Below are positions 1-48,402 of a stretch of DNA of 48,402 nt, piece after piece (positions within the stretch are counted from its first letter, which is position 1; every line of letters begins with the position of its first letter). Position numbers and translations under genes: made by a program. The notes beneath the pieces are model-generated. The model saw nothing but the letters and a program-made list of their open reading frames with translations. It ran no database searches and was not told the DNA's origin. This DNA comes from Planctomycetota bacterium (GTDB lineage: Bacteria; Planctomycetota; Planctomycetia; Gemmatales; Gemmataceae): positions 1 to 48,402 of the forward strand of contig VGZJ01000009.1 of NCBI GenBank assembly GCA_016872595.1. The letters are read 5' to 3'.

Positions 1-239
1 CCTCGGCTGTGAAACGCGGGGTGCTCATGGCTCATCCTGGACAACAGTTGCGGCAAAATCGACCCGCGCTTTTCCTATCCCGTGCCCCGTGGACCGCAAG
101 ACCCACCGCAAACCGTGGCGTGACCTCAGGTGGGGCGAGCACCGTCGCGCGGCACAGGGGGCAATCGAATTCAACGCGCATGGGCAGCCTCATACAACTG
201 GCTCAGTTGGTCGAGTGCGTCCGTCGTCTCTGTCGTCGA
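1..239. other. Left-edge intergenic stretch
   Basis: No convincing gene, RNA or repeat is visible here. The short open frames on both strands look like random high-GC frames. The region lies downstream of the minus-strand DUF1501 gene. Confidence 0.5.
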
Positions 240-1613
240 CTACCCGAACACCTTGCGGATTACGCTCCCGCGGCTGACGGGGTGGGGGCGGCCGAGGGGG
301 TCGCGGATCTCGGTGTCGGGCGCGATGCCCAGCGCGTGGAAGATGGTCGCCGTTAGCTCTTCGGGGCGCGTGAGGCCGTCGGTCGGGTCGCCGCCGATCT
401 TGTCGCTCGCGCCCAACACCTGCCCGCCGCTCACCCCGCCGCCGGCCAGCGCCGCGGGGAACACCCGGCCCCAGTGGTCGCGGCCCCCAGCGGGGTTGAT
501 CTTCGGCGTGCGGCCGAACTCGCCCACCCACACCACGAGCGTTTCGTCGAGCAGGCCGCGCGCGACCAAGTCATCGAGCAGCGCGGAATAGGCGCGGTCC
601 ATTTGTGGCATCAGTACGGTTTTCAGGCGCTCGGCGTTCTTTGAGTGCGTGTCCCACAGCGGGTTGCCGGCGCTGGTGTCGCCCGGCTCGCGCGGCCAGT
701 TCACCTGCACGAGGCGCACGCCGGCTTCGACGAGGCGGCGGGCGACGAGGCACGACTGGGCGAACTTGCCGCGGCCGTAGCGGTCGCGCGTGCGGGCGCT
801 CTCCGCGGTCAGATCGAACGCGGCCCGCGCGCGCTTGTCCGCGAGCAGGTCGAACGCCTGTTGCACGTTCGGCGTGTACCGGCCGAGGTCGCCGGCCGCG
901 AGGCGGTCGGTGTGCTTGTTCACCTGTTCCAGCAACGATCGGCGGTCGTCGAATCGCACCGGCGGTACGTCGGCCGGTGGCGCGACCTCGTTCAGGCTGA
1001 AGTCGGCGCGCGAGGGGTCGCACGTCACCAGCCACGGGTCGAACGCGCGGCCGAGGAAGCCGGCGCTCTGGCCGGGCCACGGGTCGTTCGGGTTGTTGAT
1101 GATCTGTTCCGGCAGTGCGACCACGTTCGGCAGCCCGCGGCGCGGCGGCGTGAGTCGGTTCACCATCGCCCCGACGCACGGCCAGTCGTTCGCGGTGAAC
1201 TGCCCCGCGACCTCTACGTCGCCGCGCGGGTGCGGAACACCGGTCAGCACCCAATACCCGCTGGACGAGTGGGCGTTGATGCCGGTGGACATCGCGCGCA
1301 GCACGCAGATGCGGCGCGTTTGTTGCGCGACGAGCGGCATCAGTTCGCCGACGCGCAGGCCGGGCGTGGCGGAGCTAATGGGCTTGAACTCGCCGCGCAC
1401 CTCGGCGGGCGCGTCCGGTTTCGGGTCCCACGTCTCGTGCTGCGGCGGCCCGCCGCCCATGAACAGGAAGATACACGCCTTCGCGCGGCCGAACCCGGCG
1501 GCGCGGGGCGCGCCGCGCGACTCGCGCGCGAGCAGTGCCGGCAGCGACAGCCCGACCGCGCCGAGCGCGCCCGCCGTCAGCACCGTGCGCCGGTCGGATT
1601 CGATACGGATCAT
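240..1613 (-). CDS. DUF1501 domain protein, Tat-type export signal
   Basis: A 457-residue protein of the DUF1501 family, a group abundant in planctomycetes and structurally related to the alkaline phosphatase/sulfatase fold; substrate unknown. The N-terminus has a twin-arginine-like segment (DRRTVLTAGALGAVGL) followed by a hydrophobic stretch, so export is expected. Family hallmarks visible are FMGGGPPQHETWDPKP near residues 51-66, an RDRYGRGKFAQSCLVARRL segment in the middle, and GEFGRTPKINPAGGRDHW in the last third. The usual length of the family is about 420-480, so it looks complete. The ATG at 1611-1613 fits the signal peptide. It lies 24 bases downstream of the isomerase-like gene on the same strand, so the two are probably co-transcribed. 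Family assignment is firm; function is not known. Confidence 0.9.
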   Translation of the reverse strand: MIRIESDRRTVLTAGALGAVGLSLPALLARESRGAPRAAGFGRAKACIFLFMGGGPPQHETWDPKPDAPAEVRGEFKPISSATPGLRVGELMPLVAQQTRRICVLRAMSTGINAHSSSGYWVLTGVPHPRGDVEVAGQFTANDWPCVGAMVNRLTPPRRGLPNVVALPEQIINNPNDPWPGQSAGFLGRAFDPWLVTCDPSRADFSLNEVAPPADVPPVRFDDRRSLLEQVNKHTDRLAAGDLGRYTPNVQQAFDLLADKRARAAFDLTAESARTRDRYGRGKFAQSCLVARRLVEAGVRLVQVNWPREPGDTSAGNPLWDTHSKNAERLKTVLMPQMDRAYSALLDDLVARGLLDETLVVWVGEFGRTPKINPAGGRDHWGRVFPAALAGGGVSGGQVLGASDKIGGDPTDGLTRPEELTATIFHALGIAPDTEIRDPLGRPHPVSRGSVIRKVFG

Positions 1614-1637
1614 GGGAGCGCCCCGCCGCGGGAAGGG

Positions 1638-2516
1638 TCAGCCGATTAACTTGCGCAGTTCCTTGACGTACTTCGGCACGGCGACCTTCGCGTCTTCCTT
1701 CGCTTCGTACTCCAATGCCACGAACCCGTGGAAGTTGGCGTCCTTGAGAATCTTCACCACTTTCGCGAGGTCGGCGTCCTCGCGCTTGTTGCCGGGGAAC
1801 ACTTCGGTCTTCACCTGCGACACGACGCCGTAGGGCGCGATCTTGCCGATGTCGGCGTAGGGGTCGGCGGTGTGGAAGTTGCCGGTGTCGATGTTCACGC
1901 CCAGCGCCTTGCTCTTCACCGGCTTCACCAGTTCGAGCAGGTGTTCCGGCGTGTCGGTGATGCCGCCGTGGTTCTCCAGCGCCAGCACCACGCCCAACTT
2001 CTCCGCGACCTCGCAGCACTCGTTCATCGCGTCCACGACGCGCTTCTGTGCGTCCTCGAGTTTCTCGCCCTTGGGCAGGTTGCCGGCGAAGATGCGCACC
2101 GTCTGCGCGCCGACCTTCGCGGCCCGCGCGGTCCAGTCCTTCACCTTCTGAATCTCGGCCTTGTACGCAGCGCCGGTGGCGCAGAAGTTGTTGCCGACCG
2201 GCACCCCGGAGATCGCCAGCTTCTTCTTGGCCGCGTGCGCCTTCAGCTTCGCGGCGTAGTCGTCGGTCGTTTCGGCCCAGTAGTACGACGTGAGTTCCAC
2301 GCCGTCGAGCGGCAGTTCGGCGGCGTAGTCGATGAAGTCGAAGAGCGTCATCGTGCCCTTCTTCACGTCGAGCGCTTGGCGGAAACTGTACGCGGCGAGC
2401 GCGAGCTTGAGGACCGGCTTGCCGGCCGGGCGCGCGACGGGATCGATGGCGGGGGCGATGCGGCCCGCGCCGAGCGCGGCGGACGCGGCCAAGAACTGAC
2501 GCCGGGAGAGGGGCAT
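1638..2516 (-). CDS. Sugar phosphate isomerase/epimerase-like TIM-barrel protein, Tat signal
   Basis: A 292-residue protein of the xylose isomerase-like TIM-barrel (AP endonuclease 2) family. The ATG at 2514-2516 is preferred over upstream in-frame starts because it opens a typical twin-arginine leader (MPLSRRQFLAASAALGAG). After the leader, LKLALAAYSFR begins the barrel. Visible active-site-like motifs are DGVELTSYYW, VGAQTVRIFAGN, LALENHGGITDTPEHLLEL (glutamate and histidine metal-ligand candidates), GVNIDTGNF and FVALEYEA near the C-terminus. Export fits a role in carbohydrate metabolism outside the cytoplasm, but the substrate cannot be read from sequence. It is the first gene of a probable two-gene unit with the DUF1501 gene behind it. 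Confidence 0.88.
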   Translation of the reverse strand: MPLSRRQFLAASAALGAGRIAPAIDPVARPAGKPVLKLALAAYSFRQALDVKKGTMTLFDFIDYAAELPLDGVELTSYYWAETTDDYAAKLKAHAAKKKLAISGVPVGNNFCATGAAYKAEIQKVKDWTARAAKVGAQTVRIFAGNLPKGEKLEDAQKRVVDAMNECCEVAEKLGVVLALENHGGITDTPEHLLELVKPVKSKALGVNIDTGNFHTADPYADIGKIAPYGVVSQVKTEVFPGNKREDADLAKVVKILKDANFHGFVALEYEAKEDAKVAVPKYVKELRKLIG

Positions 2517-2616
2517 GACAGCGGCTCCGGGGTGGGGGGAACGTACCGCCATTGTGCCAAAGACCGCGGGCGCGGGCCAGCGCGAACCGCGCGGCGCGGT
2601 TCGCGCGTGTGTCGCG

Positions 2617-2645
2617 TTGACTCCCGCGCCGGCCGATGGTACGTT
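2617..2645 (+). promoter_or_regulatory. Possible promoter of rnc
   Basis: TTGACT (2617-2622) and TACGTT (2640-2645) are separated by 17 bases, 46 bases before the rnc start. The -35 box is good but the -10 box matches only three consensus positions, so this is tentative. TCTAACAT just downstream could serve as an alternative -10. Confidence 0.35.
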
Positions 2646-2690
2646 GTCTAACATCCATCCTTATAACCCGCCCGTCATCAGACCCCGTTT

Positions 2691-3425
2691 ATGCCTCCCT
2701 CGAACACGCTGACCGGAACCCGCGAGCGCACGGTTCTCGAAGAGTGCCAAGACGCCATCGGCTACCGCTTCGCCCGCCCGGAACTGCTGCGCGCCGCCCT
2801 CACGCACACCTCCAGCGCCAACACGCGCGCCGCCAGTAACGAGCGGCTCGAGTTCCTCGGCGACAGCGTCCTCGGCCTCGTCACCTGCGAACAGCTCTTC
2901 GAGCGGTTCCCGGAGTACCAAGAGGGCGACCTGACCAAGGTGAAGTCGGTCGTGGTCAGCCGCAAGACGTGCGCGAAGTTCAGTCAAGAGATCGGCCTCG
3001 GCGACTTCCTGTTCTTGGGCAAGGGCGTGCGGCCGTACGCGGAACTGCCGTCGAACATGCTCGCGGACGTGTTCGAGTCGCTGGTCGCCGGCATCTTCCT
3101 CGACGGCGGGTGGGACGCGGCGAAGGCGTTCGTGCTGCGGTTCATCGGCCCGGAGGTCGAGCGGGTCGCGCGCGAGGCCATCTCCGCGAACGCCAAGTCG
3201 CAACTACAAACGGTCACGCAGCGCGAGTACGGCGGCACCCCGCGCTACTTCCTCCTCGACGAGCAAGGCCCGGACCACAACAAGTGCTTCAAGGTCGCGG
3301 CCCAAGTGAACGACGACCGCTTCCCCGCGGCGTGGGGCAACACCAAGAAGGACGCGGAACTGAAGGCCGCGATGAACGCGCTCGCGTACATCCACGGCGA
3401 CGAACTGCCCTACCCGTGCGACTGA
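2691..3425 (+). CDS. rnc: Ribonuclease III
   Basis: A 244-residue double-stranded RNA endonuclease that processes rRNA and structured RNAs in the cytoplasm. The signature NERLEFLGDS lies at residues 50-59 and supplies the catalytic Glu54 and Asp58. The second acidic pair is in LADVFESLVAGIFLDGG. A dsRNA-binding domain fills roughly residues 175-240, with NAKSQLQTVTQREYGGTPRY at its start and GNTKKDAELKAAMNAL at its end. The length is normal for the family. The gene stands alone, divergent from the isomerase-like gene, and is followed by an inverted repeat. Confidence 0.97.
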   Translation: MPPSNTLTGTRERTVLEECQDAIGYRFARPELLRAALTHTSSANTRAASNERLEFLGDSVLGLVTCEQLFERFPEYQEGDLTKVKSVVVSRKTCAKFSQEIGLGDFLFLGKGVRPYAELPSNMLADVFESLVAGIFLDGGWDAAKAFVLRFIGPEVERVAREAISANAKSQLQTVTQREYGGTPRYFLLDEQGPDHNKCFKVAAQVNDDRFPAAWGNTKKDAELKAAMNALAYIHGDELPYPCD

Positions 3426-3431
3426 TTCTGC

Positions 3432-3509
3432 CTTCTGTAGCCGGCCTCTGTGAGGCCGGAGCTACCCCACAGGTTCAGCTACCGGGATCACAGACCCCGG
3501 CTACAGAAG
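3432..3509. repeat. Imperfect inverted repeat after rnc
   Basis: The outer arms CTTCTGTAGCCGG and CCGGCTACAGAAG are exact complements and the inner parts are imperfect (TCTGTGAGGCCGG against CCGGGATCACAGA). It starts 6 bases after the rnc stop codon and may act as a terminator-like hairpin. It belongs to the general class of palindromic intergenic repeats in this window. Confidence 0.8.
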
Positions 3510-3528
3510 ACCGCAACGGAACTTCCTC

Positions 3529-3819
3529 ATGCCCATGTCGCCGTACCCGGTGCTGTGCTACCCCGCGGGGTGCGGCGCGCCGGCCGCGTACAAGGTCGCG
3601 GCCCGCTGGAGCGACGGCACCACCGCCGAACTCAAGACCTACGCCCTCTGCTGCGCCGCGTGCCTCGCGAGCCAGTTCGCCCGCGCGACCGCGGCGCGGG
3701 CCGCGTGCCTGCTGACCGCGGGCGAAACCCTCGACGCGCCCGGCATCTACGACCTCGCGCGCGGCGCGCGCGACCGCACCCTGACGCGCCGCCCCGATCT
3801 CAAAGCGCAGCTTTCGTAG
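3529..3819 (+). CDS. Conserved-looking small cysteine protein, unknown function
   Basis: A 96-residue protein with cysteines at LCYPAGCGAPA and ALCCAACLAS (a CxxC type pair), suggesting a small metal-binding or disulfide unit. The C-terminus contains PGIYDLARGARDRTL. No signal peptide or membrane segment is visible. A second ATG lies two codons in. The TAG stop codon is supplied by the first bases of the perfect palindrome at 3816-3870, so the last residues may have been reset by insertion of that repeat. I do not recognise a named family. Confidence 0.7.
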   Translation: MPMSPYPVLCYPAGCGAPAAYKVAARWSDGTTAELKTYALCCAACLASQFARATAARAACLLTAGETLDAPGIYDLARGARDRTLTRRPDLKAQLS

Positions 3820-3870
3820 GACAGGCCTCCCGGCCTGTCATGGTGAGACAGGCCGGGAGGCCTGTCCTAC
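3816..3870. repeat. Perfect 24-bp inverted repeat between two genes
   Basis: The arms at 3816-3839 and 3847-3870 are exact reverse complements with a 7-base loop. The left arm starts with GTAG and so provides the stop codon of the upstream gene. The right arm contains GGGAGG (3855-3860), the only Shine-Dalgarno-like motif before the ATG at 3874, though 13 bases away. The core GACAGGCCGGGAGGCCTGTC is itself palindromic in character. Confidence 0.95.
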
Positions 3871-3873
3871 AAG

Positions 3874-4938
3874 ATGTCGAACTTCCTCATCGTCGGGCAG
3901 GGCTTGGCCGGCACCGCGCTGGCGTGGCAACTGCTGCGCCGCGGGCGCGCGGTGCGCATCACCGACGACGACCGCGGCGGGGCGTCGCGCCTCGCGGCCG
4001 GACTCATCACCCCAGTCACCGGCAAGCGGCTCGCGATCAGTTGGCGCTGGGACGAACTGCGCCCGGTCGCGGGCGCGTTCTACCGAGCGGTCGAAGCCGA
4101 GACCGGCGCGCGGTTCTTTCACGAGCGCCCGGCGCTGCGCATCTTCGCGAGCGAAGCCGAGCGCGACGAGTTCCGCCGTCGCGCCGAGATGCTGCGCGAC
4201 CTCGTGCGCCCGGCCGAGGTGCCGGACTGCTTCGCCGCCCCGTTCGGCGGGTTCGAGATGCCGGCCGCGGCGCGCCTCGACGTGCCGCGCTACCTCGACG
4301 CCTCGCGCGCGCACTTCCGCGCGCGCGGAATCTTCGGCGCGCCGGCGGACTGCGAAGGGGCGACCACCATCGACTGCCGCGGGTACGCGCCGGATTGCGG
4401 TCTGCGGTTCAACGCCGCGAAGGGCGAAATCCTCACCGTGCGCGTGCCGGGTCTCGCGGAAGAGCGCGTCGTGCATCGCGGCATCTGGCTCGCTCCTGTC
4501 GGGACTCGCGACCTGTCGCCCGCAAAGCCGGGCTTCACGGTCGCTCCAGTCGGGACTCGCGACCTGCCGCCCGCAAAGCCGGGCTTCACGGTCGCTCCTG
4601 TCGGGACTCGCGACCTGTCGCCCGCAAAGCCGGGCTTCACGGTCGCTCCAGTGGGACACGAGTTGTATCGCGCCGGGGCGACGTACGCGCACGACCCGCT
4701 CGACGCCGTGCCGACGCCCGAAGGCCGCGCGGAGATCGAGTCGAAACTGCGCGCGTTCCTGACACGGCCGTTCGAGGTGATCGACCACTGCGCCGCGGTG
4801 CGCCCGGTCATCGACGCCGGGTTCCCGGTGCTGGGCCGCGACCCGGCGAACCCGCGCCGCGCCTACTTCAACGGCCTCGGATCGAAGGGCGCGCTGCTGT
4901 CGCCGTTCTTCGCCGACGAGCTTGCCGCTTTACTGTAA
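3874..4938 (+). CDS. FAD-dependent oxidoreductase (DAO family) with internal triplicated repeat
   Basis: A 354-residue flavoprotein of the D-amino acid oxidase/glycine oxidase superfamily. The N-terminal dinucleotide-binding motif is VGQGLAGTALAWQLLRRG and the C-terminal FAD contact is in YFNGLGSKGALLSP. Other family features are AAGLITPVTGKR and DHCAAVRPVIDAGFPVLG. The substrate is unknown. The oddity is residues 207-257, where a 17-residue unit (APVGTRDLSPAKPGFTV) occurs three times in tandem. It splits what reads as a normal family stretch, GIWLAPV followed by GHELYRAGATY. The insertion lies near the substrate/FAD domain boundary, so whether the protein still works is open. The start follows the palindrome by 3 bases. 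Confidence 0.85.
   Translation: MSNFLIVGQGLAGTALAWQLLRRGRAVRITDDDRGGASRLAAGLITPVTGKRLAISWRWDELRPVAGAFYRAVEAETGARFFHERPALRIFASEAERDEFRRRAEMLRDLVRPAEVPDCFAAPFGGFEMPAAARLDVPRYLDASRAHFRARGIFGAPADCEGATTIDCRGYAPDCGLRFNAAKGEILTVRVPGLAEERVVHRGIWLAPVGTRDLSPAKPGFTVAPVGTRDLPPAKPGFTVAPVGTRDLSPAKPGFTVAPVGHELYRAGATYAHDPLDAVPTPEGRAEIESKLRAFLTRPFEVIDHCAAVRPVIDAGFPVLGRDPANPRRAYFNGLGSKGALLSPFFADELAALL
4492..4644 (+). repeat. Three in-frame 51-bp tandem repeats inside a CDS
   Basis: Units at 4492-4542, 4543-4593 and 4594-4644 differ by very few bases: unit 2 has Pro for Ser at one codon and CCAGT for CCTGT near its start. Each is 17 codons and keeps the frame. A partial fourth start (GCTCCAGTGGG) follows, which is the original coding sequence. 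Confidence 0.95.
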
Positions 4939-4991
4939 CCCGCGCGCGCGGGTACACTGCACGCCAATCGCTCTCCCACCGAGGCCTACCC

Positions 4992-6287
4992 ATGTCCGCT
5001 TCCCGCCGTCAGTTCTTGGCCGCGTCCGCGGTCGCCGCTGCCGCCGCGCCGTCGCTGTTTGCCGCGGGCGACGACGTGCTGAAAGTCGGGCTGATCGGGT
5101 GCGGCGACCGCGGCACTGGGGCCGCTGTCAACGCGCTTCAGGCCGACAAGAACGTGAAGCTCGTGGCGATGGCCGACGCCTTCGCCGACCGGCTCGACAA
5201 GAGCCTCGAAAACCTGTCGAAGAAGGAGAGCGTCGCGGCGAAGGTGGACGTGAAGCCCGATGCGAAGTTCGTCGGATTCGACGCCTACCAGAAGGTGATC
5301 GAGCGGTGCGACGTGGTGCTGCTGACCACACCGCCGCAGTTCCGCCCGCTGCACCTCAAGGCCGCGGTGGAAGCCGGCAAGCACGTCTTCGCCGAGAAGC
5401 CGGTGGCCGTGGACGCGCCCGGCGTGCGCTCGGTCCTCGACTCGTGCGAGGCCGCCAAGAAGAAGAACCTGAGCATCGTGTCCGGCCTGTGCCTCCGCTA
5501 CGACAGCGGGTTCAAGGAGAGCGTGAAGCGCATTCACGGCGGCGCGATCGGCGACGTGGTCACGCTGTTCGCCAACGACTACCGCGGCGGGCGCTGGGAG
5601 AAGAAGCGCCAGCCCGACTGGACCGACGTGACGTACCACATGCGCAACTGGTACAACTTCACGTGGCTGTCGGGCGACTTCAACGTCGAACAACACGTCC
5701 ACTTCCTCGACGTGTGCGCGTGGGTGATGCAGGACAAGTACCCGACGAAGGCCATCGGCATGGGCGGGCGCAGCGTCCTCAGCGGCCCCGAATACGGCAA
5801 CATCTACGACCACTTCTCCGTGGTGTACGAGTACGCCAACGGCGCGCGGCTCGTGAGCAACACGCGCCAGCACCCGAAAACGAAGGGCGACATGAGCGCC
5901 CGCGTGCTCGGCACCCGCGGCAACGCCCTCCTCTCGGAGCGCACCAACGGGCTGACCATCAAGAGCGACAAAGAAGACTGGGTGTACGAGGGGCCGTTCA
6001 ACCAGATGTACCAACAGGAGCACGACGAGCTGTTCGCGAGCATCCGCGCCAAGAAGCCGATCAACAACGGCGCGTACATGAGCCACAGCACGCTGCTGGC
6101 GATCATGGGCCGCATGGCCGCGTACACCGGGCAAGAGATCACGTGGAAGATGGCGCTAGACTCGAAGGAAGACCTGTTCAAGGGGGTGTTGGGCACGAAA
6201 GCCGAAGACCCGCTCCCGGCGTTCGACTGGCAAACGAAACTGCTCCACCCGCCGGTGTCGGTGCCCGGCGTCGCCAAGTACAGTTGA
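4992..6287 (+). CDS. Gfo/Idh/MocA family oxidoreductase, Tat-exported
   Basis: A 431-residue NAD(P)-binding oxidoreductase. The ATG at 4992 is chosen because it opens a twin-arginine leader (MSASRRQFLAASAVAAAAAP); the open frame continues upstream but only as an alternate frame of the preceding gene. The Rossmann motif KVGLIGCGDRGTGA is at residues 31-44 and the conserved lysine motif is in HVFAEKPVAVDAPG. The C-terminal half has the expected HVHFLDVCAWVM and ISLE-type sheet region. Exported members of this family are numerous in planctomycetes and act on sugars or sugar derivatives; the substrate here is unknown. It lies 53 bases downstream of the FAD oxidoreductase. Confidence 0.92.
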   Translation: MSASRRQFLAASAVAAAAAPSLFAAGDDVLKVGLIGCGDRGTGAAVNALQADKNVKLVAMADAFADRLDKSLENLSKKESVAAKVDVKPDAKFVGFDAYQKVIERCDVVLLTTPPQFRPLHLKAAVEAGKHVFAEKPVAVDAPGVRSVLDSCEAAKKKNLSIVSGLCLRYDSGFKESVKRIHGGAIGDVVTLFANDYRGGRWEKKRQPDWTDVTYHMRNWYNFTWLSGDFNVEQHVHFLDVCAWVMQDKYPTKAIGMGGRSVLSGPEYGNIYDHFSVVYEYANGARLVSNTRQHPKTKGDMSARVLGTRGNALLSERTNGLTIKSDKEDWVYEGPFNQMYQQEHDELFASIRAKKPINNGAYMSHSTLLAIMGRMAAYTGQEITWKMALDSKEDLFKGVLGTKAEDPLPAFDWQTKLLHPPVSVPGVAKYS

Positions 6288-6313
6288 GACGCGGCGGCGG
6301 AAGGAGAATCGTG

Positions 6314-6754
6314 ATGAGCAAGAAGTTTGTGGCACGCGGCCGGCACACGGTTCTGCCGATCATCGGCGACACGGCATTCGAGTTGCGAATCGGCAGGATG
6401 ACATCGTTGATCTTCTTTTCCGACGAGGACGGCGAATCGGAACTGCTGATCGAGTCAAGCATCACTCTGCTTCGCGGCACGCACGAGCGCGTTCTGGAAG
6501 GCTCGTTGTTCGGCGACAAATGGAACCCGCGCGCCCTCGGCCCGTTACTCGAAGTGATCGGTCACACAGTTACCGACGCGCTCGCGGAACACGAAGGCTT
6601 ACTCAGCATTTCCTTCTCGAATGAGCTCGTAATGGTAGTTGCGCCAACTCCGGGTTACGAAGGCTGGCACTTCCACTACCCACGGCAGGGGCACTCGCTG
6701 AGGGAAACGGTCAAGCCGATTGGCATGATCGGTGCCGGTAGTTGGTTGGCATGA
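6314..6754 (+). CDS. DUF6188-like small protein
   Basis: A 146-residue protein. GTG (6311) and ATG (6314) are adjacent in frame; AAGGAG at 6301-6306 suits the ATG with 7-base spacing. The order of elements, an N-terminal beta-rich part with RIGRMTSLIFFSDEDGESELLIES and a C-terminal GLLSISFSNELVMVVAPTP then GYEGWHFHYP, resembles DUF6188 proteins as I remember them. No signal peptide, membrane segment or catalytic motif is seen. The function is unknown. Its codon use is less GC-biased than the flanking genes, which hints at later acquisition. Confidence 0.7.
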   Translation: MSKKFVARGRHTVLPIIGDTAFELRIGRMTSLIFFSDEDGESELLIESSITLLRGTHERVLEGSLFGDKWNPRALGPLLEVIGHTVTDALAEHEGLLSISFSNELVMVVAPTPGYEGWHFHYPRQGHSLRETVKPIGMIGAGSWLA

Positions 6755-6830
6755 GTTATCAATGAACAGCCTACCGCCCGGCGCGAAAGCACGTCCGAGT
6801 AGTGCGCGGGTGAGACGACGAGAAACGAGC

Positions 6831-6846
6831 GGAGGGAGTGACCGTG
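6831..6846 (+). promoter_or_regulatory. Ribosome binding site deciding the start of the next gene
   Basis: GGAGG at 6831-6835 lies 2 bases before a GTG at 6838 and 8 bases before a second in-frame GTG at 6844. Spacing favours 6844. Confidence 0.6.
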
Positions 6847-7149
6847 GCCGTCGAAGTGCTCCACGTCAGCCTGCGCGGATGGGGCGGTTCCGAAGCCACC
6901 GGGTCGCTGTTCTTCGATCTGATCGGCTTTCAGCCGGAAACCGGGTACACGTCATATCCCAGCGACTCGCCCTACAAAGCGGCCCGAATCGCCCTCGTGT
7001 CGGTTTCACTGGCGGAATGCGATCCCGGACCAGAACGCCACCAACAGTTCGCAACCAAAGTCGGCGCGGGCTTACAGCACGCGGCCGATTGGTTCTCTTC
7101 ACTCACGCCGACGGGATTTGACGACTGGCGCGCGCGGCATGGTTGCTGA
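6844..7149 (+). CDS. Hypothetical protein, probably 5' part of a frameshifted gene
   Basis: A 101-residue product starting at the GTG at 6844. It reads as a compact soluble protein: ATGSLFFDLIGFQPETG near the start, a beta-strand ARIALVSVSLAE, a helix with LQHAADWFSS, and ends at FDDWRARHGC. The end is abrupt. The overlapping +1 frame continues with a natural-looking C-terminus (see 7139-7264). I read the pair as one ancestral gene of about 140 residues that is now split. The layout faintly recalls DUF4279-type proteins, but I do not assign a family. Confidence 0.55.
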   Translation: MAVEVLHVSLRGWGGSEATGSLFFDLIGFQPETGYTSYPSDSPYKAARIALVSVSLAECDPGPERHQQFATKVGAGLQHAADWFSSLTPTGFDDWRARHGC

Positions 7150-7264
7150 TGTCTTCATTAGTGGTTGGATGAACGCGGACCAATTCGACCTGAAACTGCC
7201 GCCCGACTTCCTACTCGCTTGCGGTCGCTTGGGCCTGCCAATCGAGATTTGCACCAACGATTAG
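7139..7264 (+). CDS. 41-residue frame, probable 3' part of the split gene
   Basis: ATG at 7139, stop TAG at 7262-7264, overlapping the preceding frame by 11 bases. The peptide contains DVFISGWMNADQFDLKLPPD followed by FLLACGRLGLPIEICTND, which looks like the structured C-terminus of a larger protein and not a free peptide. It could be translated separately by coupling at the overlap, but a +1 shift near the CGCGCGCGG run at about 7130-7138 is the simpler explanation. Confidence 0.5.
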   Translation: MVADVFISGWMNADQFDLKLPPDFLLACGRLGLPIEICTND

Positions 7265-7344
7265 CTCGCCCACTTCGCCCCTTGCACATCGCGGGGCGCG
7301 GCCGACAATATTGGTGCCCGCCCCACTCACCTCGGGTTCCGGTA

Positions 7345-10300
7345 ATGGCTGTCGCCCAAATCGGCGAGTTCGTTCGCTCCCGCGAGAACCGGCTCGGCGT
7401 CGGCAAGATTCAGAAGCTCACGCGCACCGCCGTTACCATCGACTACTTCCTCGGCCCCGGCATCGCGCCGCGCACCGAGACCGTGCCCATTGCGTCCGTC
7501 GCTCGAGTTATTCTCGACTGCGAAACGCGCGTGTACGAGCAACTGCCCGGCGGCACGTCGTGGCGCGCCGGCCGCGCGCTCGCCGAGAGCGTCGGCAAGT
7601 ACCTCGTGCAGTTCCCCAACGCCCGCAAGCTCGAAACGATCCCGGCCACGGAACTGTACACGCGCTGCGACCTGCCGATCCCGGACCCGGCGGCGTTCCT
7701 CGCGGCGCGCATCACCGAAACTCCCATCTGGCAGCAGCGCCGGGCCGGGTTCGTGCGCGCCGCCATCGCCCAGCGCGGCGCGTGCGCCGGCATGACCGGC
7801 CTCCTGTCGTCGTGCATCGACCTCGAACCGCACCAGATCGAAGTGATCCGCCGCGTGCTCCAAGACCCCGTGCAGCGCTACCTGCTCGCGGACGAAGTGG
7901 GCCTCGGCAAGACGATTGAAGCCGGCGTCGTCCTGCGACAGTACGTCCTCGAACACCCCGCCGATCACTCGGTGCTGGTGCTCGTGCCGGGGCACCTCGA
8001 GAAGCAGTGGCGCGCCGAACTGACGCAGCGGTTCCGCCTCGGCCCGCTGCTCGACCAGTCGATTCACATTCTGGCGCACGACGCCGACCTGAAGGCGCAC
8101 AAGGGTGCGGCCCTCGTGGTCATCGACGAGGCGCACCAACTCGCGCGCTGGGCCGGCGCGCCGCGGGCCACCAAGCCGCGCCAGCGGTTCGCCAACATCG
8201 CGAAGCTCGTCACCGACACCGACACGCGCCTCTTGCTGCTGTCCGCGACACCGACGCTGCATTCTGACGAGAGCGGCTTTCAGGCGCTGTTGCACCTGCT
8301 CGACCCCGTGATGTACCCGCTGGGCGACCTCAAGGGGTTCCGCAACCGGCTCGAGCGCCACCAGACCGTGGCGCAGCTCTACCACCTGTTCAAGCCGGAC
8401 GAAGAGGGCAGCTACCTCGAAGGCGCGCTCAAGCAGTTCACCGACGCCTTCCCCAACGACGAACGGTTGGCCTCGTTCGCGAAGGGGCTGAAACCGTTCC
8501 TCAAGTACGGGGCCGATCCCGACGCGCCGGAGCGCGCCGAGCGCATCCGCGCCGTTCGCGCGCACGTCTCGGAGGCGTACCGCTTGCACCGCCGCTTACT
8601 GCGGAACCGCCGCGCGGATGACCGCGTTGAGGGGCTGCTGCCGGGGCGCGCGGGCGTCGAGCGCTGGGCCTACACCGACCCCGCGACCGCGCCCTTGCTC
8701 GCCGCGCTCGATCACTGGCGCGCCGCCGCCGCGAAGGGCGCGAAGGCGGCGCAGGCCGCGACTTTCGGCCGCGTCTTCGTGCTGTTCGCCGAAGCCGCCG
8801 CGTGCGACGCGACCGCCCTCTCGGAACTGGTGCTCGCGCGGCTCGGCGAGGGCGACGCGCCCGCCAACCTGCCTTCCGACGACCGCGAAGCGCTCAAAGA
8901 AACGCCGATGTTCACCGGCGAGGTCGCGGCGCTCCAGAAGCTGCGCGACGCCGCGGCCGAGGCCGAATCGCTCGTGCGCGTCGACGCGCTCGTCGCGGGT
9001 CTCAAGAACCTGTTCGACGCGACGAAGGCCAAAGTGCCGGCGCGCGCCGTTGTGTTCGCCAGTTACCCGCACGTCGCCGACGAGGTGTTCGACGCGCTGA
9101 ACCTGCGCTGGCCGGGCCAAGTGGTGCGGCACGGGCGCGCCGGGTGGCAGCACTTCCGCACGTCCACCTCGTTCCGCGTCCTCGTGGGCGACCGCACCGC
9201 GGAGGAAGGGCTGAACCTGCACGGCCGCGGCACGGTCCTCGTTCACTTCGATCTGCCGTGGTCGCCCAACCGCGTCGAACAGCGCGTCGGCCGGCTCGAC
9301 CGCTACGGGGTCGCGACGCCGGTGCGCTCGGTCGTGCTGGCCGCGGACTGCGACGCGCTCGCCGCGGCGTGGGTCGAGTACCTGAACCGCGGGTACAAGG
9401 CGTTCGACCGCTCCGTTGCGGCGCTGCAATACCTGACGGAAACGGAACTGGCCGCGCTGTACCCGGCGGCGCTGGCCGAGGGCGCGCCGGCGCTGTCGGC
9501 GGCGACCGAGAAACTCGCGGGCGAAAACGGCGTGGTCGAAACGGCGCTGCGCGAGATTCAGGTTCTCGACGAGTTGGACGCGGTGGAAGCTCCCGCCGGG
9601 CACGAGCACTTCGCCGACGAACTGGCCCGCGCCGATCACCAGAGCCGGGCCGACTGGCAAGCGGTCGCGCACACGTGGGTGGTCGAAGGGCTACAGTTCG
9701 CACGGCGGCAAGAGGGGCCGCCGGAGGCCGATGTCGGGCGCTACCAGTTCCAGCGCCCGCGGCCCACCGGCCCCTCGACGCTCATGCCCGTCGGCCGCAT
9801 GGTGCGGTACTTCGGCCACATCATTGACACCGACGACGAGCGCTCGACCCCGGAGCGCCCGATGACCTACGCGCTGGCGTTCGACCGGCGCAAGGCGCAG
9901 AACTACAACGCGGCGCTCGCGCGCATCGGCGACCCGTTCGTCGACGCGCTGGTCGATTACGTGAACTGGGACGACCGCGGCGCGGTCGCGGCGCTGTGGC
10001 GCTACCGGCCCAAGACGAAGCTGGCGAAGCCCGCGGAGGTCGCGTTCCGGTTCGAGTTCGTCGTCGATTGCCCCGTCGCCGCCGCGCTCGCGGCGCTGCC
10101 CAAAGAGGGCGCGTGGTCCGCGCACGCGGTGCGCCGACAGGCCGACTGGCAGTTCCCGCCGTTCCCGGTGTCGGTCTGGCTCGACCAGAGCCTCGAACCC
10201 GTTACGAACGCGGCGCGGCTCGCGCTCTTGACCGAAGACTACTCGAAGATGAAGCGGCCCGACGGCGGCAAGGACTTCAACCTGAACGCCGAGCGCTGGG

Positions 10301-10644
10301 CCGCGCTCGACCCGCACTTCGCGCGGGCGGCGTGGGCGAAGCTCGTGACCGCGGCGCGCAAGGCCGCGGAGGAACACGTGCGCGGCACCGACGAGTGGGC
10401 CGCGCGCGTGGCCGACCGCTTGACCGCGGCCGACCGCGACGCCGCCGAGCGCGACGCCCAGACCGCGAGCCGGCTGGCGTTCCTCAGCGGCAAGCACCGC
10501 GACACCGAGGCCGCCCGCGCGAAGGTGGAGCGGGCCGTCGCCGCCGCGCTCCGCGCCGGCATCGAGACGCCGGCCGTGCGCCTCGACTCCGTGGCCGCGG
10601 TCTTCTTGGCGAACTGGAACCCGTTCGCGGACCTCGACGAATGA
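7345..10644 (+). CDS. SNF2-family ATPase/helicase, DpdE/RapA-like
   Basis: A 1099-residue superfamily 2 DNA translocase. N-terminal residues 1-160 contain a small beta domain (IGEFVRSRENRLGVGKIQKL), TRVYEQLPGGTSWRAGRAL and KYLVQFPNA, a pattern I associate with DpdE of the 7-deazaguanine DNA modification/restriction systems. The ATPase follows: SSCIDLEPHQIEVIRRVLQD, Walker A EVGLGKT (residues 184-190), Walker B DEAH (261-264), SATPTL (300 onward). The second RecA domain ends in GDRTAEEGLNLHG and motif VI QRVGRLDRYG (646-655). About 440 further residues form an alpha-helical C-terminal region without a recognisable domain. The start is the first ATG giving this N-terminus. No dpdA, dpdB or dpdC-like gene is nearby, so this may be an orphan or a different role. 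Its stop overlaps the next start (ATGA), so the two are probably translated together. Confidence 0.85.
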   Translation: MAVAQIGEFVRSRENRLGVGKIQKLTRTAVTIDYFLGPGIAPRTETVPIASVARVILDCETRVYEQLPGGTSWRAGRALAESVGKYLVQFPNARKLETIPATELYTRCDLPIPDPAAFLAARITETPIWQQRRAGFVRAAIAQRGACAGMTGLLSSCIDLEPHQIEVIRRVLQDPVQRYLLADEVGLGKTIEAGVVLRQYVLEHPADHSVLVLVPGHLEKQWRAELTQRFRLGPLLDQSIHILAHDADLKAHKGAALVVIDEAHQLARWAGAPRATKPRQRFANIAKLVTDTDTRLLLLSATPTLHSDESGFQALLHLLDPVMYPLGDLKGFRNRLERHQTVAQLYHLFKPDEEGSYLEGALKQFTDAFPNDERLASFAKGLKPFLKYGADPDAPERAERIRAVRAHVSEAYRLHRRLLRNRRADDRVEGLLPGRAGVERWAYTDPATAPLLAALDHWRAAAAKGAKAAQAATFGRVFVLFAEAAACDATALSELVLARLGEGDAPANLPSDDREALKETPMFTGEVAALQKLRDAAAEAESLVRVDALVAGLKNLFDATKAKVPARAVVFASYPHVADEVFDALNLRWPGQVVRHGRAGWQHFRTSTSFRVLVGDRTAEEGLNLHGRGTVLVHFDLPWSPNRVEQRVGRLDRYGVATPVRSVVLAADCDALAAAWVEYLNRGYKAFDRSVAALQYLTETELAALYPAALAEGAPALSAATEKLAGENGVVETALREIQVLDELDAVEAPAGHEHFADELARADHQSRADWQAVAHTWVVEGLQFARRQEGPPEADVGRYQFQRPRPTGPSTLMPVGRMVRYFGHIIDTDDERSTPERPMTYALAFDRRKAQNYNAALARIGDPFVDALVDYVNWDDRGAVAALWRYRPKTKLAKPAEVAFRFEFVVDCPVAAALAALPKEGAWSAHAVRRQADWQFPPFPVSVWLDQSLEPVTNAARLALLTEDYSKMKRPDGGKDFNLNAERWAALDPHFARAAWAKLVTAARKAAEEHVRGTDEWAARVADRLTAADRDAAERDAQTASRLAFLSGKHRDTEAARAKVERAVAAALRAGIETPAVRLDSVAAVFLANWNPFADLDE

Positions 10645-12371
10645 CCGACCCGATTGTGCCGCCGCGCGACGAGATTGCGGCCGAGGAACTGGCGCTCGCG
10701 CACGTCCGCATCGCGCTGCGGCAGCGTGTGCAGTCGGCGCGGGCGGCCTGTGACGACGCGGTCGCGCGCGAGGCCGACCCCGACCCGGACCTCCGCGCGC
10801 TGGCCGAGACGCACGGCCCCGGCCTGCTCGCGCTGCTGGACGGCCCGACGCGCGACGCAGTTTTTCAGGCCGCGCTGCCCCTCCGCGCGCTGGTCGAGTG
10901 CGTTTCCACAGGCGCGGGCGCTCCCGCGCCGTTCGATCCCGCGCACTTCGAGTTCGCCGCGGTCCAGTCGAACAAGATCACCGACCCGAAGGCGCAGCGG
11001 TACGTTCAGAAGCTGAAGACGAACACGCAGAACGAGCGCGCGACCGCCGCGGCGCTGATGAGCGAAGCGGGCGCGTTCGCCGCGGCGCAGTTGCTCGCGC
11101 CGCTACCAGCGCAACAAGTCGAAGTCGCGCCGCCCGAGCCGCCCGCGCCGCGCGCGGAAGAGATCGTCGAACAGGCCGACGCGCACCTGATTGCGGAGCT
11201 GTTCGCCGAACCTGTGCCGGAGTTGCTCGCGAAGCCGCAAGCGGCACCAGAGCCACCCGCGCCGCAAGCGGCACCAGAGCCACTCGCGCCGCCAGAGGAG
11301 CCGCGCGCCGAGTCGTCGCGAGAGGAACCGCTCGCGAAGCCGCAAGCGGCACTCGAACCCGCGCCGACAGAGGAACCGCGCGCCGAGGAGGCGCGTCAAA
11401 CCGGGAGCGCCGCCGTGCCGACGTACGCTTGTACCCTCGACGACGTGCGCGCCGCCGCCGCGCGGATCGCGGGCTTCGCCCACCGCACGCCGGTGCTGAC
11501 GTGCGACACGCTCGACCGACTCGCGGGGCGCAAGCTGTACTTCAAGTGCGAGAACCTGCAGAAGATCGGGGCGTTCAAGTACCGCGGCGCGACCAACGCG
11601 GTGCGCAAGCTGTCGGACGCCGAGGCCGCGCGCGGGGTCGTGACGCACTCCAGCGGGAACCACGCGCAGGCGCTCGCGCTCGCGGCCCGCGTCCGCGGGG
11701 TGCCGGCGTACATCGTTATGCCGACCACCGCGCCCGCGGTGAAGCGCGCCGCGGTCGAAGGGTACGGCGGGCGCGTCACCCTGTGCGAGCCGAACCTCGC
11801 GGCGCGCGAGGAGGCTGCGGCCCGGCTGGTCGCCGAGACCGGGGCGACCCTGATCCCGCCGTTCGACCACGCGGACGTGATCGCGGGGCAGGGCACCGCG
11901 GCCCTCGAACTGCTCGACGAGGTGCCGCACCTCGACGCCCTGATCACCCCGGTCGGCGGCGGCGGGCTGCTGGCCGGGTGCGCGATCGCCGGCCGCGGGG
12001 TGAAGCCCGGCCTGCGCGTGTTCGGCGCGGAGCCGCTCGGCGCGGACGACGCGGCGCGGTCGAAGGCCGCGGGCGAGTGGCAGCCTCAGACCGCCCCCAA
12101 CACCATCGCCGACGGCCTGCTCACCAGCACCGGGCAACTCACGTGGCCGGTCATCCGCGACCTCGTTGAAGCCGTGTTCACTGTTACCGACGACGAGATC
12201 CGGGCCGCGATGCGCCTCGTGTGGGAGCGGATGAAACTGATCGTGGAGCCGAGCGGGGCCGTGGGCGCGGCGGTCGCGCTGGGCGCGGCGTTCCGCGCGC
12301 TGCCCGACGCCGGCGCGGTCGGCATCGTGTTCAGCGGCGGGAACGTGAGCCTCGACAAACTGTACTGGTAG
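10641..12371 (+). CDS. Unknown N-terminal protein fused to serine/threonine dehydratase
   Basis: A 576-residue open frame with two parts. Residues 1 to about 195 are alpha-helical with no family I know (IAAEELALAHVRIALRQRV, QSNKITDPKAQRYVQKLK). Residues 195-258 are a low-complexity Pro/Ala/Glu linker built from repeats. From residue 259 comes a fold-type II PLP enzyme of about 318 residues: HRTPVLTCDTL, the lysine motif KIGAFKYRGATNAV, SSGNHAQALALAAR, the phosphate loop VGGGGLLAG and FSGGNVSLDKLYW at the end. It lacks an ACT domain, so it resembles serine racemase/catabolic threonine dehydratase. A GTG at 11415 preceded by GGGAG with 7-base spacing could start the enzyme separately. Start 10641 is set by the ATGA overlap with the ATPase gene. 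Whether one or two proteins are made is not settled by sequence. Confidence 0.75.
   Translation: MTDPIVPPRDEIAAEELALAHVRIALRQRVQSARAACDDAVAREADPDPDLRALAETHGPGLLALLDGPTRDAVFQAALPLRALVECVSTGAGAPAPFDPAHFEFAAVQSNKITDPKAQRYVQKLKTNTQNERATAAALMSEAGAFAAAQLLAPLPAQQVEVAPPEPPAPRAEEIVEQADAHLIAELFAEPVPELLAKPQAAPEPPAPQAAPEPLAPPEEPRAESSREEPLAKPQAALEPAPTEEPRAEEARQTGSAAVPTYACTLDDVRAAAARIAGFAHRTPVLTCDTLDRLAGRKLYFKCENLQKIGAFKYRGATNAVRKLSDAEAARGVVTHSSGNHAQALALAARVRGVPAYIVMPTTAPAVKRAAVEGYGGRVTLCEPNLAAREEAAARLVAETGATLIPPFDHADVIAGQGTAALELLDEVPHLDALITPVGGGGLLAGCAIAGRGVKPGLRVFGAEPLGADDAARSKAAGEWQPQTAPNTIADGLLTSTGQLTWPVIRDLVEAVFTVTDDEIRAAMRLVWERMKLIVEPSGAVGAAVALGAAFRALPDAGAVGIVFSGGNVSLDKLYW
11225..11400 (+). repeat. 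Repeat-rich linker made of dispersed and tandem units
   Basis: A 21-base unit occurs at 11225-11245 and 11330-11350 and again, identical, in an intergenic position at 44143-44163. A 27-base unit is tandemly duplicated at 11234-11260 and 11261-11287 (PQAAPEPPA, PQAAPEPLA). A further unit with GAGGAACCGCGCGCCGAG-like sequence recurs around 11295 and 11372. Confidence 0.85.
11403..11417 (+). promoter_or_regulatory. Possible internal ribosome binding site and GTG start of the dehydratase
   Basis: GGGAG at 11403-11407, 7 bases, then GTG at 11415-11417 followed by PTYACTLDDVRAAAARI, which is where serine/threonine dehydratases usually begin. Confidence 0.45.
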
Positions 12372-12402
12372 GTGCGTGGCGGAGAATCGTTCGGCTCGCA
12401 CC

Positions 12403-12432
12403 TTGCCCGCGGGCGCGCGGGCGGCGCATAAT
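12403..12432 (+). promoter_or_regulatory. Predicted promoter of the M28 peptidase gene
   Basis: TTGCCC (12403-12408), 18-base spacer, CATAAT (12427-12432), 48 bases before the ATG. The -10 box matches five of six consensus bases and stands out in a very GC-rich background. Confidence 0.55.
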
Positions 12433-12480
12433 ACCGGCATCCGTCCCCGCCCGCCGCTTTCCCACCAAGGACACTCCCGC

Positions 12481-14391
12481 ATGTCGCGCTCGTCCCGGCT
12501 GATCGCGCTTTTCTCGCTTGCCGCGCTCGCCGCGCTCGCCGCCCCGGTGCAGGCCCAGAAGCCGTACGACGATCCCGTTCTGGAGCGCATGCGCAAGGAC
12601 ATCTTCTACCTCGCCGGCCCGGAGTGCGAGGGCCGCGGGGTCGAGACGAAGGGCATTCAGAAGGCCGCGGACCACATCGCCGCCGCGTTCCAAAAGGCCG
12701 GCCTCAAGCCGGCCATGAAGGACGGCACCTACTTCCAGCCGTTCGACACGCTCCTGAACGCGACCCCGGTCAGCCCCAGCACACTCGTGTTCGGCGACGG
12801 CGACAAGAAGACCGCGACCAAGCTCGGCACCGACCTCGCCGTGATGGGGTTCACGCGCTCCACGATGAAGGCCAACGGCGGCCTCGTGTTCGCCGGCTAC
12901 GGTATCACCGCGCCCAAGCTCAAGTACGACGACTACGAGGGGCTGAACGTCGAGGGCAAGGTGGTCGTGATCCTGCGCCGCACCCCGCGGTACGGCGAGA
13001 AGGGCGACAAGCGGTTCGACACCGGCGTTCCCGACGGGCAGGACAGTTCGCACGCCGCGTTCGCCACGAAGGTCGCGCTCGCGCAACTGAACAAGGCCGC
13101 GGCCCTCATCATCGTGAACGACACCACCGCCGCGACCGGCGCGATCGACCCGCTGCCCAACTTCTCCGACCACGCCTTCGGCACCCCGGCGTCCAAGATT
13201 CCCGTGTTCATGGTCAAGCGCGAGACCATCGACGACCTGTTCAAGGCCGCGGGTCACAAGACCCTGAAGGAACTGGAAGCGACGATCAACGACAAGCTCA
13301 AGCCGCAGTCGTTCGAGCTGAAGACCGTGACCGCGGACGCGGCCGTCACGATCAAGCGGCCCGCGATCCCGTCGAAGAACGTGGTCGGCGTGCTCGAAGG
13401 GGCCGGCCCGCTGAAGGACGAGACGATCGTGATCGGCGCGCACTACGACCACGTCGGCTACGGCACCCGCAACAGCGCCGGCGGCACCACCGCCAGCGGC
13501 AAGGTCCACTACGGCGCGGACGACAACGCCAGCGGCACCACCGCCGTCATCGAACTGGCCCGCCGGTTCGGGGCCATGAAGGACCGGCAGGGCCGGCGCA
13601 TCGTCTTCATCACCTTCAGCGGCGAGGAGGACGGGTTGCAAGGCTCGCAGTTCTACTGCAAGGAACCGCTGTTCCCGCTCAACAAGACCGTCGCCATGAT
13701 CAACATGGACATGGTCGGCCGCACGAAACCCGTGAACGTCGATTGGCTCGGCCTGTTCCCCAAGAAGGACAAGCTGATCGTGTACGGCACCGGCACCGGC
13801 GAGGGGTTCGAGAAACTCGCGGAGGAGAGCGCGAAGAAGGCCGACTTCCGCCTGTTCAAGGTCGCCGCGAGCGCCGGTAACAGCGACAACCACTCGTTCT
13901 ACCTGAAGAAGATCCCGGTGCTGTTCCTGTTCACCGGGCTGCACGGCGAGTACCACCGGCCGACCGACACGCCGGAGCGCATCGACGTGCCCGGCATGAA
14001 GCGCGTCGCGGACGCGGCCGAGCAGATGGCGCTGAACCTCTCCACGCGCGACACCGCGCCGAAGTTCGCGCAGGTGAACAGCCCCGCGCCGGCGGACCCG
14101 TCGCGGCCCGCGCCGGCCACCCCGAAGGGGCCGAGTGGCCCGCGCCTCGGCATCCTCCCGAACTACGCCTACGAGGGCACCGGCGTGCTGCTGGAGGGCG
14201 TCGTCGCCGAGGGCGCGGCGGCGAAGGCCGGGCTGAAGGACGGCGACATCATCGTCGAGATCGCCGGCACCGCGATCCCGGACCTCGACACCTACATGAG
14301 CGCGATGCGCGCCCAGAAGCCCAACACCACGATCAACATCGTGGTCGAGCGCAAGGGTAAGAAGGTCACCCTCAAGGCCGACCTGAAATAA
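12481..14391 (+). CDS. Exported M28 family zinc peptidase with PA and PDZ domains
   Basis: A 636-residue secreted metallopeptidase. A Sec signal peptide (SRLIALFSLAALAALAAPVQA) precedes the cleavage site after AQA. Residues about 130-300 form an inserted protease-associated domain (LVFAGYGITAPKLKYDDYEG). The M28 core follows with HYDH (321-324), ADDNASG (346-352), SGEED (380-384), INMDMVG (407-413) and HGEYH (488-492), which together give the expected two-zinc ligand set. The C-terminal 80 residues are a PDZ domain (ATVLLEGVV-like GVLLEGVVAEGAAAKAGLKD). The ATG at 12481 is fixed by the signal peptide. Its likely role is peptide degradation in the periplasm or outside the cell. It has its own promoter and is followed by an AT-rich inverted repeat. 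Confidence 0.92.
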   Translation: MSRSSRLIALFSLAALAALAAPVQAQKPYDDPVLERMRKDIFYLAGPECEGRGVETKGIQKAADHIAAAFQKAGLKPAMKDGTYFQPFDTLLNATPVSPSTLVFGDGDKKTATKLGTDLAVMGFTRSTMKANGGLVFAGYGITAPKLKYDDYEGLNVEGKVVVILRRTPRYGEKGDKRFDTGVPDGQDSSHAAFATKVALAQLNKAAALIIVNDTTAATGAIDPLPNFSDHAFGTPASKIPVFMVKRETIDDLFKAAGHKTLKELEATINDKLKPQSFELKTVTADAAVTIKRPAIPSKNVVGVLEGAGPLKDETIVIGAHYDHVGYGTRNSAGGTTASGKVHYGADDNASGTTAVIELARRFGAMKDRQGRRIVFITFSGEEDGLQGSQFYCKEPLFPLNKTVAMINMDMVGRTKPVNVDWLGLFPKKDKLIVYGTGTGEGFEKLAEESAKKADFRLFKVAASAGNSDNHSFYLKKIPVLFLFTGLHGEYHRPTDTPERIDVPGMKRVADAAEQMALNLSTRDTAPKFAQVNSPAPADPSRPAPATPKGPSGPRLGILPNYAYEGTGVLLEGVVAEGAAAKAGLKDGDIIVEIAGTAIPDLDTYMSAMRAQKPNTTINIVVERKGKKVTLKADLK

Positions 14392-14393
14392 GG

Positions 14394-14489
14394 GATTAGA
14401 GATTGCAAATTGATGATTGGTGATTGAAACGCACTGGAGCAGCCCGCACTGCTTTTCAATCATCAATCACAAATCTGCAATCTCTAATC
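14394..14489. repeat. AT-rich imperfect inverted repeat
   Basis: Left arm 14394-14429 (starting GATTAGAGATTGCAAAT) pairs imperfectly with right arm 14454-14489 (ending GCAATCTCTAATC). It begins two bases after the peptidase stop and is markedly AT-rich against its surroundings. It may terminate transcription and probably belongs to a dispersed family. Confidence 0.85.
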
Positions 14490-14545
14490 GCGCCTCGGCA
14501 ACCTGTACCCCACCGCCAACAGCACCTCCCACACAGAGGCCTATT

Positions 14546-15850
14546 GTGGACCTTCCGCGCGTGCAGCTCGTTCGGCAGATCGTCGCGCACCCGCCCGTGG
14601 GAGACGTGGCCGCGGAGGTGTGCCGGCAGTGGCTCACCTCGAAGACCGCGGCGCGCATCAAGCCCGGTATGCGCGTCGCCGTGGGCCTCGGCAGCCGCGG
14701 CATCGCCAACATTCTCCCCATCGCCAAAGCCACTGTTGCCGCGATTGCCGAACTCGGCGCGAAGCCGTTCGTCGTCGCCGCGATGGGGTCGCACGGCGGG
14801 GCCACGCCCGACGGCCAGCGCGAACTGCTCGCCGGCTACTACCTCGACGAAGCCCACCTCGGCGTGCCCGTCGTCACGGACATGGACGCCGCGAACATCG
14901 GGCTGAACTCGTGGGGCCAGCCGGTGTGGTGGGACAAGAACGCGCTCGCCGCCGACGGCGTCGTGACCGTGTCGCGGGTGAAGCCGCACACCGACTTCCG
15001 CGGCACCTTCGAGAGCGGCATCCTCAAGATGCTCGTCATCGGATTGGGCAAGCAGCGCGGCGCGGACCAGATTCACAGCTTCGGGACGCGCGGCCTGCGC
15101 GACATGATCCCCGAATCGGGCAAAGTCATCCTCGCCAAGACGCCGTTCCTCGGCGGCCTCGCGGTTCTGGAGAACGCCAAGGAGGAGACCGCGCACCTCG
15201 AAGTCGTGGACCGCGACGACCTCTACGCCCGCGAACCGGAACTGCTGAAGCGGGCCGCGGGCATGATGGGCCGGCTGCCGTTCAAGGGGTGCGACGTGCT
15301 GGTGATCGGCGAGAGCGGCAAGAACTACTCCGGGGCCGGCATGGACCCGAACGTGATCGGCCGCATGTTGGTGGAAGCTACGCCCGAGGCCGAGACGAAC
15401 GACCCGCGCATCGTTCGCATCGCGGTGCTCGACGTGTCGGTCGAGAGCCACGGCAACGCCACCGGCATCGGCCTCGCCGACATCACCACGAACCGCGCGG
15501 TCGCGGCGATTGACCCGGTGCCGTTCCGCATGAACAACTTCACCGCGCGCTCGCTGTGGCGCAGCAAGATTCCGTTCAGCTTCGACACCGACCGCGAGGT
15601 GATCGAGCAGTGCATCCAGACGTGCTGGCAGCCGGAGTTCGACAAGGTGAAGTTCTGCGCGATCCCGAACACGCTGGAGGTCGCGGAGCTGTGGGTGTCC
15701 GCGCCGCTGGCGGCAGACCTGACCGGGAACCCGCACGTCGAGTTCGTGGGCGACCCGGTCCCGCTGCCGTTCGACGCCGGCGGCACCCTCGTGCAAGAGA
15801 AACTGTTCCCGCACAGCGTCCGCGGGCGCAGGGCCAACGGCCACGGGTGA
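14546..15850 (+). CDS. LarA/DUF2088 family protein (lactate racemase-like)
   Basis: A 434-residue protein with the DUF2088 / nickel-dependent lactate racemase N-terminal fold. Visible features: KPGMRVAVGLGSRGIANI, AAMGSHGGATPDGQ, RVKPHTDFRGTFESGILKM with histidine and lysine in positions that in LarA contact the nickel-pincer cofactor, and GLADITTNRAVAAIDPVPF in the C-terminal half. The GTG at 14546 is the only start consistent with the family N-terminus (VDLPRVQLVRQIV). No larB, larC or larE homologue is visible nearby, so lactate racemase activity is not implied. It may be another epimerase or a related enzyme. It lies just after the AT-rich repeat and is probably transcribed alone. Confidence 0.85.
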   Translation: MDLPRVQLVRQIVAHPPVGDVAAEVCRQWLTSKTAARIKPGMRVAVGLGSRGIANILPIAKATVAAIAELGAKPFVVAAMGSHGGATPDGQRELLAGYYLDEAHLGVPVVTDMDAANIGLNSWGQPVWWDKNALAADGVVTVSRVKPHTDFRGTFESGILKMLVIGLGKQRGADQIHSFGTRGLRDMIPESGKVILAKTPFLGGLAVLENAKEETAHLEVVDRDDLYAREPELLKRAAGMMGRLPFKGCDVLVIGESGKNYSGAGMDPNVIGRMLVEATPEAETNDPRIVRIAVLDVSVESHGNATGIGLADITTNRAVAAIDPVPFRMNNFTARSLWRSKIPFSFDTDREVIEQCIQTCWQPEFDKVKFCAIPNTLEVAELWVSAPLAADLTGNPHVEFVGDPVPLPFDAGGTLVQEKLFPHSVRGRRANGHG

Positions 15851-15992
15851 CAGCCGACCGGCGCGGCGTCAGCCCGCCGGTGCGTTTGGACTCGTTATCT
15901 TCGGTTGCGCTGTTGAAGAGCGATCTGGGCGGTGGGTGCGGGGGCTTCAAGCCGCCACCACACGGACAGCATTTCAACAGAACAGACTTCGG
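15851..15992. other. Intergenic stretch with a short palindrome
   Basis: Contains ACCGGCGCGGCGTCAGCCCG followed by CCGGTG, an inverted-repeat-like motif directly after the stop of the DUF2088 gene. Nothing else is recognisable. Confidence 0.5.
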
Positions 15993-16146
15993 TCACACCA
16001 CGATCAATCGCTGTGGGCGGTCTGTGGTGAGGGTGAACGACTCGTACACGTCTGAAACGTCGCTGGCACGAAGCCGGTCGCCGAACTTGGATCAGTTCGG
16101 CTTCGAGCAGGAACGACAAGTCGAGATCGGATGGGACGCCGTACAT
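15993..16146 (-). pseudogene. Internally deleted DUF6188-like gene remnant
   Basis: The minus strand starts at ATG 16144-16146 with MYGVPSDLDLSFLLEAELIQV, a typical start of DUF6188-like proteins as I remember them. After that codon the reading shifts by one base and then gives FGDRLRASDVSDVYESF and TLTTDRPQRLIVV before a TGA at 15993-15995, which looks like the C-terminus of the same family. Roughly 60-80 residues of the middle appear to be missing. It begins 5 bases after the HIT gene stop on the same strand. An intact relative seems to be encoded at 6314-6754. Confidence 0.6.
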
Positions 16147-16151
16147 GCGAC

Positions 16152-16652
16152 TCACCCTTTCGCCAGTTCTTCGACGATCAGCGCGTGGAGCGCGTCGAGG
16201 GACTGGGAGATGACGCGGGTGTCGGTGAAGACGGGCATGAAGTTGGTGTCGCCGTTCCACCGCGGGACGATGTGCCAGTGCAGGTGCCCCGGCACGCCCG
16301 CGCCCGCGGCGCGGCCGAGATTCAGCCCGACGTTGAACCCGTCCGGCGACATCCGCCGTTCGAGCACGCCGATCAACTTCCGCATGACCAGTTGCAGGTC
16401 GAGCAGTTCGTCCGAGGTGAGGTCGGCGAGGGCCGCCTTGTGCGCGAGCGGGGCGACGAGCAGGTGCCCGTTGTTGTACGGGAAGCGGTTGAGCACCACG
16501 ACGGAGTGCGCGGTGCGGTGGGCGACGAGGTTGGCGCGGTCGTCCGGCCCGGCGGCGGCGCGGCACAGGAAGCAGTCCGGCCCGGTCGCGGGCGGCGGTT
16601 CCTTCGGCGCGGTCACGTACGCCAGCCGCCAAGGTGCCCACAGGTGGTCCAT
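16152..16652 (-). CDS. HIT family protein, Ap4A phosphorylase/hydrolase-like
   Basis: A 166-residue nucleotide-binding hydrolase or transferase of the histidine triad superfamily. The triad is HLHWH in GVPGHLHWHIVPRW. The N-terminus MDHLWAPWRLAYV and the CFLC pair resemble bacterial Ap4A phosphorylase-type HIT proteins. Other motifs are VVLNRFPYNNGHLLVAP and GFNVGLNLGRAAGAG. The ATG at 16650-16652 is chosen because it gives this conserved N-terminus; an in-frame ATG lies 8 codons upstream. The expected role is breakdown of dinucleoside polyphosphates in the cytoplasm. It is divergent from rpmF. Confidence 0.9.
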   Translation of the reverse strand: MDHLWAPWRLAYVTAPKEPPPATGPDCFLCRAAAGPDDRANLVAHRTAHSVVVLNRFPYNNGHLLVAPLAHKAALADLTSDELLDLQLVMRKLIGVLERRMSPDGFNVGLNLGRAAGAGVPGHLHWHIVPRWNGDTNFMPVFTDTRVISQSLDALHALIVEELAKG

Positions 16653-16739
16653 CGGTTTCCCTTGGTGCGAGAACACGGTTGTTCAGTGTCCGGTTTCGGG
16701 CGGGTGCGCTATTGTAGGGGCGGGGGCCGGGCGCGTTTC

Positions 16740-16768
16740 TTGACCTTCGCGGCGGGCGGTCCTAACAT
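16740..16768 (+). promoter_or_regulatory. Predicted sigma-70-type promoter of rpmF-plsX cluster
   Basis: TTGACC (16740-16745), exact 17-base spacer, TAACAT (16763-16768), 42 bases before the rpmF ATG. It is the best promoter match in this intergenic region. Confidence 0.65.
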
Positions 16769-16810
16769 GACCGTCTTCTGTCGTCTTCCGACCCGACCGC
16801 GAGAACCGTC

Positions 16811-17002
16811 ATGGCAGTTCCCAAACGGCGTACGTCCCGCTCCAAGAAGGGCACGCGGCGCAGCCACCACGCCGTTACCCCGGTGCAAATTCAGTTCTGC
16901 GCCCGCTGTAGCGAGCCGGTGATGCCGCACCGTGTCTGCTCCCACTGCGGCTACTATCAGGGCCGCGACGCGATTCTGGTGGACGACAAGCAAGGGAAGT
17001 GA
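16811..17002 (+). CDS. rpmF: 50S ribosomal protein L32
   Basis: A 63-residue large-subunit ribosomal protein. The start MAVPKRRTSRSKKGTRRSHH is diagnostic. Two CxxC pairs (CARC and CSHC) form the zinc-binding site found in the zinc-containing version of L32. It lies 7 bases before plsX, the common bacterial arrangement linking ribosome and lipid synthesis. Confidence 0.98.
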   Translation: MAVPKRRTSRSKKGTRRSHHAVTPVQIQFCARCSEPVMPHRVCSHCGYYQGRDAILVDDKQGK

Positions 17003-17009
17003 GTGACCT

Positions 17010-18017
17010 ATGCGGATCGCCCTCGACGCGATGGGCGGCGACCACGGCCCGGCCCCGAACGTCGGCGGCGCGCGGCTGGCCCTTGCCGCCGCCCCGGACC
17101 TCACGGTCGTACTCGTCGGCGATCAGGCCCAGATCGAACCCCTTCTCGCCGCCGCGGGCGTCCCGGCGGGGCGCGCGGAGATCGTCCACGCGCCCGTTAC
17201 CGTCGAGATGAAAGAGAAGCCCGCGGAGGCCATGCGCCGCAAGCCGGACTCGTCCGTCTTCCGCTGTTGGCAACTCATGGCGGAAGGGGCTGTGGACGGC
17301 CTCGTCTCGGCCGGGAACACCGGGGCCGTCGTCGCCGGGGGCCTGAAGTCGCGCCGGTTCCTCAAGTGCGTCCACCGGCCCGGCATCGCCACCGTCATGC
17401 CCACCGCCAAGGGCCGTTGCGTCATCATGGACGTGGGCGCGAACGTCTTCCCCAAGCCCCGCCACCTGCTCGAATACGGCGCGATGGGCGCGGTGTTCGC
17501 GCGCCACATGCTCGGCATCGAGCGCCCGTCCATCGGTCTCATGAACGTGGGCGAAGAGGAGGGGAAGGGGCACGAACTCGTTCAGAAGACCTACGAGCTG
17601 TTCCGCACCGGGCCGCTCAAGGACCGCTTCCTCGGCAACATCGAGGGCCGCGACATCCACCGCGGCGCGGTCGACGTCGTCGTGACCGACGGGTTCACCG
17701 GCAACGTCGTTCTGAAACTCTCCGAGGGCGTGTCCGAGTTCGTGCTGGGCCTCGTTGGGCAAGAGGTTATCGGCGCGCTCACGACCGAGCGCGAGGCCGC
17801 GGCGCTGGCTCTGAAGGGGCTGATCGCCAAGTACCACTACAGCGCGTTCGGCGGCGCGCCGCTGCTGGGCGTGGAGGGCGTCTGCGTCATCTGCCACGGC
17901 TCGTCGAAGGACAAGGCCATCTCCAACGCCCTCGGCGCGGCGGCCCAAGACGTCCGCGTCAAACTGAACGAGAAGATCGTCGCCGAACTGGAAGCGCTGC
18001 CCCCGAGCGAAGAGTAA
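17010..18017 (+). CDS. plsX: Phosphate acyltransferase PlsX
   Basis: A 335-residue enzyme that converts acyl-ACP plus phosphate to acyl-phosphate, feeding phospholipid synthesis. Family motifs are MRIALDAMGGDHGP at the start, VSAGNTGAVVAGG, MDVGANVFPKP, GLMNVGEEEGKG, DVVVTDGFTGNVVLK and the C-terminal YHYSAFGGAPLLGV. The length is normal. It is peripheral to the membrane in characterised bacteria. It follows rpmF closely and precedes fabD, from which it is separated by a long palindromic repeat that could attenuate readthrough. Confidence 0.97.
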   Translation: MRIALDAMGGDHGPAPNVGGARLALAAAPDLTVVLVGDQAQIEPLLAAAGVPAGRAEIVHAPVTVEMKEKPAEAMRRKPDSSVFRCWQLMAEGAVDGLVSAGNTGAVVAGGLKSRRFLKCVHRPGIATVMPTAKGRCVIMDVGANVFPKPRHLLEYGAMGAVFARHMLGIERPSIGLMNVGEEEGKGHELVQKTYELFRTGPLKDRFLGNIEGRDIHRGAVDVVVTDGFTGNVVLKLSEGVSEFVLGLVGQEVIGALTTEREAAALALKGLIAKYHYSAFGGAPLLGVEGVCVICHGSSKDKAISNALGAAAQDVRVKLNEKIVAELEALPPSEE

Positions 18018-18024
18018 CTGGGGG

Positions 18025-18176
18025 CGAAGAACCTAACCCCCCGGCCCCCTTCCCCGAAGGAGGGAAGGGGGAGTACTCGCGCCGAACTGTCCGCGCGCCG
18101 TGTTGCTGACCGAATCTGCAATCACGAAACCTCCCCCGTCCCTTCAGGGAAGGGGGCCGGGGGGTTAGGTTCTTCG
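18025..18176. repeat. Dispersed palindromic repeat, CCTAACCCCCCGGCCCC family, copy 1
   Basis: Arms beginning CGAAGAACCTAACCCCCCGG and ending CCGGGGGGTTAGGTTCTTCG are near-perfect complements of about 36 bases, with inner CCCTTCAGGGAAGGGG-type stems. It sits between plsX and fabD. Related copies lie at 26074-26215 and 36687-36743. Confidence 0.9.
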
Positions 18177-18192
18177 GTTTCAAGGACACCCC

Positions 18193-19101
18193 ATGCCACG
18201 GAACGTATTCCTTTTCCCCGGTCAGGGCGCGCAAACGGTCGGCATGGCCGCGGCGCTGTGCCAGTCGGTGCCGGCCGCGGCGGACCTGTTCGCCCGCGCC
18301 TCGGCCGTGCTCGGCTACGACCTGCTCGCGGTCTGTACCAGTGGACCCGCGCCGCGGCTCGACGCCACCGACGTAAGCCAACCGGCCATTTTCGTCGCCA
18401 GCCTCGCGGCGCTCGAACAGCTCAAGGCAACCGAGCCGGACGCGGCCGAGGCGGTGTTCGCAACCGCCGGCCTCAGCCTCGGCGAGTACACCGCGCTGGC
18501 GTTCGCCGGCGCGCTCTCGTTCGAGGACGGGGTGAAACTGGTGCAGGCCCGCGGGCAGGCAATGCAGGCTGCGGCCGACGCCACGCCCGGCGCGATGTGC
18601 AGCGTGCTGGGCCTCGAAGTGCCCGATGTCGAGGCGCTCGTGATCGAGGCCCGCGGCCCGGACACGCTCGAGATCGCCAACCTGTTGTGCCCCGGCAACA
18701 CCGCGGTTTCCGGTTCGCTTGCGGCCGTCGAGCGGTTCGAGCAGTTGTGCGTGCAGAAGGGCGGCATTCGCACCGTGCGGCTCGCGGTCGCGGGCGCGTT
18801 CCACACGGGCCTGATGCGCCCGGCCGACGCCGCCCTCGCCGCGGCCCTCGGCACGGTACACCTGAGAGCCCCGGCCGTGCCCGTGTGGTCGAACGTGGAC
18901 GCCCAACCGCACACGGACCCCGACCACATTCGCGGGCTGCTGGTGAAGCAGATCCTGTCGCCGGTGCAGTGGGAGAGCACGCTCCGCGGGCTGCTCGCGG
19001 CCGGGGCCGAGCGGTTCTACGAGATCGGGCCGGGGCGGGTGCTGGCCGGCACGCTGAAACGGGTGAACCGCAAGGCCGAAGTGCGGAACGTCCAAGCGTA
19101 A
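18193..19101 (+). CDS. fabD: Malonyl-CoA:ACP malonyltransferase
   Basis: A 302-residue enzyme that loads malonate onto acyl carrier protein for fatty acid elongation. The N-terminus [13 protein letters not shown] is diagnostic. The nucleophile serine is Ser95 in GLSLGEY (usually GHSLGE; leucine replaces histidine). The catalytic histidine is His204 in [25 protein letters not shown] and [14 protein letters not shown] complete the family pattern. The ATG at 18193 directly follows the palindrome, whose end lies 16 bases upstream. It is followed after 208 bases by acpP and fabF. Confidence 0.97.
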
Positions 19102-19297
19102 TCGCGGAGTTCCGGGCGCGGTCTTTTCTTTTCGGGGCGTCGTCTGTAGATTATGTTCGTACGTTACCCCAGACGCCGCGGGCGGACCACCCTCGGACGA
19201 CCGGGCGAACGACATCAATACAAAAACCCCTGACGCTGCGCGGGGCCGGTCGGAGCCGGCCGGGTCGCGGGTGCCGCGGTGGACGTACCACCGCCCG

Positions 19298-19312
19298 GAG
19301 GATCGAACCGTG
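19298..19312 (+). promoter_or_regulatory. Ribosome binding site and GTG start of acpP
   Basis: GGAGGA at 19298-19303 with 6-base spacing to the GTG at 19310. An upstream in-frame ATG at 19271 would add 13 residues not found in acyl carrier proteins. Confidence 0.8.
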
Positions 19313-19552
19313 TCCGTCGAGCAACGCGTTATCGACATCGTGAGCGAGCACTTCGCTTTCGACAAAGAGGAGATCACCCGCAAGACGACGTTCATCGAAG
19401 ACATCGGCGCGGACTCGCTCGACATCGTCGAGTTCGTCATGGAACTGGAAGAAGAGTTCGACATCCAGATCCCGGACGACCAAGCCGAGAAGATCAAGAC
19501 GGTCGGTGAGGCCATCGACTACATCGATAACGCCATTAAGAATAAGCAGTGA
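19310..19552 (+). CDS. acpP: Acyl carrier protein
   Basis: An 80-residue acidic helical carrier of growing fatty acyl chains. The phosphopantetheine attachment serine is Ser36 in GADSLDIVE, the canonical position. [15 protein letters not shown] opens the protein and [13 protein letters not shown] closes it. It starts with GTG (RBS evidence) and its stop overlaps the fabF start by 4 bases (GTGA), so synthesis of carrier and synthase is coupled. Confidence 0.97.
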
Positions 19553-20835
19553 CCGCTCCCCTCGCGCGCCGCCGGGTGGTGATTACCGGCTTGGGCACGG
19601 TGAACCCCCTTGCGCTCTCCGTGCCGGACTACTGGCGGGGCCTCCTCGCCGGGCGCAGCGGCATTGCGCCCATCACCCTCTTCGACACCGAGACCTACCC
19701 CTACGGCAACGGCCTCAAGGGGCAGTACAAGGTGCGCTTCGCGGGCGAGGTCAAGAACTTCAAGACCGAACCGCTCCTCAACGCGTTCGAGGCCCGCAAG
19801 CTCGACCGCTTCGTGCAGTTCGCCATCGTCGCCTCGCACGAGGCCGTGACCGACAGCGGCATCGACTTCAAGACCGAGAACCCGTTCCGGTGCGGGTGCA
19901 TCTTCGGCAGCGGCATCGGCGGGCTGGCCGAACTCGAAGAGGGCCACGAGACCCTGATGACGAAGGGGCCGAGTCGCTTGAACCCGAACCTGATCCCCAA
20001 AATGATCGGGAACGCGGCCAGCGGCAACATCTCGATCCGGTTTGGCCTGCGCGGGCCGAACACCACCGTCACTACCGCGTGCTCGTCCGCCGCGCACGCC
20101 ATCGGTGATTCGCTTGCCGCCATCCGCTACGGCTACGCCGACGTGATGATTACCGGCGGGAGCGAGGCCGCGGTCACGCCACTGGGCCTCGCCGGGTTCA
20201 TCGCCTGCCGCGCCCTCTCGCAGCGCAACGACGACCCCACGCACGCGAGCCGCCCGTTCGACAAGGACCGCGACGGGTTCGTGCTCAGCGAGGGCGCGGG
20301 TGTGCTGGTGCTCGAAGAGTACGAGCACGCGAAGGCCCGCGGCGCGACCATTTACGCCGAAGTGTGCGGGGCCGGCAACACCGCCGACGCCTTCCACATC
20401 ACCGCCCCGCACGAGGACGGCATCGGCGCGGCCGAGGCCATGCGCCAAGCCGTTCGCGACGCCGGCTGGAACCCCGACGACGTGCAGTACATCAACGCCC
20501 ACGGCACCAGCACCGACCTCGGCGACGTGGCCGAAACCAAGGCCGTAAAGCAGGTGTTCGGGGACCACGCCAAGAAGTTGATGATCTCCAGCACCAAGAG
20601 CCTGATCGGGCACTTGCTCGGGGCCAGCGGCGGCGTCGAGGCCATCGCCTGTGCCCTGATGCTCAAGCACGGCGAACTGCACCCGACGATCAACCTCGCG
20701 AACCAAGACGTCGCCGGCGGGTGCGACCTCGACTACATCCCCAACGCGGCCCGCCAAGTGCGCGTGTCCCGCCTCCTCTCGAACAGCTTCGGCTTCGGCG
20801 GCCACAACTGCTCTCTGGCCCTCGGCGCGGTGTAG
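19549..20835 (+). CDS. fabF: 3-oxoacyl-ACP synthase II
   Basis: A 428-residue condensing enzyme that extends acyl-ACP with malonyl-ACP. The catalytic triad is visible: Cys178 in [10 protein letters not shown], His318 in [11 protein letters not shown] and His355 in GHLLGASGG, with the lysine of STKSLIGH before it. The start is a GTG overlapping the acpP stop. The N-terminus [14 protein letters not shown] is standard and the C-terminus [12 protein letters not shown] is complete. Together with plsX, fabD and acpP this gives a partial fatty acid cluster; fabH and fabG are not present here. Confidence 0.97.
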
Positions 20836-20882
20836 CCCCGCGCGCTTGTGTCGTGGTTCGTAGTGCCCCGCTTCACCCACTC

Positions 20883-20995
20883 TTGGTAGGTGCCGCGAGC
20901 CGCGCGGCACCGGGGAACATGGGCGAAGCGTTCGGAGAAACTCCGAAGGCTCCCGCGCTCAGAAGCGGTGCTGCTCGGCTCGCGGCACCTACCAA
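20883..20995. repeat. Inverted repeat with perfect 20-bp ends after fabF
   Basis: TTGGTAGGTGCCGCGAGCCG at 20883-20902 is the exact reverse complement of 20976-20995. The 73-base interior includes GTTCGGAGAAACTCCGAA, a second small stem. It separates converging fabF and a minus-strand gene and may act as a bidirectional terminator. Confidence 0.9.
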
Positions 20996-21005
20996 CGCGC
21001 ACCCC

Positions 21006-21968
21006 CTACCCGTCGCGCACGGTTACGCCCAACACCTCGAACAGCGGTTGGTCGCACAGGTCCCACACCGCGGCGCGGTGGTCGTCGCCCGAGTCGTCTT
21101 GGCACAGGTCGTACCACTCCAGCCAGTCGGCGCGTCGGTCCGCGTCCGGCACCGGGAGCGGGAACCCCAGCGCCGCGAGCGCCGCGCGGCCGTCGGCAGA
21201 AGCCGGGCCGCCGTCCGGCTCCGCGAACACGAACGGGTTCAGCGTCGCGCGCGCGGCGCGCGCGAGTGCGTCGCGGTGGGCCTCGGCCGCGGGGCGCGCC
21301 GCGAACAGGGCCAGCGGCGCGCGCACGTTCGCCGGCGCTTCGTTCCGCTCGCCGGGCACGGTCTGGTTCAGCACCACGCGGCGCTGCACGAGGAACCCCG
21401 CGCCGGCCAGCGGCGGCACGTCCGACGGCACCGCGACCGTCTCGGAGAAGCGCGACGCCGGCGGCGCGCGGCGCGTCACCCCGGCCAACTGACCGCGCTC
21501 CGACCGCAGCGGCACGAGGTTCCGGTTCCCCTCGTCCGCGACCGCCAACCGCACGTGCGCCGTGTGCGGTGCGGCCCCGACCACGTCGAAGAACCGGACC
21601 TTGTCGAACGCGGCCCACGCGTGCGCGAGTTGGTCGCCGGTCCACGTGTGCGCGAACGCGACCCACCACGCGCGCCAGTCGCCGTGGCGCAGCTCGCTCG
21701 CGGGCGGCTCGATGCCGGCGTCCATCAGCCAGTCGTGCAACCGCGGGCCGTCGAGCGAGGACTGAAAGAACACGGACCCGCCGCCGAACCGGAACGGGTT
21801 CTCGCCGGCCCGCGCTTCGGCTTCCAGTTCGGCGCGGTAGTCGTCGGCCGCGCCGAACGTGCCGAACGTCGCGAGGGCGTGCTCGCCGGGTAACCGCCGG
21901 GTGTACGGGTCGCCGTGCGGCGGCTGGTACCACCCGAGCGCGCGAACGACGTATTGGGGGGAACTCAT
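21006..21968 (-). CDS. Hypothetical protein, 320 residues
   Basis: A soluble-looking protein without signal peptide or membrane segments. Recognisable local features are YVVRALGWYQPPHGDPY at the start, RRLPGEHALATFGTFGAADD, a Trp-rich segment DWRAWWVAFAHTWT and the acidic C-terminus WLEWYDLCQDDSGDDHRAAV. I know of no named family; the composition and codon bias fit the flanking genes, so it is probably a real, lineage-restricted protein. It converges with fabF across the palindrome and is divergent from the YedK-like gene. Confidence 0.75.
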   Translation of the reverse strand: MSSPQYVVRALGWYQPPHGDPYTRRLPGEHALATFGTFGAADDYRAELEAEARAGENPFRFGGGSVFFQSSLDGPRLHDWLMDAGIEPPASELRHGDWRAWWVAFAHTWTGDQLAHAWAAFDKVRFFDVVGAAPHTAHVRLAVADEGNRNLVPLRSERGQLAGVTRRAPPASRFSETVAVPSDVPPLAGAGFLVQRRVVLNQTVPGERNEAPANVRAPLALFAARPAAEAHRDALARAARATLNPFVFAEPDGGPASADGRAALAALGFPLPVPDADRRADWLEWYDLCQDDSGDDHRAAVWDLCDQPLFEVLGVTVRDG

Positions 21969-22062
21969 GGGGCACGCGGAAAAGGCGCTCCGATTGTGTA
22001 CGGAGGGCGCGCCGTACCCATAGGTTCGAGGCTACCGACATCGCGCGCCGGCGCACGTGTGG

Positions 22063-22068
22063 TATACT
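22063..22068 (+). promoter_or_regulatory. Possible -10 box of the YedK-like gene
   Basis: TATACT matches five of six consensus bases and lies 42 bases before the ATG. No good -35 box is seen at normal spacing. The box is conspicuous in GC-rich sequence. Confidence 0.35.
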
Positions 22069-22110
22069 CGATTTCACCCCACGAGCCACACCCCATCCGA
22101 GGCGCTCCCG

Positions 22111-22821
22111 ATGTGTGCGCGCATCTCGCTCACAACAACCGGCGCGGAAATCGCCGACCTGTTCGGCCTGTCCTACGACCTCAACAACCCGCGCCCGCGG
22201 TACAACGTCGCCCCTTCGACCCTTCTGCCCGTCTTGCGCGTCGTGAACGGCACGCGCGAACTCGCGGACCTGCGCTGGGGTCTGATCCCGCACTGGAACA
22301 CGAACCCGAAGCACACCGGCTACGTGAACGCCCGCGGCGAGACCGCGCCCGACAAGCCGGCGTTCCGCGACCCGTTCCGCCGCCGCCGGTGCCTCGTCCC
22401 GGCAGATGGCTTCTTCGAGTGGAAGCACGTCGGCAAGAAGAAGCGGCCGTACTTCTTCCGTAAGGCTGGCGGTGGGATGTTCGTGTACGCCGGCGTGTGG
22501 GACCGCTGGCACGGCCCCGCGGGGCCGGTCGACACGGTTGCGGTGCTGACCGTGCCCGCGAACGACCTCGTGAAGCCACTGCACGACCGGATGCCGGCCA
22601 TCGTGGAGGAAGGGCGGTTCGGCGCGTGGCTCGACCCGAACGAGGCGCGCCCGGCGAAGCTACTCCCGTTGCTGACCCCGTACCCGGTGGAGCGCATGGA
22701 GAAATGGGCCGTGAGCGACCGCGTGAACAAGGCGAGCGCCGACGGTCCGGACCTGCTCGCCCCGGTCGCCGAACCCGCTACACCAACGTGGACACAACCC
22801 ACCCTGTTCGAAGTCGCATAG
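22111..22821 (+). CDS. SOS response-associated peptidase (YedK/HMCES family)
   Basis: A 236-residue DNA-repair protein that forms a covalent thiazolidine link to abasic sites in single-stranded DNA. The essential cysteine is Cys2 (MCARIS), which fixes the start at 22111. Other active-site residues are Asn73 in YVNARGE, Glu103 in DGFFEWK and His158 in LHDRMPAIV. RYNVAPST and LRWGLIPHW are further family motifs. The C-terminus ends in PTLFEVA. It is 9 bases from the downstream gene, so they are probably co-transcribed. No LexA-box-like motif was recognised upstream. Confidence 0.94.
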   Translation: MCARISLTTTGAEIADLFGLSYDLNNPRPRYNVAPSTLLPVLRVVNGTRELADLRWGLIPHWNTNPKHTGYVNARGETAPDKPAFRDPFRRRRCLVPADGFFEWKHVGKKKRPYFFRKAGGGMFVYAGVWDRWHGPAGPVDTVAVLTVPANDLVKPLHDRMPAIVEEGRFGAWLDPNEARPAKLLPLLTPYPVERMEKWAVSDRVNKASADGPDLLAPVAEPATPTWTQPTLFEVA

Positions 22822-22830
22822 GGGCCACAC

Positions 22831-23139
22831 ATGATCCACGTCATCGCCACCATCACCGCGAAGCCCGGTACGCGGGCGCAGGTTCTCGAAGCGTTCAAGT
22901 GGGTGACGCCGCTGGTGCGCGCCGAAGACGGCTGTATCGAGTACCAAGCCACTGTCGACGTGCCGACCACGGTCGCCGTTCAGGACGGCCCGAGGCCCGA
23001 CGTCGTGGTGGTGGTCGAGAAGTGGGCGAGCGTGGAGACCCTGTACGCCCACAGCGCGAGCGCCCACATGACCGAGTACCGCACGAAGGTGAAGGACTAC
23101 GTTCTGAGCGTGCGGCTGGTGGTTACGGAAGCAGTGTAG
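22831..23139 (+). CDS. Antibiotic biosynthesis monooxygenase-fold protein (YgiN-like)
   Basis: A 102-residue dimeric alpha/beta-barrel type protein. Motifs: IHVIATITAKPGTRAQVLEA at the start, GCIEYQATVD, VVVVEKWASVETLYAHSASA and HMTEYRTKV, which match the ABM domain. Members act as quinol monooxygenases or heme/quinone-binding proteins; the actual substrate is unknown. It follows the YedK-like gene by 9 bases. A long palindrome starts 5 bases after its stop. Confidence 0.88.
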   Translation: MIHVIATITAKPGTRAQVLEAFKWVTPLVRAEDGCIEYQATVDVPTTVAVQDGPRPDVVVVVEKWASVETLYAHSASAHMTEYRTKVKDYVLSVRLVVTEAV

Positions 23140-23144
23140 GAAGC

Positions 23145-23243
23145 AAGAGTTTCGACAGGATCACAGGATGAACAAAGATCGAAAGCCAAAAAAGAGTGGC
23201 TGTATTCGATCTCTGTTCATCCTGTGATCCTGTCAAAACTCTT
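23145..23243. repeat. Dispersed palindrome, GACAGGATCACAGGATGAA family, copy 1
   Basis: AAGAGTTTCGACAGGATCAC and the inner AGATCGAA pair with TTCGATCT and the right arm ending CCTGTCAAAACTCTT. It lies between the converging YgiN-like and WD40 genes. Related copies are at 30905-31004 and 43166-43266. Confidence 0.9.
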
Positions 23244-23257
23244 CTTGGCTTTGCGCG

Positions 23258-24286
23258 CTACAAGCTCCACATCTGAATGGGCGAGCTGTTAGCGGGGTAC
23301 TCGCCGCCGGTGCCCTTTACGCGGCCGTTGCCGCTGCTGTTGGCGTTGGTCGCGCTCACGGCGATCTTGTCGCCGTCCGGGTGGAGCGCGACGCTGTGGC
23401 AGTTCGGGTGCTTGCCGCCGCTGAACTGCGGCTTGTCGTCGCCCGGCTTCCAGATGTGGAACTTGCCCTGCCCCGGTTGGCCGCTGGTCGTGAAGATCAC
23501 GGTGCCGTCGGCGCGCGGCGCGATGTCGGTGACGTACCCTTCCGCCGGGGCCGCGCCTTTCCATTGCGACGTGCGCTTGCCGGTCGCAAGGTCGAAGGCG
23601 ATGAGCAGCGGCGTGCATTCGACGAACCCGCCGGTCTTCGGCGCCGCGCCGCCGGCGAACAGCGTCTTGCCGTCGGCCGCGAGCGCGAGGCACTTCACCC
23701 CGCCCACATCCTGAATGCGGTCGAGCTTGTGCAGTTCCTTCGCCTCGAAGGTGCGCAGCCCGTTGCCGTAGGCGATCCCGAACTCGCGGACCTTGCCGAA
23801 CAGGTCGCCCGCGAACGGCTTCCCGTCGGCCGTGAAGCACACCGAGAGCAGGTCGGCCTTCGCGTCGAACTCGTAGAGCTTCTGGCCCGTTTCCGGCACC
23901 CAGAAGCGGACGGCCCCGTCCTTGCCGCAGGTGACGAGTTGTTTGCCGTCGGCGCTGAGGGCGAGCGCGCGCAGCCAGCCGTTGTGCGCGTCCGCGACGG
24001 CCCACACGCGCTTCGCGCCGTCCCACGCGCTGAGCCGGCCCCAGCTATCTGCGCTGAACAGCAGCTTCGCGCCGAAGGCAATGCCCGTGACCCAGCCGTT
24101 GTGCTCGCCGAGCGCCGGCAGTTCGGCCGGCTCCTTGCCAGATACATCCCACCGGCGCACCTTGCCGTCGAAGCACGCCGCGGCGAGCGTCTTACCGTTC
24201 GGCGCGAAGCGGACGCGCGTGATCTGCGTCGCGGGCGTCAGCGGCTTGCCCAGTTCCTTCGGCGCGTTGGCAGCTTTGGGTTGCAT
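23258..24286 (-). CDS. WD40 repeat protein, seven blades
   Basis: A 342-residue beta-propeller. Seven blade-like units can be counted, including TRVRFAPNGKTLAAACFDG, LRALALSADGKQLVTCGKDG, VKCLALAADGKTLFAGG and SVALHPDGDKIAVSATN, and the protein ends IQMWSL. No signal peptide is seen after the MQPKAANAPKELGKPL start, so location is uncertain. The ATG at 24284-24286 is preferred; upstream codons give no conserved-looking sequence. It is the last gene of a minus-strand cluster with DUF1501 and DUF1549/DUF1553 proteins, a common planctomycete arrangement, and is likely a protein-interaction scaffold for that set. Confidence 0.88.
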   Translation of the reverse strand: MQPKAANAPKELGKPLTPATQITRVRFAPNGKTLAAACFDGKVRRWDVSGKEPAELPALGEHNGWVTGIAFGAKLLFSADSWGRLSAWDGAKRVWAVADAHNGWLRALALSADGKQLVTCGKDGAVRFWVPETGQKLYEFDAKADLLSVCFTADGKPFAGDLFGKVREFGIAYGNGLRTFEAKELHKLDRIQDVGGVKCLALAADGKTLFAGGAAPKTGGFVECTPLLIAFDLATGKRTSQWKGAAPAEGYVTDIAPRADGTVIFTTSGQPGQGKFHIWKPGDDKPQFSGGKHPNCHSVALHPDGDKIAVSATNANSSGNGRVKGTGGEYPANSSPIQMWSL

Positions 24287-24312
24287 GTTGCTTCTTCGTG
24301 TTGGAACGCCGT

Positions 24313-24774
24313 CTACAGGTGTTTCGCGCTTGCCGTGAGGCGGGAAAGCGGCCCTTCGTGGCACTCCGGGCACCACATCGCTTGGAATGCGCTATCGTGC
24401 TGCACGTCCCTCACGAGTGAATCGCGCTCGCCGCAAGCTGCGCACTGAAACCCCCGGAGGACACAGAGTCGATTGTCTGGCGCAACTTCAGGCTCTCGCG
24501 ATTCGGTGCGCGTGCCGCCGAGCAACCACTCCGCCAGTTCGACCGCACCCGCTTTGACAACCAGAGGTCGCGGCTGATGGCTGAGTGGCCTTTCGGGGGA
24601 ACACGGCCGAGCGTGTGTTACGCCACAACTCGTGCAGAAGCAAAACTCCGCGCCCAGTGAGGTTCCATCCGCGAGCGCGTAGCGCACGTAATCGCGGAAG
24701 CGAATACCCATTAGCGCCGCGAAGTTGCACAAGCGGCAGCCGACAACGGATTCCGTGGGTTGAATGAGTGTCAT
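24313..24774 (-). CDS. Cysteine-rich zinc-ribbon-like hypothetical protein
   Basis: A 153-residue protein with four cysteine pairs: CRLC near residue 14, CFCTSC, CAAC and CPEC. These would form two zinc ribbons, one in each half, separated by a Pro/Arg-rich segment. No signal peptide is visible. The start is ATG 24772-24774, 8 bases after the DUF1501 stop on the same strand. The codon bias is weaker than in its neighbours. I do not recognise a family; its place inside the DUF1501-WD40 cluster may be accidental. Confidence 0.55.
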   Translation of the reverse strand: MTLIQPTESVVGCRLCNFAALMGIRFRDYVRYALADGTSLGAEFCFCTSCGVTHARPCSPERPLSHQPRPLVVKAGAVELAEWLLGGTRTESREPEVAPDNRLCVLRGFQCAACGERDSLVRDVQHDSAFQAMWCPECHEGPLSRLTASAKHL

Positions 24775-24782
24775 CGGTGTCG

Positions 24783-26063
24783 CTACGCCAACACCTCTTT
24801 CACCGGCTTCATGTCTTCGTGCGCGATGGGGAGCGGTTGGCCGGCGTTGCGGTAGCTGGTCTCTTCGGGGTTCACGCCCAGCGCGCGGAACCACGTGTGG
24901 AACAGCCCGCCCACGTCCACCGGGTCGTGCGGCACTTCGGTGCCGTTGGCGTTGGTCTTGCCCGCGACCACGCCGCCCTTCTTGATCCCGCGCCCGGCCA
25001 TTGCCACGCTCCACGCTTCCGGCCAGTGGTCGCGGCCGATGTGCCCGTTGATGCGCGGGGTGCGGCCGAACTCGGCGCACGCGATCACCAACACGTTGTC
25101 GAGCATCCCGCGGTCCGCGAGGTCTTCGATCATCGCCGCGAACGGCTTGTCGAACTTCGGGTGCAGGCTCGCGGCTCCGTTGAAGTGGTCGCCGTGCGTG
25201 TCCCAACCGTAGCTCGTCACCTTCACGAACGTGACGCCGGCTTCGAGCAACCGGCGCGCGAGCAGCATGTGCCGGCCGAGGTCGTGCGTGCCGTAGCGGT
25301 CTTGGTCTTTTTGTGGCAGCTTCGAGAGGTCGAACAGTTCGATCTTCTTTTGGAGCTGCGCGGCCATCTCGTAGGCGTAGCTGTTCGCTTCCGTCAGTTC
25401 GGCGCGGCGGTCCTTGGTGTAGTTCTTGTCGAGCAGCTTGCGCAGGTCGTTGCGCTCGTCGTCCTCGTCGGCGGTGATGTCTTTGGGGCGCAGGAGGTTT
25501 TCGGGCGGCTTGCCGTCGCCGAGGGCGAGCGCGCCGAACTTCGGGCCGAGGAACCCGGCGTCCTTGTAGATGAACCCGCCGTTCATCGGCTTCACCCAGA
25601 TGTACGGCGGTAGCCCGCTGTCGCCGTCCCCGACGAGCTTCGCCACCGCGGAGCCGAAGAACGGGTACGTCACGCCGCGGTTCTTGGGGTCGCCCCGCTG
25701 AATGCGGTCCACGCCCGCGGAGTGCGAGTTGTCCTGCGTGCTGACGCTGCGCACGAGCGCGAGGTGCTTCATCTGCTTCGCGCAGTTGGGCAGCAGTTCG
25801 GAAATCTGGATGCCGGGAACGGCGGTGTTGATCGCGCGGTACGGCCCGCCGAACGGCGTGTTCGGCTTCGGGTCCCACGATTCGAGCTGACTCATGCCGC
25901 CGTCGAGCCAGACGAACAGTACCTGCTTGCGCTGTTTCTTCAACTCTTCGGCGACGAGCGGATTCGCGAGTGCGCCGAGGCCGACCGCGCCCGCGGCCGA
26001 ACCGAGGAACCGGCGGCGCGTGACGCGGTGTTCAGCGGGCGTGCAAATCAGGTTGCGAGTCAT
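24783..26063 (-). CDS. DUF1501 domain protein with twin-arginine signal
   Basis: A 426-residue exported protein. The leader VTRRRFLGSAAGAVGLGAL is a canonical twin-arginine signal. Family motifs: VLFVWLDGGMSQLESWDPKP, DRYGTHDLGRHMLLARRLLE, GWDTHGDHF, ACAEFGRTPRINGHIGRDHW and the C-terminal NPEETSYRNAGQPLPI. The length is typical. Proteins of this family occur next to DUF1549/DUF1553 proteins in planctomycetes, as here, and the pairs are thought to act together at the cell envelope; the activity is unknown. A dispersed palindrome lies immediately upstream. Confidence 0.92.
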   Translation of the reverse strand: MTRNLICTPAEHRVTRRRFLGSAAGAVGLGALANPLVAEELKKQRKQVLFVWLDGGMSQLESWDPKPNTPFGGPYRAINTAVPGIQISELLPNCAKQMKHLALVRSVSTQDNSHSAGVDRIQRGDPKNRGVTYPFFGSAVAKLVGDGDSGLPPYIWVKPMNGGFIYKDAGFLGPKFGALALGDGKPPENLLRPKDITADEDDERNDLRKLLDKNYTKDRRAELTEANSYAYEMAAQLQKKIELFDLSKLPQKDQDRYGTHDLGRHMLLARRLLEAGVTFVKVTSYGWDTHGDHFNGAASLHPKFDKPFAAMIEDLADRGMLDNVLVIACAEFGRTPRINGHIGRDHWPEAWSVAMAGRGIKKGGVVAGKTNANGTEVPHDPVDVGGLFHTWFRALGVNPEETSYRNAGQPLPIAHEDMKPVKEVLA

Positions 26064-26073
26064 GTTGGCGTCT

Positions 26074-26215
26074 CGAAGAACCTAACCCCCCGGACCCCTT
26101 CCCTGAAGGGAAGGCGTGGTTAGGGGTTGCAGATACGGGCAGCAACCCGGCGCGCGGGAGGCTTGGCGCGCCGACTCCCCCTTCCCTTCAGGGAAGGGGG
26201 CCGGGGGGTTAGGTT
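26074..26215. repeat. Dispersed palindromic repeat, CCTAACCCCCCGGCCCC family, copy 2
   Basis: Begins CGAAGAACCTAACCCCCCGG and ends GGCCGGGGGGTTAGGTT. It shares outer and inner stems with the copy at 18025-18176 but has a different centre. It sits between the lipoprotein and DUF1501 genes. Confidence 0.9.
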
Positions 26216-26219
26216 GCCT

Positions 26220-27497
26220 TCACTTCTTCGGCGGCATCAGGGCCACATCGACGGTCTTACCGGCGACGACCTCGACGAACCCGCGGAGGTCGCCGGCGCG
26301 CACTTCGTACTTGCCGGGGGCCAAGTCCTTGACGACCGCTTTCCCGGCCACGATGTCGGCGTCCTTGTGCACGGTGTGATGCGCAATGGCGACGAACACA
26401 TTCAAGTCGATAGCGGGTTTGGTCGGTTCGTCTGCCGGAACGAATGCCACTTTTCCCTTAGCGTCCGCCGGCACACTCACTTCCACCCCGCCGAGTTTGG
26501 TCAGGTCCAGAGCGAAGTTCTCCACCAGCGCGCTTCCGGCCGCGATGTCGATCCATTTCCAAGCCACCGGACCATCGACGACCAGTGCGAAGACCAGATA
26601 CCGACCGGGGACCAGTTTCGCGTGATCGTAGCGGAACGGATCGCCCGTTCGCACCCCGCTCAAGAACGTTGTGCCCTCGACCTGTTGGGACGGTCGCGGC
26701 GTGTCGGCGCGCACGTCCAGTGGCAACTTCAAGTCGTGATAACTGAAGCCGATCGTCATCGCGGTGAACGCCACATAGCCGACGCGCAATTCGGCCCCCG
26801 GTTTCGCACCGGCAACGGTGATCGTGCCGCCGACATACGGCGCGTCGTCTGGTCCGGGCGGTTCCGTTACCGCGCGCCTGTAGGCGGCTTCGAACGTGCC
26901 CGCGAGGACGGTTTTTTCGTCGTCCATGAGGCACAGGTAAATCTTTCCCGACACTTTGTCGCCCCGGCGCGGGCCGAGTTCGAGCGACAGCGCGTAGCCC
27001 GACGGGTACACGTTCGCCCCTTGGCCGACGATCTCGCGCCAGACTTCGGGCACGGTCGATCCCGGCTCCGTGTCGAGTTTCACGCCCCACTTCCGGTTCA
27101 GTACCGGTGGCGGGGCTTGCCCGGCAACCAACATCGGGGCGAGTTTCAACCGCACGCGCCGCTCCTGCGGCGTCCCGGTCTTCGCGACGAACTGCAACTC
27201 TTCGCCCTCGATTTGCACCGCGGGCGTCACATCCACACCGGCGATCCGCCCTGTCACTGTGTACGCGGGGACCGCGTGCTTGGTCTGGTCGAGTTGGTAC
27301 TCCGGGCCGCTCGGCGGCTTCGGCGGGACGGCGTCCGGCGGTTTCGGGCCGGGCGGTGCGGGCGGCGGCTGCGGCTGCGGTTGCGCGTCCGGGTTCAGGT
27401 CCGCTTTCGGCAGCGTCGGTTCCGGCTTCGACCCGCCGCACCCGGCGGCGGCGGCGAGGCCCAGCGCGAGCGCGAGCGCGAAGATCGTCCGTGACAT
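26220..27497 (-). CDS. Lipoprotein of unknown function
   Basis: A 425-residue protein with a lipoprotein signal: MSRTIFALALALGLAAAAGC, lipobox cysteine at residue 20. A proline-rich linker follows (about residues 23-75). The rest is predicted beta-rich, with YTVTGRIAGVDVTPAVQIEG, GGTITVAGAKPGAELRVGY and a C-terminal KDLAPGKYEVRAGDLRGFV that resembles carboxypeptidase-regulatory or Ig-like repeats. The ATG at 27495-27497 has a good ribosome binding site (AAGGAG, 8 bases upstream). Membrane-anchored location is expected; function is not assigned. It lies between the DUF1549/DUF1553 and DUF1501 genes. Confidence 0.82.
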   Translation of the reverse strand: MSRTIFALALALGLAAAAGCGGSKPEPTLPKADLNPDAQPQPQPPPAPPGPKPPDAVPPKPPSGPEYQLDQTKHAVPAYTVTGRIAGVDVTPAVQIEGEELQFVAKTGTPQERRVRLKLAPMLVAGQAPPPVLNRKWGVKLDTEPGSTVPEVWREIVGQGANVYPSGYALSLELGPRRGDKVSGKIYLCLMDDEKTVLAGTFEAAYRRAVTEPPGPDDAPYVGGTITVAGAKPGAELRVGYVAFTAMTIGFSYHDLKLPLDVRADTPRPSQQVEGTTFLSGVRTGDPFRYDHAKLVPGRYLVFALVVDGPVAWKWIDIAAGSALVENFALDLTKLGGVEVSVPADAKGKVAFVPADEPTKPAIDLNVFVAIAHHTVHKDADIVAGKAVVKDLAPGKYEVRAGDLRGFVEVVAGKTVDVALMPPKK

Positions 27498-27572
27498 GGG
27501 TTTCTCCTTCGGTTCGTAGAGCCGGTCGGCCATTGCTGGCGCGTCGGGCTTGTAGCTGGCGCGTCGGGCGGG

Positions 27573-29147
27573 TCAGTGATTCACCCCGAACTCCATCGAG
27601 GCGAGCAGCGCCCACGCGACGCGGCCCAGCGCCTCGGCCCGCTTGTCCGGGTGTTTGGCGAGCACCTTCCCTACGGCGGCGCGCTCGTCGGCGCTCGGGG
27701 CGCGCGACAGGAGCGCCAGATACAGGGCGTCGGTCGCGTCGGCGTCCGAGAGCTTCGCGGCCCGCCCGACGAGGTTCCCGGCCGTCGGCTTGAGTAGACC
27801 CAGAACCGCGTCGTCGTGCAACACGAACAGCGCCGCCTTCAGCGACGGCGTTACTTCTTCCTCCGGTTCGCGCGGCTGGTTGGCGAACGCCTTCACGTAC
27901 TTGGCGCGCAGGGCGTCCGCGGCCTTCGCGTCGCTGCCGGTGGCGACGATCACGCTTTGCAGCAGTTGTTCCGCGGTCAGCCGGCGCTCCAGCGCGGTCG
28001 CGAAATACTTGGGGTGCGCCGCTTCCTTCGCGCCGGTCGGGAGCTTGCTCGACCGCTGGTAGGTCTTGCTCAGCGCGATCTCGCGCAGCAGAAACTTGAT
28101 GTCGAAGTCGCGCGCGGCGAACTCCTTCGCCAGCAGGTCGAGCAGTTCCGGGTGCGACGGCGGGTTGCGGCTGTGGTGCAGGTCGAGGTGGTGGACGAGG
28201 CCGCGCCCGGTGAGCAGGAACCAGACGCGGTTCGCGCTGTTGCGGGTGAAGTCGGCGTTGGTCTTGGTCGGCAGTCGCTCGGAGATTTCCTTCAGTGGGC
28301 TGAACTTGAGTACGCCGGGCGCGCCGGTCTTGCGGTCGGGTTGCTCGCTGAACTCCATTCCCTTCACCACGGCGGGAATGTCGATCATCATCAGGCCGGG
28401 GAGGGCCGGCGCGGTCGCCATCTGCACCTTCGTGAACACCGACGCGAACCCGGTCTTCTCAATCGTTGGCTTCTCGCCCACGATCCATTTCGTGTTACTG
28501 GCGAGGTAGGTGTTCTTGAAGAACGTGTGCAAGCCCTGAAAGTGCTGCTGTTTGTAGTCGTCCACCGTGAGGTGGTCGTGGCACTCGCAGCACTGGAAGT
28601 TCTTGCCGAGGAACAGCCGGCCGACGTCGCGCGTGAGGCCGGAGTAATCGACGGGGTTCTGGCCGTAGTTGTCGAGGCGCTTGGCGAGCCAGAACGCGGC
28701 GCCCGGTTGGGCGGCGTCCTTCGGGTCGGCGCGGAGCATCTTCCGCACCATCACGTCCCACTTCGCGTTGCTGGCGAACGACTCCTTCAGGAACTTCGTC
28801 CACTCCGCGTTATCGCCCAAGCGCTCCATCAGCATGACGTGGAACAGGTCGGTCATACGGGTGGCGTATTCCGGCGCGGCGAGCAGTTGGTCGATCAACT
28901 TCGCGCGCTTGTCGGCGCGGGCGTCCGCGAGGAACGCTTTCGCTTCATCGGACGCGGGGACGCGGCCGGCGAAGTAGAGGTACGCGCGGCGCACGAACTC
29001 GGCGTCGTCCGCGGGCGCGCTGAGCGGCACGCCGTCGGCCTTCGACTTCGCTTCGACGTGCGCGTCGATGCGGGCGTGCAGTTCCTGCGCGCCCGCGCGC
29101 GTACCCAGCGACAACAGGGCGAAGGCGACGAGGAGCGTGCGGGGCAT
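27573..29147 (-). CDS. Exported DUF1549/DUF1553 domain protein
   Basis: A 524-residue protein of the planctomycete DUF1549-DUF1553 pair. A Sec signal peptide covers residues 1-21 (MPRTLLVAFALLSLGTRAGA). DUF1549 occupies about 25-200 with FVRRAYLYFAGRVPASDEA, PEYATRMTDLFHVMLMERLG and the CCECHDH motif (186-192), a CxxCH pattern that could bind heme but is also normal in the family. DUF1553 follows with FTRNSANRVWFLLTGRGLV, LDLLAKEFAARDFDIKFLL and AEQLLQSVIVATG. The ATG at 29145-29147 is set by the signal peptide. First gene of the minus-strand cluster, divergent from rnpB. Confidence 0.9.
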   Translation of the reverse strand: MPRTLLVAFALLSLGTRAGAQELHARIDAHVEAKSKADGVPLSAPADDAEFVRRAYLYFAGRVPASDEAKAFLADARADKRAKLIDQLLAAPEYATRMTDLFHVMLMERLGDNAEWTKFLKESFASNAKWDVMVRKMLRADPKDAAQPGAAFWLAKRLDNYGQNPVDYSGLTRDVGRLFLGKNFQCCECHDHLTVDDYKQQHFQGLHTFFKNTYLASNTKWIVGEKPTIEKTGFASVFTKVQMATAPALPGLMMIDIPAVVKGMEFSEQPDRKTGAPGVLKFSPLKEISERLPTKTNADFTRNSANRVWFLLTGRGLVHHLDLHHSRNPPSHPELLDLLAKEFAARDFDIKFLLREIALSKTYQRSSKLPTGAKEAAHPKYFATALERRLTAEQLLQSVIVATGSDAKAADALRAKYVKAFANQPREPEEEVTPSLKAALFVLHDDAVLGLLKPTAGNLVGRAAKLSDADATDALYLALLSRAPSADERAAVGKVLAKHPDKRAEALGRVAWALLASMEFGVNH

Positions 29148-29255
29148 GGCGTCACCGAAGGCGGGAGAACCGGCGGCAGGGAGAGTATACCTTTTCGACG
29201 CGGCGCGCGTAAGCCCCTTGTGCGCGGCGAACCCGCGGCCGGGGGCGCGCGTCCC

Positions 29256-29284
29256 TTCTCGTGCCACGGCCCGCGGGCTATGAT
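29256..29284 (+). promoter_or_regulatory. Predicted promoter of rnpB
   Basis: TATGAT (29279-29284) is a strong -10 box placed 8 bases before the expected RNA 5' end. The -35 region TTCTCG at 17-base spacing is weak. Confidence 0.5.
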
Positions 29285-29292
29285 GGCGGTTC

Positions 29293-29791
29293 GGAAGTGT
29301 CGGTCGGCCGGACGGTCGCCGCCTCGCAAGAGGGGGAGGAAAGTCCGGGCTTCACAGGGCGCGGTGATGGATAACGTCCACCCCCGGTAACGGTCGCGGG
29401 CACCCGGCCCGCACCGCCAGCGGGCGGGAAAGTGCAACAGAAAGCGTACCGCCGGGGCAGTGGGCAGTGGGCAGTGGGCAGTGGGCAGAGAAGACAAAAG
29501 CCGGCTTTCTTCTCTGCCCACTGCCCACTGCCCGCTGCCCACTGCCCCGGTAAGGGTGAAAAGGTGCGGGGCGCAAGCCCTTAATGTAAGAGCGCACCAG
29601 CGGCGGGGTGACCCGTCGGCTCGGCAAACCCCACCGGAAGCAAGGTCAAACAGGGGACAGGGTCGGCCCGACCCGTTACGATCCCCGGGTAGACCGCTCG
29701 ACCCCGCCGGCAACGGCGGGGCTAGATAAATGACCGTCGCGCGCCGGCAACGGCGCGGACAAAACCCGGCTTACAGGCCGGCCGACAACTC
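29293..29791 (+). ncRNA. rnpB: RNase P RNA (class A) with repeat-built P12 and P13 insert
   Basis: The catalytic RNA that matures tRNA 5' ends. Conserved elements in order: GAGGAAAGTCCGGGC, AGTGCAACAGAAAGCG, GGTAAGGGTGAAA, GTAAGAGCGCACC, GCAAGGTCAAACAGGGG, TAGATAAATGACCGTC and ACAAAACCCGGCTTACAGG. The 5' TGTCGGTCGGCC pairs with 3' GGCCGGCCGACA to form P1, which sets the ends to within a few bases. Helix P12 is a 40-bp stem (29454-29493 with 29509-29548), built from repeats of GTGGGCA. P13 holds an extra GGCGCAAGCCCTTAAT around 29570-29585 that E. coli lacks; such an insert is reported for Gemmata. Confidence 0.95.
29454..29548 (+). repeat. GTGGGCA-repeat hairpin forming RNase P helix P12
   Basis: Left arm 29454-29493, right arm 29509-29548; the 40-base arms differ at one position, which is a G-U wobble in RNA. 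The centre AAAGCCGGCTTT is itself palindromic, extending the stem. Similar sequence (CTGCCCACTGCCCTCTGCC) occurs at 31008-31026 outside any RNA gene. Confidence 0.95.
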
Positions 29792-29985
29792 CGTCCGGGT
29801 TCCGGCGCGCGACCCGCGCGCCCCAAGCGGCACATCCGTTACGTTCGCCCCGGCTTTTCACCTCACCGACTTATCAGCGCGCGTCCGCGTTTGACCGGGT
29901 TCGGCGCGGCGCGGTACGGTGGCATTGAGTTCGGGGAACCCGGCTGCCCGCGCGTTCGCCGCGCGCGGGGTCACACGAGGCCGCC

Positions 29986-30285
29986 ATGTCCATCCGCCCC
30001 CCGTCCCGGCGGAACGACCGCCAGAGCCTTTTCGGGCTGGGCCGTTACATCGCGCCGCGCTGGTTCAAAGTGGTGCTCCACCGCGCCGGGGGAACCGACC
30101 TCATGGCCGTGGCCCGCGCGGTCATGGACCTGATGCGGTTCGCCGCGGCCGAGGCCGAGTACCGCATGTGGGAGGCCCACCACAGCGGGCGCGCGCTCGT
30201 GCTGGTGACGCACCTCGAGCGCGCGGAACTGATCGTCGAACAGTTCGCCACCCGCGGCCTGCCCGCTAGCATCGAGCCGGCGTGA
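29986..30285 (+). CDS. ClpS-like Clp protease adaptor with altered N-degron pocket
   Basis: A 99-residue protein whose core aligns by eye with ClpS, the adaptor that hands N-end rule substrates to ClpAP. Matches: FKVVLH at the first strand, the helix AVARAVMDLMRFAAAEAEYRM, the AHHSGRALVLVT strand and LERAELIVEQFATRGLPASIEP at the end. In E. coli ClpS the substrate pocket uses Asn-Asp in YKVILVNDD and a histidine in VHYQG. Here the NDD position reads RAG, while the histidine (EAHHSG) remains. It may therefore bind other substrates or act only at the Clp ATPase. The ATG at 29986 is chosen as the first start of the frame. Its stop is 1 base from the converging DJ-1-like gene's stop. Confidence 0.78.
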   Translation: MSIRPPSRRNDRQSLFGLGRYIAPRWFKVVLHRAGGTDLMAVARAVMDLMRFAAAEAEYRMWEAHHSGRALVLVTHLERAELIVEQFATRGLPASIEPA

Positions 30286-30286
30286 G

Positions 30287-30811
30287 TCACGCGCGCACGC
30301 GGGCCTTTTTCACCCCGACCAGCACCATGAGCGCGTGAACGAACGCGGTCAGGTCGTCCGGGCCGCGGCCGGTGAGCAGCGGGCCGTCGGTGATCGCGGC
30401 CTCGTCGGAGTACACCGCGCCCGCGCCGCGCACGTCGTCGCGGATGCCCGGCGCGCAGGTCACGCGCCGCCCGTCGAGCGCGCCGGCGCTGATGAGCAAC
30501 TGCGCCCCGTGCCCGACCGCGGCCACCTTCCGCCCGTCCTCGATGAACGTCCGGGCCACGTCCACCGCTTCTTCGCGGAGCCGCAGGCGCTCGGCCGCCG
30601 GGCCGTCCGGGATCACCAGCAGGTCGAACTCGTCCGGGTTCACTTCGTGAATGGCCGTGTCTGGTTCGATGGCGTACCCGTGCTGTCCCGTGACCGCGTG
30701 CAGGAACGGGCTGGCAATCGTGACCTCGACGTCCTCTTCTTTCAATCGGAGCCACGGCACGAACAGGGTCAAATCCTCGAACCCGTTCGCGGCCAGAATG
30801 AGGGCCTTCAT
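30287..30811 (-). CDS. DJ-1/PfpI family protein without the conserved cysteine
   Basis: A 174-residue protein of the DJ-1/PfpI (class I glutamine amidotransferase-like) superfamily. MKALILAANGFEDLTL at the start supplies the conserved Glu12. FDLLVIPDGPAAE and VAAVGHGAQLLISAG follow; in PfpI the last motif is AxCHGxQLL, with a reactive cysteine. Here residue 100 is glycine (GGG codon), so the nucleophile is absent while His101 remains. The C-terminal TGRGPDDLTAFVHALM is standard. Members are proteases, deglycases or chaperones, all relying on the cysteine, so this one is likely a binding or structural variant. The ATG at 30809-30811 gives the family N-terminus. Confidence 0.88.
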   Translation of the reverse strand: MKALILAANGFEDLTLFVPWLRLKEEDVEVTIASPFLHAVTGQHGYAIEPDTAIHEVNPDEFDLLVIPDGPAAERLRLREEAVDVARTFIEDGRKVAAVGHGAQLLISAGALDGRRVTCAPGIRDDVRGAGAVYSDEAAITDGPLLTGRGPDDLTAFVHALMVLVGVKKARVRA

Positions 30812-30904
30812 GGGAACCGCCTCAGAGGAATCGCGGGGGAGTGTGCCCGCATTTTAGCGTGCCCGCGCAACGGCGAAAGGTCAGTGCCGGACGAGAAACA
30901 GACG

Positions 30905-31004
30905 GGCAGTTTTGACAGGATGAACAGGATGAATACAGGATGAAGAGCGCCGCTGTCTTATCTCCCCATCCTGTTTTCATCCTGTTCATCCTACCAAAAC
31001 TGCC
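30905..31004. repeat. Dispersed palindrome, GACAGGATGAACAGGAT family, copy 2
   Basis: GGCAGTTTTGACAGGATGAA and CAGGATGAATACAGGATG on the left pair with CATCCTGTTTTCATCC and TGTTCATCC-type sequence on the right, ending CCAAAACTGCC. It lies between the divergent DJ-1-like and AsmA-like genes, upstream of the AsmA promoter. Confidence 0.88.
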
Positions 31005-31052
31005 TTTCTGCCCACTGCCCTCTGCCATCTGTCCTCTTCTTACGACTCGCAA

Positions 31053-31081
31053 TTGACCAGTTCCTGAACTCTGCGTATTGT
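31053..31081 (+). promoter_or_regulatory. Predicted promoter of the AsmA-LptF operon
   Basis: TTGACC (31053-31058), exact 17-base spacer, TATTGT (31076-31081), 41 bases before the ATG at 31123. Confidence 0.6.
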
Positions 31082-31122
31082 CCCGCGGCTGACTGGACCA
31101 CCGGCACCGGGGACGGGATCGG

Positions 31123-34100
31123 ATGCGCGTGCGCAGTTGGGTGATCCGCGGGCTGATACTCACCGGGGTCGCGGCCGTTGCCGCCCTCGCGTGGTACGCC
31201 CATTCGTGGATCAGCCCGGAGCGCGTGCGCGAGCAGGTCGCGGTCGCGCTGGGCGAGCAGTTCGAGGGCGTGGACGTTCACATCGGGTCCGCGCGAATGC
31301 GCCTCCTCGGCGGGATCGCCGTGACCGACCTGAAGCTCACCCGCCGCGGCGCGGCCGAGCCGTTCGTCGTAATTCCCAGCGCGGTGCTGTACCACGACAA
31401 GGAGCAGCTCAACCACGGGCGGCTGGTGATTCGGAAGGTGGAGATGGACGGCCCGACGCTGCGCCTCGAGCGCTCCGCGGAGGGCAAGTGGAACGTGGCC
31501 GAGGTGTCGCGCCCCGGCACCGGGGACAAGCCGCTGCCCACGTTCGTCATCAAGAACGGGACCGTGATCGTGACCGACCGCGCGCCCGGCGCGCTCCCCC
31601 CGGTCACGTTCACCGACGTGCAGTGTACCCTGCTGAACGACCCGCTCTCGGCGCTGAGCGTGCAGGCGAGCGGGGCCGCGAAGGGGTACGGCCCGGTGGC
31701 CGTGCGCGGGCGGCTGAACCGCGCCACCAGCCACCTCGCGCTTTCGGTCGAGATGGCCGACGTCGCCCTCGGCACGGCCGGCGCGCCGGTCGCCAAGCGG
31801 TTCGCCCCGGAACTGGCCCCGCACCTCACCAAACTGGCCGCGAGCGCGAGCGTAAAGGCCGAACTGACCTACACCCCGGACGCCAGCCCGCAGTGGCGGC
31901 ACAAGGTCCGGTTCGAGGTCAAGGACGCCCGGTTCGAGCACCCGGACCTGCCGTGGCCGGTCGAGAAGATCGCCGCGAGCATCGTGAGCGACAACGGGAC
32001 CGTGCGCGTCGAGGACGCGACCGCGCAGATCGGGCTGGCGAAGGTGAAGTTGGCGCTGGAGACGCGCCCGGACGCGCCCCCCGGCGCGGCCGGCGCGGCC
32101 ACCGACGACCCGCTGCGCCGGCTCGAAGACAACCTCCAACGGCTCGAAATCAGCGCCGCCGGCGTCGCCCTCGACGACGGCCTCTTCGAGCGCTTACCGG
32201 AGAAACTGCGCCACGCCCGCAAGCGGTTCTCCCCCACCGGGCAGGTGGACATCGGGTACAAGTTCGCGCGCGAGGGCGCGGGCTGGAAGCGCGAACTCGA
32301 GGTGCGCCCGAAGCAGGCCTCGATCGTGTACGAGAAGTTCCGCTACCCGCTCGCGGACGTGCGCGGGCTGGTCAAGCGCACCACCACGCACGCCGGGGCC
32401 GAGAGCACCACGCTGGACCTCGTGGGTACGGCCGCGGGGCAACTGGTCACGCTGAAGGGGCGGGTCGAGGGCGACGGCCCGGACCCGGCCATCAGCCTGC
32501 GCGTCACCGGCCTCAACGTGCCCATCGACGAGACCCTGTTCGCGGCGTTCCCCCCGCGGTACACGGCCTCGGTGCGCGAGCTGCGCGCCGCCGGGCGCGC
32601 CGACTTCGTGGCCGAGATCACCCAGCAGCACGGCGCGAACCTGTGCGAGAACGAGTTCCGCGTGGACATCAAAGACGGGAAGCTGAACCACACCGCGTTC
32701 CCGTACGGGCTGGAGAAGGTGAAGGGGCGGCTGGTGATCCGCACGACGGCGACCGACGCGGCCCGCCCGCTGCGCCCCGGCGAGCCGGTGCGCGTGCTGC
32801 CGGACCGCGACGAGGCCGTGTTCGACAGCTTCACCGCGGTCCACGGCGGCGCGCCGCTGTGGATGCACGGGGCACGCCGCCCGCACCCGAACGGGCGCGA
32901 CCGCACCATCGCCCTGCACATCGGCGGCAACAACGTCCCGCTCGACAACGACCTGCGCGCCGCGCTCACGGTCGCCAAACTCGACGACATCTGGGCGACG
33001 CTGAACCCGCGCGGCGCGCTCACGTTCGGCGCGGACGTGGAAGTGCTGGAGCGCGCGGGGACCGCCGGCGCGCCGGCCCCGGCGTTCGACCCGGCCACCG
33101 ACCTGAAGCTCACGTTCAGCTTCTCCGGTCCCACGATCACGCCCAAGTTCTTCCGCTACGAGATGACCGACGTGGCCGGGTGGCTGGAGTACAAGAGCGA
33201 CCGGCTGGAGGTGGCGCACCTCGCGGCCCGGCACGGCCCGACGCGGGTTAAGGTCGCCGCGGCCGAGGTCCGGTTCTACCCCGGCGGCGCGGTGTGGGCC
33301 AACATCGGCGGCCTCGAGATGAAGCCGCTGATCCCGGACGCGGCGCTGAAGAAGGCGCTCCCCGGCAAGCTCGGCCCGGCCCTCGACGAACTGCAACTCA
33401 AGGGCGGCGCGGAACTGAACGTGAAGCACATGGTGGTGATGCAGCCGCCGGACGAGGTGGCCGCCGCGGGGCGCAAGCCCCCAGAGGTGCAACAGATCAA
33501 GGGGTTCGCCCCCCCCGCTCGCGCGGAAGCGCCCGACCCCGTGGTGTACTGGGACGCGGAGCTGAAACTGTTCGGCGCGTCGCTCGATACGGGCGTGCCG
33601 TGGGAAGACGTGTTCGGCTCGGTGGCGTGCCGCGGGCGGTACGAGGGCACGCACCTCGGCGCGATGCGCGGGTCCGTTTGGCTCGACCGCGCGGTGATCT
33701 CGCGGATGCCGGTGTCCGCGGCCCGGTGCGCGGTGAAGGCCGACGCGCAGCAACCGGACCCGGCGCGCCCCGGCCAGTTCCTCCCCACGACGCTCCAACT
33801 GCTCAACGTGACCGGGGACCTGTTCCGCGGCACCCTCGGCGGTCAGGCCCGCGTCGTGCTGACGGACCCCACGCGGTACGAGGTCTGGGTCACCGTCACC
33901 GACGCCAACCTCGAAGAGGTCGCGCGCCACTACAAGCTCGGCTCGGACGCGGACCTGAAGGGCATCGCGCAGGCGCAGTTGCTCATTTACAACAAGGCCG
34001 ACCCGAAAACCGGGAAGCTCGCGGTCGAGGGCACCGGCAAGATCGACGTGCCCAGCGGCCGGATGTACAACCTGCCGGTTCTGCTCGACTTGGTGAAGGT

Positions 34101-34482
34101 GCTCAAGCTCCAGACCCCGGACAAGACCGCGTTCGAGCAGGCCCACGCGGTGTTCCGCATTCACGGCGACCGGGTGAAGGTGGACCAGATCGACCTGATC
34201 GGCAAGGCCGTGTGCGTCGGCGGGTCCGGCGAGGTGGACATGACCGGGGAGCACGTGAAGTTCGAGTTCTACACGGTCTGGTCGCAGGTGCTCAAGCAGA
34301 TGCGCGACACGCCCGCGGGCGACCTGACCGCGTTCCTGAGCAAGAACCTGTTCACGATCAAGTTGGTGCGCGAGAACGGCGAGCTGAAGTACAAGCCGGA
34401 GCCGGTGCCGCTGGTCACGGAGCCGGCGAAGGCGGTGATCGAGCGCATGAAGCGCGTCGGCGCGCGCGTGGTCGGCAAGTAG
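31123..34482 (+). CDS. AsmA-like envelope protein
   Basis: A 1119-residue protein with one N-terminal membrane anchor (residues about 9-26, GLILTGVAAVAALAWYA) and a long periplasmic part. RVREQVAVALGEQFEGVDVH then IGSARMRLLGGIAVTDLKL is the typical AsmA/TamB-type start. The remainder is repetitive beta-strand sequence, consistent with the lipid-carrying groove of the AsmA-like/VPS13-type bridge proteins. The C-terminal part (GTGKIDVPSGRMYNLPVLLD, FEQAHAVFRIHGDRVKVDQI) matches the conserved AsmA C-terminal region. The expected role is transport of lipids between membranes. It has its own promoter and is followed after 10 bases by an LptF/G-like permease gene, which supports a lipid-transport operon. 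Confidence 0.85.
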   Translation: MRVRSWVIRGLILTGVAAVAALAWYAHSWISPERVREQVAVALGEQFEGVDVHIGSARMRLLGGIAVTDLKLTRRGAAEPFVVIPSAVLYHDKEQLNHGRLVIRKVEMDGPTLRLERSAEGKWNVAEVSRPGTGDKPLPTFVIKNGTVIVTDRAPGALPPVTFTDVQCTLLNDPLSALSVQASGAAKGYGPVAVRGRLNRATSHLALSVEMADVALGTAGAPVAKRFAPELAPHLTKLAASASVKAELTYTPDASPQWRHKVRFEVKDARFEHPDLPWPVEKIAASIVSDNGTVRVEDATAQIGLAKVKLALETRPDAPPGAAGAATDDPLRRLEDNLQRLEISAAGVALDDGLFERLPEKLRHARKRFSPTGQVDIGYKFAREGAGWKRELEVRPKQASIVYEKFRYPLADVRGLVKRTTTHAGAESTTLDLVGTAAGQLVTLKGRVEGDGPDPAISLRVTGLNVPIDETLFAAFPPRYTASVRELRAAGRADFVAEITQQHGANLCENEFRVDIKDGKLNHTAFPYGLEKVKGRLVIRTTATDAARPLRPGEPVRVLPDRDEAVFDSFTAVHGGAPLWMHGARRPHPNGRDRTIALHIGGNNVPLDNDLRAALTVAKLDDIWATLNPRGALTFGADVEVLERAGTAGAPAPAFDPATDLKLTFSFSGPTITPKFFRYEMTDVAGWLEYKSDRLEVAHLAARHGPTRVKVAAAEVRFYPGGAVWANIGGLEMKPLIPDAALKKALPGKLGPALDELQLKGGAELNVKHMVVMQPPDEVAAAGRKPPEVQQIKGFAPPARAEAPDPVVYWDAELKLFGASLDTGVPWEDVFGSVACRGRYEGTHLGAMRGSVWLDRAVISRMPVSAARCAVKADAQQPDPARPGQFLPTTLQLLNVTGDLFRGTLGGQARVVLTDPTRYEVWVTVTDANLEEVARHYKLGSDADLKGIAQAQLLIYNKADPKTGKLAVEGTGKIDVPSGRMYNLPVLLDLVKVLKLQTPDKTAFEQAHAVFRIHGDRVKVDQIDLIGKAVCVGGSGEVDMTGEHVKFEFYTVWSQVLKQMRDTPAGDLTAFLSKNLFTIKLVRENGELKYKPEPVPLVTEPAKAVIERMKRVGARVVGK

Positions 34483-34492
34483 CGGGAGGCCC

Positions 34493-35728
34493 ATGCTCGG
34501 GACGCGGCTAAACCGGATGATCTTTTGGGAGCTGGTGCGGGTGTTCCTGCTCTCGCTGGGCACCCTCACGACCCTGTTCGTCGTCGTCGGGCTGATCCAA
34601 CAGGCGTCGCAGCTCGGGCTGTCGGTCGGGCAGATCGCGCGCTCGATCCCGCTGTTCGTGCCCAGCACGCTCCCGCTGACGATCCCGGCCACCACGTTGT
34701 TCGCGTCGTGCGTGGTGTACGGGCGGCTGTCGCACGACAACGAGGTGGTGGCGCTGAAGGCCGCGGGCGTCCACCTGTACACCGTGGTGCGGCCCGCGCT
34801 GCTCGTCGGCGCGCTCACCACGGCCGCGACCGCGGCGCTGTACCACACCACGATCCCGCGCACCCAGCAGCAGTTCTACGCCGAGGTGCTCGCGGACCCG
34901 GAAGAGGTGCTGTACAACATGCTGCGCCGCGACCGGTGCCTGCGCCACCCGTCGCTGCCCTACATCCTGTACGTGAAGGACGTGCAGGGGAAGCGCCTGA
35001 TCGACGTCGTGGTGAAGCGCCGCGTGCGCGTGAAGGACCCGAACACCGGGGCCGAAATCTGGACCGGGTACGACTTCGTGGTGCGCATGAACGAGGCCCG
35101 GCTCCGCGTGGACCCGGTCGCCGGTACCATGTCCGTCGACCCCGACCGCTTCGTCGTGTACGAGAAGGGCGCGCAGGGCACGACGGCGAGCGCCGGCCCG
35201 ATCCAGATGGACCTGCCGGACTCGGTGAGCGGCAAGGAGGCGCGGCAGAAGATCGCCACGCTCACGTGGGACGAACTGCCCGTGCGGGCCGCCGCCGTGC
35301 GCGCGGAACTGGCCGAACTGATCCAGACGCGCGACGCGCTCGCCCGCGACATCGACTACGTGGCCGACCCGGTTCGGCGCGAGGCGGTCCGTCACGAACT
35401 CCGCGGCTGCGCCTACCAGATCGAGGGCAAGACCCGGCAGGTGCGGAACCTCGAGGCCGAGCGGTTCTCGCGCCCGGCGCTCGCCGTCAGTTGCCTCGTG
35501 TTCGCCCTCATCGGGTGCCCGGTCGGGGTGTGGGCCAACCGCGCCGACTACCTGAGCACGTTCCTCGTGTGCTTCCTGCCCACGCTCCTCGTGTACTACC
35601 CCGTGTTCCTCGCCGGCCTCGACCTCGGCAAGAGCGGGCGCGTGCCCGTGGCCGTCGGGTGCTGGCTCGCCGACGCCGTCATGGGCGTCGTCGCGCTCGT
35701 GCTCATCTGGCGGCTCCTGCGCCGCTAG
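34493..35728 (+). CDS. LptF/LptG family permease
   Basis: A 411-residue inner-membrane protein of the YjgP/YjgQ family that in Gram-negatives extracts lipopolysaccharide for the Lpt bridge. Visible: N-terminal amphipathic helix and membrane segment (IFWELVRVFLLSLGTLTTLF), a second pair around SIPLFVPSTLPLTIPATTLFA, the conserved DNEVVALKAAGVH coupling segment, a periplasmic beta domain (about residues 130-290) and two or three C-terminal membrane segments (LAVSCLVFALIGCPVGVW, STFLVCFLPTLLVYYPVFL). The start is an ATG 10 bases after the AsmA-like stop with GGGAGG just upstream. Whether it is LptF or LptG cannot be decided. Confidence 0.9.
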   Translation: MLGTRLNRMIFWELVRVFLLSLGTLTTLFVVVGLIQQASQLGLSVGQIARSIPLFVPSTLPLTIPATTLFASCVVYGRLSHDNEVVALKAAGVHLYTVVRPALLVGALTTAATAALYHTTIPRTQQQFYAEVLADPEEVLYNMLRRDRCLRHPSLPYILYVKDVQGKRLIDVVVKRRVRVKDPNTGAEIWTGYDFVVRMNEARLRVDPVAGTMSVDPDRFVVYEKGAQGTTASAGPIQMDLPDSVSGKEARQKIATLTWDELPVRAAAVRAELAELIQTRDALARDIDYVADPVRREAVRHELRGCAYQIEGKTRQVRNLEAERFSRPALAVSCLVFALIGCPVGVWANRADYLSTFLVCFLPTLLVYYPVFLAGLDLGKSGRVPVAVGCWLADAVMGVVALVLIWRLLRR

Positions 35729-35733
35729 CGGCC

Positions 35734-36672
35734 CTACTTCTTCCGCCACACCTGATCGGCGCTCATGCGCAGTTTCGCCATCGCCGGGCCGATCTCGGCG
35801 TAGAAGCGGTTGGCGTCGAGCGGGTAGCCCGCGGTCGGCACGATGCCGGGGACGTGCCGCGCCCAGTAGCGGTTGAACTGCCCCATGCACACCTCGCGCA
35901 GGTACTTGCACAGCATCGACGCCAGCGCCACCGGCGGGCTGTCGCCGTCGGCGCGCGGGCGGAACGTGATGCCCACGGCGCGCGCCAGCCCCTCGACCCG
36001 GTAGCGGCTCTCGTCGGCCGACTCGCGCTCCGCGACCACCCACCCTTCGGGGAACGCTTCTTGAAGGAGCGGGGCGTAGAAGTTGCGCCCGCCCTGCTTG
36101 TCGCAGGCGAACGCCAACGGCTCGCCGTCGTCCGGCACCGCCACCATTAGCGCGCCGACCAGCTCGATCAGCCCGCGGCCGAGGACCGTGCCCTTCGAGC
36201 CGTACTCGTCCACCATGCGGTTGAAGCGCGGCGCGGGCACCAGACGGTAATCGCCGGTCCAACTCTGGTCGAGCGCCGCGCGAAACGGCTCCGACGCTTC
36301 CCACCCCGCGCCGGGGTCGATGTGCCGCGGCAGCACTTCGTCCCCGTCGAACCACGCCTCGGCCAACAGCTCTTCGCCCCACGCGGGCACGTCGTCGTCG
36401 CCCCCCCATAGGAACTCGCGCAGCGGGCGCGGGTCCGCGCCGACGATGGCCCACACCCCGCGCTCCAGCGCTTCGAGGCCGCCCTTCGTGTACACCTTCT
36501 TCGAGTCGTCGACGAGCAGGCGCGAATCGGTCCGCTCGTGCGCGCGGCGCACGACGCGCGCGAGCGCGTCCCATCCGCCGGTGCCGGGCAGTTTCAGCGC
36601 GACCGCGGCCTGCACTAGCGGCCCGAGGTTCGGCCCGTAGCCGGCCTCGTCGATCCCGACAACCCACGGCAT
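35734..36672 (-). CDS. RNase HII-like protein, divergent
   Basis: A 312-residue protein with RNase HII-type motifs. GIDEAGYGPNLGPLV (residues 6-20) corresponds to GxDEAGRGPLAGPVV and keeps the Asp8-Glu9 metal ligands. VDDSKKVY (54-61) matches the LDDSKKLS motif. ACDKQGGRNFY with Asp191 and ALASMLCKYLRE (249-260) correspond loosely to later motifs, with Glu260 in place of the usual Asp. The protein is about 100 residues longer than normal RnhB, mainly between residues 75 and 185. It may cleave RNA in RNA-DNA hybrids or be a distinct paralogue. ATG 36670-36672 is preferred over GTG 36681 because GAGGAG lies 8 bases before it. Confidence 0.75.
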   Translation of the reverse strand: MPWVVGIDEAGYGPNLGPLVQAAVALKLPGTGGWDALARVVRRAHERTDSRLLVDDSKKVYTKGGLEALERGVWAIVGADPRPLREFLWGGDDDVPAWGEELLAEAWFDGDEVLPRHIDPGAGWEASEPFRAALDQSWTGDYRLVPAPRFNRMVDEYGSKGTVLGRGLIELVGALMVAVPDDGEPLAFACDKQGGRNFYAPLLQEAFPEGWVVAERESADESRYRVEGLARAVGITFRPRADGDSPPVALASMLCKYLREVCMGQFNRYWARHVPGIVPTAGYPLDANRFYAEIGPAMAKLRMSADQVWRKK

Positions 36673-36686
36673 TGTGTGCACTCCTC

Positions 36687-36743
36687 AGAAACCCACCCCC
36701 CAGCCCCCTCCCTTCCGGGAGGGGGGTTGGGGGGTAGGTTCTT
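36687..36743. repeat. Dispersed palindromic repeat, CCCACCCCCCAGCCCCC variant, copy 3
   Basis: AGAAACCCACCCCCCAGCCC pairs with the right arm ending GGTTGGGGGGTAGGTTCT, with a CCCTTCCGGGAGGGG centre. It is a diverged relative of the repeats at 18025 and 26074. This copy lies between divergent genes, so it is not a terminator there. Confidence 0.8.
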
Positions 36744-36785
36744 CGCCACTATCGTAACGACATCCCTTTATTTCAGGGAGGCCGC

Positions 36786-37130
36786 ATGTTCGCCGACAAC
36801 ATCTTCCTCAAGATCATCGACAAGACGATCCCCGCGAAGCTCGCGCACGAGGACGATTTGTGCCTCGCGTTCCACGACATCAAGCCGCAAGCGCCGGTCC
36901 ACGTGCTCATCATCCCCAAAAAGGTGATCCGCACGCACGACGCCGCGACCGCCGCCGACCAAGCCCTGCTCGGGCACTTGCACTTGGTCGCGGTGAAGCT
37001 GGCGAAGGAGTTGGGGCTGGCGAAGGGCTACCGGCTCGTCATTAACTGCGACGAGCACGGCGGGCAAACGGTGCCGCACCTCCACATGCACCTGCTCGGC
37101 GGGCGCGACATGGCGTGGCCCCCCGGTTGA
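36786..37130 (+). CDS. HIT family purine nucleoside phosphoramidase (HinT-like)
   Basis: A 114-residue nucleotide hydrolase. The histidine triad is His98-Leu-His100-Met-His102 in VPHLHMHLLGGR, and the family start NIFLKIIDKTIPAKL is clear. DIKPQAPVHVLIIPKK and GYRLVINCDEHGGQTVPH complete the pattern. It is a cytoplasmic dimer that hydrolyses nucleoside phosphoramidates. It has AGGGAGG just upstream of the ATG and ends 4 bases before the YggS-like gene, so the two are co-transcribed. Confidence 0.95.
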   Translation: MFADNIFLKIIDKTIPAKLAHEDDLCLAFHDIKPQAPVHVLIIPKKVIRTHDAATAADQALLGHLHLVAVKLAKELGLAKGYRLVINCDEHGGQTVPHLHMHLLGGRDMAWPPG

Positions 37131-37134
37131 ACCC

Positions 37135-37797
37135 ATGACCGACACCGAACTGGGCGCGATCTTGGGCGAACGCGTTGCGAACGTGCGCGCGCGAATTGAG
37201 GCGGCGCGTGCGCGGTCTGGCGAAGCCGCGAGCGGCGTAAAACTGGTTGCCGTCACGAAGACCGTGTCGGCGCGCGTGGCCGCACTCGTGGTGGAACTGG
37301 GCGTGACCGACTTGGGCGAGAGCCGGCCGCAAGCGCTGTGGCAGAAGGCCGAAGCCGTGCCCGGCGCGACGTGGCACATGATCGGCCACCTTCAGCGCAA
37401 CAAGCTGGAGCGCACGATTCCCCTCGTATCACTGGTTCACTCGGTCGATAGCGAGCGCCTCCTGCACGCGCTGGACGCCTTCGGCCGCGCGCGCGGCGCG
37501 CCGGTCCCGGTGCTGCTCGAAGTGAACTGTAGCGGCGAAGCGGCGAAGGGCGGGTTCGCGCCGGACGCGGTGCCGGTCGCGCCGCTGCCCGGCGTTCAGG
37601 TCCTCGGGCTGATGACGATGGCCGCGCGGGAGGGCGACCCGCGGCCCGCCTTCGCGCGCCTGCGCGAACTGCGCGACGCGCTCGTCCCCGGCGGCGAACT
37701 CTCGATGGGCATGAGCAACGATTTCGAGGTCGCTGTGGAAGAAGGCGCGACGCTGGTGCGCGTCGGCACGACGCTGTTCGAGGGGTTGGGTGAGTAA
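37135..37797 (+). CDS. YggS family PLP homeostasis protein
   Basis: A 220-residue pyridoxal phosphate-binding protein with an alanine racemase-like barrel; it buffers PLP and affects amino acid pools rather than catalysing a known reaction. The PLP lysine is Lys42 in LVAVTKTVS. Further motifs: DLGESRPQALWQKA, WHMIGHLQRNK, VLLEVNCSGEAAKGGF and ELSMGMSNDFEVAVEEGATL then VRVGTTLFEG. The stop codon TAA is part of the long perfect inverted repeat that starts at 37794. Confidence 0.95.
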   Translation: MTDTELGAILGERVANVRARIEAARARSGEAASGVKLVAVTKTVSARVAALVVELGVTDLGESRPQALWQKAEAVPGATWHMIGHLQRNKLERTIPLVSLVHSVDSERLLHALDAFGRARGAPVPVLLEVNCSGEAAKGGFAPDAVPVAPLPGVQVLGLMTMAAREGDPRPAFARLRELRDALVPGGELSMGMSNDFEVAVEEGATLVRVGTTLFEGLGE

Positions 37798-37980
37798 AGG
37801 CAGGAATGGCCGCGAAACAGCACAAAAGCCACAAAAGAAGAACAAGACCGAAGCCAGAAGACATTGTTCAGAAGACAAGAGACAGGGGCGCGGTGTCTTT
37901 GTCTTCGACCCAATCTTTTGGTTTTGCCTTTGCCTTCTTTTGTGGCTTTTGTGCTGTTTCGCGGCCATTCCTGCCTTTAC
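37794..37980. repeat. Perfect 47-bp inverted repeat shared by two converging stop codons
   Basis: Arms 37794-37840 and 37934-37980 are exact reverse complements separated by 93 bases. Each outer end (GTAAAGGCAGG) supplies a TAA stop: one for the YggS-like gene on the plus strand, one for the PVC cytochrome gene on the minus strand. The interior is less GC-rich than the surroundings. Confidence 0.97.
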
Positions 37981-40900
37981 TTCTTGTCCTTCGCCTTCTG
38001 GTCCAGCAGGTAGGCGAGGATGTGGTACAGGTCGCGCTCCGGTATGGTGTCGGCGAGGTTCGCCGGCATCGCGGAGAGTTGCGTTTCGCGGTTGGTCGCG
38101 ATCTCGTCCAACGGGATGCGCTGCTCCTTCCCTTCGAGGTCCGCGACCACCAGCACCTTGCCTTCGACGCGCAGCATGAGGGCCGTCAGCGTCTTGTCGT
38201 TGGTGAGGGTGATGGAGCGCGCGCGGAACGCTTGATCGACGTTGCGGTTCGGGTCGAGCACGTCTTCGAGCAGGCGCTCCGTTCCGCGAACGCCGATGCC
38301 GTCGAGTTGCGGGGCGATCTTCCCGCCCGTGTCGCCGACGCGGTGGCACGCGGCGCAGTGCTTGGCGAACAGCTTCGCGCCCTCCACCTTGTCGGGCTTG
38401 GCGTTGGCGAACGCCGTCGCGCGGGCCTTGAGCAGGTTCGCGATCCGCTGATCGGCCGCCGGCAGGTTCTTCGTCAGGTCGGCGAGCACTTTGTCGAAGT
38501 CCTTGATCTTTTGAGCCCGGAGTCGCTCGACGACGGCCTTCTCTTGGAGCAGCTGGGCCGGGGCCTTGCCCTGCTTGACCGCTTCGAGCAACAACTCCGC
38601 GCCCACGGGCGTGCTGGCGAGGCCGAGGCCGACGGGCACCGCGACCCGATACGGCACGGTCTTGAGCGCGTCGCGCGCTTCGGTCTGAACGCCCGGCAAG
38701 TTCGAGGTGGCGGCGGCGAGGATCACGCCGGTGCGCACGGGTTCCGGCGCGGCTTCGTCCGCGAGCACCTTGCGCACGGCTTTCAGCCCTTCGACCGGGT
38801 CGTAGGCGAGCAACACTTCGACCGCGCCCACGCGCAACTCGTCCGGCGCTTTGGCGGCGTGCACGAGCGGGACGACGGACGCGGGCCGCACGGCCTTGAT
38901 CACATCGCGGTCGCCGATCACGGTCAGCGCCTTGTAGAGCCGCAGCCCCCACAGTGCGTCTCGCACCTTGGCCGCGGGCGGCGGGGTCGCCCCCGTGAGG
39001 CTGTCGTCGTCGAGGACGAACCCGGCCCCGTGGACCATGGTCTTCGTCAGGTCCGCGTCCATGCGCGTGCCGCGAGCCTGAACTCCGCGCACGACGGCCG
39101 CCAGCGCGTCCGGGTTCCGAACGTCGGACAGCCACGAGTACAACTGGCCGTCTTCCGCCGGGCCGTAGCGCGCGATGTGTTCGGCGCTGGCGCTCAGCTT
39201 GTCCGCGGGGATCGATTTCGCCTTGAGGCGGCCCAGCAGGTACTTCGCGGCCTTCTCGTTCGGGATCGCGGTCGCCATTTCCACGAAGATGGCGTCGTCG
39301 CCGGCGGGCCATGCGTCGGTGTCGCGCAAGCAGTTCCGCAGCGCGACCTTCGCGGCCATGCGCAGGTGCGTGTCGTCGGGCGCGCACTTCTTCAACACGG
39401 CCAGCACCGGCGGCACGAAGTCCGCGTGCGGGTGCGCGATCACCGCGTCGATGCAGGCCCGCGTCTGGTGGATCGAGTCGAACGACTTGAACACGTCGAG
39501 GAGAATCTTGCGCTCGCCGTCGCCCCACTTCTCGCGGCTGGATAGCGCGCGAACGAGGTGTCCGGTCACATGCTCTGGCTTCACGACGTTCTTCGGATTT
39601 TGGGCGTAGGCGAAGAAGTCCGCGTAGTCCTTGAGTTTCACGGGCTCTTTACCCACCTCGGCGATAAAGCACATCCACGCGACAACGGCTGATACCCGCT
39701 CGGGGGTCTTCAGCGCTTGGGCGAACGCTTCACCCGTGTTTGCGAGCGGGTCTTTGCCTTCCGCGGAGCGGAGCCGGAGTTGGTGCCCGGCGAGGAACCG
39801 CACCGTCAGGTTCGGGTCCAACATGTCCTTGAGCAGTTCCTCATCGGTCGCCTTCGTGAAGTCGGCGCGGTGGAACGTGGGCGCGGCGGCCTTGCCCTCC
39901 GCGCCCTTCCACACAATGCGCCAGAGCCGGCCGCGGTCCTTGTCGCGGCGCGGGTCGCGCAGGTCCACTTCGTAGTGGCCGATGATTTTGTTGTAAAAGT
40001 CGGCGACGTACAGCGCGCCGTCCGGCCCCAGCTTGATATCGACCGGGCGGAACCAGCGGTCCTTGCTGGTCATAAAGTCGGGCAGTTCCTTCGCCACGGG
40101 GCTTGCGCCCTTCCAGTCGATGCGGTCGGCGCTGATGCAGTTGCTCACCACGTCGCCCAGCAGCATCGTGCCGAGGTACTCCTTCGGGTAGTGGTCGGCG
40201 TCGTACCACACCAGCCCGCACAGCCCGGTGCTCTTGTGCGGGTGCGCGGTGACGTGCGGGGCGAACCCCAGCCCGTCGTGCGGCTTGCCGAAGCTGTCGT
40301 AGTACGCGCCCGGAATGAGTTGCGTGATCGGCTTCGAGTGGCAGTCCGCAGTGTACAGGTTGAACCACGGATCAACGGCCATGCCGAACGGGTTCACCTG
40401 TCCGCGGGTCCACACCTCGATCTTGGAGCCGTCGGGCCGGAACCGGAACGTGTTCCCGCTGTGCATCTTGATCGTGTTGCCGCTCTTGTCCTTCACCGTG
40501 CTGGTGTTGTTGAACCCGTGGCACGAGTACACCCAGCCGTCGGGCATCAGCGTGTACGAGTTGTACATGCCGTGCGTGTCGAGCGAACCGAACCCGCTGA
40601 ACAGCACCTCGTACCCGTCGGACTTCAGAACGCCGTCCTTCTCCGCGATCTTGTACTTGCGAATCTCGCCCACGCTCGAAACGAGAACGCTCTTGCAGTC
40701 GGGCAGCGGAAGGATGCCGATGGGGATGTTCAGGTCGCTGGTGAAGGTCTGCACCTTCTTGGCCTTGCCGGTCTTGGGGTCGAAGTCGGACAGGACGAAC
40801 ACCTTATCGGTCGGCTTGCCGTCGGTGGCGAACGGGTAGTGGTACGAGGTCGTCACCCACATCCGGCCCTTCGGGTCGAAGGCCATTTGCATCGGCTTCT

Positions 40901-41099
40901 GGATGTCCGGCTCGCTGGCGATCAGTTGCACCTCGAACCCCGGCGGCACGACGAACTGCTTGCGCTCGTCTTCGGGCGAAAGCGGGTCGGTGGGGGCCAG
41001 CAGGTTCGGGGGCAGGTTCGGGAGCTTCGGCTGCTTCGGCTGCGCGAGCGCGCTCGCGGCGAAGGCGAGGGCCGCAGCGAGAGAGAGGGCTAGCCGCAT
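37977..41099 (-). CDS. Large PVC-type membrane-bound dehydrogenase/cytochrome c protein
   Basis: A 1040-residue exported protein. A signal peptide covers residues 1-19 (MRLALSLAAALAFAASALA). Residues about 45-420 form a six-bladed propeller of the soluble glucose dehydrogenase/NHL type (VPPGFEVQLIASEPDIQKPM, FDPKGRMWVTTSYHYP, DRWFRPVDIKLGPDGALYVA). Residues about 450-880 look like helical HEAT-type repeats. The C-terminal domain is a cytochrome c with CAACH at 915-919 and a candidate axial methionine at 1011 in LSAMPANLAD. Such proteins are typical of planctomycetes and are thought to oxidise sugars or related compounds. The ATG at 41097-41099 is set by the signal peptide. Confidence 0.92.
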   Translation of the reverse strand: MRLALSLAAALAFAASALAQPKQPKLPNLPPNLLAPTDPLSPEDERKQFVVPPGFEVQLIASEPDIQKPMQMAFDPKGRMWVTTSYHYPFATDGKPTDKVFVLSDFDPKTGKAKKVQTFTSDLNIPIGILPLPDCKSVLVSSVGEIRKYKIAEKDGVLKSDGYEVLFSGFGSLDTHGMYNSYTLMPDGWVYSCHGFNNTSTVKDKSGNTIKMHSGNTFRFRPDGSKIEVWTRGQVNPFGMAVDPWFNLYTADCHSKPITQLIPGAYYDSFGKPHDGLGFAPHVTAHPHKSTGLCGLVWYDADHYPKEYLGTMLLGDVVSNCISADRIDWKGASPVAKELPDFMTSKDRWFRPVDIKLGPDGALYVADFYNKIIGHYEVDLRDPRRDKDRGRLWRIVWKGAEGKAAAPTFHRADFTKATDEELLKDMLDPNLTVRFLAGHQLRLRSAEGKDPLANTGEAFAQALKTPERVSAVVAWMCFIAEVGKEPVKLKDYADFFAYAQNPKNVVKPEHVTGHLVRALSSREKWGDGERKILLDVFKSFDSIHQTRACIDAVIAHPHADFVPPVLAVLKKCAPDDTHLRMAAKVALRNCLRDTDAWPAGDDAIFVEMATAIPNEKAAKYLLGRLKAKSIPADKLSASAEHIARYGPAEDGQLYSWLSDVRNPDALAAVVRGVQARGTRMDADLTKTMVHGAGFVLDDDSLTGATPPPAAKVRDALWGLRLYKALTVIGDRDVIKAVRPASVVPLVHAAKAPDELRVGAVEVLLAYDPVEGLKAVRKVLADEAAPEPVRTGVILAAATSNLPGVQTEARDALKTVPYRVAVPVGLGLASTPVGAELLLEAVKQGKAPAQLLQEKAVVERLRAQKIKDFDKVLADLTKNLPAADQRIANLLKARATAFANAKPDKVEGAKLFAKHCAACHRVGDTGGKIAPQLDGIGVRGTERLLEDVLDPNRNVDQAFRARSITLTNDKTLTALMLRVEGKVLVVADLEGKEQRIPLDEIATNRETQLSAMPANLADTIPERDLYHILAYLLDQKAKDKK

Positions 41100-41592
41100 G
41101 AGCGGGCCTCCGCGGGTTGGGGACGGCGGGAGAAGGTCAATTAGACCAAACCGTGCGGCCCGCGGGTAGGGGCGACCGGGGGAACTTGCCATTTGTACAC
41201 ATCCGCGAGTTGTGTACTCGTGTATTTGGCTCCGCGGCTCCCACCCCCAGACGAGTTGGCGCTCTGGCGCTCTGGCGCTCTGGGGTGGAAAACACTGGAA
41301 AAACAAGCGTTTTCTCAGAGCGCCACTCCCAAAGACGTGGCGCTCTGGGTGGGTGAAGTGGCGCTCTGGGTCGGGAATTGACGGTCTCTTTTTGGCAATC
41401 TGGGGTGAACTGCGTCGGGCCGGGCGCGACACTCCGTCGCTCACGCGACGGGTTCGCCCCGACTCCGTTGGTACGCCCGTTCGCTTCCGACATCGCACGC
41501 CCGCCGCGGGTGCGGAATAATTCCCCCATTGGTGCATCGTGCCTGTGGGGGCGCGCGAACTCGCGCGCCGCGGGCGTGTCCGTTCTACCGGC
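41100..41592. other. 493-base intergenic region with repeat cluster
   Basis: No gene is supported. It lies between divergent genes and should hold promoters for both; GGAATAATTC at about 41514-41523 could be a -10 region for the AAA ATPase and TCTAAT on the minus strand near 41140 one for the cytochrome gene. The centre holds a set of GGCGCTCT repeats (next entry). Confidence 0.5.
41258..41370. repeat. GGCGCTCT repeat cluster with inverted copy
   Basis: Three head-to-tail GGCGCTCT units at 41258-41281, an inverted CAGAGCGCCAC at 41316-41326, and two further GTGGCGCTCTGGG units near 41338 and 41359. The arms can fold on each other around the AAAACACTGGAAAAACAAGC centre. Confidence 0.85.
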
Positions 41593-43161
41593 ATGTATCA
41601 CAACCTTCGTCAACGGTTTCAGAGGAAGCAACCCGTGCAAGAAACGGCGGTCGGTCTGTTGGCGGGCGGCGCGGTGCTGGGCCTGCTCGCGAGCATGTGG
41701 GGCAAGCTCAAGGGGCTGATGTGGCGCGTGCTGGGCCTGTTCGTCCAGCGCGTCGAGATCCCCACCGAGCCGGGCCACGAGGCGCTCGTCGCGTACCTCA
41801 TCGCCCACTACCGGCGCTCGCGCAACTACGACAAGATGTACGGGGCGAGTTGGGAGTACCAGCGCGACGGGCGCTACGGCCTCATCCCCTACGAGGTGTT
41901 CGGCAACCGCTCGCTCATCCTCTGGAGCGGCTGGTTCCCGTTCCTGTTCAGCAACCAAGTCGAGAACAAGGCCGCGAGCGGGAAGGGCACCAACAACGAC
42001 GGCGGCGGGGGCGGCGGCATGAAGGTCCACTCCACGCTGATCTTCATTCGCGGCACGTTGAACGTCGAGGAACTGCTGCGCAAGGCCTGCGACGCGCGCA
42101 ACAACATCTCGTGGGCGGTCGAGGACCAACAGACCGCGACCGCGAACCGCTTCTGCATTCACCACGTCCCCGAGCGGCCCGGCGCGGACGGTGGGTGGAA
42201 CGGCGGCAGCGACGGCCTCGCGTGGTACCAGCAGGGCAACTACCGGCTGCTCGCGCACACCCCGGACCAACTGGGCAAGGCCCGCACGAACAACGGTAAG
42301 GCGCTCGACCACCTCATCTTCCCGCGGCGCGTCAAGGACCTGATCCGCGAGATCGAGCTGTGGCGCAAGAGCAAGGAGTGGTACATCGAGAAGGGCATTC
42401 CGTGGAAGCGCGGGTGGCTGCTGTACGGCCCGCCGGGCACCGGGAAGACCGCGCTGGCGCGCGCGTTCGCCGAAGACCTGAACATGCCCATCTACGTGTA
42501 CAACCTCGCGGAGATGAGCAACCACGAGCTGATCAAGGCGTGGACCGAGATGCAGACGAACACGCCGTGCATCGCGCTGATCGAGGACATCGACAACGTG
42601 TTCCACGGGCGCGAGAACGTCGTCCGCCGGTCCAGCTTCTTCTCGATGATGATGCCCGAGAAGAAGGAGGGCGACGCCAGCGGCGGCGGCGACAAGGCGC
42701 GCACCGGCCTCGGCTCGCCGCTGACCTTCGACTGCCTGCTGAACTGCCTCGACGGGGTGGAGCGCGCCGACGGCATCTTCACCATCATCACGACGAACGA
42801 CCTGACGAAGATCGACCCGGCGCTGGGCCTGCCGCGCCAGTTGCCGGACGGCACGACGGAGTTCATCAGCACGCGCCCCGGGCGCGTCGACAAGGCCGTC
42901 GAGCTGACCTACATGGAGCCGTGCGACAAGAAGCAGATGGCGGCGAAGATTCTGGGCGAGTACGAGCCGGCGCACGTGGAGATGGTCGAGTTCATCGACA
43001 AGTTCCCGGACCTGCCCGAGACGCCGGCGCAGTTCCAAGAGCGGTGCGCGCAGGTGGCGCTCAAGTGCTTCTGGCGCGACCTCCAGCGCGAGGCCGGGGC
43101 CCCGACCGGCGACAGCGGGTTCTTCACCAATGCCGCCCACCGTGTCGCCGCTGCGCGGTAA
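41593..43161 (+). CDS. BCS1-like AAA ATPase with membrane anchor
   Basis: A 522-residue AAA+ protein. An N-terminal membrane segment (VGLLAGGAVLGLLASMW) is followed by a BCS1-type domain of about 200 residues (EIPTEPGHEALVAYLIAHY, a Gly-rich loop NDGGGGGGMKV). The AAA domain has Walker A GPPGTGKT (279-286), Walker B IALIEDIDNVF and the arginine-finger region STRPGRVDKAVELTY. A low-complexity insert (EKKEGDASGGGDKART) splits the AAA domain after Walker B. The ATG at 41593 is preferred over an upstream in-frame ATG because it directly precedes the conserved part. Bacterial relatives have poorly known roles in membrane protein handling. A 46-bp perfect palindrome follows. Confidence 0.88.
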   Translation: MYHNLRQRFQRKQPVQETAVGLLAGGAVLGLLASMWGKLKGLMWRVLGLFVQRVEIPTEPGHEALVAYLIAHYRRSRNYDKMYGASWEYQRDGRYGLIPYEVFGNRSLILWSGWFPFLFSNQVENKAASGKGTNNDGGGGGGMKVHSTLIFIRGTLNVEELLRKACDARNNISWAVEDQQTATANRFCIHHVPERPGADGGWNGGSDGLAWYQQGNYRLLAHTPDQLGKARTNNGKALDHLIFPRRVKDLIREIELWRKSKEWYIEKGIPWKRGWLLYGPPGTGKTALARAFAEDLNMPIYVYNLAEMSNHELIKAWTEMQTNTPCIALIEDIDNVFHGRENVVRRSSFFSMMMPEKKEGDASGGGDKARTGLGSPLTFDCLLNCLDGVERADGIFTIITTNDLTKIDPALGLPRQLPDGTTEFISTRPGRVDKAVELTYMEPCDKKQMAAKILGEYEPAHVEMVEFIDKFPDLPETPAQFQERCAQVALKCFWRDLQREAGAPTGDSGFFTNAAHRVAAAR

Positions 43162-43165
43162 AGCC

Positions 43166-43266
43166 AGAAGAGTGTCGACGGGATCACAGGATGATACCGG
43201 ATGAAGAGAAGCGCGTTGTTCTTCTCTTCATCCGGTATCATCCTGTGATCCCGTCGACACTCTTCT
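43166..43266. repeat. Perfect 46-bp inverted repeat, GACGGGATCACAGGATGA family, copy 3
   Basis: Arms 43166-43211 and 43221-43266 are exact reverse complements with a 9-base loop (CGCGTTGTT). It starts 4 bases after the ATPase stop codon; flanking AAGC/GCTT extends the pairing after one mismatch. Confidence 0.97.
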
Positions 43267-43324
43267 GCTTGCTCTGCACGCGCGTCAACGAACCGCGCGC
43301 CGCCTCTGTTCGTACACCTCTTGT

Positions 43325-44140
43325 ATGGCACGGCGCGTGACCGTTATCGGGTTCGTTCTGCTCGCGCTCGTCGCGGTGGGGCTGTTCGTCACGTACATCC
43401 CCAAGGCCCGACTGAACGCGAACCTCGAAGCCTCGCGGAACAACCTGCGCGAGTTGAGCCTGTTCGCGGCGCACCACACCGCGCCCGACAAGACGCCCAA
43501 GCGTGACGCCACCAAGTTCCCCAGCGAGATCCCCGCGGGCACCATCTACCTGCCCGACGTGCCGCCGGACGCCCGGCTGAGTTGGGCGGTCGGCGTGCTG
43601 CCGGGCGTCGACCAGAAGAAGCAGAACACCGAGGACCTGCTGAAGCTCATCGCGCGCGACAAGCCGTGGGCCGCGGAGCCGAACCAGCGCGCCGGGCAGA
43701 CGCGCCTCGTCGTGCTGATTTGCCCGGAGAACCCGCCGCCGGGCGCGAACGTGACCTCGTACGTCGGAATCGGCGGCGTCGGCGCGGACGCCGCGGCACT
43801 GGCCCCCGGCGCGCGGCGCGCCGGCGCGTTCCGTTACGACGGCCCCACGCCGTTCGCGCAGATCAGCGACGGGCTGAGCCAAACGCTGCTGTTCGGCGAG
43901 ACGCGGCACAACGTCGGCCCGTGGCTCCGCGGCGGGCCGGACACGGTGCGCGGGCTGGACGGCGCGGACGGCGCGCCGCCGCTGATCGGCACGCAGTTCG
44001 GCGGCTACTTCCCGTCCGGGGCGAACTTCGCGTTCTGCGACGGCAGCGTGCGCACCTTCTCGCCGCGCACCACGCCGAACGTGCTGCTGGGCTTCGCCAC
44101 CGTCGCCGGGAAGGGCACCGACCCGCTACCGGGGGATTGA
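43325..44140 (+). CDS. DUF1559-like membrane-anchored protein
   Basis: A 271-residue protein with an N-terminal membrane segment (VTVIGFVLLALVAVGLFVTY) and a C-terminal GYFPSGANFAFCDGSVRTFS, the signature end of DUF1559 (H-X9-DG) proteins. LSWAVGVLPGVDQ, TSYVGIGGVGADA and QISDGLSQTLLFGETRH also match. Unlike standard DUF1559 proteins it lacks the pilin-like GFTLIELLVVI start, so it has a plain anchor and is shorter. The function is unknown; the family is expanded in planctomycetes. The ATG at 43325 follows the palindrome by 58 bases. Confidence 0.85.
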   Translation: MARRVTVIGFVLLALVAVGLFVTYIPKARLNANLEASRNNLRELSLFAAHHTAPDKTPKRDATKFPSEIPAGTIYLPDVPPDARLSWAVGVLPGVDQKKQNTEDLLKLIARDKPWAAEPNQRAGQTRLVVLICPENPPPGANVTSYVGIGGVGADAAALAPGARRAGAFRYDGPTPFAQISDGLSQTLLFGETRHNVGPWLRGGPDTVRGLDGADGAPPLIGTQFGGYFPSGANFAFCDGSVRTFSPRTTPNVLLGFATVAGKGTDPLPGD

Positions 44141-44142
44141 GC

Positions 44143-44163
44143 GCTCGCGAAGCCGCAAGCGGC
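44143..44163. repeat. 21-base dispersed unit, intergenic copy
   Basis: Identical to the coding copies at 11225-11245 and 11330-11350. Here it lies in the 26-base gap between two converging stop codons. Confidence 0.85.
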
Positions 44164-44166
44164 CAA

Positions 44167-44766
44167 TCACAAAAGCGCACGCATTGCCTTCAACACGGCC
44201 TCCGCGCCGTCGGCGCGCAGGCGCGCGAGCCACTCCCACGAGGCGAAGCCGTCGAGCAACTCGCGCCGGCGCGCTTCGTCTCCGACGGTTGCCAGCACGT
44301 CGCGGCGCACTTCGGCCAGAACGCTCACCCACTCCGCGAAGCTCTCATCGAACTCCGCTTCGAGCTTCTCGCGCACGCGCCGGGCCAGCGCCGGAGCCGC
44401 GCCGCCGGTGCTGACGGCTAGCGCGAAGTCGCCCCGGCGCACCACCGCCGGGAGCGCGAAGTCGCCGCCCGCGGGGTCGGTGGCCGAACACACCCACACG
44501 CCGAAGGCGCGCGCGTCCGCTACGACCTGTTCGTTCACTTGGGGAGTGGCGCAGGCAAAGGCGAGCGCCGCGCCGTCGAGGTGTTCGGCGCGATAGGCTT
44601 CGGCGACGTAAACCGCGCCGGGCGGCAGGTCCGGTAGCGGGCGCGGGTCGATGACGCGCACCGCCGCGCCCGCGTCGAGAAGTGCGGCCAACTTGCGCGC
44701 GCCGACCGCGCCCCCGCCGACCACGACGGCGCACTTCCCGCGCACGTCTAACACGATAGGCAGCAC
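44167..44766 (-). CDS. Precorrin-2 dehydrogenase-like protein (siroheme synthesis)
   Basis: A 199-residue NAD-dependent enzyme resembling SirC/Met8 and the N-terminal half of CysG, which oxidises precorrin-2 to sirohydrochlorin. Motifs: LPIVLDVRGKCAVVVGGGAV then GARKLAALLDAGAAVRVIDP, and the later CSATDPAGGDFALPAVVRRG with DFALAVSTGGAAPALARRVR. GTG 44764-44766 is chosen because it gives the usual family start and lies 4 bases after the aldo/keto reductase stop. No sulfite reductase or other siroheme gene is nearby. Confidence 0.88.
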   Translation of the reverse strand: MLPIVLDVRGKCAVVVGGGAVGARKLAALLDAGAAVRVIDPRPLPDLPPGAVYVAEAYRAEHLDGAALAFACATPQVNEQVVADARAFGVWVCSATDPAGGDFALPAVVRRGDFALAVSTGGAAPALARRVREKLEAEFDESFAEWVSVLAEVRRDVLATVGDEARRRELLDGFASWEWLARLRADGAEAVLKAMRALL

Positions 44767-44770
44767 GGCC

Positions 44771-45703
44771 TCAGCCCTTCCAGTTCCCACACGCCCACGT
44801 CCAGTCGCGCACCGGGTCGAGTTCCTTCATCACGTCGGCGAGCAACTGTTGATCGACGGGCGCGGTGATTGCGCGGAGGTTGGTTTCGAGTTCGCTCTTG
44901 CGCGCCGCGCCGGTCAGCGTGCAGGGGATTTGCTGTTGCGCGTAGGCGAACTGCATCCCCAAGAAGCTGATGTCCGCGCCGCGACTGCGGCACAGGTCCG
45001 CGGCGCGCTTGCACGCGGCCACGATCTCCGGTTGGCCCGGGAACCACGGCTGCGGCCCCTGATTGGTGAGCAGGCCCATCGCGAGCGGGCTGGCGTTCAT
45101 CACGCCCACGCCGCGCGCCGCGGCCACCGGCATCAGTTCCGCAAGCAACCGTGTGTTGAACAGGTTGCAGTGCGCGTAGCTGATAACCACGTCCAGATCG
45201 CAGCGCGTGATCGCCTGTTTCAGCAGGCCGAGCGGGTAACAGGACATGCCGATGAACCGCGTCTTGCCCTCTTCCTTGAGGTCTTGCAGCACGCGATAGG
45301 TCTCGTTGAAGACGTACTCGTAGTCGTCGGCGAACTCGATGTCGTGCGCGAGAAGGATCTCGACGCGGTCGGTGCGGAGCCGCTTGAGCGACGCTTCGAC
45401 GCACGCGCGCGTGCCTGCGGGCGTGAAGTCGAAAACGGCGTTGTCGAGCCGGCAGGCTTTGGTGCAGATGTTGACGCGATCCCGCCACTTGCCTTCGAGC
45501 GCCTTCCCGAGGAACTCCTCTGCGGTGCCCTTGCCGTAGTACGCGGCGGTATCGACGAGGTTCACGCCGGCGTCGATGGCGGCGTGAACGGTGTCGGCGG
45601 CCTCTTGCGCGGAGACCGGGCCGAACTGCTGCCCGAACGCGGCCCCGCCCTGACCGAGCACGGAGACGCGCAAGCCGGTCTTACCGAGGGTTCGCTGTTC
45701 CAC
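44771..45703 (-). CDS. Aldo/keto reductase
   Basis: A 310-residue NAD(P)-dependent oxidoreductase with a TIM barrel. The catalytic tetrad is visible: Asp and Tyr in LVDTAAYYGKG, Lys in NICTKACR, His in ILLAHDIEF. EQRTLGKTGLRVSVLGQGG is the usual start. The sequence is closest in feel to the L-galactose/D-threo-aldose dehydrogenase subgroup, but this is not certain. The start is GTG 45701-45703, supported by GGAGG 6 bases upstream. It overlaps nothing but is tightly coupled to the siroheme-type gene behind it. Confidence 0.92.
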   Translation of the reverse strand: MEQRTLGKTGLRVSVLGQGGAAFGQQFGPVSAQEAADTVHAAIDAGVNLVDTAAYYGKGTAEEFLGKALEGKWRDRVNICTKACRLDNAVFDFTPAGTRACVEASLKRLRTDRVEILLAHDIEFADDYEYVFNETYRVLQDLKEEGKTRFIGMSCYPLGLLKQAITRCDLDVVISYAHCNLFNTRLLAELMPVAAARGVGVMNASPLAMGLLTNQGPQPWFPGQPEIVAACKRAADLCRSRGADISFLGMQFAYAQQQIPCTLTGAARKSELETNLRAITAPVDQQLLADVMKELDPVRDWTWACGNWKG

Positions 45704-45833
45704 TGGTGGCCTCCGAGGGAGATACCCGCAGAGTACGCGGCGGGGCGAAGAAATGTAGCCTCGCGCCGCGCTCACCTTGACCGCACAGCCCGCGCGCGCC
45801 AGAATAACTCCGCCGAGCGCAGCTCACACTCCT

Positions 45834-45904
45834 TACCCGGTAGTGTAACGGTAGCACAAGAGATTTTGGTTCTCTTTGTCTAGGTTCGAATCCTAGCCGG
45901 GTAA
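45834..45904 (+). tRNA. tRNA-Gln (anticodon UUG)
   Basis: A 71-base cloverleaf. Acceptor TACCCGG (45834-45840) pairs with CCGGGTA (45897-45903). The anticodon stem AGAGA/TCTCT encloses loop TTTTGGT with anticodon TTG at 45866-45868. The T arm contains GGTTCGAATCC. No CCA end is encoded. TTGACC about 50 bases upstream may belong to its promoter, but no -10 at proper spacing is seen. Confidence 0.95.
45870..45904. other. Putative attachment site (attL) in the tRNA 3' half
   Basis: The recombinase gene reads toward and into the tRNA, its last codons and stop (45880-45882) lying in the T-arm and acceptor sequence. This is the classical layout of an element integrated at a tRNA 3' end. The matching direct repeat should lie to the right, outside the window. 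Confidence 0.55.
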
Positions 45905-47154
45905 CTTTCCTCTTTCGCAGCAAATCGCAGCACTTCGTAACTACTTGCGGTGACTACCACTTCGGGATTCTGCTTCGCGCTTGATTGCGACCCGGTGCGT
46001 GTTCCCGCGGGAATCTGCTGCGCCGCTTTTTGCGCCGCCTCGGTGCCCGTCGCGCGCCGGAAGTCGCCGTCGGTCACGGTCAGGTAGTGCTTGCCCGCGA
46101 CCGGGACCGTGTGCCCGGCCCACGCCGCGACCGCGTGAATCGGGTGGTCCTTCGCCCAATCGCTGACGCAGCTCGACCGCAACACACGGAACGGGCGGGA
46201 CCAGCACGGGACGTTCGCCCGCTTCATCAGCCGCGTGAGCTGCGTGCGCAGGTTGCACCCGATCCAGTTCCCGGCGCGGACGCGGTACTGCGGCATGTCC
46301 ACGACGTACTCGTGCCCCTCGGCCAGCGCCCACGCCTCTTCCAGCACGGGGGCAAGGGCGGGGGCGATGGGCACAACGCGCCACGCCTTCCCCTGACTCT
46401 CGGTTTTGGGCGAGCGCACGGTCAACCGGCGCTCGGGCAGGTTCACGTCCGCCCAGCGCAGGATGAGCGCTTCGGAGGGACAGCGCAGCGCCCCGTACCG
46501 GCCCAGCGCGATCAGCACGCGCCAGCACGGGGCGCACACGGCGAGCAGGCGCTCCACGTCGTCGGCTTCCGCGAAATCGCGCGGCTTGCCGGCCCCCTCG
46601 CGGAAGTTGTAGGCGAGCGTGTCGAACGGGTTCTTAGTGAGAATGTCGCGCCTGACCGCGAGCGCGAACAACTGCCGGGCGAAGCGCAACACGCGCCCCA
46701 CGGTCGGCCCGGCGAGTTCGCGCCGCACCAGCGCGTCCCGCAGCGCCTCGGCGTCGCGCGGGCCGATGTCGCTCACCAGCCGCGCGCCGAAGTGTTCCTT
46801 CAACTGCTTGCCCCACGTCGCGCGCACGGTCTTGGTGCTCTCCTTCACGTCGGCGCGCCCGAGATAGTCCGAGAGCAGGTTTTCGACCGTCGCCTTCGCG
46901 GGCGGGGGCGCGACGAGGCCGACGGCCGCGAGCTTGTCCTTGAGCGCGGCCCCGACCTCGGTGAGCCACGCGGCGGTGTCGCGCGGCAGCGGTTGGCCGT
47001 TGATCTTGCCCGCGAGCAGGTGCTCGACGTGCCGGCAGATGCTCTCCGCGCTCTTGCGGTCGATTTTGCCCAGCCGGATCGTCTTGCGCTTCTCGTCCGG
47101 CGCGACGAACAGGATGCGCCGCCGGCCGTTGGGGTCGTCTACCACGCTTGCCAT
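45880..47154 (-). CDS. Tyrosine site-specific recombinase (integrase)
   Basis: A 424-residue phage-type integrase. The core-binding domain spans about 90-180 (VENLLSDYLGR, LRFARQLFALAVRRDIL). Catalytic residues: Arg224 in GALRCPSEALILRW, Lys250 in RSPKTES, Arg326 in FRVLRSS, His348 in WAGHT and Tyr357 in HYLTVTD. The box II histidine that normally precedes Arg326 by three residues is arginine (Arg323), an unusual change. The C-terminal end is encoded inside tRNA-Gln. ATG 47152-47154 has AAGGAG 7 bases upstream. It is the leftmost gene of an integrative element. Confidence 0.92.
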   Translation of the reverse strand: MASVVDDPNGRRRILFVAPDEKRKTIRLGKIDRKSAESICRHVEHLLAGKINGQPLPRDTAAWLTEVGAALKDKLAAVGLVAPPPAKATVENLLSDYLGRADVKESTKTVRATWGKQLKEHFGARLVSDIGPRDAEALRDALVRRELAGPTVGRVLRFARQLFALAVRRDILTKNPFDTLAYNFREGAGKPRDFAEADDVERLLAVCAPCWRVLIALGRYGALRCPSEALILRWADVNLPERRLTVRSPKTESQGKAWRVVPIAPALAPVLEEAWALAEGHEYVVDMPQYRVRAGNWIGCNLRTQLTRLMKRANVPCWSRPFRVLRSSCVSDWAKDHPIHAVAAWAGHTVPVAGKHYLTVTDGDFRRATGTEAAQKAAQQIPAGTRTGSQSSAKQNPEVVVTASSYEVLRFAAKEESYPARIRT

Positions 47155-47172
47155 GTCATGACTCCTTGGAGA

Positions 47173-48402
47173 TTAGTCGGGAAGGTTGATCGCCGGGTTG
47201 TCGAACAGGCGCGCGCCGTCCGGGTTGTCGGGGTTGTTGAACCCGAACGGGAACGGGTCGGGTTCGGTTGTCGGCCGCGCGCCGGCCGCGTCTACAGTGT
47301 CTACGTCTACGGAACCCCCTCGCGCCATGTCGGTTGTCGGGGTTTTGTAGACCGTAGACGCCGTAGACAGGGCGAACACGCGCGACGGCCGGCCGCCCTT
47401 CGCGGCCGTTTCCGGCGCTCGCCAGCAGGCGCGCCCGGCCTTCACGAGTTCGTTCATGGCCGCTTCCGCCGCGCCCGGTTCCTTGAGCCACCGGCAGCCC
47501 TGCTGAACTTGGCGCACGGTCACGGGTCCGCCCTTGCTCGTGACCCACTCCACCAGCCGGCGCTGGTTGCGTTCCGCGTCGGACTCGCTCAACATCGCGT
47601 ACACGCGCCGGGCTTCGTGCTTGAACCACTCGGTCAGCGCGATGCCGGCGTTCATGCTCGCGGCGTCGAGGACGTTAGCATTTGTGAGCATTTGGTCGCC
47701 CGCCGCCCAGCGCGCGAAGTGGACGACGAGCGCGAGCCGGGCCGCGTATTCCTCCAACTTCGACCACGCCGCCGACAGGTCGCCGGTCAGGTCCGCTTGC
47801 TCCGTCGCGTGGGCGTCGTAGTACGTGACCCACGCGGCCTTCGCCCCGGCAGCGAGCCGCACCAATACCGGCCGCGGTTTGCCGTCGTCGTCTTCCGCGG
47901 GTTGCAGGTCGAACAGCCGGTCGAACAGCGTAACAAGCTCCGCTTCGGCCTTCGGATCGATTCCGGCCTCAGTCCACTTTTTCGCGCGCCGCGGCGGGTA
48001 GGCCAGAAGCAACCGCGCCGCCAAGCCCGATTCCCGGTGTTCCGCGCCCAGCGCGCGTTGCAGAATGCCCGGCTGAATGCCGCCGGTCACGCACACCGCC
48101 GCGTCGGGAACGTGAATGGTGCGTGGTACTCCGGTCTTGCGATCCACGATGATGCTTTCGGCGTTGAACATGCTCAGCCAGTTGGCCGCGTCCGCGCCCG
48201 CCTTCCCCTTGCCGGCGTAGCGGTCGAACGAGCCGAGCCAGCCGGCCAGTTCGTCGCGGGAGAGGAGCAGCCCGCGCGGATTCGCCATCATTATCGGCGC
48301 GAGGGCTTCGACGGTCGTGTCCGAGACGATGTAGCGCACGGCGTCGGGCACGTCGGGCTTCGCGGGCGGGTCGTCGGCCGCGCCCTTCGCCCGCTTCCAA
48401 GC
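47173..48402 (-). CDS. DUF3987-like protein, 5' end outside the window
   Basis: The last 409 residues of a protein that continues past the right edge. VSDTTVEALAPIMMANPRGL then LLSRDELAGWLGSFDRY, WLSMFNAESIIVDRKTG, VCVTGGIQPGILQRAL and ARLLLAYPPRRAKKW match DUF3987, a primase/helicase-like domain common in phages, satellites and integrative elements. The C-terminal part looks like a winged helix (VEWVTSKGGPVTVRQVQQGC) followed by an Asn/Pro/Asp-rich tail. It lies 18 bases upstream of the integrase gene on the same strand, so they probably form one unit. Confidence 0.85.
   Translation of the reverse strand, partial: AWKRAKGAADDPPAKPDVPDAVRYIVSDTTVEALAPIMMANPRGLLLSRDELAGWLGSFDRYAGKGKAGADAANWLSMFNAESIIVDRKTGVPRTIHVPDAAVCVTGGIQPGILQRALGAEHRESGLAARLLLAYPPRRAKKWTEAGIDPKAEAELVTLFDRLFDLQPAEDDDGKPRPVLVRLAAGAKAAWVTYYDAHATEQADLTGDLSAAWSKLEEYAARLALVVHFARWAAGDQMLTNANVLDAASMNAGIALTEWFKHEARRVYAMLSESDAERNQRRLVEWVTSKGGPVTVRQVQQGCRWLKEPGAAEAAMNELVKAGRACWRAPETAAKGGRPSRVFALSTASTVYKTPTTDMARGGSVDVDTVDAAGARPTTEPDPFPFGFNNPDNPDGARLFDNPAINLPD

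Follow-up and report, generated by a model that had tools for sequence, protein, structure and literature searches.

Heptad-repeat hairpins in helices P12 and P3 of the RNase P RNA of Gemmataceae and their dispersed relatives

The window, by which we mean the whole stretch of 48,402 nucleotides analysed, carries the RNase P RNA gene (rnpB) of a member of the Gemmataceae (Table 1). RNase P RNA is the ribozyme responsible for tRNA maturation. Its source genome, G000 in our numbering, is assembled in 590 contigs. An earlier note on this DNA had placed an RNase P RNA at about 29293-29791. This was borne out by the covariance model of the bacterial class A RNA (RF00010), whose full-length match scored 223.6 bits against a gathering score of 100 and was the sole match of the model in the 6.8-Mb genome. 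The Gemmata-group origin proposed in the note was supported as well, since G009, which has the same genus code, is taken as Gemmata sp. IIL30 (HG799462.1). The P13 insert had been regarded as an unusual feature. The insert is real, but of the 77 family RNAs with this stretch read, 64 contain its TTAATG; the insert is common across the family and hence not peculiar to the RNA of the window. As for planctomycete rnpB in general, Butler and Fuerst in 2004 and Butler et al. in 2007 reportedly described a variable P12 and a P13 insert in Gemmata.

Table 1 Features of the window discussed in the text.
Feature	Position	Strand	Basis
RNase III gene, catalytic and dsRNA-binding domains	2691..3425	+	PF14622 102.8 bits, PF00636 81.7, PF00035 58.4
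rnpB, bacterial class A RNase P RNA	29300..29789	+	Rfam RF00010, 223.6 bits, E 2.1e-71, model 1-367
P12 hairpin, 43-bp stem	29452..29550	+	inverted repeat search and RNA fold
5' heptad array, unit GGGCAGT, 4.9 copies, 100% matches	29455..29488	+	Tandem Repeats Finder
P12 apex GGGCAGAGAAGACA, with palindrome AAAGCCGGCTTT at 29497-29508	29483..29519	+	sequence, pattern search
3' heptad array, unit CTGCCCA, 4.9 copies, 92% matches, holding the wobble-making change	29514..29547	+	Tandem Repeats Finder
P13 insert of rnpB (family trait)	29569..29587	+	sequence, RF00010 alignment
Related heptads beyond rnpB, on the margin of a further hairpin (30899-31010)	31007..31037	-	DNA search, inverted and tandem repeat searches

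The two arms of P12 (29452-29494 and 29508-29550, 43 nt each) are 98% complementary. The note had described a 40-bp stem of GTGGGCA repeats with a single wobble; the repeats and the wobble were found as described, and the stem actually measures 43 bp. The palindromic centre that had been noticed was also confirmed. The calculated fold of the stem was -103.4 kcal/mol, and none of 200 dinucleotide shuffles (mean -43.6, sd 3.89) was as low. The P3 helix of this RNA is short (18 nt). A related repeat had been noticed near 31008-31026, and CTGCCCACTGCCC indeed begins at 31008. The neighbouring hairpin at 30899-31010 consists of ACAGGATGAA units and lies between divergent genes; several of the GTGGGCA hairpins in other parts of the genome contain the ACAGGATGAA module too.

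A search of the genome for the GTGGGCA hairpin revealed further copies. In a pattern search of the 6.8 Mb, GGGCAGTGGGCAGTGGGCAG gave 86 matches with at most two mismatches, and the pattern read backward gave none. The 86 matches group into 38 places, two of them inside the window, in a hand count that merged rows at most 300 bases apart. At several of these places the left arm of a hairpin holds GTGGGCA and the right arm the complementary heptad; some of the hairpins enclose other modules, GACAGGATGAACAGGATGAA among them. Furthermore, six other contigs contain the apex 14-mer GGGCAGAGAAGACA with no more than one mismatch (reversed control, 0), and the C138 hairpin has it without mismatch in each arm. 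This recurrence of the apex favours common descent of whole hairpins and not of heptads alone. The earlier reading of P12 as a dispersed palindrome that was inserted or expanded there is supported by these genome copies, hairpins among them.

RF00010 matched 83 of the 95 genomes of the family; with the exception of G004, G050 and G075, these provided readings of P12, 80 in all. The length of P12 was two-peaked, with 37 short (8-46 nt) and 43 long (59-242 nt) helices. In the long class of 43, the 5' arm agreed best with itself at lag 7 in 24 RNAs and at lag 14 in 12, making 36 together, whereas 7.8 were expected from shuffled arms; lag-7 identity reached p<0.01 in 32. The P12 of G022 fails the lag-7 test and was counted as non-heptad. 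The motifs vary by species and include GGATGAA, GAGTGGC, GTCCGTA, GTGTTTG, GGGTTTA and CGTCATT. G021 and G023, which belong to the genus of the window, have P12s of 66 and 77 nt without period 7, a comparison at the level of species. It could be supposed that we are dealing with an assembly artefact, given the 590 contigs of the window's genome, or with ordinary variation taken for a pattern, given that P12 is variable among bacteria. Long P12 hairpins are, however, also present in genomes of one to four contigs (G010, G012, G022, G026 and G087), and period 7 is far above the shuffles; we regard both suppositions as scarcely credible. Across the class, RF00010 matched 155 of 158 genomes, and some of the matches outside the family are long, for example that of G096 (585 nt). 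P12 was read in the family genomes only, and a restriction to the family is therefore not claimed. Several single observations may be added. The P12 of G094 (L046) consists of GGGTTTA units, resembling the plant telomere repeat and having quadruplex potential; that of G027 (L134) has an additional long palindrome, of a different type, at its apex; and the draft contigs L037, L132, L133 and L138 end at or inside rnpB, where hairpins may break assemblies.

P12s can be unrelated between RNAs with 95-98% identical cores. For 75 of the 80 RNAs, a tree and identities were obtained from the core, which begins after P3. Core identity was 0.981 for G052/G053, 0.973 for G013/G024 and 0.971 for G013/G026, and the respective P12 identities were 0.53, 0.58 and 0.59, compared with 0.50, 0.56 and 0.55 after shuffling. 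In the pair G009/G010 (core 0.981), P12 is still common to both (0.76 vs 0.52 shuffled). Three types of P12 require 23 changes on the tree of the 75 cores. A long P12 might be kept by selection, for instance if it stabilises the RNA, binds a protein or forms a G-quadruplex in its G-rich arm, as more than half of the P12s are long and the 5' arm of the window's own P12 could form a quadruplex. Such selection is unlikely as a general cause because 37 of the 80 RNAs do without a long P12; moreover, the long and short types interchange on the core tree, and the quadruplex pattern fits only 2 of the 43 long arms, so that the quadruplex was rejected as a general rule. Altogether, we give selection little credence.

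P3 is a second site for such hairpins besides P12. Long hairpins were found in P3 of 12 relatives, 8 of them with lag-7 p<0.01; the 12 were chosen by eye, as automatic extraction failed for many genomes. The P3 of G022 consists of the same GGGCAGT units as the window's P12, with which it agrees at 79% over 95 nt. Likewise, the P3 of G013 matches the P12 of G024 (80% over 90 nt), and the P3 of G016 matches the P12 of the same RNA in inverted orientation (83% over 96 nt). In total, 17 pairs of P3 and P12 matched at E<=0.001, compared with 1 when the P3s were reversed.

When samples of four genomes were searched by BLAST with the 43 P12 and 12 P3 hairpins, the hits summed to 20 in G000, 18 in G022, 0 in G012 and 1 in G023, compared with 0, 0, 1 and 0 for reversed controls; most single queries had no hit in the four samples. 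The P12 of the window matched one place only in the 448-kb sample of G000 with rnpB masked. The P12 of G015 (L037) had 7 matching places in the same sample, and a dispersed hairpin of G000 (L202 1895-1985) shares GATTGCAGATTTGTGATTGACGATTGAA with it. Four hairpin motifs were tested genome-wide, and three of them (GTGTTTG, GTGGGCA and the GGATGAA hairpin of G016) were abundant at home; their counts cover 19 genomes of the genus. GTGTTTG was most frequent in G024 (150), which carries it in both P12 and P3; G013, which carries it in P3, has 80, but G018, which carries it in neither, has 94. GTGGGCA was counted 57 times in G017, 56 in G022 (carrier in P3), 47 in G000 (carrier in P12) and 47 in G025, and 0-20 times in the remaining genus genomes; rnpB was not found in G017 or G025 by the RF00010 search. 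The G016 hairpin had 27 matches in G016, 26 in G018, 20 in G013, 10 in G024, 9 in G020, 2 in G025 and none in the other 13 genomes. The fourth motif, that of the P12 of G012, is not dispersed at home: within G012 its sole match was to itself, and four other genomes gave weak matches. In the match counts for the G012 and G016 hairpins, rnpB is included and the two strands of one place are counted separately.

Hairpins with arms of at least 20 nt were dense in G000 (63 in 448 kb, of which 13, one being P12, lie in the window), G022 (54 in 400 kb, after one run of N had been dropped from 55), G012 (41 in 400 kb), G066 (58 in 200 kb) and G087 (18 in 200 kb). They were sparse in G023 (1 in 400 kb; L206-L225), G058 (0 in 200 kb; L251-L260) and G074 (0 in 200 kb; L271-L280), and Markov controls gave 0-3. 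The five sampled genomes with a repeat-type P12 or P3 thus had 9-29 long hairpins per 100 kb and the three without had 0-0.25; among the latter, P12 is short in G058 and G074, and long but without period in G023. In the flanks of rnpB, 5 hairpins were found in 64.5 kb of the heptad group, 1 in 59.9 kb of the short group and 3 in 31.0 kb around the other long P12s. The difference between the heptad and short groups agrees in direction with the densities above but is weak (p 0.048), and one hairpin of this test lies in the flanks of G023. The hairpins are mainly intergenic (41/63 in G000, 35/54 in G022 and 33/41 in G012) in samples that are 77-82% coding, according to a crude gene caller. The mean arm length was 32 in P12 and 28-32 in dispersed hairpins, and the mean arm complementarity was 0.92 in P12 (for the 31 of 43 long P12s that passed detection) and 0.93-0.95 in dispersed hairpins. 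A purine-rich 5' arm was rejected as a general feature: it occurs in 27 of 36 heptad P12 arms but in only 2 of 11 heptad hairpins of G066. In the window itself, hairpins of several families occupy intergenic gaps at 3432-3509, 14394-14489, 18019-18182, 23145-23243, 26079-26215, 37792-37982 and 43165-43267. With gene ends from a crude caller, five of these seven begin 2-7 nt beyond a predicted stop codon and one stops 5 nt short of a gene end, while the hairpin at 37792-37982 overlaps two convergent genes at their ends; they could be terminators or mRNA end protectors.

On these grounds, we propose that dispersed palindromes probably entered tolerant helices of RNase P RNA repeatedly, and that the P12 of the window is one such copy; the entry itself is inferred. 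A palindromic repeat with heptad-array arms would have entered the end of helix P12. An insert that is self-complementary would just extend the helix when placed in a peripheral hairpin loop, sparing the catalytic core, and P3 and P12 may be tolerated landing sites for this reason. An enzyme may have moved the hairpins, or they may have moved through recombination with one another and template switching; slippage and correction between arms would afterwards have remodelled the heptads. In favour of insertion, the GTGGGCA motif and partly also the apex are present as hairpins elsewhere in the genome, and relatives bear other heptad hairpins in P12 and P3 that differ fully between near-identical cores. 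The matches between P3 and P12, the motif counts in G024 and G016 and the hairpin-dense genomes also count in its favour. Against it, the P12 of G012 has no second match at home, and GTGTTTG is frequent in G018 though it is not the motif of its P3 or P12. The single place matched by the window's P12 in the masked sample of G000 and the weak result for the rnpB flanks likewise speak against it.

The main rival is growth in place, in which slippage expands heptads and template switching copies one arm into the other with no import. Period 7 recurs with unrelated motifs, the P12 of G012 stands alone in its genome, and the arms of P12 and of dispersed hairpins are alike in complementarity, as such growth would have it; the same motif, however, occurs in P3 of one species, in P12 of another and at many other loci, and the P12 apex is common to dispersed copies. 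Growth in place alone is an insufficient explanation of this sharing of motifs among P3, P12 and other loci. We judge it rather unlikely and retain it at that level because of G012 and G018.

The RNase III gene of the window is the sole PF00636 match in the genome, and the 43-bp duplex of P12 is likely to be a target of RNase III, as predicted by analogy. It is conceivable, though doubtful, that the RNase P RNA of Gemmataceae hosts selfish palindromes resembling intervening sequences at P3 and P12, that RNase III cuts their duplexes, and that many species run on an RNA in two or three pieces.

If entry by insertion is true, repeats can invade an essential ribozyme time after time as long as they are self-complementary and settle in a peripheral helix, and hairpin turnover throughout a bacterial family is recorded in P3 and P12. 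The turnover at P12 and P3 is family-wide, related species differing in their hairpins at the two sites while the rest of the RNA is nearly unchanged. Named relatives, Gemmata sp. IIL30 and Limnoglobus roseus, make fragmentation in the cell and movement of the hairpins testable. The findings also raise the question of why period 7 recurs in unrelated motifs in Gemmataceae and, reportedly, in cyanobacteria.

The nearest precedent is the STRR heptads in cyanobacterial P12. In 1997, Vioque is said to have found that STRR heptanucleotide repeats lengthen P12 of the RNase P RNA in heterocystous cyanobacteria and that close strains carry unrelated repeats. As is reported of that system, heptad tandem repeats extend P12 in the RNA of the window, the repeat is dispersed in its genome (86 matches vs 0), which does not hold for the motif of G012, and close relatives bear unrelated P12 repeats, here at the species level. 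Gemmataceae, in contrast, belong to another phylum. In Gemmataceae, P3 is used too and the dispersed copies are hairpins, two possible differences from the cyanobacteria. Apart from the citation of Vioque, our literature search, with most subscription papers outside reach, brought to light no account of dispersed palindromes within an RNase P RNA.

Three other systems bear comparison. Heptameric repeats of Xanthomonas and Nostoc, according to PMC4692102, are dispersed, over-represented in non-coding regions and sometimes inverted, and were studied for quadruplex formation; the quadruplex pattern, by comparison, fits 2 of the 43 long P12 arms here. REP palindromes and RAYT transposases form a system of short dispersed palindromes that has been reported also from Planctomycetes (PMC3733652). 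The genome of the window contains five Y1_Tnp (RAYT-like) genes, and the GTGGGCA hairpin was absent among the hairpins listed around them, so that no RAYT flanked by this palindrome was found; a RAYT was rejected as the mover, as the hairpins beside the five genes belong to other families. Two of these genes have palindromes on both sides (L144, 1290-1391 and 1967-2077; L145, 1276-1370 and 1923-2013) and probably form a REP/RAYT system of their own, distinct from the heptad hairpins. Finally, the intervening sequences of 23S rRNA are stem-forming inserts cut by RNase III, the Coxiella insert having a 28-bp terminal stem (PMC4990558). The hairpin of the window is likewise a stem-forming insert of roughly 100 nt in one helix of an essential structural RNA; its host, in contrast, is RNase P RNA and not 23S rRNA, and its cleavage is predicted. 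In expected behaviour, the 23S rRNA intervening sequences are the nearest system.
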